A stretch of 46,325 nucleotides of DNA, taken from positions 1 through 46,325 of the forward strand of contig JANYGI010000096.1 of assembly GCA_025362495.1 (NCBI GenBank). The letters run 5' to 3'. Position 1 is the first letter of the stretch, and each line of letters opens with the position of its first letter. The notes beneath the pieces are model-generated. The model saw only the letters and a program-made list of their open reading frames with translations. It had not been told where the DNA came from and did not search any database. Of the stretch, positions 1-46,325 are shown piece after piece. The DNA is from Byssovorax sp. GTDB lineage: Bacteria > Myxococcota_A > Polyangia > Polyangiales > Polyangiaceae. A program made the translations under genes and the position numbers.

Positions 1-2
1 CG

Positions 3-137
3 AGGAAGCCTGTCGTCATCAAGAAGAAGGCTGCTCCCGCGAGGAAGCCCGTCGCCGCGAAGAAGAAGGCCGCTCCCGCGAGGAAGCCTGTCGTCGCGGC
101 CAGGAAGAAAGCCGGCGCACCGAAGCGAAAACGCTAG
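3..137 (+). CDS. C-terminal tail of a Lys/Ala/Pro-rich histone H1-like protein (5' end outside window)
   Basis: The frame is open from the window edge and stops at a TAG at 135-137. The 44 visible residues are almost only Lys, Arg, Ala, Pro and Val. They form about three copies of a 13-residue unit of the type ARKPVVxKKKAAP. Such tails occur in bacterial histone H1-like proteins and in Lys-rich extensions of DNA-binding proteins, where they bind DNA through charge. The globular part lies outside the window, so the protein cannot be named. The repeat is also visible in the DNA as a 39-bp tandem period, which makes length variation between strains likely. Confidence 0.6.
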   Translation, partial: RKPVVIKKKAAPARKPVAAKKKAAPARKPVVAARKKAGAPKRKR

Positions 138-139
138 CC

Positions 140-241
140 GATTTTCGCCGAGCCGGGCGCGCGGCCAAGGCGGAGGAGGAGCCGTACGAATAGTACGGTG
201 ACGACGACAATGCCGGCCCCGCGCTCGGATCGGCGAAAATC
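140..241. repeat. 102-bp element bounded by 21-bp imperfect inverted repeats, with an inner hairpin
   Basis: Bases 140-160 and 221-241 are inverted copies of each other (19 of 21 match), with a perfect 12-bp core, GATTTTCGCCGA against TCGGCGAAAATC. A second inverted repeat sits inside, CCGTAC (182-187) and GTACGG (193-198), with a 5-base loop. The element fills the gap between the histone-like gene and the next lipoprotein gene. It could be a transcript-end structure or a small MITE-like repeat. No clear target-site duplication flanks it. Confidence 0.55.
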
Positions 242-284
242 CCGTGGACGCCGCAACCCCGGCGAGACTACCAGAGCGCGTAGA

Positions 285-1637
285 ATGCGCATGGGAACCG
301 TCTCCGGGGTCGCTCTCCTCTCCTTGTCGCTCGGCGCCCTCGCGGGCTGCGGGAGCACGCCCGTACCGCGGCTCAACTCGGCGCGCGACGCCGCGGAGTC
401 GTCGCCGCTCGGGCCGTCGTACCTGCTCATCCCGCTGCCCAGCGACGACGACGCCATCCTCGGGCGCATCCTGCCTTCCCTGCCCGAGCCGGGGCGCGCG
501 ATTGAAGAGGTCGCGCGGCCGAACCCCTGCGTGAAGTTCCTCGGCGAACCGAAGTCGAGCGCCCTGTCGAGCACCTTCGAGGACGCCCAGGAGCTGTCGG
601 CCGGGGCCAAGGCCAGCGCCACGCTGGGCACGTTCGGCTTCGGCGGCGACGTCGATCACGCCACCCACTTCATGTACAAGCTCAACACCGAGAAGCGCGT
701 CTCTCGCACCGACACCACCGAGTACGAGGAGTGCTGCGCCAAGAAGCAGTGTGGCTATGGCTACGTCAGCGCCCTCATCTACGGTGACGGCGAGTACGCC
801 ACCGGCGAGGAGACCTCGGTCACCGCCAGCGTCGACGTGCTCAAGTTCGCCTCGGCCGCGGGGACGACTCAGCTCAAGGTGCTCCACAGGCGCAAGATCA
901 AGGGGTATCTCGCCGCGGTCATCAACATCACCTCCAGGGTGCCCGAGAAGGAAGAGGCCGCCAGGAAGCTCACCCCGTTCGGCGCCGGCTTCGAGGTCGA
1001 CGTCAAGGACGAGAGCGACAGCGAGATGGTCAAGAGCGTCGTCAACAAGGAGAAGATTGAGGTCGAGAGCAAGGGCCGCGACTACTTCTTCAAGGACGGT
1101 GTCGGGACGAAGCTCACTGAGAACGAGTTCGCGCGGCGCTTCGAGAAGACGACCGGCTCGGAGGAGCTCAATGACGTGGTGAGCCGGCGAAACAAGGGCG
1201 GGATCTACTCCGGCGCAATCGGCACGGGGGTTGGCCTCGCGATCATCGGCGTGAGCGTGCCGCTGTTCATCAGCGGCTGCAAAGGCGGCTGCTCCGAGCC
1301 GAAGCCCGATAACTCCAGCGAGAGCCAGCTCAAGAGTACCGCGACGTTGCCGGTGGTCCTCTCGGTGGTGGGTGGGGCGATAGGCCTCTACGGGGCCTAT
1401 GCGCTCCTCGTCGGCCTCGGGTCGGACACGGCCTATGACGGCAGCGAGACCGATCACAAGCTCACCGAGATCGACGCGCGGGTGTACGCCGGCCAGTACA
1501 ACAAAGCCCTGGTGCGCAAGACGGTGAAAGAGCTCCAGAAGGCCCGCTCGCGCAGCGGGTTCGTGGCGCCCCGGCCCACGTTCACGTGGCAGCCGTTCGT
1601 CGGCGTCGGCGGGGCGGGCGTGCTCGGCACCTTCTGA
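285..1637 (+). CDS. Unknown lipoprotein with two C-terminal membrane segments
   Basis: I do not recognise this protein of about 450 residues. The start at 285 was chosen over an ATG at 198 because it puts a lipoprotein signal directly at the N-terminus: a short basic stretch, a Leu/Ala/Ser core and a lipobox ending LAGC. The mature part has a beta-rich region with a CC..KKQC cysteine cluster, then a charged stretch rich in Lys and Glu. Two hydrophobic segments near residues 305-330 and 350-380 are separated by a loop containing a CKGGC motif. The combination of lipid anchor, paired cysteines and hairpin-like membrane segments suggests a cell-envelope protein. No strong ribosome-binding site is visible before the start. 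Confidence 0.65.
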   Translation: MRMGTVSGVALLSLSLGALAGCGSTPVPRLNSARDAAESSPLGPSYLLIPLPSDDDAILGRILPSLPEPGRAIEEVARPNPCVKFLGEPKSSALSSTFEDAQELSAGAKASATLGTFGFGGDVDHATHFMYKLNTEKRVSRTDTTEYEECCAKKQCGYGYVSALIYGDGEYATGEETSVTASVDVLKFASAAGTTQLKVLHRRKIKGYLAAVINITSRVPEKEEAARKLTPFGAGFEVDVKDESDSEMVKSVVNKEKIEVESKGRDYFFKDGVGTKLTENEFARRFEKTTGSEELNDVVSRRNKGGIYSGAIGTGVGLAIIGVSVPLFISGCKGGCSEPKPDNSSESQLKSTATLPVVLSVVGGAIGLYGAYALLVGLGSDTAYDGSETDHKLTEIDARVYAGQYNKALVRKTVKELQKARSRSGFVAPRPTFTWQPFVGVGGAGVLGTF

Positions 1638-1739
1638 ACCGAGCGCGAAGGCCCGACCGGCGCGCCGAGGCTCATCGGCAGAGCTCGCTCCCCCGGGTTG
1701 ACGTTCCGCTGACGAAGCTCAAAGCACGCGCGAGCCCGA

Positions 1740-2642
1740 ATGGCCCTGCGCGTGTCGCCTCGTGAGCACCTCCTTCATGCCGGGCGCATCGTCGCGCTGA
1801 CGTTGATCTACGTCCTGCTCGGCAGGACTGGACCGGCGCTGATACCGATGCACGGCGTCGCCTCGCTGGTCTGGCCCGACTCCGGGGTCTGTCTTGCTGC
1901 GCTGGTCCTCGGCGGTTATCGGCTCTGGCCCGGCGTCGCGATTGGCGCTCGGGTGACGGAGCTCTCGATCGGCGCGCCCCCCGGCGTCGCCATCGCGATC
2001 GCCTCTGGCAACACCCTCGAGGCCGTGCTCGGCACCTACGCGCTGCGGCGCATCCCTGGATTCCAGACGTCGCTCGATCGCCTCGTCGACGTGCTCGGCC
2101 TGATCCTGCTCGCGGGGATCGGGAGCTCGATGATCGCCGCGACGGTGGGCGCGGTGAGCATCGCCGTCGGCCACACCGACAGCATCCCTCTCCTCCGGAC
2201 GTGGATGGTGTGGTGGGCAGGCGATCTCGTGGGGATCCTCGTCGTCGCCCCGCTGCTGCTCACGTGGCTCGCAGGGCCGCCGCCGAGCACGCGGTCGCGC
2301 GATCTCGCCGAGGCCACCCTCGTGGATATCGTCCTCGTCGGCGGGTCCGCGGTGCTCTTCTCGCAGCCGCGATCGACGCCGTGGGTCCAGGTCGTGCTGC
2401 CGCACGTGCTCTTCCTGCCGCTGCTCTGGGCGGCCCTCCGCTTCGGCAATCGACGAGGGTGCCAGGACGCGATTGCAAGGAGCTTGCGTGATTTGAATCA
2501 CTCGATGCCAGTGATGCCCCGGATGCGCCGAGCGCGCCGCGGGCGGCCGAGCCTCGCCGGGCCGGAGCGTCTCCAGCGCTCCGCGAAGATGCTCACTCGC
2601 TTGACGCTCGTGTCTGCCGGGCTCATGCCGTCGTCGCCATGA
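1740..2642 (+). CDS. Truncated MASE1-domain membrane protein
   Basis: The first 240 residues or so form a MASE1-type membrane sensor domain. They contain several hydrophobic segments, the WPDSGVCLAALVLGG stretch, a Leu-Glu-Ala-x-Leu-Gly segment and WWAGDLVGILVVAPLLL, all aligning with the MASE1 part of the next gene. After ALRFGNRRG the similarity stops abruptly. A basic, low-complexity tail of about 60 residues follows, with no kinase, cyclase or other output domain. Its TGA overlaps the ATG of the hybrid kinase gene (ATGA at 2639-2642), so the two may be translationally coupled. It is probably a decayed duplicate of the downstream sensor, though a free-standing MASE1 protein that modulates its neighbour cannot be excluded. 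Confidence 0.6.
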   Translation: MALRVSPREHLLHAGRIVALTLIYVLLGRTGPALIPMHGVASLVWPDSGVCLAALVLGGYRLWPGVAIGARVTELSIGAPPGVAIAIASGNTLEAVLGTYALRRIPGFQTSLDRLVDVLGLILLAGIGSSMIAATVGAVSIAVGHTDSIPLLRTWMVWWAGDLVGILVVAPLLLTWLAGPPPSTRSRDLAEATLVDIVLVGGSAVLFSQPRSTPWVQVVLPHVLFLPLLWAALRFGNRRGCQDAIARSLRDLNHSMPVMPRMRRARRGRPSLAGPERLQRSAKMLTRLTLVSAGLMPSSP

Positions 2643-5188
2643 TGGGCGGGCCGACATCGAATCCAGAGAAGCTCGTTGCCGCAAAGCGCCTGATCGCGGT
2701 CGCGGTGGGGTACTTCGTCGTCGGCGCGATCGTCCAGTGGATCGCGCCGGTCACCGGCTTGCCGCCGGCGATGCAGGCGCCTGCCGGCGTGGCGCTCGCG
2801 GCGCTGCTGATCGGCGGACATGGCCTCTGGCCCGCGATCCTGGTGGGGGCGCTCGCGACGAGCCTGCTGCGCGGGGCGCCGCCGCTCGTCGCCTGCGGGC
2901 TCTCCGCCGCGGCGACGCTCGAGGCGCTCTTCGGGGCGCTCGCGCTGCGCCGGTTCGCCGGCTTTCGCAGCACGCTCGACCGCTTCCAGGACATCCTCGC
3001 CCTCGGGGGGATCGCGGCCGTCGTGGGCTCGGCCCTCGGCGCGTCGCTCGCTGTGGCCGACCTCGCGCTCGGCGGCGTCGTCTCGCCGGGCGCGCTCCGG
3101 CAAGCGTGGCTCACCTGGTGGACGGGGGATCTTGTCAGCACGCTCGTCGTGGCCCCGGCGCTGCTGGCGTGGGCCGCGGCGCCGCGCCCGGATCTGCGCC
3201 CCGCCAAGCTCGCCGAGGCGGTCGTGCTCGGCGGGTTCCTGCTCGTCGGCGCCGTCGTCGTCTTCGCGCGGCAGCCCGAGCTCCGGTCGAGCTATCCCAT
3301 CCTTCGCCCGTACCTGCTCTTTCTCCCCCTGACGGCGGCGGCCCTGCGCTTCAGGATGCGCGGCGCCGCGACTGGCACTCTGCTGGTGGCCATAGCCGCC
3401 GTGTGGGGCACCTGCACCGGGCATGGCGACTTCGCGCGCGAGGACCCGGCGACGAGCCTCTTCGCCGCCGAAGGGTTCCTCGTGGTCGCGGCGCTGGCCA
3501 CCCTCGGTCTCGGCGCGGTGGTGTCCGAACGGGAGCAATCGCGCCGGCGCCTCGACGAGCGCGAAGCGTTCCTCCGGTCGGTGCTCGACGGCACGAGCGA
3601 CGCTATCTACGCCAAGGATTGCAGCGGTCGCTACGTGATCATGAACGCCCCCGGAGCTGGCCTGTTCGGGCTGCCCTCCGAGGCGATCACTGGCAAGAAG
3701 GACCACGCGCTCTTCTCGCCCGAGGAGGCGATCGCCGTGATCGCGGTCGATCGCGAGGTGATGGAGAGCGGGTGCCCCCGGGATGTCGACGAGCGCCTCA
3801 TCATCGGCGGGCAGCCGCGCGTCTACCACACCACCAAGGCCCCTTACCGCGACAGCGCCGGCAGGCTCCTCGGCGTCATCGGGATCTCGCGCGACATCAC
3901 CGAGCGACGCCAGGCCGAGCAAGAGCTCGCCGAGCTGCGCGAGCGGCGCCACATCGACGACGAGGTGCGCGCGCTCGAGAAGCGGCAGCAGAGCGAGGTC
4001 GCCGCCTTGCTCGTGCGCGAGCGGGCCGCGCGCACCGAGGCGCAGGCCGCCGCCGGCGCCAAGGACGAGTTCCTCGCCGTGCTCTCGCACGAGCTCCGCA
4101 CGCCGCTCCAGTCGATGCTGGGCTGGACGCAGATGCTGAAGGCCAGGCGCGTCGACGATCTCACCGCCGAGAAGGGCCTCGAGACGATCGAGCGCAACGT
4201 GCGAGCGCAGGCGCAGCTCATCGAGGATCTCCTCGATGTCTCGCGGATCGTCACCGGCGTGATCCCCCTCGATCGCGAGCCGGTCGATCTGCGCGCCGTG
4301 GTCGAGGCGGCGCTGGCGTCGGCGGCCATCCCGGCCGCGGCGCGATCGATCCAGGTCGACGCGGTGATCGAGGCGCGCGTCGGCGAGGTGCTCGGCGATC
4401 GCGCTCGCCTGCAGCAAATCGTCGCCAACCTCCTCGGCAACGCGGTGAAATTCACGCCCCGGGGCGGGCGCGTCACGGTGCGCCTCGAGCGCGACGGCGG
4501 CTCGGCGCGGATCATCGTCGCGGACGAGGGTCGCGGCATCACGGCCGACTTCCTTCCGCACGTGTTCGAGCGCTTCCGTCAGGCCGAGAGCACGACGCGG
4601 CGATCGCACGGCGGGCTCGGCATCGGCCTGGCGATCGTGCATCACCTCGTCGAGCTCCACGGCGGCACGGTCACCGCCGCGAGCGCGGGCGAGCACCAGG
4701 GCGCCACGTTCACCGTGACGCTGCCCCTGGCGAGCGGATCGACGCCGGGGCCAGCGTCGGTGAGCGAGCGCCGGGCCCCGACGCCGGGCTCGACGACCGG
4801 GTCGCTCGTCGGCGCGCGCGTGCTCGTCGTCGACGACGATCCCGACACCTGCGAGCTGCTCGTGATGGTGCTCCGCGACGCCGGCGCCGAGGTCGCCGCC
4901 GCGCACTCGGTGCTCGACGCGCTCGACCTGATGGCGACGTTCCACCCCGACCTGCTGGTGAGCGACATCGGCATGCCCGGCGAGGACGGCTACGCGCTCA
5001 TCCGCCGCGTGCGCGCCCACGAGGCCATCCATGGAGGCCACCTCCCCGCCGTCGCGCTGACGGCGTTCACGAGCCGCGCCGATCGCGATCTGGCCCTCTC
5101 GCTCGGCTTCGACGAGCACGTCGCCAAGCCCGTGAGCCGCGCCGAGCTGACGTGGACCACGGCAAATATCCTGCGAAAACTGGGCTGA
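2639..5188 (+). CDS. Hybrid sensor histidine kinase: MASE1, PAS, HisKA, HATPase, receiver
   Basis: This 849-residue inner-membrane protein should sense a signal through its membrane and PAS domains and pass phosphate from a histidine to its own receiver. Residues 1-300 are a multi-pass MASE1 domain. A PAS domain follows at about 320-430, ending in a DITERRQAE linker. The H-box SHELRTPL carries H484. The ATPase domain shows the N-box (N601), DEGRGI, FERFRQAES and GGLGIGLAI motifs. The C-terminal receiver has the acidic VVDDDPD pocket, phospho-acceptor D776 in SDIGMPG, and the conserved Thr and Lys in ALTAF and AKP. No DNA-binding output domain and no separate response regulator gene are adjacent. 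An ATGA overlap links it to the truncated MASE1 gene. Confidence 0.92.
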   Translation: MMGGPTSNPEKLVAAKRLIAVAVGYFVVGAIVQWIAPVTGLPPAMQAPAGVALAALLIGGHGLWPAILVGALATSLLRGAPPLVACGLSAAATLEALFGALALRRFAGFRSTLDRFQDILALGGIAAVVGSALGASLAVADLALGGVVSPGALRQAWLTWWTGDLVSTLVVAPALLAWAAAPRPDLRPAKLAEAVVLGGFLLVGAVVVFARQPELRSSYPILRPYLLFLPLTAAALRFRMRGAATGTLLVAIAAVWGTCTGHGDFAREDPATSLFAAEGFLVVAALATLGLGAVVSEREQSRRRLDEREAFLRSVLDGTSDAIYAKDCSGRYVIMNAPGAGLFGLPSEAITGKKDHALFSPEEAIAVIAVDREVMESGCPRDVDERLIIGGQPRVYHTTKAPYRDSAGRLLGVIGISRDITERRQAEQELAELRERRHIDDEVRALEKRQQSEVAALLVRERAARTEAQAAAGAKDEFLAVLSHELRTPLQSMLGWTQMLKARRVDDLTAEKGLETIERNVRAQAQLIEDLLDVSRIVTGVIPLDREPVDLRAVVEAALASAAIPAAARSIQVDAVIEARVGEVLGDRARLQQIVANLLGNAVKFTPRGGRVTVRLERDGGSARIIVADEGRGITADFLPHVFERFRQAESTTRRSHGGLGIGLAIVHHLVELHGGTVTAASAGEHQGATFTVTLPLASGSTPGPASVSERRAPTPGSTTGSLVGARVLVVDDDPDTCELLVMVLRDAGAEVAAAHSVLDALDLMATFHPDLLVSDIGMPGEDGYALIRRVRAHEAIHGGHLPAVALTAFTSRADRDLALSLGFDEHVAKPVSRAELTWTTANILRKLG

Positions 5189-5265
5189 TGGCGATCACGG
5201 CGCCGCCCGCCGCGCGCGCGTCGTCGAGACAGCGCGGCGCTAACGACGTACCGTGAGCCGCCCCG

Positions 5266-6228
5266 ATGAAGCGCGAAGCCGCCGACTACGAAGCGCTGGT
5301 GGGCGACGTCCACGATCTCCGCGCGTTCGCGCTCGCCGTCGACCTGCGATCGTTCACCGCCACCGCGAAGCTGATGGGCGAGAGCAAGGCCACGGTGAGC
5401 CGGCGGATCGCGCGGCTGGAGGCGGCCCTCGGCGTGTCGCTGCTCCGCCGCACGCCGCGCGCCGTCGTGCCCACCGACGACGGCGTGGCCTACCGCGTCC
5501 GCGTCGCCGAGATCCTGGAGCTGCTCGGCGACGCCAACGCCGCGGTCCTCAACGCGCACGCGGCGCCGTCGGGGCAGCTCCGCATCACCGCGCCGCCGGG
5601 CTTCGAGGGCGTCCTCGCCGCGCCGATCGCGCAGTTCTCCCGCGAGTTTCCCCGGGTCCTGGTGAGCGCGCTCATCACCGATCGCTTCGTCGATCTCGAG
5701 GCCGAGCACGTCGACGTCGCGCTGCGCGCCGCGACCAGGCTGCCCGACTCCGCGCTGGTGGCGCACAAGCTCCTCGAGTTCGAGCTGATCACCGTCGCGT
5801 CGCCCGCGTACGTGAAGAAGCACGGGACGCCGCGGCGCGCCGAGGATCTCGCGGGCCACAGGGTCGTGCAGCTCGGCCTCGGCGGCGCGGCGTCGACGCT
5901 GGTGCTGCGCAAGGCCGACGGCAGCGGCGAGCCCACGACGGTGCGCCTCTCGTACGTGATCGCCGCGACCGACGTCGGCTTCGCCAAGGAGCTCGTGGTC
6001 GCCGACGCGGGCATCGCCGTCCTCCCGCGCCTCGTCGCGCAGCGCGATCTCGACGAGGGCCGGCTCGTGCACCTGCTCCGGCCGTACGTGATGCCGGGCG
6101 CCGCGCTCTACCTCCTGCACCGCGCCGGGCGCTTCTTGCCGCCGAAGGTCCGCGCCTTCCACGAGCTGATCGCGCGCGAGCTCACCACGCGATGCACGAA
6201 GTACCCGAAGCCCCGCGCCGGGGCGTGA
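5266..6228 (+). CDS. LysR-family transcriptional regulator
   Basis: The 320-residue protein has the usual LysR layout. A winged helix-turn-helix lies at about residues 17-77 (DLRAFALAVDLRSFTATAKLM, then ATVSRRIARLEAALGVSLLRR), followed by a linker helix and a two-lobe effector-binding domain beginning near QLRITAPPGF. The SxATVSRRIARLE pattern resembles the CrgA/DmlR-like subgroup. The yceI gene begins 174 bp downstream on the same strand, and a symmetrical T-N11-A site lies between them, so it probably controls yceI. It is not divergent from its likely target, which is less usual for the family. The effector is unknown. Confidence 0.9.
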   Translation: MKREAADYEALVGDVHDLRAFALAVDLRSFTATAKLMGESKATVSRRIARLEAALGVSLLRRTPRAVVPTDDGVAYRVRVAEILELLGDANAAVLNAHAAPSGQLRITAPPGFEGVLAAPIAQFSREFPRVLVSALITDRFVDLEAEHVDVALRAATRLPDSALVAHKLLEFELITVASPAYVKKHGTPRRAEDLAGHRVVQLGLGGAASTLVLRKADGSGEPTTVRLSYVIAATDVGFAKELVVADAGIAVLPRLVAQRDLDEGRLVHLLRPYVMPGAALYLLHRAGRFLPPKVRAFHELIARELTTRCTKYPKPRAGA

Positions 6229-6258
6229 TCCGGGCGCGAACCGGCGCCCGATCCACCC

Positions 6259-6275
6259 GTTGCAGATCCTGCAAC
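6259..6275 (+). promoter_or_regulatory. LysR-type box between the lysR-like gene and yceI
   Basis: GTTGCAG and CTGCAAC form a perfect 7-bp inverted repeat around ATC. T6261 and A6273 satisfy the T-N11-A rule for LysR regulator sites. It begins 30 bp after the regulator's stop codon and ends 127 bp before the yceI start, a sensible place for an activator site. A weaker inverted pair, GTTTCA (6281-6286) and TGAAAC (6310-6315), follows. Assignment to the upstream regulator is an inference. Confidence 0.55.
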
Positions 6276-6402
6276 ACAGTGTTTCATTCCGGTGCATTGC
6301 GCCGCCAGGTGAAACGACACAACTTCCGGCCTCGCCCCCGTTCACGGCACCGTTCAACGCCTGGAGCGCCTCTCCACAGCGCCCGGCGACAGAGGTATTC
6401 TC

Positions 6403-6951
6403 ATGTCCTGGCAACTCGATACCGTTCACAGCCATGTCGGTTTCTCGGTCAAGCACCTCATGGTGGCGACCGCGCGCGGCACGTTCAAGACCTACACCGG
6501 CTCGGTCCAGCTCGACCAGAAAGACTTCACGAAGTCGGTGTTCCAGGGCGAGATCGACGTCGCCAGCATCGACACCGGCAACGCCGACCGCGACAACCAC
6601 CTTCGCAACAACGACTTCTTCGACGTCGCCAACCACCCCAAGATCACCTTCAAGAGCACCAGCATCGAGCACAAGTCGGAGGGCGACTACGTCGTCCACG
6701 GCGACCTCACCATCCGCGGCGTGACCAGGCCCGTCGCGCTCGAGGTCGAGTACACCGGCACCGCGAAGAGCCTCTACGGCCACCACGTGGCGGGCTTCAC
6801 CGTCCGCGGGACGATCAACCGCAAGGACTTCGGCGTGAGCTTCAACGCCCCGCTCGAGACCGGCGGCATCGCCCTCGGCGAGAAGGTCAAGCTCGAGCTC
6901 GACATCGAGGCCATCGAGCACGCCGATCAGCCGGCTGCTGCCGCGGTCTGA
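6403..6951 (+). CDS. YceI family lipocalin-like protein
   Basis: The 182-residue protein matches the YceI fold over its whole length. It has the N-terminal WQLDTVHSHVGFSVKHLMV, the central ADRDNHLRNNDFFDVANHPKITF segment and the C-terminal RKDFGVSFNAPLETGG-(I/V)-ALGEKV motif. YceI proteins are beta-barrels that bind isoprenoid-type lipids such as polyprenyl quinones. Many are periplasmic, but this one has no signal peptide and should be cytoplasmic. The start is supported by AGAGG at 6391-6395, 7 bases before the ATG. Control by the preceding LysR protein through the box at 6259-6275 is likely. The physiological role of this family is still poorly defined. Confidence 0.93.
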   Translation: MSWQLDTVHSHVGFSVKHLMVATARGTFKTYTGSVQLDQKDFTKSVFQGEIDVASIDTGNADRDNHLRNNDFFDVANHPKITFKSTSIEHKSEGDYVVHGDLTIRGVTRPVALEVEYTGTAKSLYGHHVAGFTVRGTINRKDFGVSFNAPLETGGIALGEKVKLELDIEAIEHADQPAAAAV

Positions 6952-6969
6952 TTCACACGGCGGGGGCAG

Positions 6970-9780
6970 TCAGCGATCGTCGTCGTCGCGCCCCCGCTCC
7001 CCGCGCTTGCGCGCTTCGAGCCGGGTCTGGACCTCGTTCTCGAGGCGCGGCGGCAACACCTGATACTGCTTCCCCGCCAGCCACCGCTCCACCTGCTCGT
7101 CGAGCCCTTGCTGCGCGTCGACCTCGCCGAGATCCCACGAGTCGGTGAGCCGCTTCTCGGCCGGGGTCGCCTCCATGCCGCAGGCGAGCGGGTGAGTCCG
7201 CTTCTCGCGGGTGTACGGCGTGTAATCGGGCGTCGAGCTGAAGGCGTCGAGCGGGAGGGCGGCGTCGGCCACCTCTCGATTGGGGTACGGTAAGGCCATC
7301 ACGTGCGCCAGCAGCTTGTGAATGCTGGAGACGTCGATGTGCGTATGGGACATGTACCCGCGCTTCACCCACGGAGAGGCCATCATCACCACCGTGCGGT
7401 GGTAGTCGACCGACTCCGATCCTTGCGCCGGATCGTCCTCGGTGACGATCACCAGCGAGCTCTGCCAGATCGGGCTGTGCGAGATGGCGTCGATCAGGAT
7501 CCCCGTGGCCTCGTCGTTGACGGCGAACATGGTCTGGGGCGAAGGGTTGCTGGGCGAGACGCCGAGGGTGTGATCGTTCGGCAGCGTCAGGTACACGACC
7601 GGGTTGATGTCGCAGACGACGCGGACGCGCCCCGCCACGTAGCAGGCCTTCTCGACGTCGGGATACGCGATGCTCTGCACGGGGCCGCCGGGATAGTGCG
7701 AGTCGATGGGGTTCGTCCCGGCCGGGGGGTTCCTGGGTAACCCGACGATCTCGCCGAGGATGTCGTAAGGCACGTTGTTGTTGCCGAGCCAGTCGAAGAG
7801 CGAGCCCTCGCCGGGGCGCCCCAGCTCGTTGACGCCGCCCGAGTCGGCGTCGGTGCGCAGGCTGCGGCCGTACCCCGTCACCGGCCATTCGCGCTCGTTG
7901 AAGTCGTCGGTGCGCCCGTGGGTCGTCCAGAGGTGGCCTTGCGTCGAGATGAAGGCCGGCGTGTAGAAGTTGTCCGAGGTCGCGAACGTCCTCGCCAGCT
8001 TGCGGAAGTTGGTCCAGATCGCGTCCATCTGCGGAGGCGGCATCAACGTGCCTTCGGGGTTGCCCTTCCCCGCAGCGAAGTCCCCGAGCAGAGCGTCGTA
8101 GCTCTTGTTTTCGCGGACGACGATGAACACGTGATCGATCACCGGAGAGCGCTTGCCGGTGTTGGTCGCGGGGATGGGGAAGTCGTCCACGCCGGGAGGA
8201 CAGGTGATCGTCGGGTAGCCCGGGCGCGCGCCGATACGGTTGTTGGCGAGCACCGTCTTGTCGCCGGCCACGAGATCGGCCGTCGTGGGCACGGGGACGC
8301 GCTGGAGGCCGCCGTGAAGGAGGTTGTAGTCGCCGTCGATCGAGGCGCCGGTCCCGCGGCCCATCAGGCTGCTGATCACCACCGCTCCGTCGGGCATGGC
8401 CACCACGCCCGAGGGCCACCACTGGGTCGGCAGGCGGCCGGCGGGCAGGATCGTCGGCGGATCCTTGGTCAGATCCACGTCGTAGGCCCCGACCGCGTTG
8501 ACGCCGGCCTGGGCCACGTAAAGGCGCTTCGCCACGGGATCGTAGGTGAGGCTCGACGGTTCGAGGCCCGGCAATCCCTCGCTCGGATCGACGGGGATGG
8601 ACTTCACCGTGCCAGCGACGCGATCGAGGAGAGAGAGCGTGTCGCCGAGATCGTTGCCGACCACCATCCAGCGGCCGTCGAGGAACGCCACGCCCTCGGG
8701 ATCCTTCTCGACCTGGAAGGTGCGGGCGATCTTCGGGGCCGCCGGGCTGGTCACGTCGACCTCGTTGACGACGTGATCCGCCCACTGAGGCACGTAGACG
8801 CGGCTCGTGGTGACGTCGCTCGGATCGGTGTAGATACCGTAGCTCTCGGGCTGCCCCAGCGTGACCTGCCCGAGGATCGCCCCGTACTTCGGCCCGCCCG
8901 CGGTGATGTCGGCGACGAGCAGGCGCTTGTCGCGGACGCCGGAGATGAAGAGTCGCTTCCCGTCCTGGCTCACCGCCACGCCGGAGACATAGACCTCGTC
9001 GCCGCCCTGCGTCTCGGGGGGGATCTCGATGGAACCCGGGTTGTCGCGGGTGAGCGCGCCGGTCGCGACGTCGAGCTTCAAGGCCTGGACATGCCCGAGC
9101 GAGGTGGCCACGAAGACCCGGTCCGGCGCCGAGAACGCGATACCCTGGTTGAGGGCCTCGGGGCTCTGGAAGTTGACTTGCCCCTTGATCGCGACCGCAG
9201 GCCCCTTGTCGATCAGGGTCACGTCGACGGCGCGGACGATGTGATCGCCGTACCCGGTGTCGACGGTGAGAACCAGAGTCGTCCCCGGCACGGCGACGAC
9301 GTTGCTGGTCATGCTGCGAGGATCGGTGAACTCGAGCTCGGCGCCGGCGGGCGTCATCCGGCGGCCGCCGGGCATCACCAGCACCTTCGGATCCCCGGGA
9401 TCGACGCCGGCGTACTTCAGCGCGTCGCCGGTCGGCGCGCTCGCCGTGCATTTCCCCGGCGTGGGCGCCGGGAAGGTGCCTGTGTACGCCGCGCAGGCGG
9501 CGAGGTGCGGTATCGATTTCCAGTCGCGCGCGCTCGGGCACTCGTACGGTGCCGTCGCCTCGGCGCACGGAGCGCCGCTGCAATCGTAGGCGCACGATGC
9601 CGGGGCGACGGCCAGATCGTAGGGATCGACGCCGGATCCGCCGGTCCCGCTCGACGACGACGACGCCCCCGACGTTGACCCCGTGGCCGCCGAGCCTCCA
9701 TCGCCGCCGCAGCCCGTGAACGGGAGCGCGAGGAGCGCGATCGAGGACGAGAGACCGAGGAGAAGTGTGGCTCTGCGCAT
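6970..9780 (-). CDS. Beta-propeller/phosphoesterase-family lipoprotein
   Basis: This 936-residue protein starts with a lipoprotein signal ending at FTGC and a Ser/Gly/Thr linker typical of polyangial surface lipoproteins. Residues of about 110-530 form YncE-like beta-propeller repeats, for example VSGVAVSQDGKRLFISG and LEPSSLTYDPVAKRLYVAQ. The C-terminal part is a phosphoesterase of the acid phosphatase/phospholipase C superfamily (alkaline-phosphatase fold). It shows VIDHVFIVVRENKSYDALLGD around E557, and later VIVTEDDP and SHTHIDVSSIHKLL. Such fusions are annotated as bifunctional YncE/alkaline phosphatase family proteins. The substrate is unknown; a phosphate ester outside the cytoplasm is likely. 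The gene converges on yceI and is divergent from holB. Confidence 0.85.
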   Translation of the reverse strand: MRRATLLLGLSSSIALLALPFTGCGGDGGSAATGSTSGASSSSSGTGGSGVDPYDLAVAPASCAYDCSGAPCAEATAPYECPSARDWKSIPHLAACAAYTGTFPAPTPGKCTASAPTGDALKYAGVDPGDPKVLVMPGGRRMTPAGAELEFTDPRSMTSNVVAVPGTTLVLTVDTGYGDHIVRAVDVTLIDKGPAVAIKGQVNFQSPEALNQGIAFSAPDRVFVATSLGHVQALKLDVATGALTRDNPGSIEIPPETQGGDEVYVSGVAVSQDGKRLFISGVRDKRLLVADITAGGPKYGAILGQVTLGQPESYGIYTDPSDVTTSRVYVPQWADHVVNEVDVTSPAAPKIARTFQVEKDPEGVAFLDGRWMVVGNDLGDTLSLLDRVAGTVKSIPVDPSEGLPGLEPSSLTYDPVAKRLYVAQAGVNAVGAYDVDLTKDPPTILPAGRLPTQWWPSGVVAMPDGAVVISSLMGRGTGASIDGDYNLLHGGLQRVPVPTTADLVAGDKTVLANNRIGARPGYPTITCPPGVDDFPIPATNTGKRSPVIDHVFIVVRENKSYDALLGDFAAGKGNPEGTLMPPPQMDAIWTNFRKLARTFATSDNFYTPAFISTQGHLWTTHGRTDDFNEREWPVTGYGRSLRTDADSGGVNELGRPGEGSLFDWLGNNNVPYDILGEIVGLPRNPPAGTNPIDSHYPGGPVQSIAYPDVEKACYVAGRVRVVCDINPVVYLTLPNDHTLGVSPSNPSPQTMFAVNDEATGILIDAISHSPIWQSSLVIVTEDDPAQGSESVDYHRTVVMMASPWVKRGYMSHTHIDVSSIHKLLAHVMALPYPNREVADAALPLDAFSSTPDYTPYTREKRTHPLACGMEATPAEKRLTDSWDLGEVDAQQGLDEQVERWLAGKQYQVLPPRLENEVQTRLEARKRGERGRDDDDR

Positions 9781-9860
9781 AGCAGCGCCGAATGTACCGG
9801 AAGACCGGATCGTCGGTGCAGGCTATCGCAGCTCCGGCGCGAGCATGCTACGCAGCCGCC

Positions 9861-10856
9861 GTGCCCTTCAATCACATCCGCGGGCAAGCGACGGCGGTGG
9901 CCACGCTGGAGACGGCTCTCCGCGGCAATCGCGTCCACCACGCGTACCGCTTCGAGGGCTCCGACGGCACGGGCAAAGAGCTCGCGGCCTTCGCGCTGGC
10001 GCAGGCTCTGGTGTGCAACGCGGGCGACGTGCTCGGCTGCGGCCGCTGCGACGCCTGCCGCCGCGCGGTGACGTTCTCGGACGAGCGCCCGCGCTCGCCG
10101 CACCACCCCGACGTGATGATCATCGAGCGCGCGTTCTACCCGCCGGAGACGTTCACCCCGCCGAAGAACGAGACGCAGCAGATCTCGATCGAGCAGATCC
10201 GGACGATCGTGCTCGCCCACGCGGCCTACCCCGCGCACGAAGGGCGGGCGCGCGTGTTCATCGTCCGCCGCGCGGAAGAGCTGAGCATCGGCGCCGCCAA
10301 CGCGCTCCTGAAGACGCTGGAAGAGCCGCGCAACGGCACGCACTTCATCCTGCTGACCGCGCGGCCCGATCGCCTGCTCAACACCATCCGATCGCGGACG
10401 CTGCCGGTGCGCTTCGCCCCGCTGCCCGACGAGGTGGTGCGCTCCGTCCTCCGCGCCCGCGGCATCCCGGAAGAGCGCCACGATCTCGCCGTCGAGCTCG
10501 CCGCGGGCAGCGCCTCGCTCGCGCTCGAGCTGGTCGACGAGGAGCGCACCGTGGCCCGCGACGCCTTCGTCTCCGAGGCGCTCGCCGCCGTGAGCGCGCC
10601 CAACCTCGGCGCCGCCGTCGCGTTCGGCGAGTCGCGCGAAAAGGACAAGGATCAGCTCAAGGACGATCTGCGCGCCCTCGCCGCCTCGCTGGCGCGCGAG
10701 GCGCGGCAGTGCGTCGACACGGCCCCTCGGCAGGCGGGCGTGGCCGCGAAGCGCTACGAGGCCGTGGCCAGGGCCGTGGTGAACCTGGATCGCAACGCGT
10801 CGGTGCCGCTGACGATGATCGCGATGATCCAGGACATGCGCGAGACGCTGCGATAG
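9861..10856 (+). CDS. holB: DNA polymerase III subunit delta'
   Basis: Delta' is part of the clamp loader that opens the sliding clamp on DNA. The GTG at 9861 gives a protein of 331 residues beginning with PFNHIRGQ, the normal start of the AAA+ domain; the upstream ATG at 9792 would add a meaningless extension. Seen are a P-loop GSDGTGKE (K39), a cysteine cluster CxxCxxC after a further Cys that should bind zinc, the ISIEQIR segment, and the AANALLKTLEEPRNGTHFIL-type motif shared by DnaX and HolB. Unlike many delta' proteins it keeps an intact P-loop lysine. Some family members are named DnaX-like, but length and start fit delta'. Confidence 0.88.
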   Translation: MPFNHIRGQATAVATLETALRGNRVHHAYRFEGSDGTGKELAAFALAQALVCNAGDVLGCGRCDACRRAVTFSDERPRSPHHPDVMIIERAFYPPETFTPPKNETQQISIEQIRTIVLAHAAYPAHEGRARVFIVRRAEELSIGAANALLKTLEEPRNGTHFILLTARPDRLLNTIRSRTLPVRFAPLPDEVVRSVLRARGIPEERHDLAVELAAGSASLALELVDEERTVARDAFVSEALAAVSAPNLGAAVAFGESREKDKDQLKDDLRALAASLAREARQCVDTAPRQAGVAAKRYEAVARAVVNLDRNASVPLTMIAMIQDMRETLR

Positions 10857-10873
10857 GCGCGCGGCCGCAAGGG

Positions 10874-10979
10874 TGTCCCGGAAGGGCGCCCCGCTGCGCC
10901 AGAAGGTCGCCCCCCTTGTCCCAGAAGCGCGACCCGCCGCGCCAGAAGGCCGCCCCGCCGCGCCAAGGGCACGTCCCGA
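10874..10979. repeat. Array of five degenerate 21-bp direct repeats
   Basis: Five units of 21 bp start at 10874, 10895, 10917, 10938 and 10959, with one extra T at 10916. They share a core of the type CGCCAGAAGGYCGCCCCGC. The array fills the gap between holB and the kinase remnant. The period is a multiple of three and the + strand frame is open, but no plausible start or protein supports coding. It could affect transcript ends of both converging genes. Confidence 0.6.
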
Positions 10980-10980
10980 C

Positions 10981-12045
10981 TCAGTAAATGCCTTCGTGCT
11001 TCTTCGCCGTGGGAGGCGGGGGCGCTACGACGGGAGGCGGTCGCGTCGAGGGAGGCCGCGGAGCGCTGGTGGCGACGGTGCCTCTGGCGCTCACGAGAGG
11101 CGCTGGGCGGGGCGCCGCTGGCAAAGCGCTCTCCACCGTGACCACGGCGTCCACCGTGGGATCGGGGACGACGCTGGGCGCCGCCGCGACGCTGGCCGCG
11201 CTCGACGGCGCCGGCTGCGCGATCTGGCTCCGGCCCGGCTCGGTGGCCTTCTGCTCCGATCGATCGCGGAGGGCGAAGAACGCCCCGGCGCCGCCGAGGC
11301 CGAGCAAACCCACCACGAGCGCCAGAGTCACCACGGGACCGATTGGCCCGCTCGCCGCTCGCGCGGGGCTCCCCGGCAGCGGCGGGAGAGAGGATATCGC
11401 CGCCGCGTTGCCCGTCCACGCCGTGGGGTAAGTGACCGCGCTGAGATCGCCGGGGCGCGGTGGCATGGACGAGAGCGGCGCCAGCGGGAGCTGGGCCGAG
11501 GCCGAGGCGAAGCTCGGCGTGTTCATCGCCCCTGCGAAGCCCGGCGCGACGAGGGCGGCGCCCGGCTCGGACAGGGGCTCTGCCAGACTTACGGTGCGAT
11601 TGACTGGCTTGAAGACCGGCGAGATTGACGCCGACGGCAGCGGCGTTTCGGGGGCGGGCAGCAGCGTGGTATCGAGCGCGAGGCGCAGCGCCTCGACCAG
11701 CTCTTTCATGCTCTGGAAGCGCTGCTCCGGCTCTCGCGCCATGGCCCGCGTCCACCAGGCGTCGAAGCCCGGCGGGACCGGCGCCACCATCGAGGGCACG
11801 GGCAGCGGATCGACCATGATCTTCATCAGCAGATCGCCCAGCACCTCGGCCCTGAAGGGGAGCTGGCCAGTCAGGCACCGATAGGCAATCACGCCGACGG
11901 CCCAGAGATCCGAGCGGTGGTCGAGGTTTGTGTTCCCGCGCCCCTGCTCCGGGCTCATGTAGCTGGGAGTCCCCAGCATCTCTCCCGTGATGGTGTTCGG
12001 ATCGACGCCCGGACTGACGTCCTTGGCGACGCGCGCGAGGCTCGA
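10981..12045 (-). pseudogene. 5'-truncated Ser/Thr protein kinase gene
   Basis: Reading from the 3' end, the frame encodes the second half of a Hanks-type kinase: LGTPSYMSPEQ, DHRSDLWAVGVIAYRCLTGQLPF and EPEQRFQSMKEL, then a Pro/Ser-rich linker, one membrane helix (LALVVGLLGLGGAGAFFAL) and an Ala/Pro tail. It closely resembles the intact kinase at 21953. The first ATG, at 11979, lies in the activation loop. Kinase-like residues (LARVAKDVSPG..TGE) continue upstream of it to about 12045, so homology runs past any possible start. The P-loop, catalytic Lys, HRD and DFG are absent, and the neighbouring gene occupies the place where they should be. A deletion between about 12040 and 12082 removed the N-lobe. 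Any product would not be a kinase. Confidence 0.75.
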
Positions 12046-12082
12046 GCGTCGTCGGGAGGGCCGGGGGTGTCGAGTGTGCGCG

Positions 12083-12832
12083 CTAGCCCTCGCCCAGCCG
12101 ATCGTAGCGATCCTCGTCGAGCTTGCGGCCCTGCCAGGCGTACACGCGGCCCTCGCTCACGAGCACCACGGCGACCTCGGCCGGGCCACCGTCGTAGACA
12201 CCCCAGATGGCCTCTTCGCCGATCGAGGGCGCGCCCTGCCCCAGGCGCTCGATCGTGACTGGCAATCTCGCCTTGCGGCGGAACGCGATGCCCGCGAGCT
12301 CGATCGTGGCGGGCGGCTCGTCGGTGGCGTCGAGCTCGGCCGGGTCCATCCAGAAGATCTCCTTGCGCGGCGCCGCGAACGCCGCGACGGCCGAGAGCTT
12401 CGCGCCCTCGGGAGCGAGGAACAGCGCCGAGATCACCCGCCCTTGCTCCCGCGCGACGAGCGCCCCCGCGAGCCAGCGCTCTTCGTGGTGATCCGAGACC
12501 ACGTCGCCAAGCGAGAGCGGGAGGCCGGCGAAGATCTTCTTCGTCTTCTCTTCCGGCGTCTCCGGCTTCTCCGGCTTCGACGCGCCCTTGCCGCCCGACT
12601 TCGGAATCGCCTTCACCGCGGCGGTCTTCTTCGGCTCCGGCGGGGGCTTGCCGTACTCGTCCTTCTCGTCTTCCTCGCGCTCGATCTCGTGCTCGTCCTT
12701 GTTCTTGCGGTCGAGCTCGTCTTTCCGCTTCGGCGGCAGCGCGTCGGGCTCGTCGCCCTTCTTGCGGGCGGCGAAGTAGCCCATCGACCCCGCCACGGCG
12801 GCGGTCACAGCCAGGATCAAGGTGAAGCTCAT
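12083..12832 (-). CDS. Unknown membrane-anchored protein with a charged linker
   Basis: The start at 12832 gives 249 residues and overlaps the thiE stop by four bases (ATGA), so translation is probably coupled to thiE. Residues 1-20 form one membrane helix (LILAVTAAVAGSMGYFAA). About 75 strongly charged Lys/Glu/Asp/Pro residues follow. The remaining 150 residues look like a globular beta-rich domain beginning LPLSLGDVV and ending with GVYDGG and VYAWQGRKL. The globular part faintly resembles DUF4178-type domains, but I would not assign it. The low-complexity linker suggests the domain is held away from the inner membrane on the cytoplasmic side. It ends next to the kinase deletion scar, yet its own 3' end appears whole. 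Confidence 0.65.
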   Translation of the reverse strand: MSFTLILAVTAAVAGSMGYFAARKKGDEPDALPPKRKDELDRKNKDEHEIEREEDEKDEYGKPPPEPKKTAAVKAIPKSGGKGASKPEKPETPEEKTKKIFAGLPLSLGDVVSDHHEERWLAGALVAREQGRVISALFLAPEGAKLSAVAAFAAPRKEIFWMDPAELDATDEPPATIELAGIAFRRKARLPVTIERLGQGAPSIGEEAIWGVYDGGPAEVAVVLVSEGRVYAWQGRKLDEDRYDRLGEG

Positions 12833-13482
12833 CGTCGTTCTCGTTCTCCCAGGATCGTCGCGTGGAGCGCGCGGGCGCGCTCTTCCACCGCAGAGAGGCC
12901 GGCCTCGGGCAGCAGCGCGCCGATCACCGCGACGGCGTCGACCAGGGCTCCAACCGCGGCCGCCGTCTCCAGCGTGATGCCACCGATCGCGACGATCGGC
13001 AGCCCCGGTCGCGCGGCGCGGGCGCACCCGACGAGCTCACGCAGGCCTTCGATCCCCACCACCGGCGAGGGGTTGTCCTTGCTCGCCGTCGCGAAGATCG
13101 GCCCCACGGCGAGGTAATCCGGCGCCTCGGCGGCGGCCTGCTCGACCTGGGCCGCGTCGTGGGTCGAGAGGCCGACGCGCAGCCGCGGAAAGGCCGAACG
13201 GATCAGCGCGACGGGCAGATCGTCCTGGCCGACGTGGACGCCGTCGCACCCCGCGAGGAGCGCGAGATCCGGGCGATCGTTGGCGAAGAACGGCACGCCC
13301 GCGGCGGCCGCGAGGGGCGCTATCGCCCGCAGCAACGCCAGGGTTTCGCGCGCGTGCCCGCGCTTGTCGCGGAGCTGGATCGCCGCGGGGCGCGCGGCGA
13401 GCACGCGCTCGGCGAAGGGCACGGGCGGAACCCCGCGGCGGGCCAGCGCTTCGATGTCGACGATGGCGTAAAGGCCGCGCAT
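12829..13482 (-). CDS. thiE: Thiamine phosphate synthase
   Basis: ThiE joins the thiazole phosphate and the pyrimidine pyrophosphate to make thiamine phosphate. The 217-residue protein is a complete TIM barrel of normal length. It shows the pyrophosphate and Mg-binding motifs QLRDKRG, FFANDRPDLAL, DGVHVGQDDLP and GLSTHDAAQV. These are followed by YLAVGPIFATASKDN, and then VAIGGIT near the phosphate site. No other thiamine gene is adjacent. The downstream partner overlapping its stop codon is an unknown membrane-anchored protein, not a thi gene. A shorter TenI-like role is unlikely because the synthase motifs are all present. Confidence 0.92.
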   Translation of the reverse strand: MRGLYAIVDIEALARRGVPPVPFAERVLAARPAAIQLRDKRGHARETLALLRAIAPLAAAAGVPFFANDRPDLALLAGCDGVHVGQDDLPVALIRSAFPRLRVGLSTHDAAQVEQAAAEAPDYLAVGPIFATASKDNPSPVVGIEGLRELVGCARAARPGLPIVAIGGITLETAAAVGALVDAVAVIGALLPEAGLSAVEERARALHATILGERERR

Positions 13483-13613
13483 CCAGGTTCGTCGCGCACG
13501 CTAGGAGCGCGGCCCGCGAAATGAAAGCTCGGAGTCCGGTGGGATCCGTCAGCTCGCTGCATGCGCAACAAAGCTGAAGCGTCCACCCGCCAGCCGCGGT
13601 AAGCGTTGCCCCA

Positions 13614-15029
13614 ATGCGCACGCGTGGATCCTCTTTGATCGGCGTCCTCGTCGCTACGCTGCTCCCGGCGTCGGCGTTCGCCGTCGATCCGCCGAAGTCT
13701 CCGCCCGTCGAGGCGCCCGCCGCCGCGTCGCCGCCCGCGGTGGTCGCCGCGCCGGTGAAGGCCGCTCCGCCGAAGATCGCCGCGCCGAAGCCGGCCGCGC
13801 CGCCCGAGGCCGATCCGCTGCCCCTGCCCGCGGTGCGCGCCTGGATGGTGGCGACAGCGCCGCAAGGCCCGTGGACGTTCCGCCTCGACAACGAGAGCGA
13901 TAAACCCCTTCGCATCCCCGCCGACGTGCGCCTGCTCCGCTTCGAGATCGAGTCCGAGCCGTACGTGATGCCGACGGAGCCCGTCGATCCGAAGCCGAGA
14001 AAGTGGGCAAAGCCGAAGCACGTGGCGAAGGCGACGACGTGCAAGCTGCCGGCTCCGCTCCGCCCCGACGGCTTCCCCGACGCGAGCTCGCTGCTCCTCC
14101 GCCCGGGCGAGTCGTACGTCGAGTCCTTCGATCCGCGGCTCTTCTGCTTCGGCAAAGACGCGGCGGCGCGGCTCGTGGGCGGCGCCGTGGTGCACGCGTA
14201 CTTCGGCTGGGAAGCGACGAAGCAGCCGGCCTGGTCGAAGAAGAAGGCGCCCGACGGCGGCCCGTTCGTCGTCGAGAGCACGGTGTTCCCGCCCGACACG
14301 ATGTCCCTGCGCGAGCTCACCGCGCCGACGATGCTGCTGCATTTCAATCGCACGCCGCGGCTCTCGGCGGCGGCGCCGCCCGACGTGATCGAGCCCGCCC
14401 GGCCGCCGGGCGACGCGACGGAGCCCGACGCGAAGACCACGCCGGATCCGAAGGCGAGCGATCCGAAGAAGGCCGATCCGAAGGCGCCCGACGCCGCGAC
14501 CGAGGCGCCGCCTCCGCCGCCGGTCGTCGACGAGAACGCACCGCGCTTCGAGCTCACCACCACGCCCTTCGTCGATGCGTCGTCGACGAGCCGCGCCGCC
14601 GTCACGCTCACCGCGACCAACGTCGGCCACCGCCCGATGCTGGTCGCGATCCACTCTCGGATGATCGGCTTCCGCATCGACGGGCCCGACGGCGTGCTCC
14701 GCTGCAGCTCGATGCCGGCGACGCACGGGATCCCGCGCGAGCTGTTCCGCACGCTCAAGCCCGGCGCCGCGACGACGATGACGCTCCTGCTCGGCGAGGG
14801 CTGCACCCGCGACGCGTTCCGCCGCCCCGGCCTCTACCGCGTGCACGCGACGCTCAACGCCAACGAGTCGGGCTCCGAGCTCGGGCTCGCCGCGTTCACC
14901 GGCAAGGCCCGTGCGAATGAGCCCTCGCTGGTGCGCGTGCTCTCCGGGCCCGATCCGTTCTACGCCGTGGCGCCGCGCGCGTTCCCGACGCCGAAGCCGC
15001 TCCCGTCTTCCGACGACGGCGACGAGTAG
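13614..15029 (+). CDS. Unknown secreted protein with two beta-rich domains
   Basis: The 471-residue protein has a signal peptide with a likely cleavage after ASAFA, then a Pro/Ala/Lys-rich stretch of about 45 residues. The first domain (about 75-260) begins FRLDNESDKPLRIPADVRLLRFEI and includes paired cysteines. A second Pro/Lys/Asp linker, with repeated DPKxxDPKK units, leads to another domain (about 300-440) beginning VTLTATNVGHRPMLVAIHSRMIGFRIDG. The two domains look related to each other and resemble Ig-like or DUF-type periplasmic beta-sandwiches. The gene is divergent from thiE and lies 44 bp before the MFS transporter gene. The function is unknown. Confidence 0.65.
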   Translation: MRTRGSSLIGVLVATLLPASAFAVDPPKSPPVEAPAAASPPAVVAAPVKAAPPKIAAPKPAAPPEADPLPLPAVRAWMVATAPQGPWTFRLDNESDKPLRIPADVRLLRFEIESEPYVMPTEPVDPKPRKWAKPKHVAKATTCKLPAPLRPDGFPDASSLLLRPGESYVESFDPRLFCFGKDAAARLVGGAVVHAYFGWEATKQPAWSKKKAPDGGPFVVESTVFPPDTMSLRELTAPTMLLHFNRTPRLSAAAPPDVIEPARPPGDATEPDAKTTPDPKASDPKKADPKAPDAATEAPPPPPVVDENAPRFELTTTPFVDASSTSRAAVTLTATNVGHRPMLVAIHSRMIGFRIDGPDGVLRCSSMPATHGIPRELFRTLKPGAATTMTLLLGEGCTRDAFRRPGLYRVHATLNANESGSELGLAAFTGKARANEPSLVRVLSGPDPFYAVAPRAFPTPKPLPSSDDGDE

Positions 15030-15073
15030 CCGCCGCGCGCGATCGCGCCCCACGCCCCCCATCGCGAGGACCC

Positions 15074-16297
15074 ATGAGCAACGCCGGCGCCGCTCCGCGC
15101 ATCCGCCTCGCCGTCCTCGTGGCCGCGCTCGGCTACTTCGTCGACATCTACGATCTCCTGCTCTTCAACATCATCCGCCTCACCAGCCTGAAATCGCTGG
15201 GCGTGACGGGCGACGAGGCGCTGAAGCAGGGGCTCTTCCTGCTCAACATGCAGATGACGGGGATGCTCCTCGGCGGCATCTTCTGGGGCGTCCTCGCCGA
15301 CAAGCGCGGCCGCCTCTCGGTGCTCTTCGGATCGATCCTCATCTACTCGATCGCCAACGTCCTGAATGGCTTCGTCACCAGCGTGCCCATGTACGCGGCG
15401 CTCCGCCTCGTCGCGGGGATCGGCCTCGCGGGCGAGCTCGGCGCGGGGATCACGCTGGTGAGCGAGAGCATGCCCAGGGACGCGCGCGGCTACGGCACGA
15501 TGATCGTGGCCACGATTGGCATCCTCGGCGCCGTCGTCGCGGCCCTCGTCGGCGATCTGTTCTCGTGGCGCACGGCGTACTTCATCGGCGGCGGCCTCGG
15601 CTTCGCGCTCCTGCTCCTCCGCGTCGGTGTGTTCGAGTCGGGCATGTTCGAGAAGCTGAAGCAGCAGGGCGTGGCCCGCGGCAGCTTCCTCAAGCTCTTC
15701 TCCACCTGGTCCCGCGCGCGGCGCTACCTCGGCGTGATCGTCGTCGGCCTCCCGGTCTGGTACGTCGTGGCGATCCTCATCGGCCTCTCGCCCGAGATCG
15801 GCCGCGCGATGGGCATGACGGTTCCCCCCGCGCCCGGCCGCGCCGTGATGTTCTGTTACATCGGCCTCGCCGTCGGCGACTTCGCCAGCGGCGCGCTCAG
15901 CCAGGTCCTCAAATCGCGCAAGCGCGCGCTCACGGCGTTCCTGCTGCTCTGCGTGCTCTTCGTCGGCGCGTATTTCCTCGTCGCCGGCCAATCGCTCTTC
16001 ACGTTCTATGCGATCTGCGTTTGCCTCGGCTTCTCGGCCGGGTACTGGGCAGTCTTCATCACCGTCGCTTCGGAGCAGTTCGGCACCAACCTCCGCGGCA
16101 CCGCGACGACGACGGCGCCGAACTTCGTGCGCGGCGCCGTCGTGCCGATGTCGCTGCTGTTCCAGGCGCTGAAGCCGCTCCTCGGCGTCCTCGGCAGCGC
16201 CGGCGCGGTGGGCGTACTCGCGCTCTCGCTCTCGTTCCTCGCGCTCCGCGGGCTCGACGAGACCTACGGCAAAGACCTCGACTTCCAGGAAGAGTGA
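15074..16297 (+). CDS. MFS transporter
   Basis: This 407-residue inner-membrane protein has about 12 hydrophobic segments. It contains the MFS loop 2-3 signature region GGIFWGVLADKRGRLSVL and the GLAGELGAGITLVSESMPRDARGYG segment, typical of the metabolite:H+ symporter branch (sugar, aromatic acid and dicarboxylate transporters). An acidic pair, DIYDLL, lies in the first helix, where this branch carries a conserved charged residue. The substrate cannot be read from the sequence. The next gene begins 10 bp downstream, so co-transcription with the cupredoxin-like protein is likely. No metabolic enzymes that would hint at the substrate are adjacent. Confidence 0.88.
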   Translation: MSNAGAAPRIRLAVLVAALGYFVDIYDLLLFNIIRLTSLKSLGVTGDEALKQGLFLLNMQMTGMLLGGIFWGVLADKRGRLSVLFGSILIYSIANVLNGFVTSVPMYAALRLVAGIGLAGELGAGITLVSESMPRDARGYGTMIVATIGILGAVVAALVGDLFSWRTAYFIGGGLGFALLLLRVGVFESGMFEKLKQQGVARGSFLKLFSTWSRARRYLGVIVVGLPVWYVVAILIGLSPEIGRAMGMTVPPAPGRAVMFCYIGLAVGDFASGALSQVLKSRKRALTAFLLLCVLFVGAYFLVAGQSLFTFYAICVCLGFSAGYWAVFITVASEQFGTNLRGTATTTAPNFVRGAVVPMSLLFQALKPLLGVLGSAGAVGVLALSLSFLALRGLDETYGKDLDFQEE

Positions 16298-16307
16298 GCC
16301 CGAGCTC

Positions 16308-17306
16308 ATGGCCTCTCCCCCGGACGACCGCCCCGACGAGCCACCGTTTCAGCGGCTGACGCGCCTGCAATTCTGGGGGTTCCTGGCGATCGCGCTCGCC
16401 ATCTTCCTGTTCGCGTCGGGCCCGGTCTGGCAGCACCCGTGGGACATCGGCGCCCTCAATCACGCCATCTTCACCAGCTACGCGGCGCTGCCGCCGCTGG
16501 TGCTCATCGGCCTCGCGTACAAGAAACGCCTGGGATTCCGGGCCTTCGCGCTCGATCTGCTGGTGCTCACGCTGCTCAAATACACCATCACGTTCGGGGT
16601 CGCGCTCGCGCTGTGGGCGGCGGCGGGCGGCCCGCCCCCGGCGGCGCAAACAGCTCTCCTGAAGGCACGACCGGCGGTGTCCACCGCGGCGTCGCCGGCC
16701 GACGCGCCGACGCCCGTCCCGGAGGAGAAGGCCGGCATCGTGCGCGGCGTCGTGGTCGATCGCGACGGAAGGCCAGTAGCGGGGGCGCTGGCGTACGTCG
16801 CGGCGGGGCTCGAAGGGTGGGTGTTCGCCCCGCCCCCGGGCGAGCTCGTCCTGGAGAATCACGGCGCGGGGCTCGCTCCTTCGGTGGCGATAGCGCAGCT
16901 CCGATTGCCGATCGCGGCGCGCTCCACCAGCGGTCAGCTCCACACCTTCGTCGCCACCCAGGGCGGGACGACGCTGCTCAACGTCCCGCTCCTGAGCTCG
17001 GGGCTGCGGACGCCGATCGCGTTCACCGAGGCGCATGGCCTCATCGACGTGCGCTGTTCAGTCCATCAACACCTCGGGACCGAACAGGCCTCGACGCTGC
17101 TCGTGCTCACTCACCCGTTCGCGACGATCACCGGCGACGACGGGCGCTTCGCGTGGCGCGGTGTCCCCGCGGGCGCGCTCCGGCTCGCGGCCTGGGATCG
17201 CGCCCGCGGGACAGCCTCGCTCGACGTGCGCCTGGATCCACGCGGAGCCACCGAGTCGATGCTCCGCCTCGCACTGCCCGCGCCGGCCGCCCCCGCGACA
17301 CCGTAG
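16308..17306 (+). CDS. Membrane-anchored cupredoxin-like protein
   Basis: The 332-residue protein has three hydrophobic helices in its first 110 residues (FWGFLAIALAIFLFASG, FTSYAALPPLVLIGLAY, FGVALALWAAAGG). A Pro/Ala linker and an extracytoplasmic domain follow. That domain begins like a carboxypeptidase regulatory-like fold (GIVRGVVVDRDGRPVAGALAYV). It continues with IDVRCSVHQHLGTEQA, THPFATITGDDGRFAWRGVPAGALRLAAWD, which is the pattern of plastocyanin-like methylamine-utilisation-type domains. C250, H253 and H255 are possible copper ligands. The methionine ligand common in these domains is not evident, so copper binding is uncertain. The close spacing to the MFS gene suggests a shared transcript. 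Confidence 0.65.
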   Translation: MASPPDDRPDEPPFQRLTRLQFWGFLAIALAIFLFASGPVWQHPWDIGALNHAIFTSYAALPPLVLIGLAYKKRLGFRAFALDLLVLTLLKYTITFGVALALWAAAGGPPPAAQTALLKARPAVSTAASPADAPTPVPEEKAGIVRGVVVDRDGRPVAGALAYVAAGLEGWVFAPPPGELVLENHGAGLAPSVAIAQLRLPIAARSTSGQLHTFVATQGGTTLLNVPLLSSGLRTPIAFTEAHGLIDVRCSVHQHLGTEQASTLLVLTHPFATITGDDGRFAWRGVPAGALRLAAWDRARGTASLDVRLDPRGATESMLRLALPAPAAPATP

Positions 17307-17365
17307 CGCCGTCGATCCGGGAGAGCCTGTAAGCTCGGCCGATGCGCGGCGTTCCCCCCGTCACC

Positions 17366-18916
17366 ATGACGCGAAACCGACTCGCCCTCTGCTCGCTCTC
17401 GCTGGTCCTCCTGGCTGCCTGCGCCGGCTCGCCGGCCATGGCCCCCGCCGAGCCGGGCAACGCGCCCACGACCACCGCCAACGCGGTGACGCGCGACGCG
17501 GACGGGGCGCCGTCGGCCGACAAGAACGCTGCGCCCGCGCCGAGCGTCGAGGAAGCGGAGCCCGCAAAGGATCGCCGCGCAGCCACGGCCACCGCGCCTC
17601 GCGACGACTCGGGCGGGCGTCCCGCCGCGGCGCCCCCGCCCCCGCCGCCGGCCCCCGTGATCTCCGGAGTGGCCGCCGCGAAGAAGTACGACTCGCCTGC
17701 TCCCGCGCCGAGCGCCGCGCCTCGCGCCGAGCTCGCGCGCCGACCCGCCTCGATCGCCGGCGACGAAGCGCGCTCGATGCCCTTCGTCCCCGAGCCGGCC
17801 GCGGCCTCCGTGAAGGCCGGCGAGTGGGATGACAACGCCAACTACCGTGAATTCCAGAAGTGGATTGCCTCGGAGCAAGGGCAGCCGTTTCACCGCGCCA
17901 GCGTGGCCGATCGCCAGTTCATCGTGGTGCGCGACGCCGACGGCAAGGCGGTGCCGCGCTGCCCGGTCGTGGTCAGCGACGAGAGCGGCAAGAGCGTCAC
18001 GCTGACGACCACGGCCTCGGGGCGCACCATCCTGTTTCCCCACGCCGAGGGCTTCCAGGGGCGCGCCCTCAAGGCCAGCACGAATTGCCAGAACAGCGCG
18101 GTATCGGCCGCGGTGAGCCTCGATCAGAGCGACGGTGTCGTCGATCTCAAGCTCTCCGTGAAGCGCGTGCTCCCGCCGACGCGCGAGGTCGATCTGGCCT
18201 TCATCCTCGACACGACCGGCTCGATGTCCGAGGAGATCGCGGCCGTCAAGGCCACCATCCAGAAGGTCGCGACGGCGCTGGCCGCGAGCAACGTGCGCCT
18301 GCGGATCGGCCTCGTCGAGTACAAGGATCGCTCTGACGCGTTCGTCACCCGCGTCTACCCGATGACGAGCGACACCGCGAAGTTCTCCCGCACCGTGGCC
18401 GGGCTCAGCGCCAGCGGGGGTGGGGACACACCGGAGTCGATGAACGAAGGCCTGCACGTCGGCTTGACGGGGCTCGAGTGGAGCGGCAACGCCGTCGCGC
18501 GGATGGCGTTCCTCATCGCCGACGCGCCGCCGCACCTCGATTACGCCAACGACAGCGACTATGCGACCGACATGCGCGAGGCCGCGCACAAGGGGATCCA
18601 GGTCTTCACCGTGGCCGCCTCGGGGATGGATACGCTGGGGCAGGTGGTCTTTCGCCAGATTGCCCAGTACACCGGGGCGACCAACCTCTTCGTGCTTCGC
18701 GGCGGCGCCGGCCCCGCCTCGACGGGCGCGGGCGATCCGAAGTCGAGCTGCGGTGGCACGCAGACGGCCTATTCGAGCGGCAACCTCGACGCGCTCATCG
18801 TCTCCAAGGTGACCCGCGAGCTCAGGGGCCTCGACCGCGATCCGCTCAAGATCGCGGGGCTGCGCACCGACGAGAACGCCAAGCCGTGCAGCGATCGATT
18901 GATGATCGCGGAGTGA
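17366..18916 (+). CDS. VWA-domain lipoprotein
   Basis: The ATG at 17366 is preferred over 17342 because it places a signal of the form MTRNRLALCSLSLVLLAAC, with its lipobox, at the very N-terminus. About 130 residues of Ala/Pro-rich linker follow. Next is a domain with several cysteines (CPVVV, STNCQ), then a von Willebrand A domain starting at EVDLAFILDTTGSMSEEI. The MIDAS metal site is DxTGSMS at about residues 282-288, with the later Thr in GGDTPESM and Asp in IADAPPH. VWA lipoproteins bind protein partners on the cell envelope through a bound metal. The C-terminus carries SSCGGTQ and other cysteines. The gene is convergent with the nitrilase and may end the operon that starts at 13614. 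Confidence 0.85.
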   Translation: MTRNRLALCSLSLVLLAACAGSPAMAPAEPGNAPTTTANAVTRDADGAPSADKNAAPAPSVEEAEPAKDRRAATATAPRDDSGGRPAAAPPPPPPAPVISGVAAAKKYDSPAPAPSAAPRAELARRPASIAGDEARSMPFVPEPAAASVKAGEWDDNANYREFQKWIASEQGQPFHRASVADRQFIVVRDADGKAVPRCPVVVSDESGKSVTLTTTASGRTILFPHAEGFQGRALKASTNCQNSAVSAAVSLDQSDGVVDLKLSVKRVLPPTREVDLAFILDTTGSMSEEIAAVKATIQKVATALAASNVRLRIGLVEYKDRSDAFVTRVYPMTSDTAKFSRTVAGLSASGGGDTPESMNEGLHVGLTGLEWSGNAVARMAFLIADAPPHLDYANDSDYATDMREAAHKGIQVFTVAASGMDTLGQVVFRQIAQYTGATNLFVLRGGAGPASTGAGDPKSSCGGTQTAYSSGNLDALIVSKVTRELRGLDRDPLKIAGLRTDENAKPCSDRLMIAE

Positions 18917-18925
18917 TTCAGGCGC

Positions 18926-19780
18926 TCATTCGCGCGAGGAGGAGGAGGAGGTCAGTCCAGGCCGCCGGTGCTTGAGCGAAGGCAGGCTCCCGCGGACCTG
19001 CTCCAGATAGGCACGGTCGATGATCCCGGTGATCACGCCCTCGCCCTCCGAAGCCTGGGCGATGATCTCGCCCCAGGGATCGATGATGCACGATTTGCCG
19101 TACGTCTGGCGGCCGAGCGGGTGCTTGCCCCACTGCGCCGCCGCGACCACGTAGCTCTGCGACTCGATGGCGCGGGCCCGCAAGAGCACGTGCCAGTGGT
19201 CTTTGCCGGTGGTCATGGTGAACGCGGCGGGCACCACCAGGACCTCGGCGCCGAGCGACGAGAGGGCCCGATAGAGCTCGGGGAAGCGGAGATCGTAGCA
19301 GATCGAGAGTCCGACCTGGAGGCCGCCCATCGTCGCGGCGACGACCTCGTCGCCCGGCGTCGTCGAGCCCGACTCGCGATACGGCCGCTCGACGAGATCG
19401 ACGTCGAACAGGTGGCATTTGCGGTACTTCGCCGCCAGGGCGCCGTCGGGCCCGAACACCGCGCAGGTGTTGAACGGGCGGTCGGGATCGTCGGAGCGCT
19501 CGGGCATCCCGCCGGCGATCAGGTGGATGCCGAGCTCGCGCGCCACGCTGGCGAGCCGGATGCCGATCGGCCCCGGCTCGGCGTCGGGAGCGAGCACCTC
19601 GGCGTGGGCGCGCTTGCCGCCTTCGTCGCCGAAATAAGCGAAATTCTCGGGCAGCAGCGCGATCTTGGCGCCGCGGCGCGCCGCCTCGCGCAGGAGCTCG
19701 GAGGCGAGATCGAGGTTCTCGCCCACGTCGGCCTGGCTCGACATCTGGACCGCGGCAAAGACGGTGCGCTGGGTTTCCAT
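18926..19780 (-). CDS. Carbon-nitrogen hydrolase, Nit1-like (deaminated glutathione amidase type)
   Basis: The 284-residue cytoplasmic enzyme has the complete nitrilase-superfamily triad: E45 in [10 protein letters not shown]121 in [11 protein letters not shown] and C161 in [13 protein letters not shown]. The downstream segment [33 protein letters not shown] and [17 protein letters not shown] follows the Nit1/NitFhit pattern. These enzymes hydrolyse deaminated glutathione, a faulty transaminase product. Other omega-amidases share much of this pattern, so the substrate is not certain. The start at 19780 fits the family; an ATG at 19792 would add four residues. The gene is convergent with the VWA lipoprotein, 9 bp apart, and is followed on its 5' side by ppa on the same strand. 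Confidence 0.9.
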
Positions 19781-19822
19781 GAGCGGCACCATGCTCCATG
19801 CGAGGCGTGGTGGGGCGCGATT

Positions 19823-20365
19823 TCAGCCCTTGTTCCAGCCGCTCTTCGCGCGATAGCCGGCGACGGCGCCCTCGATCACCTTGAGGGCGCGCTCGCGGTC
19901 GTACATCTCCTCGACCTCGGTGAGCTTGTTCTCCAGGATCTTGTAGTCGCGGAAGAAGCGGAGCAGCTCCTTCACGAGGTGAGGCGGGAGCTCGCTGTGG
20001 TGGCGGTAGTGGGCCACTGACGGATCGTCGACGGCGACGGCGACGATCTTGTCATCCTCGCCCTGATCGTCGCGCATGAAGAAGCCGCCGATGGCGCGGG
20101 CGCGCACGATCGTCAGCGGATAGACGGGCTCCTGCATCAGCACGAGGACGTCGAGCGGATCGCCGTCACCGGCGTGCGTCTGGGGGATGAAGCCGTAGTT
20201 GGCCGGGTAGTGGACCGACGAGAAGAGGACCCGATCCAGCATCAAGAGGCCGGTCTTCTTGTCGAGCTCGTACTTGAGCTTCGAGCCCTTGGGGATCTCG
20301 ACGACCACCGGGAAGAACTCGGTGCGATCGTCGGGGAGCACGATGTCGTGAAGGGGATGGGTCAT
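19823..20365 (-). CDS. ppa: Inorganic pyrophosphatase, family I
   Basis: This enzyme hydrolyses pyrophosphate to phosphate and so pulls biosynthetic reactions forward. The 180-residue protein begins HPLHDI and carries the family I active-site residues: [17 protein letters not shown], the [24 protein letters not shown] signature with its three aspartates, and [12 protein letters not shown]. Length and order match bacterial soluble pyrophosphatases of the hexameric type, although it lacks the extra C-terminal part of eukaryotic forms. An ATG at 20380 is possible but would add only MTRRP. The neighbouring genes give no sign of a dedicated pathway. Confidence 0.95.
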
Positions 20366-20434
20366 TGGGCGGCGTGTCATGACGCGGAACCGGCGATCGC
20401 GCCAGCCCCGGGTGCGGCCTCGCTGGGCGGGCCT

Positions 20435-20902
20435 TCACTTCGACAGAAAGCCTTTGATTGCCCAGTCGATCTGCGGTGCCTGGCGGTCCATCTCGGGCTT
20501 CGCGCCGCCGGCCTCGATCACGAAGATCTTCTTGTCGGTGACGAAGAGGACGATCCGGTAGAGGTGGGGCGTGCGCCCTTCGTCGTGGCCGAAGTCGAGC
20601 TCGGTGCCGACGAGACCGCCGCGGCTGGTGACCGATTTCTTCTCGAGCAGGGCGTAGCCGCCGGTCTCGCGCATGCGGTTCTCGAGCGCGCGGGCCCAGA
20701 AGGCGAGCTCGCCCTTCGGCTCGTTGTCGAAGGCGCGGATGCCGATGACGGCGCCGTCGGCCGTCGTCGCGCGGTACTCGCCGTCGGGGTAGCCCTCGCC
20801 GAGATCGACGAAGCCCGGCGGCGTCGCGGGGATGAACGATCGACCGCACCCGAGCAGCGCGAGCGAGCCCGCGGCCGCGAGGACGAAGAGAGCGCGCTTC
20901 AT
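20435..20902 (-). CDS. Small unknown lipoprotein
   Basis: The 155-residue protein begins with a classic lipoprotein signal (MKRALFVLAAAGSLALLGC). The mature part has mixed alpha and beta character, with segments such as LGEGYPDGEYRATTADGAVIGIRAFDNEPKG and PHLYRIVLFVTDKKIFVIEAGG, then a conserved-looking IDWAIKGFLSK end. I do not recognise a family. Its ATG overlaps the stop of the DUF4349 lipoprotein gene by four bases, so the two proteins are almost surely made together and may act together at the envelope. Confidence 0.75.
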   Translation of the reverse strand: MKRALFVLAAAGSLALLGCGRSFIPATPPGFVDLGEGYPDGEYRATTADGAVIGIRAFDNEPKGELAFWARALENRMRETGGYALLEKKSVTSRGGLVGTELDFGHDEGRTPHLYRIVLFVTDKKIFVIEAGGAKPEMDRQAPQIDWAIKGFLSK

Positions 20903-21807
20903 AGCTGGAGGAGCCTCCCGAGCCCGAGCTGGTTGAGCCAGGGGCTCGGCAAGCGGAACGGGCCTTGATTCAGCGACTCTTTCGCCTTCGACGAGAACGT
21001 CACGGTGATGGTCGAGAACGTGGCCTTGTCGCGGAGGAACTTCATCCGCCCTTCGATCCTGTCGATCTCGCCGGTGACGCGATCGAGCTCGCGCTCGATC
21101 AGCACGCTCTCCTCGACCTTCTGGGCCTTGGCGAGCAGATCGGTCAGGCGCGCTTGCACCGCGTGCGCGCTCTTGAGGCGGACCTCGAGATCGCGAAACT
21201 CTTCGGTGACGTCCTCGGCCGTCACGTTGCGGTGGAGCACGTCGCCCACCTTTTCGAGGCGTTTCACCGCCTCGTCGAAGCGCGAGGCCGGGACGCGGAT
21301 GGTGATCGCGCTGTCGTCGCGGCGGGCGAGGAAGCCGCCGAGATCGCGGCCCACGGCCTCGACCTCGGTGAGCGCCGCCGCGACCTCGAAGACGGCGACG
21401 GTGATCTGCGCCGTGTACACCAGCAGCGGGGCGCGCATCGCGGCGATCTCACCGGCGCTCGATTTCGCGGCTGGATCACCGGGCGTGATCGTCGGCTTCA
21501 TCGGCGGCGGCGGCGCAGGAGGCGGCGGCGGCGCGGGAGCAGCGGCGCCGGCGGCGAAGCCCATGTTCTGCGTGGTACGCAGCGAACCGGAGCCGATTTC
21601 CTCGGATTTGAAGCTGATCTCGCGTGACGGCGGATCGGCGACGCCGTCGCTGTCCACCGCTGTCACCATCGCCGCCATTTCGACCGACGTGCCGGGCGCG
21701 CCCGCGCGCGCCTCGTACGACAGTGATTTCGCGGCAGGCGCCCCGGCGCAGGCGACGAGGCCGAGCAGGGCGGCCGTGGTAGCCGCGTGGAAAAGCATTT
21801 TCTTCAT
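20899..21807 (-). CDS. DUF4349-domain lipoprotein
   Basis: The 302-residue protein has a lipoprotein signal ending LVAC and a Pro-rich linker of about 20 residues near 90-110. The C-terminal half is a DUF4349 domain: LLVYTAQITVAVFEVAAALTEVEAVGRDLGGFLA, then ITIRVPASRFDEAVKRLEKVGDVLHRNVTAEDVTEEFRDLEVRLKS. A coiled-coil hairpin (LTDLLAKAQKVEESVLIERELDRVTGEIDRIEGRM) and the beta strand ATFSTITVTF close the domain. Most family members carry a C-terminal membrane helix; here the end is short and hydrophilic, so the N-terminal lipid is the only anchor. Molecular function is not established. It is divergent from the Ser/Thr kinase at 21953, and the two genes share a promoter region of 145 bp. Confidence 0.85.
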   Translation of the reverse strand: MKKMLFHAATTAALLGLVACAGAPAAKSLSYEARAGAPGTSVEMAAMVTAVDSDGVADPPSREISFKSEEIGSGSLRTTQNMGFAAGAAAPAPPPPPAPPPPMKPTITPGDPAAKSSAGEIAAMRAPLLVYTAQITVAVFEVAAALTEVEAVGRDLGGFLARRDDSAITIRVPASRFDEAVKRLEKVGDVLHRNVTAEDVTEEFRDLEVRLKSAHAVQARLTDLLAKAQKVEESVLIERELDRVTGEIDRIEGRMKFLRDKATFSTITVTFSSKAKESLNQGPFRLPSPWLNQLGLGRLLQL

Positions 21808-21952
21808 TCGATCTTCCCGATCTACCGCTCCTTTCGTATCGTAGGAGGAAGCCCGTGGCCAGACCTCGCGACGGCCTGAATGGCCGCCGCCTCATTTCGA
21901 GGCCACACCAGCACCTCACGCCCCGGGGCTTCGCGGCGAGAGAGAGGTATCC

Positions 21953-23335
21953 TTGGATCTCGTCGCAGGCATGGTGGTCGCGGATCGTTTCCGGCTCGAG
22001 CGCCTGCTCGGCGCGGGCGGCATGGGCGCGGTCTGGCTGGCGCACCACACCGGGCTCGACGTGCCCTGCGCGGTGAAGTTCATCCACGCCGAGGGGGCCA
22101 CGTCGGCCGAGGTGCGCGCCCGCTTCGAGCGCGAGGCGAAGGGCGCCGCGCAGCTCCGCAGCCCCAACGTCGTGCAGATCCTCGATCACGGGACCTGGGA
22201 GGGCACGCCCTACATCGCGATGGAGTACCTCGAAGGCGAGGACCTCGAGGCGCGGTTGATGCGGCAGGGCAAGCTCGCGCTGCCGGAGACGCTGGCGATC
22301 ACCCTCCAGGTCGCGCGTGCGCTCTCGCGCGCCCACGCCGCCGGGCTCGTCCACCGCGACCTCAAGCCGGCGAACATCTTCCTCGTCCACGACGACGATC
22401 GCGAGATCGCCAAGGTGCTCGATTTCGGCATCGCCAAGAGCCGGTCGATCGCGCTCACCGGCAGCGACAGCAAGACGAAGACGGGCTCGGTGATGGGCAC
22501 GCCCTACTACATGAGCCCGGAGCAGGCCCAGGGGACGAAGGAGGTCGATCATCGATCGGATCTCTGGGCGCTCGCCGTCGTCGTGTTCCAGTGCGTGACG
22601 GGCGAGCTGCCGTTCGACAGCGCCGCGCTGGGCGATCTCTTCGTGAAGATCATCGTCAACCCGGTGCCGGTGCCGTCGTCGCTCGCGGAGGTGCCCGCGG
22701 GGTTCGACGCGTGGTGGGCGCGGGCCGCGACGCGCGATCCGGATCAGCGCTTCCAGACGGCAAAAGAGCTGGCCGACGCGCTCGCGCCGGCGCTCGGGCT
22801 CGGCGTGAGCGGGGCGGATCGTTCGCTGCTCGCGCGCAGCAGCGCGGCGGATCTGTCGCGGCCGAGCATCTCCGATCCGGTGTCCGACGGCGGCTCGTGG
22901 CCCGAGCCGATGCCGCGCCCACGGCTCCAGACGGCGGGCCCGGTGGTCGCCGCGCTCACGACCATGCCGGCGGATCGCGGCCGTCGCTCGCCGGTGCCGG
23001 TGATCGCGGGCGCCTTGGGTCTCCTCGCCGTCGGCGGGCTCGCGGCCTTCTTCCTGCTCACCGGCGGCCGGCCGCCTCAGCGCCCGATCGCGGCCGAGAC
23101 GACCCCGAGCGTCGCGGCGCCGAGCCCCGCGCCTTCACCGGCGGAGCCCGTGGTCGTCGCGGCGCCGATCGTCAGCGTCGCTCCGCCGGCTCCGATCGTG
23201 TCGGCTGCGCCCGTCGCTGTCGTGCCGACCACGAAAACGCCGGTCGTCGCAAAGACGCCCACCCCGAAGGTCGGAAAGCCGGCTACCAAGACGCCTCCGA
23301 TCGCGACATCGAAGAAAACCGATTTCGGGATCTGA
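21953..23335 (+). CDS. Transmembrane Ser/Thr protein kinase
   Basis: The TTG at 21953 is chosen because AGAGAGG lies 5 bases upstream and the product begins just before the kinase fold. The 460-residue protein has a full Hanks-type kinase domain (about 8-280): LGAGGMGAVW loop, catalytic K42, HRDLKPANIFL (D136), DFGIAKS (D157), GTPYYMSPEQ and DLWALAVVV. A linker of about 70 residues, one membrane helix (VIAGALGLLAVGGLAAFFLL) and an Ala/Pro/Val-rich tail outside the membrane follow. All key residues for activity are present. The tail has no recognised ligand-binding domain. It is followed by a TPR/PEGA-like protein, a common pairing in myxobacteria. The truncated kinase at 10981 is a close relative. 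Confidence 0.94.
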   Translation: MDLVAGMVVADRFRLERLLGAGGMGAVWLAHHTGLDVPCAVKFIHAEGATSAEVRARFEREAKGAAQLRSPNVVQILDHGTWEGTPYIAMEYLEGEDLEARLMRQGKLALPETLAITLQVARALSRAHAAGLVHRDLKPANIFLVHDDDREIAKVLDFGIAKSRSIALTGSDSKTKTGSVMGTPYYMSPEQAQGTKEVDHRSDLWALAVVVFQCVTGELPFDSAALGDLFVKIIVNPVPVPSSLAEVPAGFDAWWARAATRDPDQRFQTAKELADALAPALGLGVSGADRSLLARSSAADLSRPSISDPVSDGGSWPEPMPRPRLQTAGPVVAALTTMPADRGRRSPVPVIAGALGLLAVGGLAAFFLLTGGRPPQRPIAAETTPSVAAPSPAPSPAEPVVVAAPIVSVAPPAPIVSAAPVAVVPTTKTPVVAKTPTPKVGKPATKTPPIATSKKTDFGI

Positions 23336-23394
23336 ATGCGCGGTGCTTTCGCAGCTCCTCAGCTTCTCGTCCTTCCCCGCTCCCAGGCCTTCCC

Positions 23395-24438
23395 ATGATG
23401 TTCCGTCGATCGATCGCCGCCCTGCTGTTCACCGCGCTGCTCGCGCCCTCGGCCGCGCACGCCGATACCTCCGACGCCGACCGGGCCACGGCGCGCACCC
23501 TCGCCGGCGAGGGGCAGGAAGCGCTCGAGAAGAAAGACTTCACCACCGCGGCCGATCGCTTCGCCCGCGCCGATTCGATCATCCACGCGCCGACGCTGCA
23601 GCTCGGCCTGGCTCGCGCGCAGGTGGGCCTCGGCAAGCTCGTCGCCGCGCAGGAGACGTACAACCGCATCGGGCGCGAGGGCGTCGCCGCCAGCTCGCCG
23701 CCGACGTGGGCCGAGGCGGTCGAGACAGCGCGCAACGAGGTCGCGTCGCTCGCGCCCCGCGTCCCTCAGGTGGTGATCACCGTCAAAGGCACCTCCACCG
23801 CAAGAGTGACAATCGACGACGCGCCTATCCCTGGCGCCGCGCTCGGGGTGAAGCGACCGGCCGATCCGGGGACGCACCTGATCCGCGCCAGCGCAGAGGG
23901 CTTTGCGCCCGCCGAGTCTTCAATCACGCTCCGCGAGGGCGCGACGGGGACTGTCACTCTCGAGCTCAAGCCGGTTGCGGTCGCGAAGCCGCCTGCCCCC
24001 ACGGTCGTCGCGCCGCCGGTATCCGTGCCTCCGCCGATCCCGACGGTCGGTCCCGTTGCTACGCCCACGCCGCCGCCCGTCGTCCCCACGAGCCCCGAGG
24101 CGGCGAGCGGATCGACGCAAAAGACGCTCGGGTTCGTGGCGCTCGGCGTCGGCGGCGTCGGCCTCGTGCTCGGCGCCGTCACCGGTGGCCTGGCGATTGG
24201 CAAGCACGGCGATCTCGCCACCTCGTGCGCCAGGGGCTGTCCCGCCGACAAGCTCGACGAGCTCGGCTCGTACCACACGCTCGGCGCGCTCTCGACGGTC
24301 GGGTTCATCGTCGGCGGCGTCGGCGCGGCCGCCGGGACGATCTTGCTTCTCACGCTGCCTGCAAAGAAACCGGCTGAAGAGCCCCGGGTGACTCCGGTGC
24401 TCGGCCTCGGCTACCTCGGCGCCAAGGGGACGTTTTGA
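23395..24438 (+). CDS. Secreted TPR/PEGA-like protein with membrane segments
   Basis: The 347-residue protein has a signal peptide ending about AHA. A TPR-like region follows (about 25-120: ARTLAGEGQEALEKKDFTTAADRFARADSI, then LGLARAQVGLGKLVAAQETYNRI). Next comes a PEGA-like beta domain (PQVVITVKGTSTARVTIDDAPIPGAAL .. DPGTHLIRASAEGFAPAESSITLREG). A Pro/Val/Thr linker leads to two hydrophobic segments (LGFVALGVGGVGLVLGAVTGGLAIG and LSTVGFIVGGVGAAAGTILLLTL) flanking a loop with two cysteines. The start has adjacent ATGs at 23395 and 23398. Such proteins are abundant in Polyangia beside Ser/Thr kinase genes. A role in envelope assembly or sensing is only a guess. Confidence 0.8.
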   Translation: MMFRRSIAALLFTALLAPSAAHADTSDADRATARTLAGEGQEALEKKDFTTAADRFARADSIIHAPTLQLGLARAQVGLGKLVAAQETYNRIGREGVAASSPPTWAEAVETARNEVASLAPRVPQVVITVKGTSTARVTIDDAPIPGAALGVKRPADPGTHLIRASAEGFAPAESSITLREGATGTVTLELKPVAVAKPPAPTVVAPPVSVPPPIPTVGPVATPTPPPVVPTSPEAASGSTQKTLGFVALGVGGVGLVLGAVTGGLAIGKHGDLATSCARGCPADKLDELGSYHTLGALSTVGFIVGGVGAAAGTILLLTLPAKKPAEEPRVTPVLGLGYLGAKGTF

Positions 24439-24439
24439 C

Positions 24440-25384
24440 ATGCTTTCTTCCTCGAAAATAGCGCTTCTCTGTGTCTCTGTCGCTCTCGCGGTGCCCGCCT
24501 GTACGCTGGCGCTCGGCGACTTCGATCCTGCCAGCACCAGCGCCGGCTCCGGCGGCAGCGCCAGCATCGGCGTCACGACCGGGGTGAACACCACGAGCGG
24601 GATGGGTGGAATGGGCGGGGTCGTTTCGACCTCGACGGGGCACAGCTCCGTGAGCAGCGGCGGCACGGGCGGGGACCCGGCCACTGGCAGCATGGCGGCG
24701 AGCGGATCCGGCGCAGGCAGCAGCTCGGCAGGCGTCGGCGGCTCCTCCGGCAGCAGCGCCGCCAGCAGCGCCGCCAGCAGCACCGGCAGCGGGTCGACCT
24801 GCAATCCGGTCTGCCCCATGACGACGGATCCGTGCCAGCTCACGATGTGCATCGCGGGGACCTGCGTGACGCAACAACTCGCCGACGGCACATCCTGCCC
24901 CGGTGGCAGTTGCTTCGGCGGGATGTGCAGCCCCAGCAGCACCAGCAGCAGCATGGGCTCCGGCGGGGTGGTGTGCTTCAGCGACGGGGCGTGCGCGGGC
25001 ATGAACAGCGCGTGCACCACGGGCAAGTGCGTAAACCAGCAGTGCAAGCCCGCGTACGCGGCGAACGGCAGTCCCGGCGGCCAGCAGACCGACGGCGACT
25101 GCAAGAAGAGTGTCTGTAACGGTTCTGGTGGCATCCAGGTGGTCAATGACGACACCGATGTTCCGATGAACTTCAATCCGTGCACTGCCGGGACCTGCAA
25201 CAACGGGGTTGGCACGTTCAAGCCGGCGAACATCGGGCTGCCTTGCGGTGCCATGTCCGGCTTCACGTGCAACGGGGCCGGGATGTGCGTGCCCCCCGGG
25301 GGTTCGAGCGGCAGCGGCAACCCGATGGACGGCGGCGTGAATCCTGTGGATGGTGGGATCGGCTTGGACGGAGGCCTCCCCTGA
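24440..25384 (+). CDS. Cys-rich lipoprotein with Ser/Gly linker
   Basis: The ATG follows the preceding stop codon after one base. The 314-residue protein has a lipoprotein signal ending VPAC, then about 100 residues of Gly/Ser/Thr/Ala linker with short DNA repeats (AGCAGCGCCGCC twice near 24752-24775). The remaining part has over 20 cysteines in spaced pairs, such as CNPVCP, CQLTMCIAGTC, CFGGMC and CTTGKCVNQQC. It also has the NPCTAGTCNNG motif, a pattern found in many polyangial surface proteins and thought to form disulfide-linked repeats. It ends with an Asp/Gly tail (DGGVNPVDGG) that could bind calcium. It is probably exposed at the cell surface. The partner is unknown. Confidence 0.82.
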   Translation: MLSSSKIALLCVSVALAVPACTLALGDFDPASTSAGSGGSASIGVTTGVNTTSGMGGMGGVVSTSTGHSSVSSGGTGGDPATGSMAASGSGAGSSSAGVGGSSGSSAASSAASSTGSGSTCNPVCPMTTDPCQLTMCIAGTCVTQQLADGTSCPGGSCFGGMCSPSSTSSSMGSGGVVCFSDGACAGMNSACTTGKCVNQQCKPAYAANGSPGGQQTDGDCKKSVCNGSGGIQVVNDDTDVPMNFNPCTAGTCNNGVGTFKPANIGLPCGAMSGFTCNGAGMCVPPGGSSGSGNPMDGGVNPVDGGIGLDGGLP

Positions 25385-25386
25385 CC

Positions 25387-25403
25387 TGACTCCGCCGGAG
25401 TCA
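25387..25403 (+). terminator. Hairpin directly after the lipoprotein stop codon
   Basis: TGACTCC and GGAGTCA form a perfect 7-bp stem around GCC, starting two bases after the stop codon. There is no T-run, so it is not a standard intrinsic terminator, but it could stabilise the 3' end or help termination. Confidence 0.4.
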
Positions 25404-25633
25404 AGACTGGTCGCCTCGGTTCGGGAGGTGAGACGTCCCTGTCGCGGACCCGCCGGGCTCACCTCCATGATCGACCGGGGAGGCAGGCGAATCGAACGCG
25501 CCGGTTACCCGAGTGAAGGGGATCACCTCTCGACGTGGGGCGCTTGGTTCCGGAAGCGGCGCCTTCAGCGCAGCAAGTGCCGAGGCCTCTTCGGGAAGCT
25601 CTCCCGGCAGCTCCAGAAGTAAAAGTTCTATCG

Positions 25634-25658
25634 TCCTTCGGAGGACTCACGACTTTTT
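25634..25658 (+). terminator. Weak candidate intrinsic terminator
   Basis: GTCCT and AGGAC form a 5-bp stem around a TCGG loop, followed six bases later by TTTTT. The stem is short and lies 250 bp after the lipoprotein gene, so support is modest. Confidence 0.3.
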
Positions 25659-25706
25659 CCTCTTCCGGTGGGACCGGGATACGGCGGCGCTGGCGCGGCG
25701 GCGGGT

Positions 25707-26297
25707 TTATTTTCCTCTCGCCGTGCCGGCACAATCGAGCGCTTCCATGGTGCTCCGCGCGCGTCGCAGCTCGCGCTTCCAGTAGATCACCCCGGCCACC
25801 ACCGCGGATCCAGCCGCCACGACCAGGGCCGGCGCGAGGGCCCACGGCGCGGCGATCGCCGCCAGCAGCGCTGCGCTCTGCGCGACCGTCGCGAGCTTGC
25901 CGGCGACGTTGGAGCCCAGCACCGGGGCGCGGTCGCCGTGGAGGCGGCGTTGCAGGCTCCAGACCAGCAGCGGCGCCTCCAGCAGCTCGCGCGCGAGCAG
26001 CGCCGGCACGCCCCACCAGGGGAGCTTGTGGAGCATCACCAGCGAGCCCATCGCCGAGAGCGCGAAGAGCTTGTCGGCCACGGGATCGATCACCGCGCCG
26101 AGCGCCGTCACCGCGCCGAGGCGCCGCGCGAGCAGCCCGTCGAGCACGTCGGTCGCGCCGGCCAGGCCGAGCACCAGGATCGCCGCAGGCGCCGAGCGCG
26201 CCGCGAACGGGAACGCGATCGCCAGCGGGACGCGGAGCAGGCTCACGAGGTTGGGCGCGCGCCACAGCTCGGCCGCCGAGAACGCGTCGCCGCTCAT
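25707..26297 (-). CDS. CDP-alcohol phosphatidyltransferase
   Basis: The 196-residue membrane enzyme carries the complete family signature as DGLLARRLGAVTALGAVIDPVAD, that is DG-x2-AR-x8-G-x3-D-x3-D. It should transfer a phosphatidyl group from CDP-diacylglycerol to an alcohol. PgsA (glycerol-3-phosphate) is the most common acceptor class for proteins of this size, but phosphatidylinositol-type or cardiolipin-type synthases share the motif, so I give no symbol. Four to five hydrophobic segments follow the motif. The start at 26297 overlaps the uspA-like stop by four bases (ATGA), which implies coupled translation. A longer upstream reading is the antisense or out-of-frame shadow of UspA. Confidence 0.88.
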   Translation of the reverse strand: MSGDAFSAAELWRAPNLVSLLRVPLAIAFPFAARSAPAAILVLGLAGATDVLDGLLARRLGAVTALGAVIDPVADKLFALSAMGSLVMLHKLPWWGVPALLARELLEAPLLVWSLQRRLHGDRAPVLGSNVAGKLATVAQSAALLAAIAAPWALAPALVVAAGSAVVAGVIYWKRELRRARSTMEALDCAGTARGK

Positions 26298-26737
26298 GAG
26301 CGCACCCGCACGGTGAGCACCGGGACCGACGCGCGGCGCACGACCTGCTCGGCCACGCTGCCGAGCAAGAGGTGCGAGAGGCCGCGACGACCGTGCGTGC
26401 CCATCACGATCATCTGCGCGCCGATCGTGGCGACGGTCGCGAGGATCTCGTCGACCGGATCGCCCTCGCGGACGAGCGTCCGCGACGCCGGGATCCCGTA
26501 CGAAGCGCCGAACGCGGCGATCGCCTTGCGCGTGGCGGCGTCGAGCTCGGGCTCGAACGCGACGGGCGGCGGCACCGGCAGCGGCTCTATCCCCGGGTAC
26601 ATGTAGAGCGGCAGCGTGTAGACGTGCAGCAGCATGATCGGCGCCCGCAGGCCGGCCGCGATCGCCTGCGCGGTCTCGAGCGCGCGACGCGAAGCCTCCG
26701 CGAAATCCACCGCGACCAGGATCGGCTTGTCGGCCAT
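26294..26737 (-). CDS. Universal stress protein, UspA family
   Basis: The 147-residue cytoplasmic protein has the Usp fold from start (PILVAVDFAEASRRALETAQAIA) to end. It carries the ATP-binding motif G-x2-G-x9-GS as GTHGRRGLSHLLLGS, followed by VAEQVVRRASVPVLTV. It is therefore likely to belong to the nucleotide-binding Usp class. An insertion with repeated Pro and Tyr (LPLYMYPGIEPLPVPPPV) lies after the second strand; this is a common variable spot. Its stop overlaps the start of the phosphatidyltransferase gene, and the AI-2E-family gene lies 62 bp away downstream-to-upstream on the same strand. A link between stress sensing and lipid synthesis is suggested only by this arrangement. Confidence 0.92.
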   Translation of the reverse strand: MADKPILVAVDFAEASRRALETAQAIAAGLRAPIMLLHVYTLPLYMYPGIEPLPVPPPVAFEPELDAATRKAIAAFGASYGIPASRTLVREGDPVDEILATVATIGAQMIVMGTHGRRGLSHLLLGSVAEQVVRRASVPVLTVRVRS

Positions 26738-26799
26738 GATCCCCTCCACGACGATCTCTGGGCGCGGCGAACGGCCGGCGCAATCGGGGCCCACCCCGA

Positions 26800-27897
26800 T
26801 CAGCGGACGACCTCGCGGCGATAGATGCGGAGCACCGAGACAAAGAAGGCCATCACGATCGGACCGGCGAAGACGCCGACGCCGCCGAACACCTCGAGGC
26901 CGCCGATCACGCCGATGAGAAACAGCAGCGGGTGCGAGCGGCTCCCGCGCCCCACGACCACCGGCCGGATCACGTAGTCGACGAGCGTCGTCGTCACGAG
27001 CACGCCCCACGCGAGCTCGAAGATCCCCGCGGCGATCCGGCCTTCCACGAGCAGGACGATACCGACCGGGATCCACACCAGCATCGTCCCGAGCACCGGG
27101 ATGAACGACGCGACCGCGGTGATCACGCCGAGCAGCGCCGCGCGGGGCGCGCCCCCGAGGAGGTAGCCCACCGCGGCGAACGCGCCCTGGATCAGCGCGG
27201 CGAACACGCTCCCGATCAGCGTGCCGCGGCCGACCTTGCGAAAATCGTCGAGCAGCTCGCGCGTCGTCGCGGGGTGGAGCGGGAGGACCTCGGCGAGGCG
27301 ACGCTCGAGCGGGACGCCGTCTTTGAGCGTGTAATACGCGGTGATCAGCGCGATCAGCGCGCCGCCGAGGATCGACACCGTCGAGCCGACCGCCGAGCTG
27401 ACGACGCGCGACGCGGCCGCCGTGGCCTGGTCGACGAGGTTCGCGAGGCGCGCGCTGATCAGCGCGGGCGTGATCCCCATCGCGCCGAGGCGACGGGTGA
27501 TCCCGGGGCTGAGCGCGTCGGCGAACGAGAAGCCGCGCACGCGCTCCTGCGCGACGGCAACGGCGTCCATCAGCTCGCGCGTCACGACGAACGAGAGCGC
27601 CGCGAGGAGGCCCGCGCAGACAACGGCGACGGCGACGATCGCGACCCCTGCGACGAGCCCGGGGCGACGCGGAAAGCGAGCGAGCAAGCGCCGGTGCCAC
27701 GGCTCGATCGTGAACGCGGTGAGCAGCCCGAGGAGCAGCCCCGCCCAGAGCGAAGATGCCACCCACGCCGCGGCCACGAACGAGATCAGCACCACCACGA
27801 TGAGCGCGACGTGCTGCCGGCGCGCGGGGGCGACGGGCGCCGTCGCGGCGAGCGCGTCGTCCTGCGGCGGCTTCCCCTCCGTGATCGTCGGCTCCAC
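26800..27897 (-). CDS. AI-2E/PerM-family membrane transporter
   Basis: The GTG at 27897 gives 365 residues, the normal length for the family. A TTG nine codons upstream is also possible, and neither has a clear ribosome-binding site. The protein has about eight membrane helices and family motifs: the paired N-terminal helices (VALIVVVLISFVAAAWVASS), the long central amphipathic region, LIALITAYYTLKDG, LGVITAVASFIPVLGTMLVWIPVGIVLL, then DYVIRPVVVGRGSRSHPLLFLIGVIGGL. Family members export or exchange small molecules or ions (AI-2, Na+/H+). The substrate here is unknown. It heads a reverse-strand group with UspA and the phosphatidyltransferase. Confidence 0.9.
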   Translation of the reverse strand: MEPTITEGKPPQDDALAATAPVAPARRQHVALIVVVLISFVAAAWVASSLWAGLLLGLLTAFTIEPWHRRLLARFPRRPGLVAGVAIVAVAVVCAGLLAALSFVVTRELMDAVAVAQERVRGFSFADALSPGITRRLGAMGITPALISARLANLVDQATAAASRVVSSAVGSTVSILGGALIALITAYYTLKDGVPLERRLAEVLPLHPATTRELLDDFRKVGRGTLIGSVFAALIQGAFAAVGYLLGGAPRAALLGVITAVASFIPVLGTMLVWIPVGIVLLVEGRIAAGIFELAWGVLVTTTLVDYVIRPVVVGRGSRSHPLLFLIGVIGGLEVFGGVGVFAGPIVMAFFVSVLRIYRREVVR

Positions 27898-28111
27898 CGA
27901 TCCGATGGTTTGCAAGCCACGGACCCGGCCCGACGTCGGCCCGGACGCGACGGGCGGGAGGCGAGCAGAGAACCCCGGAAGCGCGGGATAAAGCAGGAGA
28001 AAAGACGCTCGCACGCCGGACCTCCAGGCTCTCCCGAGCCTGGCTCTGCGGCGCCGGATTTCGCCGGTTGTTCCGTATCTGCCCACCGGTCGAGCTACGA
28101 TTGCCACCGCC

Positions 28112-29923
28112 GTGCCCACCCCGCTGCCGCACCTCCGCACGACGATGATCCAGGCGTTCGCCCGGACCATCGTGGACGAATCGCGCCCGGGGCCCGCGTC
28201 GGAGTCGCGTCGGCCGCGCCTCGAGCTCGCGGACTCGATCGCGCCGCCGTCGGTAATCGTGCTGCCCGGCACGGGTGATCTCGTCGGCGAGCACTACCGG
28301 CTCGTGCGCTTGCTCGGCCAGGGCATGTTCGGCAAGGTCTACGTCGCGCAGCGCGAAGACGTCCCCGAGCACCAGGCCGCGCTGAAGATCTTGCCGCGCT
28401 CGCTCTACGCGGGCCGCAACGTCGAGCGCGAGCTGGTGATGCTCGCGACGGTCGGCCACCCCAACGTCGTCCAGCTCAAGGATCACGGGACCACGCGCGA
28501 CTACGTGTGGCTGACGATGCCTGTTTACCAGGGCGAGACGCTCGCCGAGCGCCTGCTGCGCGGGCCGCTCGGCCTGCGCGAGGCGCACGACATCTTCCGC
28601 CCGATCGCCCACGGGCTCGAGGCGCTGCACGCGGCCGGCCTGCGGCACCAGGACGTGAAGCCCGAGAACATTTACCTCGCCGTGTTCGCGGGGCGCGTTC
28701 ACCCGATCCTGCTCGACCTCGGCGTGGCCGCCGAGAAGGACGCGACGTTCGTCGCGGGGACGGCGCTCTACGCCGCGCCGGAGCAGGTCGCCGTGCTGAG
28801 CGGCGCGTACCCGGGGATCATCCCGCTGAGCGAGAAGATGGACACCTACGGCGTGGCCACGACGCTGCTGACGGCGCTGGTCGGCCCCGAGCTCTTCCCC
28901 GGCGAGACGGCCACCGATCGCAACGAGCTCGCCGCGGCGCACGAGACGCGCGCCACCGAGCCTTTCGCCGCGAGCGCGCTGCCCGATCTCCAGGGCCCGG
29001 CGCGCGCCGCGATCCAGAAGACGCTCGCCGGATGGATGGCGCTCGAGCCCGACGATCGCCCCACGATGAAGGAGCTCGGCGAGGAGCTCGACGTCTTGCT
29101 CGAGCCCGAGCGCGAGGCCGCGCGCGCCGAGGATCGCCGCAGGAACCGCCAGAAGACGACGATCATGCGCTTCAAGGTCACGCTCGGCGCGATGCTGCTC
29201 ATCGGCCTCGGCGCGGCGGGCGTGATGTTCTCGAAGCGAGAGACGCTGCGGGTCGCGAGCGAGCTCGAGAAGGCCAAGAAGATGCGGTCCGAGTCCTTCG
29301 ACAAGCTCGAGACCTGCGCCGCTTCGCACAAGATGGCGACGATGGCCGCGACCACGTGCAGCGCCGCGCGCGACGCCGATCGCGCGATGTACAAGCAGGC
29401 CCTCGACGAGTTCACGAAGACGGGCTCCGTCGCCGACGCCGACCGGGCGCGCCAGCTCCAGAGCTACGCGACGCGGATCAAGGCCTGCGAAGACATCGCC
29501 GCGTCGGAGAAGCGGACCTGCGGCGAGGAGCAGGTCCGACGCGACATCGACAACGCGCGGCAGAAAGGCGCCCTCGCAGCCCTCACGGAGGAGCGCGACG
29601 AGGAGCAGGCCGCCGTCGCGAAGGCCGCGCTCGAGCTCGCCGAGGCCAGGAAGAAGCTGGAGATCCTCGCCGCCGAGAAGGCCGCCCTGACCGAGGAGCG
29701 CGACGCGCTCAAGGCCGCCGCCGCGAAGGCCGCCGCCGCCCTGGCCGCCGCGCCGCACCCCGCTGCCGTAGCGCCTGGAGCGCCCGCCCCGATCGCCGCC
29801 GGCAGCGTCGCGCCGCCCGTCGACACCGCCGTCGCCGCCGCGCTCCCACCAGCCGCGTTGCCCCCCGCGCCGCCGCCGGCAGCCCTGCCGCCGGCCGCGC
29901 CGACGCCGACGCCGACGCCGTGA
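28112..29923 (+). CDS. Atypical (non-RD, DLG) transmembrane Ser/Thr kinase with coiled-coil ectodomain
   Basis: The GTG at 28112 gives 603 residues; an ATG at 28145 is an alternative. A kinase fold spans about 60-330, with a glycine loop LGQGMFGKVY and catalytic K92 in AALKILP. The catalytic loop reads HQDVKPENI (H179, D181) instead of HRD, and the metal-binding motif reads DLG (D202) instead of DFG. The activation loop is short, ending ALYAAPEQ. The catalytic Lys and both Asp are kept, so activity remains possible without the usual activation-loop control. A membrane helix (VTLGAMLLIGLGAAGVMF) is followed by about 170 residues of Glu/Lys/Ala-rich coiled coil with four cysteines, then an Ala/Pro tail. 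It is divergent from the AI-2E-family gene. Confidence 0.85.
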   Translation: MPTPLPHLRTTMIQAFARTIVDESRPGPASESRRPRLELADSIAPPSVIVLPGTGDLVGEHYRLVRLLGQGMFGKVYVAQREDVPEHQAALKILPRSLYAGRNVERELVMLATVGHPNVVQLKDHGTTRDYVWLTMPVYQGETLAERLLRGPLGLREAHDIFRPIAHGLEALHAAGLRHQDVKPENIYLAVFAGRVHPILLDLGVAAEKDATFVAGTALYAAPEQVAVLSGAYPGIIPLSEKMDTYGVATTLLTALVGPELFPGETATDRNELAAAHETRATEPFAASALPDLQGPARAAIQKTLAGWMALEPDDRPTMKELGEELDVLLEPEREAARAEDRRRNRQKTTIMRFKVTLGAMLLIGLGAAGVMFSKRETLRVASELEKAKKMRSESFDKLETCAASHKMATMAATTCSAARDADRAMYKQALDEFTKTGSVADADRARQLQSYATRIKACEDIAASEKRTCGEEQVRRDIDNARQKGALAALTEERDEEQAAVAKAALELAEARKKLEILAAEKAALTEERDALKAAAAKAAAALAAAPHPAAVAPGAPAPIAAGSVAPPVDTAVAAALPPAALPPAPPPAALPPAAPTPTPTP

Positions 29924-29930
29924 AACAGCT

Positions 29931-30656
29931 CTATTTGTCGGCGATCGTCGCGGCGAACTTGCCCCAGTAGGCCTCGTCGGGGACGCCGGCGACGACGGCC
30001 ACGATCCGCATCGTGCGCAGATCGATGATCATGTTCGCCGGGTACGCGTTGGGATCGAAGAACGCCGTCAGCTGCTTGTCCGCGTCGATCGTCGCCGGGT
30101 AATCGACCGCGTACTTCTTGGTCCAGTTGACGAGATCCTTCTCGGTCGCCGATTTCCCCTGCGTCGCGCCGTCGGCGAGCTGGAAGAGGAACTCGCCCCC
30201 GAGCGGCTTGTACTTCGCGTAGCGCGCCGGCAGCTCCGACTTCGCCTCGAAGTTGCAGGGCCCGCACCAGATCGCGCCGATGTTGACGGCGAGGGCGCGC
30301 GGCTTCGGCGTCCCGGCGCCGTAGGGCGAGCCCGCGGGATAGAGCCGATCATCGGCCGAGGGATCGGCGGGCGTATAGCCCGCGTCGCCGGCGTGGGGAT
30401 TGTAGAAATCCGCGAGCTGGATCTTCACCAGCGTCGTCGTCCCCGTCGCGGGGTTGGTGAATCCGGTGAACGAGAAGTTGGCGACGACATCCCCGGGCTG
30501 CACGTTGTACGGGCCCGCGGGGTACGTGAGCGTCTGGGCCTTCGGCGGGTTGACGGGCGGCGGCGAGTCGGAGCCGTTCGCACCATCTTCGTTGCATCCG
30601 AGCGCGCTCATCGCGAGCGCCGCGCCGAGCGCGAGCAGGATCCTGGAGTATCGCAA
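29931..30656 (-). CDS. Thioredoxin-fold (TlpA-like) lipoprotein
   Basis: The TTG at 30656 gives 241 residues beginning RYSRILLALGAALAMSALGC, a clear lipoprotein signal with lipidated C21. No ATG fits the signal. After a Pro/Asp linker, a thioredoxin-like domain has the redox motif WCGPC (C131, C134) following LAVNIGAIW. It then shows the segment VDYPATIDADKQLTAFFDPNAYPANMIIDLRTMRIV, which contains the cis-Pro region typical of the redoxin/TlpA family. Such proteins reduce disulfides or deliver thiols to cytochrome c maturation. A pentaheme cytochrome gene lies 3.5 kb away on the other strand. The inverted repeat at 30685-30701 sits just upstream and may control it. Confidence 0.82.
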   Translation of the reverse strand: MRYSRILLALGAALAMSALGCNEDGANGSDSPPPVNPPKAQTLTYPAGPYNVQPGDVVANFSFTGFTNPATGTTTLVKIQLADFYNPHAGDAGYTPADPSADDRLYPAGSPYGAGTPKPRALAVNIGAIWCGPCNFEAKSELPARYAKYKPLGGEFLFQLADGATQGKSATEKDLVNWTKKYAVDYPATIDADKQLTAFFDPNAYPANMIIDLRTMRIVAVVAGVPDEAYWGKFAATIADK

Positions 30657-30684
30657 ACGGCACCGCCTTCTCGCCCGAGGGTTG

Positions 30685-30701
30685 GCCGGAATTCTTCCGG
30701 C
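30685..30701 (-). promoter_or_regulatory. Inverted repeat upstream of the TlpA-like gene
   Basis: GCCGGAA and TTCCGGC form a perfect 7-bp inverted repeat around TTC, 28 bases before the TTG start of the reverse-strand gene. It could be a protein-binding operator or a 5' leader hairpin. No matching regulator is nearby. Confidence 0.4.
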
Positions 30702-30885
30702 GCGCGAGCGAGGCGTCAAGCAGGGCAAGCCCCCGACGCACCGCGTGCGCGGGCCGCGCGGACCTTGCAGGATCTCGTCGCGCGAGGCCGGGATCGCCGC
30801 GATTTCTCCTGCGATTCGTGCGCGCACGGCCCTGGCACGCGCGCTGCTTTTCCGACGGCGCAAAGCAACGTCGAGCGGAGAAATC

Positions 30886-31269
30886 ATGAGCTATCTGCGT
30901 ACGGATTCGGGTCGCCTCTTCACCATGGCCGCGGGCATCGCGCTCACCGGCGGCGGCATCGCCACCCTGGTCGGCGGTTCGGGCGCCGTGCCGATCATGT
31001 GCTTCTCGCTGCTCCTCACGATCCTCACGAGCCTCTTCGCCGCGGGCATCAGCTCGAACACCTCGACAGGCTCGGTGATCACGGTGATCGTCGCCGGCCC
31101 GTTCGCGTTCTTTCTCTACGTCCTCGGCCTCGGCCTCGCGATCGAGCACGCGCCGCAGGCCGGCTACGCTTTCGGGATCCTCGGCGCCCTCGCCCTCGCG
31201 CGCGTTGCGTTCGTCAACGACGCGAGGCCGTCGACCGCGCGCGAACAGCACCCCATTCATGCTCACTGA
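30886..31269 (+). CDS. Small unknown membrane protein
   Basis: The ATG at 30886 is preceded by GCGGAG at a proper distance. The 127-residue protein is almost entirely hydrophobic. About four membrane helices (LFTMAAGIALTGGGIATLVGG, IMCFSLLLTILTSLFAAGI, SVITVIVAGPFAFFLYVLGLGLAI, YAFGILGALALARVAFV) end in a short hydrophilic tail with two His. I recognise no family. It lies upstream of the DUF362-polyferredoxin-cytochrome genes on the same strand with a 44-bp gap, so it could be their first cistron. Confidence 0.6.
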   Translation: MSYLRTDSGRLFTMAAGIALTGGGIATLVGGSGAVPIMCFSLLLTILTSLFAAGISSNTSTGSVITVIVAGPFAFFLYVLGLGLAIEHAPQAGYAFGILGALALARVAFVNDARPSTAREQHPIHAH

Positions 31270-31313
31270 CCTGGCCGCTTGAGACCGCGCGCCTGACGGG
31301 CTAACCTGCGCCC

Positions 31314-32291
31314 GTGCCGTTACGTGATCTGACCCGCCGCGAGCTGATCCAGCGCCTTGGCGCGGCGGGCCTCGTGCTCGGGAGCGCCGGGGCCGTCGCC
31401 CGGGCCCGCTGGGACCATGGCGCCGGGGCCGGTCCGGCGGCGATCGATCGCGCGATCACCCGGGATTTCCGCCTCTCCAGCGCTCCTGGCGACTTGCCCG
31501 AGCTCGTCGTCGCCAAGAACGACACCGATCCTGCCGCCCTCGTCCGCAAGGCCGTCGAGGCCCTCGGCGGGATGAAGCGCTTCATCAGCAATCAAGACAT
31601 CGTCGTCGTCAAACCCAACATCGGCTGGGATCGCACGCCGATCCACGCGGCCAACACCAACCCCAGGGTCGTCGCCGAGGTGGTGCGTCTCTGCTACGAC
31701 GCCGGGGCCAAGCACGTCGTCGTCACCGATGCTTCGTGCAACGAGCCCAATCGGTGCTTCCAGCGCTCAGGCATCTGGAAGGCCGCGTACGACATGGGGG
31801 CCGAGGTCATCCTCCCGGCCACGCACCGATTCCGCACCATGCGCCTCAAGGGCGAGGTCCTGGACGAGTGGCTCGTTTACACGCCCCTCGTCAACGCCGA
31901 CAAGGTCATCAACGTACCCATCGCCAAGCACCACAACCTGGCGAAGTACACCGCGGCGATGAAGAACTGGTATGGATCGCTCGGCGGCCGCAGGAACCGG
32001 CTCCACCAGAACATCGACGTATCCATCGCCGATCTGGCCCAGTTCATCCAGCCCACGCTCACCATCGTCGACGCCACCCGGGTGCTGATGCGCAACGGGC
32101 CCCAGGGCGGCAACGTGGCCGACGCGAAGGACATGCACACGGTGATCGCCACGACCGATCAGGTCGCCGCCGACGCCTATGGCTGCCAGCTCATCGGGCG
32201 CACCGCCGACGAGATACCCTATCTGAAGATGGGGCACGAGCGCGGGATCGGCACGATGCACTGGCAGACTCTGCGCTTCAAAGAGGTCTGA
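31314..32291 (+). CDS. DUF362-domain protein with Tat-like signal
   Basis: The GTG at 31314 gives 325 residues. The N-terminus, LTRRELIQRLGAAGLVLGSAGAVA, reads as a twin-arginine signal with likely cleavage near ARA, so the protein should fold in the cytoplasm and be exported with its cofactor. The rest is a DUF362 domain: VVVKPNIGWDR, NTNPRVVAEVVRLCYDAGAKHVVVTDASCNEPNRCF, INVPIAKHHNLAKYTAAMKNWYGS and DQVAADAYGCQLIG. Five cysteines could hold an iron-sulfur cluster, but the typical CxxCxxC ferredoxin motif fused to some DUF362 proteins is absent. The stop lies 3 bp before the polyferredoxin start. The biochemical role of DUF362 is not established. Confidence 0.87.
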   Translation: MPLRDLTRRELIQRLGAAGLVLGSAGAVARARWDHGAGAGPAAIDRAITRDFRLSSAPGDLPELVVAKNDTDPAALVRKAVEALGGMKRFISNQDIVVVKPNIGWDRTPIHAANTNPRVVAEVVRLCYDAGAKHVVVTDASCNEPNRCFQRSGIWKAAYDMGAEVILPATHRFRTMRLKGEVLDEWLVYTPLVNADKVINVPIAKHHNLAKYTAAMKNWYGSLGGRRNRLHQNIDVSIADLAQFIQPTLTIVDATRVLMRNGPQGGNVADAKDMHTVIATTDQVAADAYGCQLIGRTADEIPYLKMGHERGIGTMHWQTLRFKEV

Positions 32292-32294
32292 GCG

Positions 32295-34112
32295 GTGGCC
32301 TCGACGACGCCCGATCCAACGATCGCCTCGCCCCGCGCTCCGAAGGCCCCGCCGAAGACGAGCCAAAAACCGGGCCTGCTCGCGCGGCTCTTTCGGGCCA
32401 AGGCCCGCTCCGGCTCGGGGCTCCCTGCGCGCAAGATGATCCAGGTCCTGGTCTGGGCGCGCCGGCTCATCCAGGGTGGCACCTTTGCCCTGTTCTCGTG
32501 GCTGCTGTTCCACACGGCGTTTCGTGGCTCGTTCGCCTCGGCCGACACCCGCGTTCGCCTGCCGCTCCCGGTGGAAGGGTTCCTGCTGGCCGACCCGTTC
32601 GTCGCGGCGATGACGCTGCTCTCGACGCACACCGTCTATCGAGGGCTCCTGTGGTCGGTTGGCCTGCTCGCGCTCACGCTGGTCGTCGGCCGGGTGTTCT
32701 GCGGATGGATCTGCCCCTTTGGAACCCTCCACCATCTCTTCGGGTGGATCTTCCCGTCGCGCTACGGCAAGGGGAACAAGCGCGTCGAGTCCAACAAGAC
32801 GTACGCGCGCCAGCGGGTGAAGTATTACCTGCTCTACTTCTTCCTCGCGGCGGCCGTCACCGGGAGCGCCATCGGCGGGATCTTCGATCCGATCTGCATC
32901 GCTGTCCGCGCCATCGGCCTCGCGGTGATCCCGGCGGCGCAGTACGTGGCCACGGCGATCAACGCGCTGGTCGGCCTCACCGGGGTTCGCTCGCTCCAGG
33001 TCGCCTCGGACAGCGGACAGGATTTCCTCGCTGGCACCGTCTGGCAAGAGAAGCAGTTCTATTTCCACCAGACCTGGCTCGTCGGATCGCTGTTCATCGC
33101 GATCCTGTTCATGAACCGCTTCATCCCGCGCTTCTGGTGCCGGGTGCTCTGCCCGCTCGGCGCGTTCCTCGGGCTCTTCGCGCGGTTCGCCCTCTTCGGG
33201 ATGGAGAAGGATCACAGCAAATGCACCGACTGCAACCTGTGCCTCGTCCACTGCCAGGGCGCCGACTCGCCCCAGGGCGGCGTGAAGTGGCGCCAGGACG
33301 AGTGCCACATGTGCATGAACTGCGAGAACGCCTGTCCGGAAGACGTGATCAAGTTCCGCTTCTTGCCCAATCGGAAGAGCGCGATCACCACGCCTGACAC
33401 CGGTCGTCGCACGGCGATCGCCACGGCCGCCGCGGGCGCCGCCCTGCTCCCCGTCACCCGCGTGGCCGACGTGATCGACGCCAACTACGATCATCGCGTC
33501 ATCCGGCCGCCGGGCTCGGTCCCCGAGAAAGAGTTCCTCGAGCGCTGCATCCGCTGCGCCGAGTGCATGAAGGTCTGCCCCAACAACGCGCTTCATCCGG
33601 CCTTCTTCGAGTCCGGGATCGAGGGGATGTGGACTCCGATCCTCATCCCGCGGATCGGCTACTGCGAGCACTCGTGCGTGCTCTGCGGGCAGGTCTGCCC
33701 GACGGGCGCCATCCAGAAGATCACCGAGGAGCAAAAGCTGGGCGTCGGGCAGAAGGCCATCTCGATCGGGACGGCGTTTTACGACCTCGGGCGCTGCCTG
33801 CCGTGGTCGATGGCCACGCCCTGCATCGTCTGCGAAGAGTTCTGCCCGACGTCGCCCAAGGCCATCTGGGTCGAAGAGGCCGACGTCCCGCGGCGCCTCC
33901 CGATGGCCTCGGCCGACGGCGGCGATCCGAAGATGGAGACTGTCCACGTGCAGCGGCCGCACGTGGATCCGTCGCTGTGCATCGGCTGCGGCGCCTGCGA
34001 GAAGGTCTGTCCCGTGCAAGACAAGCCCGCTGTCTACGTGACGAGCGTGGGTGAGTCGCGGTCCAAGACCAACGTAATTTTGCTCGAGAACACCGACTAC
34101 AACAAGAGCTGA
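32295..34112 (+). CDS. NapH/NapG-like fused membrane polyferredoxin
   Basis: The GTG at 32295 is 9 bases after an AAAGAGG element. The 605-residue protein joins two units. Residues of about 50-365 resemble NapH/MauN/NosR-type proteins: several membrane helices, the paired motifs FCGWICPFG (C136) and FWCRVLCPLG (C282), then ferredoxin motifs starting at C310 (CTDCNLCLVHC) and C337 (CHMCMNCENACP). At 370-385 a twin-Arg plus hydrophobic stretch (TGRRTAIATAAAGAALLP) looks like an internal Tat signal. After it come further clusters at C418, C457, about C500 and C562, as in NapG. It should take electrons from quinol and pass them to periplasmic iron-sulfur clusters. The neighbours suggest the pentaheme cytochrome as acceptor. 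Confidence 0.87.
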   Translation: MASTTPDPTIASPRAPKAPPKTSQKPGLLARLFRAKARSGSGLPARKMIQVLVWARRLIQGGTFALFSWLLFHTAFRGSFASADTRVRLPLPVEGFLLADPFVAAMTLLSTHTVYRGLLWSVGLLALTLVVGRVFCGWICPFGTLHHLFGWIFPSRYGKGNKRVESNKTYARQRVKYYLLYFFLAAAVTGSAIGGIFDPICIAVRAIGLAVIPAAQYVATAINALVGLTGVRSLQVASDSGQDFLAGTVWQEKQFYFHQTWLVGSLFIAILFMNRFIPRFWCRVLCPLGAFLGLFARFALFGMEKDHSKCTDCNLCLVHCQGADSPQGGVKWRQDECHMCMNCENACPEDVIKFRFLPNRKSAITTPDTGRRTAIATAAAGAALLPVTRVADVIDANYDHRVIRPPGSVPEKEFLERCIRCAECMKVCPNNALHPAFFESGIEGMWTPILIPRIGYCEHSCVLCGQVCPTGAIQKITEEQKLGVGQKAISIGTAFYDLGRCLPWSMATPCIVCEEFCPTSPKAIWVEEADVPRRLPMASADGGDPKMETVHVQRPHVDPSLCIGCGACEKVCPVQDKPAVYVTSVGESRSKTNVILLENTDYNKS

Positions 34113-34167
34113 CGGGGCGCCGCACTTTCCGCGTGGCGAGGGCGCATGGATAGGATAGCATCGACGG

Positions 34168-35958
34168 ATGCGCTCCCCTGCCCGCTCCGGCCTGCTCGCG
34201 ATTCTGCTCGTCCTCGCCGCCGAGGCGGGCGCGCTGGCCAACACCGGATCGCTCAAAGGCACCAAGCCGGGCGACCTGGCGTTCCCCGATTTCACCGACG
34301 CCGACACCTGCGCTTCGTGCCACGGCGGCGGGATCAACGGCGATACTTCATTCCTCCCCTCGGACACCTGGTCCGGGACGATGATGGCCAACGCGGCCCG
34401 CGATCCGGTGTTCTTCGCGGCCCTGGCCGTCGCCAACCAGGACAAGCCGGGCGTGGGCACGTATTGCCTTCGTTGCCACTCGCCCACAGCGTTCGTGTCC
34501 GGCCACGCGACGCCGCCGGACGGGAGCGCCTTCGACGACATCGACAGGCAGGGTATCGGCTGCGAGACCTGCCACCGCGCCACCCAGAGCACCGGCGTCG
34601 ACGCTCCGTACATCCTCTCGGACGCCCAGCTCGTCTTCACCGAGGACACGGGCAAGCACGGCCCCTACGAAGACACGCAATCTCCGGCGCACACCTCGGT
34701 CGTCGAGCAGTCGATGGCCAGCGCCAATTTCTGCGGCCAGTGCCACCAGGTGACGAACCCCGACGTGCACCTGCGCGACGCGATGGGCAAGGACACCGGC
34801 CTCGAGTTCCCCCTCGATACGACCTACGAAGAGTGGCAGAGCAGCGACTTCGGCAAATCTGGCCAGAAGACCTGTCAAGACTGCCACATGCCGAAGAAGG
34901 CCGGGATGCAGCCCGTGACCAAGCTCTTCGACTCGCCGCTCCACGCGGATCCCCGCGAGCACGGCTTCGTGGGCGGCAATCACTGGGGCATCCAGGCGGT
35001 GATGGCGGCGAACCCGGATCGCGCCACGGCCAACGCAGCGTCGTTCGCGCAGGCGCTGCAAGGCACCCTCGACAACCTCGCCGCGGGGGTCAAGCTCACG
35101 CTGAGCGGCGCTCCGAAGCTGGTGACGCCCGGCGGCGCGTTCCAGGTCAAGGTGAAGGTCGAGAACCTGACTGGCCACAAATTCCCGACGGGCTACGCCG
35201 AGACGCGGCGCGCGTGGATCGGTGTGACGTTCGTCGGCGCCGACAAGAAGGAGACGCCGCTCGCCGGCGGGTACGATCTCGCGACCGGGAAAATCCAGGC
35301 CATTCCGGCCGTCCACGTGTACAAAGCCGAGCACGGATCGTGGGATGGCTCGAAGGGAGTGGCCGAGTCGCACCTGGCGCTCCACGACATGATCATCTCG
35401 GATACGCGGATCCCGCCGGCCGGCTTCAAGGCCTCGAAGACGACGACGCCGACGAGCGAGATCGATTTCAGCGACGGAAACGGCGGCTACAAGAGCTCGG
35501 ACGAGGTGACTCTCGATCTCACCTGGCCGGCCGACGCGGCGGGGCAAGTGACGCTCTCGGCGCGGCTCTACTATCAGTCGATGACACGGGAGTATGTCGA
35601 GTTCCTGAAGTCGGCCAATACCACGAACACCAAGGGGGATGATCTCGCGACGGTGTTCCAGGCGACCGGCGAGGGGGCTCCGCTGGTGATCGCCAGGGCC
35701 GAGGCGACGCTGGGACAGGCCATGACGACGAGCACGGGAGTCGGCGGCGCGGGCGGCAGCGGAGCGGCGTCGAGTGGAAGTGGGGCGACGAGCACGGGAG
35801 TCGGCGGCGCGGGCGGGACCGGCGGAGCGGCGTCGAGCGGTGGCGCGAGCAGCGGTTGCGGGTGCAGCGACGCGGGCGCGCCGGCGTCGGCGGCGGGAGC
35901 GATGGTGGGCATGATGGTGCTGGCGATGGCCGGGGCGCGGCGGCGGAAGAGGGCGTGA
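34168..35958 (+). CDS. Pentaheme cytochrome c with MYXO-CTERM-like anchor
   Basis: The 596-residue protein has a signal peptide ending near GALA. Five CxxCH heme sites start at C48, C100, C132, C189 and C236. Several extra His residues in between could be the sixth ligands. After the heme part is a beta domain with NLTGHKFPTGYAETRRAWIGV, a motif common in geobacterial and myxobacterial multiheme cytochromes. A Gly/Ser/Ala linker made of 60-bp DNA repeats leads to CGCSDAG, a hydrophobic helix and RRRKRA, the form of the MYXO-CTERM sorting signal that anchors proteins at the outer surface. It lies 55 bp after the polyferredoxin gene and is the likely terminal electron carrier of that set. Confidence 0.9.
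   Translation: MRSPARSGLLAILLVLAAEAGALANTGSLKGTKPGDLAFPDFTDADTCASCHGGGINGDTSFLPSDTWSGTMMANAARDPVFFAALAVANQDKPGVGTYCLRCHSPTAFVSGHATPPDGSAFDDIDRQGIGCETCHRATQSTGVDAPYILSDAQLVFTEDTGKHGPYEDTQSPAHTSVVEQSMASANFCGQCHQVTNPDVHLRDAMGKDTGLEFPLDTTYEEWQSSDFGKSGQKTCQDCHMPKKAGMQPVTKLFDSPLHADPREHGFVGGNHWGIQAVMAANPDRATANAASFAQALQGTLDNLAAGVKLTLSGAPKLVTPGGAFQVKVKVENLTGHKFPTGYAETRRAWIGVTFVGADKKETPLAGGYDLATGKIQAIPAVHVYKAEHGSWDGSKGVAESHLALHDMIISDTRIPPAGFKASKTTTPTSEIDFSDGNGGYKSSDEVTLDLTWPADAAGQVTLSARLYYQSMTREYVEFLKSANTTNTKGDDLATVFQATGEGAPLVIARAEATLGQAMTTSTGVGGAGGSGAASSGSGATSTGVGGAGGTGGAASSGGASSGCGCSDAGAPASAAGAMVGMMVLAMAGARRRKRA
35727..35846 (+). repeat. 60-bp tandem repeat in the cytochrome linker
   Basis: Two copies with a period of 60 bp (for example AGCACGGGAG at 35731 and at 35791) encode the Thr-Gly-Val-Gly-Gly-Ala-Gly linker. 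Copy number may vary between strains, changing only linker length. Confidence 0.7.
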
Positions 35959-36133
35959 TTGCCGCGCTCGGCGGTCATTCCATGGGGCGTTTGCGCGGCG
36001 CGGACTCGTCGCGCAGCTCCCCTGTGGCGCTCCGCAGCGCTGCAATTGGGCACCTATTTGACCCGCAAAATACGCTCGACGCGTCTCGCGGATCCTTGCC
36101 TTGCACGAGGAGAGTCGATTATAGCCGCTCTCG

Positions 36134-36946
36134 ATGGGGACCTCTCGCACCGTCTGGCACGTCATGCTCAACACGCTGCTGAATCAGCGCGCGCCACCTC
36201 GATTCGAGGTACGGAGCGAGGTTCAGCTCTCGACTGAGCCACTGCGCGCGGATTACCTGTTACTCCGCGTCGTGAAGCCGGACCAAGGCGAGGCGCGCAC
36301 GCTGCGCAAGCTCTGGGGTCTTCTCCCCAGGGACACGATCCTCGAATTCAAGAGCACCGGGCGACCCTACCGCGCTCGCAACCTCGATCGGCTCTGGGCC
36401 TATCTGCACCTGCACTATACTGACCAGCCAAAGAGGCTGGAGCAGCGGGGCGATCTCTGCGGTGCGCTGCTCGTGCCCACGCGCACCCCCTCGCTCGACA
36501 TCGATGTCGGGACGCTCGGCCTCGTCTGGCGTGATCGAGGCGCCGGCTACTGGGAGCTGACGGGCGGTCCGTTCGCGCTCTACGTGCTCGAAATCGACAC
36601 CGTGGCCGAGGCGGAGGACGACGATCTGCTACGCTCTTTCGGCCACGACGTCGCGCACACACCGGAAGGAAAGCGCTGGTTGTCCGAGCAAACTGGATCC
36701 ACCGTGGAAGGCATGAAGATGAGCGACCTGGAAGGCTACGACGAGATGATCCGGAAGGTGCTCGATGGGCTGTCGCCCGAGCAGCGGCTCGCCGGCCTCG
36801 CGCCCGAGCAGCGGCTCGCCGGCCTCACCCCCGAGCAGGCGTTGCTCGCGCTCCCCGACGAGACGCTTCGCACCTTCCCGGACGCCTACCTCGCCACGCT
36901 CTCGGACGCGACGCGGGCTGCCATCCGCGCGCGCCTCGGGCGGTAG
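36134..36946 (+). CDS. PD-(D/E)XK-like nuclease-family protein with PEQRLAGL repeats
   Basis: The 270-residue protein starts at the only in-frame ATG after a TAG at 36122. Its core (LRADYLLLRV .. DTILEFKSTGRPYRARNLDRLWAYLHLHY) has an Asp followed by E-x-K, the pattern of PD-(D/E)XK folds such as the Rpn/PDDEXK transposase-like group. The C-terminus contains LSPEQRLAGLAPEQRLAGLTPEQ repeats, as seen in Rpn-type proteins. Codon choice is less GC-biased than in the neighbours, which suggests a mobile origin. I know this type of protein as a family present in multiple copies in polyangial genomes, but that should be checked. No transposase or toxin-antitoxin partner is adjacent, and nuclease activity is unproven. 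Confidence 0.6.
   Translation: MGTSRTVWHVMLNTLLNQRAPPRFEVRSEVQLSTEPLRADYLLLRVVKPDQGEARTLRKLWGLLPRDTILEFKSTGRPYRARNLDRLWAYLHLHYTDQPKRLEQRGDLCGALLVPTRTPSLDIDVGTLGLVWRDRGAGYWELTGGPFALYVLEIDTVAEAEDDDLLRSFGHDVAHTPEGKRWLSEQTGSTVEGMKMSDLEGYDEMIRKVLDGLSPEQRLAGLAPEQRLAGLTPEQALLALPDETLRTFPDAYLATLSDATRAAIRARLGR
36776..36829 (+). repeat. 27-bp tandem repeat encoding PEQRLAGL units
   Basis: Two near-identical 27-bp units (36776-36802 and 36803-36829), followed by a partial third (CCCGAGCAG at 36830), encode nine-residue units of the form PEQRLAGLx. Repeat number is likely to vary by slippage without breaking the frame. Confidence 0.75.
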
Positions 36947-37407
36947 AGACGAGGAGAGCTACCACCTCGAAGCACTGTCCTCTCACGCCGATGCCTGCGC
37001 ACGGACAGGCACGCTCCAGTGCACGGGTGCGTCCCAGCAGACCAGTGCAGTACCGCGAAGAATCGCCCTGGCCCGCGGTGTCGAACGGTCGGCGACAGCA
37101 GAGCGCAGGTCATCGATCGCGTCGCCCAGCGCGCCAATCCCAGCGCCCACCTGAACCGATTGCCGCGCCCAGCTCGGCGATTGCGTCGCCCAGCTCGGTG
37201 ATCGCGTCGCCCACCTCGGTGATCGGGTCGCTCAGCTCACCGATCGCAGAGCCCAGGTCATCGGCAAGTGGCCCCGATCGACCGATCGCAACGCACCGCG
37301 CCGTCCCGGATCCCCGACGATCGCGTCTCTTACGCAACGCGCCGTACCGCCCCGCGCGCCTTTCCACTCCCGCCCCGCGCGAGGCTTCGCTAGAACGCGG
37401 CACCCCC
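36947..37407. other. 461-bp intergenic region upstream of the E1 alpha gene
   Basis: No convincing gene is seen on either strand. The main content is the 21-bp repeat array at 37098-37266. The + strand frame joined to the E1 alpha gene is open back to 36991, but the encoded residues are low-complexity and unlike any E1 N-terminus. Confidence 0.55.
37098..37266. repeat. Degenerate 21-bp minisatellite, eight units
   Basis: Eight units of about 21 bp, with one single-base phase shift near 37161, share a core like CGTCGCCCAGCTCGGTGAT; the best units are at 37183-37224. On the reverse strand the period encodes heptads of the type ITELGDA/IAELGAA, a coiled-coil-like pattern. No start codon or ribosome site supports a gene there. 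Confidence 0.6.
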
Positions 37408-38439
37408 ATGAACACGAGCCCGATCCACCACGCAACCAACGGTGTCGACGCGCACCTCGCGCCCGACCTGCTCGTTCGCATGCACGAGCTCATGCTCCAG
37501 ACGCGCCTCCTCGAAGAGCGACTGATCACGATGATCCGCCAGGGCGACGGCTATTTCTGGATCGGCGGGCCCGGCGAGGAGGCGTTCAACGTCCCGCTCG
37601 GCCTCCTGGTCAACAAGGGCGAGGGGCTCTCGCACGACTACTTGCACCTCCACTACCGATCGAGCGGCACGCTGCTCGCGCTCGGCGCCGAGCCGATCGA
37701 CTCGCTCCGCCAGATGAAGAGCGTGAAGACCGATCCCTACTCGGGAGGCCGCAATTTCGTGGGCCACTACTCGGCGCGCAAGTGGAACGTCGTGCCGATC
37801 TCGTCGCCGATCGAGGTCCAGTTCTCGATGGCGCCGGGCACCGCGATCGCCCAGAAGCGCGCGGGCGGGCGCGGCATCACCATCGTGCAAGGCGGCGACG
37901 CCGGCACGGCCGAGGGCGACTTCGCGACGTGCCTCATCTGGGCCTCGCGCCCCGGCAACGAGCTCCCGCTGCTGATGATCGTCACCAACAACAGTTACGG
38001 GATCTCCACCACGTACGGCACGCAGCACGGCGAGCCGCGCATCAGCGATCGCGGCAAGGCCTTCGGGATCAAGACGGCCACCATCGACGGCAACGATCCC
38101 GAGGTCTCGTACCGCGAGCTCCAGAAGGCGATGGAGTACGTGCGCACCGAGCGGAGGCCGTTCCTCCTCGAAGCCCACGTTTCCAGGCTCTACGGCCACT
38201 CGTCGTCGTCGGGCGCGAACTTCGTCGAGGACGAGGTCGACGGCCTCGCGCGCTTCGAGGCCAGGCTCGTCGAGCGGCGGATCCTCTCGCGCGCGACGCT
38301 CGACGACATGCGCACGCGCATGACCGCCGAGCTGCTCGCCGCCTACCAGAAGGTCCGCGAGGAGGCGCCGCCGGATCCGAGCAGCATCTGGGATCACGTG
38401 TTCGCCACCAAGAACGTGAATGACGGAGGAGCACGCTGA
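37408..38439 (+). CDS. 2-oxoacid dehydrogenase E1 component, alpha subunit
   Basis: The 343-residue subunit carries the thiamine diphosphate motif GDAGTAEGDF (D164) through N194/N195 in MIVTNNSYGIS. It also has the SHDYLHLHYRS segment and a phosphorylation-loop-like region YGHSSSSGANF. With the beta subunit encoded next it makes the E1 part of a pyruvate or branched-chain 2-oxoacid dehydrogenase, which decarboxylates the oxoacid and transfers the acyl group to an E2 lipoyl domain. The substrate class is uncertain; the sequence style is closer to the branched-chain or generic E1 alpha group than to AceE. ATG 37408 follows a 21-bp repeat array. The TGA overlaps the beta gene start. Confidence 0.9.
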   Translation: MNTSPIHHATNGVDAHLAPDLLVRMHELMLQTRLLEERLITMIRQGDGYFWIGGPGEEAFNVPLGLLVNKGEGLSHDYLHLHYRSSGTLLALGAEPIDSLRQMKSVKTDPYSGGRNFVGHYSARKWNVVPISSPIEVQFSMAPGTAIAQKRAGGRGITIVQGGDAGTAEGDFATCLIWASRPGNELPLLMIVTNNSYGISTTYGTQHGEPRISDRGKAFGIKTATIDGNDPEVSYRELQKAMEYVRTERRPFLLEAHVSRLYGHSSSSGANFVEDEVDGLARFEARLVERRILSRATLDDMRTRMTAELLAAYQKVREEAPPDPSSIWDHVFATKNVNDGGAR

Positions 38440-39500
38440 TGGCGACGATGGTGCAAGCGATCCGGATGGCCCTGCACGTGGGCGAGGAGCGCCTCGGCGT
38501 GACGGACATCCTCGGCGAGGACGTGGGCCCGCCGCTCGGTGGTGTGTTCACGGCGACGCAGGGCCTCCGCACCGCGTGGAACACGCCGCTCGACGAGCGG
38601 GGGATCATCGGCGCCGCGATGGGCCTCGCGCTCGCGGGGCAGCGGCCGATCGCCGAGATCCAGTTCTGCGACTACGTGTACAACACCATCGACTTGCTCA
38701 AGCTCGCGGGCGGCATGTGCTGGTCGTCGAACGGCGACTTCAACTGCCCGATGGTGATGATGACGCCCGTGGGATCCGGCATCCACGGCAGCCTCTATCA
38801 CTCGCACTCCTTCGACGCGACGGCGACGCATCTGCCCGGATGGAAGATCGTCATGCCCGCCACGCCGCGCGACGCCTACGGCCTGATGCTCTCGGCGATC
38901 GTCGATCCGAACCCGGTCATGTTCCTCGCGCCCAAGGCGCTGATGCGCGTGAAATCGCTGCCCGGCGAGGAGATCCCCGGCGAGCCCGGCGACGACAAGC
39001 AGCTCGCGAAGATGATCGACGCGCCCCTCGGCGATCGCAGCGCGTGGCGCCCGAGCTGGCCCGACACGCCTGATCTCTTCATCCCCTTCGGCGAGGCGAA
39101 GATCGTCCGCGCCGGCGAGACGGTCACCGTCGTGACCTACGGCCGCATGGTCATGGAGTGCGCGAAGGCCGCCGACGAGCTGCGCGCCGAGGGCATCACC
39201 GCCGAGGTTATCGATCTGCGATCGCTGCACCCCGTCGACTGGGCGACGATCAAGAAGAGCGTCCAGAAGACCAACCGCGTGCTCTACGTGAACGAGGAGA
39301 CCGAGGTCACCAACTTCGGCGAGCACCTGATCCGCCGCACCGTCGACGAGCTGTTCTACGAGCTGCACGCGCCGCCGAGGCTGCTCGCTGGCGCGTTCGT
39401 GCCCTACGTCGGCCTCGCGCCGAGCCTCGAGAGCGCCTCGGTCCCGCAGCGCGCGGGCATCGTGCAGGCGATCCGGGAGCTGGCGAAGCACCGGCCCTGA
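38439..39500 (+). CDS. 2-oxoacid dehydrogenase E1 component, beta subunit
   Basis: The 353-residue protein shares one base with the alpha stop codon (TGATG), so the subunits are made in step. It shows the transketolase-like beta features: LGEDVGPPLGGVFTATQGL, the IGAAMGLALAGQRPIAEIQFCDYVYNTIDLL region, VGSGIHGSLYHSHSFDATATHLPGWKIVMPATPRDAYGLM, and the C-terminal transketolase domain with VTVVTYGRMVMECAKAADEL and EVIDLRSLHPVDWATIKKSVQKTNRVLYVNEE. An insertion of about 40 residues (KSLPGEEIPGEPGDDKQLAKM) occurs before the C-terminal domain. Neither E2 nor E3 genes follow; the downstream gene is on the other strand. Confidence 0.92.
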   Translation: MATMVQAIRMALHVGEERLGVTDILGEDVGPPLGGVFTATQGLRTAWNTPLDERGIIGAAMGLALAGQRPIAEIQFCDYVYNTIDLLKLAGGMCWSSNGDFNCPMVMMTPVGSGIHGSLYHSHSFDATATHLPGWKIVMPATPRDAYGLMLSAIVDPNPVMFLAPKALMRVKSLPGEEIPGEPGDDKQLAKMIDAPLGDRSAWRPSWPDTPDLFIPFGEAKIVRAGETVTVVTYGRMVMECAKAADELRAEGITAEVIDLRSLHPVDWATIKKSVQKTNRVLYVNEETEVTNFGEHLIRRTVDELFYELHAPPRLLAGAFVPYVGLAPSLESASVPQRAGIVQAIRELAKHRP

Positions 39501-39510
39501 TCGCTCGATC

Positions 39511-41544
39511 TCAGAAATCCTTCTCGATCCGCTCCACCACCTGCGCCGCGCCGTCGAGCCGCATCATCGTGTAGCTCCGACGCGCGAGGCCGCCGCGATC
39601 GACGTCCGGCGTGTCCGCGTCCTCGACGTTCCAGGCGCCCTGAAACACCTTCACGCCAGGCGTCGTGGCGCGCCACGAGAGCTCTTCGGGGCGCGACGGG
39701 ACGACGGCGTAGAAGGCGATCTGGAAGCGAACGTCGGCCACGCGCAGCTTGGCGTGAGGTGAGGCCAGCGCGTCGTCGGCGACGGGCATGACCGTGATCT
39801 CGATCCGCGGGCGCCCCGTCTCGGCGCCGAGCCCGGCGCCCCGCGGCGTGACGGCGCCGTGCGGGAACGACGACGCGATCCACTGCTCGAGCGCGGAGCG
39901 GATCTCGCCCTGGACCTCGTGCATCGTCACCTCGTTGAAGTCGACGTTGATGGGCAGGTAGTCCGCGCCGTGGCGCTTCGCGAGCTTCGCGTCGCCCACG
40001 ATGATCGCCGGCCCCTGCTCGGCGTCGATGTCGAGGTTCACCGACGGATCGCCGCGATCCTCGAGGTCCGCGAGCAGCGTCGTGACGAAGCGCAGGCCCG
40101 CCGCGCTCGGCTTCGTCGCGCGGAACACGCGCAGCGCGTCGACGTAGAGGCCGTGGATCTTCGCCTTGATTTCGGCCGCGTGCGCGCTGTCCGGGTACTC
40201 GCGCACGAAGTCGCTCAGCACCACCACGTCGCTCGTCTTCGCCGCCTCGGCGTACGCGGCCTCGGGGAGCAGCGCGCTCTGCACCTCGTCGCGATGGCGC
40301 TTCCCGTGCGCCAGGTAGAAGCGGTAGCTCTTCGGCTCGCCGGATTTACGCGCGAGGGCGAAGAGCTGATCGTCGGCCTGCTCGGCCCGCGGACCGCGCG
40401 ATTGAATGTACGTGACGAGCTCGTCGAGATCGCCTTTTCGCAGCTCGTAGAGCGCGTCCTCGGCGCGCATAGCGCCGGCTCCGCCGCGCTGGATTGCGGC
40501 TTTCAAAGCCGTGGGATCGTGCTTGCCGAGCTCGAACAGCGCCTCCTCGGCCATGCCCTGGCGCGCGCGAGCGTGGCGGAGGTAATCGATGAGCGCCTCG
40601 GCGTCGCCGCGCGCGCGCTCGAAGCGGATGGCGTCGATCTCGTCGAGGTGGCGCACCCCGCTGTACTCGCCGATCTTCCACCGGTGCGGATCGCTGGTGC
40701 GGTCGGCGATCTCGATCGCCTCGACGAACATCTCGTCGTCGCTGAGGCGGTTGCGGAGCGCGTGGAGCCCGATGCCGAGCACCACCGACGCGACGAGGAT
40801 CGCCGCCGAGACGGCGGGCAACGGCGCGCGCATCACCCAGGTCCGCGTGGCCTTGTCGTCGGCCTCGGCGCTCGCCCAGTCGTCGGAGACGCGCAGCTCG
40901 AAGAACGGATCGATGCGGTTCATCCGCGGCTGATCGTCGGGGAGGACGAGCGCGACGGCGGCGTCGATCGCGCTCTTCACGGTGACGGCGAGCGTCTCGG
41001 CCTTGCGCTGCCCTTCGAAGACGATCTCGTGCGCGTCGGCGAAGACCAGCACCACGGCAGGATCGCGCTTGCCGGGGCGCGCCTCGACGCGGCGGAGCGT
41101 GTGCAGCTCGGTCAGGCGAACGCGCGGGCCATCGACCTCGACCACGTCGAGCGCGAAGAGATACCGGCCCTCGGGGAACGGCGCGCCGCCCTGTCCGCGG
41201 GCGATGCGCAGCGCGCGGATCACCGAGAAAAGAAGGACGAAGATCGCGACGCCGTGCGCGGCGGCGTAGCTGAATTTCTGGAGCGCGAACGGGCTCGTGG
41301 CGTCGCCGAAGCCCTTGAACCAGAGGACTCCCTCGGCCACGACCGCGAGGGCCGCGAGCACCCGCCAGCGCCCCGCGGAGGGCGGGCTGCGGCGCGAGGC
41401 GTCGACGAGCAGCGGCGTCGGCGCGCCGCCCGAGGCGAGGCAGCTCGTGAGGCGATCGCGCACGACCGAGGGCAGCCGCTCGAAGACGAGGTTGCGAACG
41501 TGGCGCGCCTCGGAGCCCGGCCGTCGGTAGGTTGCTGCAGACAT
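39511..41544 (-). CDS. Large unknown membrane protein with repeat region
   Basis: I do not recognise this 677-residue protein. The first 60 residues are cytosol-like, then two helices (VLAALAVVAEGVLWF and AAAHGVAIFVLLFSVIRAL) enclose a short loop. A domain of about 120 residues resembling a PH-like or DUF fold follows, with FALDVVEVDGPRVRLTELHTLRRVEA. A third helix (AVSAAILVASVVLGIGLHAL) leads to a helical repeat stretch at about 290-460 (YLRHARARQGMAEEALFELGKHDP .. YIQSRGPRAEQADDQLFALA) that resembles TPR or Sel1-like repeats. The C-terminus is a beta-rich domain with PRIEITVMPVADDAL. It converges on the E1 beta gene with a 10-bp gap. Confidence 0.7.
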   Translation of the reverse strand: MSAATYRRPGSEARHVRNLVFERLPSVVRDRLTSCLASGGAPTPLLVDASRRSPPSAGRWRVLAALAVVAEGVLWFKGFGDATSPFALQKFSYAAAHGVAIFVLLFSVIRALRIARGQGGAPFPEGRYLFALDVVEVDGPRVRLTELHTLRRVEARPGKRDPAVVLVFADAHEIVFEGQRKAETLAVTVKSAIDAAVALVLPDDQPRMNRIDPFFELRVSDDWASAEADDKATRTWVMRAPLPAVSAAILVASVVLGIGLHALRNRLSDDEMFVEAIEIADRTSDPHRWKIGEYSGVRHLDEIDAIRFERARGDAEALIDYLRHARARQGMAEEALFELGKHDPTALKAAIQRGGAGAMRAEDALYELRKGDLDELVTYIQSRGPRAEQADDQLFALARKSGEPKSYRFYLAHGKRHRDEVQSALLPEAAYAEAAKTSDVVVLSDFVREYPDSAHAAEIKAKIHGLYVDALRVFRATKPSAAGLRFVTTLLADLEDRGDPSVNLDIDAEQGPAIIVGDAKLAKRHGADYLPINVDFNEVTMHEVQGEIRSALEQWIASSFPHGAVTPRGAGLGAETGRPRIEITVMPVADDALASPHAKLRVADVRFQIAFYAVVPSRPEELSWRATTPGVKVFQGAWNVEDADTPDVDRGGLARRSYTMMRLDGAAQVVERIEKDF

Positions 41545-41578
41545 CTACTCTGCACCGTACGGGCGCAGGCAGACGGCC

Positions 41579-42493
41579 TCAAGCTGCTTTCTTGTAGTCC
41601 CCGCCTGCGACGATCTCCGCGATCCCCGCGCCGCCGCGCTCGTCTTCGCGATCCGACGCCGTCTTGCGGGCCACGAGGCCCCGCCACTCGATCAGCTTCT
41701 TCATCGTCAACGTCACGAGCGACAGGGCCACGAGGATCGACGCGACGCTGAAGGCCGCGGCGAAGTGATACTCGTTGTAGAGGACCTCGACGTGGAGAGG
41801 GATGGTGTTGGTCTCGCCGCGGATGTGGCCCGACACCACCGATACGGCGCCGAACTCCCCCATCGCCCGCGCCGTGCAGAGGACGGTGCCGTAGATCAAA
41901 CCCCATTTGATGTTGGGCAGCGTGATCCGGAAGAACGTTTGCCAGCCGCTCGCGCCGAGCACCAGAGCGGCCTCTTCCTCGTCGGAGCCCTGGGCCTGCA
42001 TGAAGGGAATGAGCTCACGCGCGACGAAGGGGAACGTGACGAACGTGGTCGCGAGGGCGATCCCGGGGACGGCGAAGATGACCTTGATGTCGTGGGCCTG
42101 GAGCATCGGACCGAAGACGCCGCGCGCGCCGAAGAGCAGCACGTAGATCATCCCGGCGATGACCGGCGAGACGGCGACCGGGAGATCGATGAGCGTTATC
42201 AGCAGGTTCTTCCCGCGAAAATCGAAGCGGGTGACCGTCCACGCGGCGGCGACGCCGAAGACGACGTTGAGCGGCACCGCGATGCACGTCGTGAGCAGCG
42301 TGAGCCGGATGGCAGAGAGGGTATCGGGCGCGGTGATCGCCTTGAAATACGCCCCGATCCCGTCGCGGAGCGCCTCGACGAACACCGCGATGAGCGGGAG
42401 GAACAGGAAGAGCGAGAGGAAGATCAGCGAGAGAGCGATGAGGATCACCCGCACCACGGGGGAGTCCTTGCCGGCGCGGCGACTGCCACTCAT
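41579..42493 (-). CDS. cysW: Sulfate ABC transporter permease CysW
   Basis: The 304-residue inner-membrane permease has about six helices. It carries the ABC-permease coupling loop as EEEAALVLGASGWQTFFRITLPNIKWG, and ARAMGEFGAVSVVSGHIRGETNTIPLHVEVLYNEY, a stretch characteristic of CysW. With CysT it forms the channel for sulfate or thiosulfate taken from the binding lipoprotein. Its ATG overlaps the cysT stop (ATGA at 42490-42493). It is the last gene of the operon. The ATPase gene cysA that usually follows is absent; the next gene downstream is the unrelated membrane protein at 39511. Confidence 0.93.
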   Translation of the reverse strand: MSGSRRAGKDSPVVRVILIALSLIFLSLFLFLPLIAVFVEALRDGIGAYFKAITAPDTLSAIRLTLLTTCIAVPLNVVFGVAAAWTVTRFDFRGKNLLITLIDLPVAVSPVIAGMIYVLLFGARGVFGPMLQAHDIKVIFAVPGIALATTFVTFPFVARELIPFMQAQGSDEEEAALVLGASGWQTFFRITLPNIKWGLIYGTVLCTARAMGEFGAVSVVSGHIRGETNTIPLHVEVLYNEYHFAAAFSVASILVALSLVTLTMKKLIEWRGLVARKTASDREDERGGAGIAEIVAGGDYKKAA

Positions 42494-43362
42494 CGCGACA
42501 CCCGCTTGCCGCTCCAGGCCTGGAGTCGATTGACCACCAGGAGCAGCGCGAACGAGATCGTCAGCATCACCACGGCGATCGCCGTGGCCCCCGCGTAGTC
42601 GTACTGCTCGAGCTTGGTCATGATCAGGAGCGGCGTTATCTCGGTCTTCATCGGCATGTTGCCGGAGATGAACACCACCGATCCGTACTCGCCGAGGGCG
42701 CGGGCGAAGGCCAGCGTGAAGCCGGTGATCACCGCGGGCCACAGGGCCGGGAGCGTCACCCGCTGGAAGGTCTGGAAGCGGGTCGCGCCGAGCGTCGCGG
42801 CGGCCTCTTCCTGATCGAGATCGATGTCTTCCAGCACCGGCTGCACGGTGCGCACGACGAACGGGAGCCCGACGAACACGAGGGCGATGATCACCCCGAG
42901 CCGGCTGAACGCGGCCTGGACGCCGATCTGCACGAGGTAGCGGCCGAGCCACCCCTTGCTCGCGTAGATGCCGGTGAGGGCGATGCCGGCGACGGCGGTG
43001 GGCAGCGCGAACGGGAGATCGATCAGCGCGTCGACGAGGCCGCGGCCGAAGAAGCGGTAGCGCGAGAGCACCCACGCCAGGATCACGCCCATCACGGCGT
43101 TGATCAGCGCCGCGGCGAACGAGGCGCCGAAGCTGAGCTCGTAGGCGGCGATCGATCGGGGCGAGAGGGCGATCTCCCAGAAGCGCGCCCAGCCGATCGT
43201 CGAGGTCTTCAGGAAGATCGTCGCGAGCGGGATCAGGACGATCAGCGAGAGGTAGACGACGGTTATCCCCATGGAAAGGCTGAAGCCGGGCAGGACGCCC
43301 CGGCGCTTCAAAAGAAGCCTCTCCAGCAGCGGCGCCCGCCGTCGCGCCGCGCTCGCTGTCAC
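42490..43362 (-). CDS. cysT: Sulfate ABC transporter permease CysT
   Basis: The 290-residue permease has the CysT start [28 protein letters not shown]. It also has [28 protein letters not shown], the EAA loop [26 protein letters not shown], and [29 protein letters not shown], all typical of this subunit. It pairs with CysW. Both ends overlap neighbours by four bases (the binding-protein gene before, cysW after), so the three proteins are translationally coupled. Confidence 0.94.
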
Positions 43363-44423
43363 TTCCCCACCTGGTAGATTTGATCGAAGATCCCGCCGTC
43401 GGCGAAGTGCGTCTGGTGGAGCGTGTTCCAGCCGCCGAGCTTCTCCACGGTGACGAGCTCGATCACGGGGAACTGCTTCTCGAACTCCTTCGCGACGCTC
43501 GCCATCCGCGGGCGATAGTAGTGCTTGCCGACGAGGCGCTGGCCCTGCTCCGTGTAGAGGAACTCGAGGTACGCCTGCGCCACGGCGCGCGTGCCGCGCT
43601 TGTCGACGACCTTGTCGACGACGGCGACGGGCGGCTCGGCGAGGATCGAGACCTTCGGCGTGACGATCTCGAAGGCCCCGGCCTTGAGCTCGTTCACGGC
43701 GAGAAGTGCTTCATTTTCCCAGGTGATCAGCACGTCGCCGAGGCCGCGCTCGACGAAGGTCGTCGTCGCGCCGCGCGCGCCCGAGTCGAGCACGGGGACG
43801 TTCTTGTAGATCTTGCCGACGAAATCCTTCGCTGTCGCCGGGCTGCCGCCGGTCTGCGCCAGCGCGTAGCTCCAGGCGCCGAGGTAGTTCCAGCGCGCGC
43901 CGCCACCGGTCTTGGGGTTCGGGGTGATCACCGCGACGCCGGGCTTCGCGAGATCGTCCCAGTCCTTGATCCCCTTGGGGTTGCCCTTGCGCACGAGGAA
44001 GACGATCGTCGACGTGTACGGCGCGCTGTTGCTCGGGAGCCTCTTCTGCCAGTCGGCGGCGATCGAGCCGTCCTTCGCGACGGCGTCGATGTCGTAGGCC
44101 AGCGCGAGCGTGACGACGTCGGCCTCGAGCCCGTCGATCACCGCGCGCGCCTGCTTGCCCGAGCCGGCGTGCGACTGCTTGATCGTCACCGCTTGCCCGG
44201 TCTTCGCGAGCCACGCCTTCGCGAACGCGGCGTTCTCTTCTTCGTAGAGCTCGCGGGTCGGATCGTACGAGACGTTGAGGATCTGGATCGGGCCGTTTCC
44301 CCCGGCCGGCGCGGCCTTTCCGCACGCCGAGAGCGTGAGCGCGAAGAGCGCGGCGAGGGAGAGCGCGAGCCCGCGACGGGCGAGCGCGGGCGAGCGAAGG
44401 GCGGGCGAAGAATGCGAGATCAT
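43359..44423 (-). CDS. Sulfate/thiosulfate-binding lipoprotein
   Basis: This 354-residue periplasmic solute-binding protein captures sulfate for CysTW. It begins with a lipoprotein signal ending LSAC, then [24 protein letters not shown]. The sulfate-binding signatures follow: [74 protein letters not shown], and [29 protein letters not shown]. It could be called Sbp or CysP; the choice between sulfate and thiosulfate cannot be made. Lipid anchoring is less usual than a free periplasmic form. The DUF2325 gene lies 22 bp upstream. Confidence 0.93.
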
Positions 44424-44445
44424 GAAGCTCCGTCGGGCGGTCGTT

Positions 44446-44772
44446 CTAGCTGGCAGCGGCGAGCGTACGATCGTTGCGAATCGCCAGCGCGTCGAGCAGC
44501 GACTGAAAGCGGCCGGTGCCGCACGAGCGCGTGACCAGCGAGCCGCGGCCGAGGCGGTGGCACATCTTCTTCGTGAGGATCACCGCGCCGTGGCTGTTGA
44601 TCTCGGTCACCAGCACGATGAAATCCGCGCGCTCCACCAGGCGACGGAGCTGATCGGCGCCGCTGCCGCTCATCTCGCCGGAGTGAAAATCGAGCGTGTG
44701 CCCGGCCCATCCGGCCATCCGCGCGAGCTGCGCTTCATTGCGCGTCAAGCCACCAATCCAGCCGATCCTCAT
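44446..44772 (-). CDS. DUF2325-domain protein
   Basis: The 108-residue cytoplasmic protein is a compact Rossmann-like DUF2325 domain. It has [33 protein letters not shown], then [54 protein letters not shown]. The strands and the SHGAV..T-x2-MC and SCGTGR segments are the family's conserved parts, and the two cysteines could sense redox or bind metal. It is the first gene of the sulfate uptake operon. Its biochemical role is not known; the position suggests a role in sensing sulfur or in controlling uptake. ATG 44772 lacks an in-frame upstream alternative. Confidence 0.87.
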
Positions 44773-45022
44773 GGGGAGCCTCCTCTCGAAACCGTGCTGA
44801 AGAAGTCACCCGCCCCGAGCTCGGGAGCGTGGGCCTCTTCCTCGTCGTCGTTGATCGAGCGTTGATCGAGCCGCGGCTGCTTTCGCCGATGGCCCGCCCG
44901 TCGCTCGGCGCGTCAGCCGCGCGGCGAACGGTGGGAGACCACCGGCTCGGGACAACAACAGCGGCAGGAAATGAAGGTGTTCACGGTTCAGGGGAGGCGC
45001 CGGAGCTCGGCGCGACCCGAGG

Positions 45023-45051
45023 AACATCCGTTATAACGGACGATCTGTCAA
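45023..45051 (-). promoter_or_regulatory. Likely sulfate operon promoter with palindromic operator
   Basis: On the reverse strand TTGACA (45051-45046) is followed after 17 bases by GATGTT (45028-45023). Between them lies the perfect 14-bp palindrome TCCGTTATAACGGA (45027-45040), which reaches into the -10. A dimeric repressor bound there would block polymerase. The -10 is weak, which would also suit an activator. It lies 251 bp before the DUF2325 start. The regulator is not identified. Confidence 0.55.
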
Positions 45052-45143
45052 GGGAGTTTCTGCGCGTCGCGAGGGCCGTCGGAGCGCAGTCTGTTGACTT
45101 TTTCGGGAATAGGGACGAAACGGCGCGGTTACGGGGCGCTGAG

Positions 45144-45171
45144 TTGACAGGGATCGCCTCGCCGCTAGGAT
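45144..45171 (+). promoter_or_regulatory. Sigma-70-type promoter for the ABC ATPase gene
   Basis: TTGACA (45144-45149), a 16-base spacer and TAGGAT (45166-45171) form a good housekeeping promoter facing the ATPase gene. It leaves a leader of about 135 bases. A further TTGACT at 45094-45099 has no matching -10. Confidence 0.55.
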
Positions 45172-45196
45172 GGCGCCCCCTCTCGGGGGGCCATCC
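45168..45196 (+). promoter_or_regulatory. Strong inverted repeat at the transcription start
   Basis: GGATGG and CCATCC (45168-45173, 45191-45196) enclose a C-rich and a G-rich run, giving about 12 paired bases with one bulged G and a TCTC loop. It begins within the -10 element, so it may be a DNA operator more than an RNA hairpin. ATTTTT follows at 45209-45214, leaving attenuation as an option. Confidence 0.5.
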
Positions 45197-45312
45197 GAAA
45201 AGCGCCCATTTTTGAGCGTATTTCGAGCGGTTTCGCGATTTACACCGGCGTCCCAGCGACGCGACGGGCCCCCCCGCCGCGATGACGGCGACAAGGAGCC
45301 AAGGAGGTTGGA

Positions 45313-46325
45313 TTGTCTAGCGATGTGATGATCGAGGCCAGCGCCCTCACCAAGCGGTACGGATCGCTGCGCGCACTCGACAAGGTTAGCTTCGAGGTCC
45401 ATCGCGGCGAGGTCGTGGGCTTCCTCGGGCCGAACGGCGCCGGGAAGTCGACGACGATGCGCATCCTCACCTGCTTCATCTCGGCCACGTCCGGGATGGC
45501 GAAGGTGCACGGGTTCGACGTCTTCGACGATCCCCTCGAGGTCCGGAAGCGCATCGGCTACTTGCCGCAGCGCGCGCCCCTCTACCAGGACATGAGCGTC
45601 TGGGAGTATCTCCAGTTCGTCGCCGACATGCGCGGGCTCGAGCAGTCCACGTTCAAGAAGCGGATGAAGGGCATCGTCGATGTCTGCGGCCTGGCCCAGG
45701 TGCTCGGCAAGAACATCGGCGCCCTCTCGCACGGCTATCGCCAGCGCGTCGGGCTCGGGCAGGCGCTCGTGCACGATCCGCCGATCCTGATCCTCGACGA
45801 GCCGACGGCCGATCTCGATCCCAACGAGAAGGCGGAGGTCATCAAGTACATCAAGGAGATCGGCAAGGAGCGCACGGTGCTTCTTTCGACCCACAACCTG
45901 AGCGAGGTCGAGACGGCCTGCGCCCGCGCGATCATCGTGTCCAAGGGTCGCGTCGTCGCCGACGGCCCGCTCGACGACATCCGCGCCAAGAGCGACAAGG
46001 TCCGCTACGTGGTGATGGTCCACGAGCAGAAGGCCTACGCCTCGGGGCAGAAGCCGCCGACGGCGCAGGAGGTCCAGGACGCGCTCTCGAAGCTCCCCGG
46101 CGCCGGCAACGTCACCGAGATGCCCACGGACGACAACGCCCACCGGTTCCAGTTCATGGGCCCGAACGGCAGCGACATCCGCCCGGAGCTCTTCGCGCTG
46201 ATCGTGCAGAAGGGCTGGCTCTTGCTCGAGATGCGCCGCGATTCGCAGACCCTCGAGGACGTGTTCAAGGTCCTGACCAAGGGCGACGAGCGCAAGGATC
46301 GCGGCCGCAAGTACGAGCCCGACGA
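45313..46325 (+). CDS. ABC transporter ATP-binding protein, GldA-like (3' end outside window)
   Basis: The TTG at 45313 follows AAGGAGG (45301-45307) with a 5-base gap; GTG 45325 or ATG 45328 are weaker choices. At least 337 residues are present. Seen are Walker A GPNGAGKSTT, a Q-loop near YLPQRAPLYQDMSVWEYL, the signature LSHGYRQR (Gly replaces the usual Gly-Gly/Gln pattern: LSxG kept), Walker B ILILDEPTADLD and the H-loop STHNL. The Q-loop region and length resemble GldA and other ABC-2 exporters. The C-terminal part (about 230-337) is an extra domain with VRYVVMVHEQ and EVQDALSKLPGAGNVTEM, as in gliding-type ATPases. In myxobacteria such ATPases are usually followed by ABC-2 permease genes, expected just beyond the window. 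Confidence 0.92.
   Translation, partial: MSSDVMIEASALTKRYGSLRALDKVSFEVHRGEVVGFLGPNGAGKSTTMRILTCFISATSGMAKVHGFDVFDDPLEVRKRIGYLPQRAPLYQDMSVWEYLQFVADMRGLEQSTFKKRMKGIVDVCGLAQVLGKNIGALSHGYRQRVGLGQALVHDPPILILDEPTADLDPNEKAEVIKYIKEIGKERTVLLSTHNLSEVETACARAIIVSKGRVVADGPLDDIRAKSDKVRYVVMVHEQKAYASGQKPPTAQEVQDALSKLPGAGNVTEMPTDDNAHRFQFMGPNGSDIRPELFALIVQKGWLLLEMRRDSQTLEDVFKVLTKGDERKDRGRKYEPD

Follow-up and report, generated by a model that had tools for sequence, protein, structure and literature searches.

We find that a DUF362 protein with a twin-arginine N-terminus and a membrane polyferredoxin, encoded side by side in Byssovorax sp., belong to a conserved gene pair, and we judge the chances to be about even that the two work as a periplasmic, quinone-linked redox pair in which the DUF362 protein holds the nickel-pincer nucleotide (NPN) in a LarA-like pocket. 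The DNA analysed, referred to here as the window, comprises positions 1 to 46,325 of the forward strand of contig JANYGI010000096.1 (assembly GCA_025362495.1). The three genes that a first-pass annotation had grouped as one electron-transfer module exist and are laid out as it described, on one strand with gaps of 3 and 55 bp; together with their nearest neighbours they are as follows.

29931 to c. 30659, minus strand: ResA-like lipoprotein, thioredoxin-fold-like, with a WCGPC motif; divergent (ResA model 27.1 bits, cut-off 170)
30886 to 31269, plus strand: small hydrophobic protein with four separate hydrophobic stretches
31314 to 32291, plus strand: DUF362 protein, GTG start, 325 aa (PF04015, E 1.1e-50)
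32295 to 34112, plus strand: polyferredoxin, 605 aa, 3 bp after the DUF362 gene (Fer4_5, E 3.5e-20)
34168 to 35958, plus strand: secreted pentaheme cytochrome c, 596 aa, 55 bp after the polyferredoxin gene (Cytochrome_C7, E 3.5e-8)

The conserved unit is the DUF362 and polyferredoxin pair, not the three-gene set. A DUF362 gene lies directly upstream on the same strand, with -7 to 871 bp between the matches, in 76 of 80 polyferredoxin loci (the best 80 of 460 relatives, some of them ending at contig ends); in three of the other four (L037, L081, L082) the polyferredoxin itself is at a contig end, and one (L043) is truly without DUF362. The same arrangement was found in all 45 polyferredoxin-bearing genomes among the 282 genomes of the phylum that were searched (raw counts ignoring kinship), and the pair is present in Parabacteroides too. 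An all-against-all comparison of the open frames of these best 80 loci and the window showed that the pair alone is general: the remaining large clusters are made up of antisense and shadow frames that the pair itself gives rise to, and the commonest true neighbour cluster, which includes a kinase of the window, reaches 25 of 81 sequences. A hidden gene in the gap between the two genes at other loci was considered and dropped; the polyferredoxin's own open frame extends into the gap in most of them. No terminal reductase was seen as a conserved neighbour, either in the neighbour clusters of the 81 sequences or among ten neighbours that were scanned, of which DUF6599 and an aldo/keto reductase recurred. 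Two outcomes had been named in advance as counting against the module: adjacency in a single strain nearly describes the cytochrome and clearly does not describe the pair, and the pair stands outside nap, nos and nrf operons among the neighbours examined.

The polyferredoxin, with 29 Cys in total, reads as claimed, with two CxxxCP motifs (CGWICP at 136 and CRVLCP at 282) and six further Cys cluster regions. In one chain, residues 55-212 are covered by the NapH model and residues 369-584 by the NapG model, both under their cut-offs (NapG 81.9 against 269; NapH 73.4 against 234; the NapH/MauN family 76.5 against 213), and the CcoG model gives 26 bits. A twin arginine at residues 371-372 is followed by a weakly hydrophobic stretch at 373-391, with a hydropathy of 1.38 as compared to up to 2.05 elsewhere. 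The linker RR is present in all 81 sequences, and R372, R389 and 28 of the 29 Cys are invariant in 49 sequences; the predicted structure has a mean pLDDT of 54. In its sequence features the protein matches a known NapH-NapG fusion type that is inserted by Sec and Tat jointly, as described for the polytopic polyferredoxin of the delta proteobacterium MLMS-1 (eLife 2017, PMC5449189). Compared by features, the two share a NapH-like membrane part with Fe-S motifs, an internal twin arginine ahead of a fifth helix that is weakly hydrophobic and leads into positive charge, and NapG-like C-terminal clusters; the main text of that paper names no partner of the MLMS-1 protein under the name DUF362. The two halves likewise match the models for NapH and NapG of the NapGH quinol dehydrogenase of periplasmic nitrate reductase; unlike NapGH, the window polyferredoxin is fused in one chain and scores far below the curated cut-offs, and no nap genes were seen among the conserved neighbours of the window-type pair. 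The internal twin arginine, the LarA relationship and DUF6599 were not mentioned in the first-pass annotation.

To our knowledge, DUF362 is a large, uncharacterised family. The window member is a clear one (172.9 bits against PF04015, cut-off 24), with RR at residues 8-9 followed by a weakly hydrophobic stretch. In a structure search with its predicted structure (pLDDT 86.4), 11 named LarA-type entries were retrieved at Z 14.9-16.5 and an unnamed Thermotoga protein at 14.6, the next best match having a Z of 5.5; the match ends at model residue 297-299 and covers the LarA-type chains to about residue 259-286 only. The earlier suggestion of DUF362 as a folded partner that bears a cofactor is supported as probable, with export by Tat. 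The LarA relationship surfaced only by fold comparison and profile-profile alignment: a Pfam search gave no match to LarA_C or Lar_N in the window DUF362, and PDB sequences queried with the DUF362 protein by itself or with a profile (A1) yielded no LarA. In the open-access literature searched for DUF362 and PF04015, PMC11770544 employs DUF362 sequences to root LarA as an outgroup and places both in Pfam clan CL0471; PMC12423673 and PMC10892978, as far as their matching text goes, concern DUF3623 only.

The profile alignment places DUF362 His207, Lys217 and His231 on LarA His174, Lys184 and His200 (numbering verified on chain 6c1w), although it took in 14 extra DUF362 frames that were picked and trimmed using the K-x-H-x9-K motif and so leans to that motif; without them H207 and K217 fall in the same columns, H231 is one column off, and the match is weak (probability 12%, E 0.0024). 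The roles of the LarA residues, including the nickel-pincer contact of Lys184, are given in PMC7583248, and by this alignment K217 and H231 would be the equivalents of two NPN contacts, Lys184 and His200, the third contact in LarA being R75. H207 and K217 are invariant in 41 sequences and H231 is kept in 90% or more of them; the H-x9-K pattern occurs in 21 of 24 DUF362 frames, and K-x-H-x9-K with the later His in 40/41 close and 24/28 other DUF362 sequences. At the column of the catalytic His108 of LarA no conserved His is seen in DUF362, so that of the two catalytic His residues His174 alone has a counterpart, in H207. Nor is the C-terminal domain of LarA covered by the structural match, and DUF362 differs further in its twin-arginine N-terminus and its operon with a polyferredoxin.

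The Byssovorax genome holds larB, larC and larE, with larB beside larC and larE on another contig (LarB 272.6 bits, cut-off 175; LarE 291 bits, cut-off 150). About 15% of more than 1,000 genomes, including many cyanobacteria, are described in PMC11796402 as having larB, larC and larE without larA; that paper, which also describes a Duet co-expression system, leaves the NPN-using protein of such genomes unidentified and expects its fold to differ from that of LarA, which counts against DUF362. When the 160 genomes in which Lar_N had no match were compared, DUF362 was present in 71 of 90 that were LarC-positive as compared to 6 of 70 that were LarC-negative (raw counts ignoring kinship). One genome without a Lar_N match has a run of larB, larC and larE with DUF362 following, a Streptomyces plasmid carries larE-larB-larC and DUF362 (a second DUF362 type, from locus L127, found nothing as a plasmid query), and Synechococcus elongatus, a control from the cyanobacteria, combines DUF362 with LarC and shows no Lar_N match. 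The association is not strict: within the phylum, 19 genomes with LarC and no Lar_N match are without DUF362 and 11 with DUF362 are without LarC, and in two controls, Corynebacterium glutamicum and Methanocaldococcus jannaschii, LarC is present and both DUF362 and Lar_N are absent.

We infer that the pair acts as a quinone-linked periplasmic oxidoreductase, and binding of NPN or a related cofactor by DUF362 offers a testable hypothesis. DUF362 would fold in the cytoplasm, take up its cofactor in the pocket where LarA holds NPN and be exported folded via Tat. The inner membrane would house the polyferredoxin, whose NapH-like half would trade electrons with the quinone pool, while the internal Tat signal would pull the NapG-like half across so that its [4Fe-4S] clusters face DUF362, presumably docked there, in the periplasm. 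A hydride of a putative substrate might then pass onto or from the DUF362 cofactor, with electrons running through the clusters to or from quinone, in whichever direction applies. DUF6599, encoded elsewhere in the Byssovorax genome, would be a probable third component: it is present in 42/45 polyferredoxin genomes and 4/237 others (raw counts ignoring kinship), and in 17 genomes of 7 families its gene precedes DUF362 by no more than 0.81 kb.

The same quinone-linked pair might instead use another cofactor in the LarA-like pocket (a metal, a nucleotide or none), the co-occurrence with LarC being due to other DUF362 or LarA proteins; we regard this as unlikely, though it has points in its favour. 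Genomes with window-type DUF362 hold further DUF362 copies and often LarA copies, and so co-occurrence with LarC does not single out the paired DUF362. Bacteroides ihuae has DUF362 and no LarC match and the window-type DUF362 of Parabacteroides, with its polyferredoxin, retains the motif, from which it follows that NPN made by LarC may be dispensable for the pair. Against this stand the conservation of the K-x-H-x9-K motif and its His, and the presence of LarC in 46 of 48 genomes with the paired type of DUF362 as compared to 161 of 234 genomes without it (raw counts ignoring kinship). Alternatively, the pair might be a device for maturation or reductive repair rather than an enzyme, an analogy being CcoG/RdxA-type proteins, which are thought to reduce copper. 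Its client in the periplasm might be DUF6599, which tracks the pair and is encoded shortly before it in those 17 genomes, or a Tat-type aldo/keto reductase, found downstream of the pair in L112, L113 and L115. The enzyme-like pocket residues kept in DUF362 and the small number of loci with the reductase make this improbable. In Byssovorax, DUF6599 sits on another contig than the pair; a linkage of larC and DUF6599 over 15-19 kb in several family members was set aside as general synteny.

The original proposal, in which quinol electrons would pass by way of the polyferredoxin and DUF362 and be delivered to an outside acceptor by a pentaheme cytochrome anchored at the surface, now seems very improbable. 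The cytochrome is indeed encoded on the same strand after 55 bp, with a hydrophobic N-terminus, five CxxCH motifs (at 48, 100, 132, 189 and 236) and a C-terminus in which a Ser/Gly-rich linker and a hydrophobic stretch precede Arg/Lys, but this tail, described as MYXO-CTERM-like, scores 15.7 bits against model TIGR03901, below the cut-off of 20. Residues 121-245 resemble the ExtKL multiheme (seleno)cytochrome at 46.9 bits, far below the 250-bit cut-off, and the protein is not a member of that family. Outside the window the cytochrome was found near the pair in one of the best 80 of 460 relatives, from Minicystis, where one or more long open frames separate them; 53 of the 80 loci have 5 kb or more downstream. 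Four other family members (L090-L093) have orthologues of 52-56% identity, and about 1.5 kb to either side of these no polyferredoxin match occurs. A cytochrome match at E 1e-20, mostly weak, occurs in 22/60 family genomes, as compared to the polyferredoxin in 21/22 sampled. The cytochrome is therefore a neighbour rather than a conserved member of the module, and electron flow to the cell surface is left unsupported, though the cytochrome may accept electrons locally; DUF6599 is probably the better third partner. The small hydrophobic protein is possibly the first cistron of the locus, as had been suggested, and does have the four hydrophobic stretches, but it is absent beside the pair elsewhere (no match in the best 80 of 460 loci) and has no Pfam match and an NCBIfam match of 16 bits (cut-off 219). 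The lipoprotein described as TlpA-like is divergent and has its thiol motif, but its ResA likeness is weak and it has no match in the same 80 loci; it is a neighbour only, outside the module.

DUF362 emerges as a candidate NPN user, with a LarA-like predicted fold, with the aligned contact residues kept and with a distribution that tracks LarC in genomes without Lar_N. We would tentatively go further, while thinking it somewhat doubtful, and speculate that DUF362 proteins are the sought NPN users other than LarA, and that the Tat-exported branch wired to a polyferredoxin performs net redox chemistry in the periplasm, as a quinone-linked dehydrogenase or reductase, and not racemisation. The paired form, if this is right, would couple nickel-pincer chemistry to the respiratory chain, of which we know no earlier case, and would point to one of the further users now being sought for this nickel cofactor.

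The DUF362 and polyferredoxin genes of the window form a pair that recurs across relatives. Together with the cytochrome gene downstream they lie on the plus strand at the positions given by the first-pass annotation, with gaps of 3 bp (DUF362/polyferredoxin) and 55 bp (polyferredoxin/cytochrome):

31314-32291, plus strand: DUF362 gene (PF04015 in the family scan, 172.9 bits against a cut-off of 24)
32295-34112, plus strand: polyferredoxin gene (Fer4_5 and other 4Fe-4S domains in the family scan)
34168-35958, plus strand: cytochrome gene (multiheme cytochrome domains in the family scan)

The first half of the polyferredoxin matches NapH models and the second half NapG models, all far below curated cut-offs. 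The cytochrome has the five CxxCH motifs of the pentaheme protein first described, but its proposed MYXO-CTERM-like tail scores 15.7 bits, below the model's cut-off of 20. Nearby, 28112-29923 encodes a serine/threonine protein kinase (PF00069, E 2.5e-30) with an Ala/Pro-rich C-terminus, and 37408-39500 holds E1_dh (PF00676) and transketolase-type (PF02779, PF02780) genes for the alpha and beta subunits of a 2-oxoacid dehydrogenase E1.

A one-per-species genome scan gave 460 polyferredoxin relatives, with record titles including Myxococcales, Polyangiaceae, Sorangium, Polyangium, Minicystis, Labilithrix and 'delta proteobacterium' MAGs among others, and the best 80 were kept as loci. In 76 of these best 80 a same-strand DUF362 match lies upstream of the polyferredoxin, ending -7 to 871 bp away; three of the remaining four are cut by a contig end so that the polyferredoxin comes first, and from the fourth (L043) DUF362 is truly absent. 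The two open frames, read from putative starts, abut or overlap by 4 bases in many loci. A separate search of 282 phylum genomes (thresholds E 1e-60 for the polyferredoxin, E 1e-20 for this DUF362 type) found the former in 45 and the latter in 48, with a DUF362 match within about 1 kb upstream in 45 of 45 polyferredoxin genomes, a count that takes in two genomes whose DUF362 piece is cut by a contig end (G066, G232) and one with a cut end seen only in locus L119 (G120). The polyferredoxin is present in 21 of 22 sampled genomes of the window's family. A Parabacteroides distasonis record also carries the pair, six bases apart and with domains confirmed, its DUF362 being 36% identical over 80%.

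The three-gene order proposed in the first pass thus holds for the pair but not for the cytochrome, which lies near the pair in one of the 80 loci (53 extend at least 5 kb downstream, 64 at least 3 kb upstream). That locus is from Minicystis rosea (L008; polyferredoxin 84% identical), where a 434-residue open frame separates polyferredoxin from cytochrome. Four further members of the family (L090-L093) carry cytochrome orthologues of 52-56% identity, and within about 1.5 kb of these there is no polyferredoxin match. Of 60 family genomes, 22 have any cytochrome match at E 1e-20, mostly a weak one. These results mark the cytochrome as a local neighbour of the pair, and its membership of the module is not borne out. 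Neither the small membrane protein (30886-31269) nor the divergent lipoprotein lies beside the pair in any of the 80 loci.

An AlphaFold model of DUF362, built from 66 sequences (window and relatives; mean pLDDT 86.4), has a LarA-like predicted fold. All 18 Foldseek matches at E up to 0.001 are lactate/malate racemases and LarA-like enzymes, and a second structural aligner placed 11 named LarA-type entries at Z 14.9-16.5 over 202-214 residues and 4nar, an unnamed Thermotoga protein, at 14.6, the next fold scoring 5.5. This agrees with the joint membership of the DUF362 and LarA families in Pfam clan CL0471, as stated in PMC11770544. K205, H207, K217 and N218 are invariant in 41 diverse DUF362 sequences and H231 is found in at least 90%. 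When the DUF362 profile was aligned with one of 24 LarA homologues from the phylum (probability 86.8%, E 4.3e-6; LarA numbering from alignment with chain 6c1w), H207, K217 and H231 fell on the columns of LarA His174, Lys184 and His200; an alignment without motif-based sequence choice placed H207 and K217 alike, with weaker statistics. According to PMC7583248, R75, K184 and H200 contact the nickel-pincer nucleotide (NPN) in LarA, and D72, H108, H174 and K298 are catalytic. In DUF362 the column of catalytic His108 holds no conserved histidine. The motif K-x-H-x9-K followed by a His is present in 40 of the 41 close DUF362 sequences and in 24 of the 28 others.

The distribution of DUF362 was also compared with that of nickel-pincer genes. 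LarC (PF01969) is present in 207 of the 282 phylum genomes, Lar_N (PF09861) in 122 and DUF362 (PF04015) in 182, of which 171 have LarC. A Lar_N match is lacking in 160 genomes, and within this set DUF362 occurs in 71 of 90 LarC-positive versus 6 of 70 LarC-negative ones. Counted over the window's class, DUF362 is present in 39/40 LarC-positive versus 2/18 LarC-negative genomes, and inside the three LarC-variable families f2, f5 and f11 in 3/4 versus 0/15 (exact probability ~0.006). The sole LarC genome among 11 f2 genomes (G187, without a Lar_N match) is also the sole DUF362 genome, and one same-strand run (L125, G187:C33, 5548-11952, minus) carries larB-larC-larE, all above cut-offs, with a hopene-cyclase-C-like gene, a twin-arginine DUF362 and an RPE65-family (carotenoid-cleavage-like) gene. 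A Streptomyces plasmid has larE-larB-larC and a DUF362 within about 8 kb:

L130 (NZ_CP109481.1 33000-52000), 5275-13380: larE, larB, larC, DUF362, PF04199 cyclase

This DUF362 is one of the four lacking the motif, its first Lys being replaced by Arg. The adjoining frames are presumably isochorismate-synthase, DAHP-synthase and NRPS genes, and the nickel-pincer genes perhaps lie inside a secondary-metabolite cluster. In the window's own genome larB adjoins larC and larE is located elsewhere; a second DUF362 type lies about 2 kb from a LarA homologue with Lar_N and LarA_C (L127, G000:C103, 2609-4057 and 6029-7375).

Against this link, 11 DUF362 genomes of the phylum have no LarC match, nor does the searched genome of Bacteroides ihuae, which has DUF362; the Parabacteroides DUF362 of the pair, which retains the motif, may also count against it. 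Conversely, DUF362 is absent from 19 Lar_N-negative LarC genomes of the phylum, including G149, whose larB-larC-larE cluster (L129, G149:C76, 8591-11267) may serve another cofactor user, or a divergent one. LarC without either DUF362 or Lar_N occurs in Corynebacterium glutamicum and Methanocaldococcus jannaschii, and two Embleya plasmids carry larBCE with no match to the DUF362 queries nearby. PMC11796402, too, expects the NPN-using protein that is sought to differ in fold from LarA.

A candidate third partner of the pair is DUF6599 (PF20244), the gene upstream of DUF362 in several distant families. It occurs in 42/45 polyferredoxin genomes versus 4/237 others (raw genome counts, kinship ignored), with its match 21-808 bp upstream of that of DUF362 in 17 genomes from 7 families; the window's genome has a single match, which sits on a different contig (G000:C52, L177:7978-9120, minus). 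On the 3' side of the pair, L112, L113 and L115 carry a Tat-type aldo/keto reductase, which directly adjoins it in two distant families (L112:11480-12736, L115:11051-12253).

All 81 polyferredoxin sequences have a twin arginine between the membrane half and the NapG-like half, immediately preceding a stretch of weak hydrophobicity (residues 373-391 of the protein encoded in the window; Kyte-Doolittle hydropathy 1.38, versus up to 2.05 elsewhere), near the end of which stands an invariant arginine, R389. The same arrangement is described in an eLife 2017 paper (PMC5449189) for a polytopic polyferredoxin, a NapH and NapG fusion requiring both Sec and Tat, and by this analogy the NapG half would lie in the periplasm, where exported DUF362 would also be. 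The polyferredoxin's own AlphaFold model is poor (pLDDT 54) and proves nothing.

Most likely, the pair is a quinone-linked periplasmic oxidoreductase with DUF362 as catalytic subunit, and a cofactor loaded in the cytoplasm would fit Tat export of DUF362. In LarA a hydride passes from the substrate to NPN and back again. We infer that DUF362, without the second catalytic histidine and with an iron-sulfur partner, could instead drain or supply the substrate hydride as electrons. As PMC11796402 reports larBCE without larA in ~15% of over 1,000 genomes and the cofactor's user is still sought there, the link to DUF362 is worth testing.
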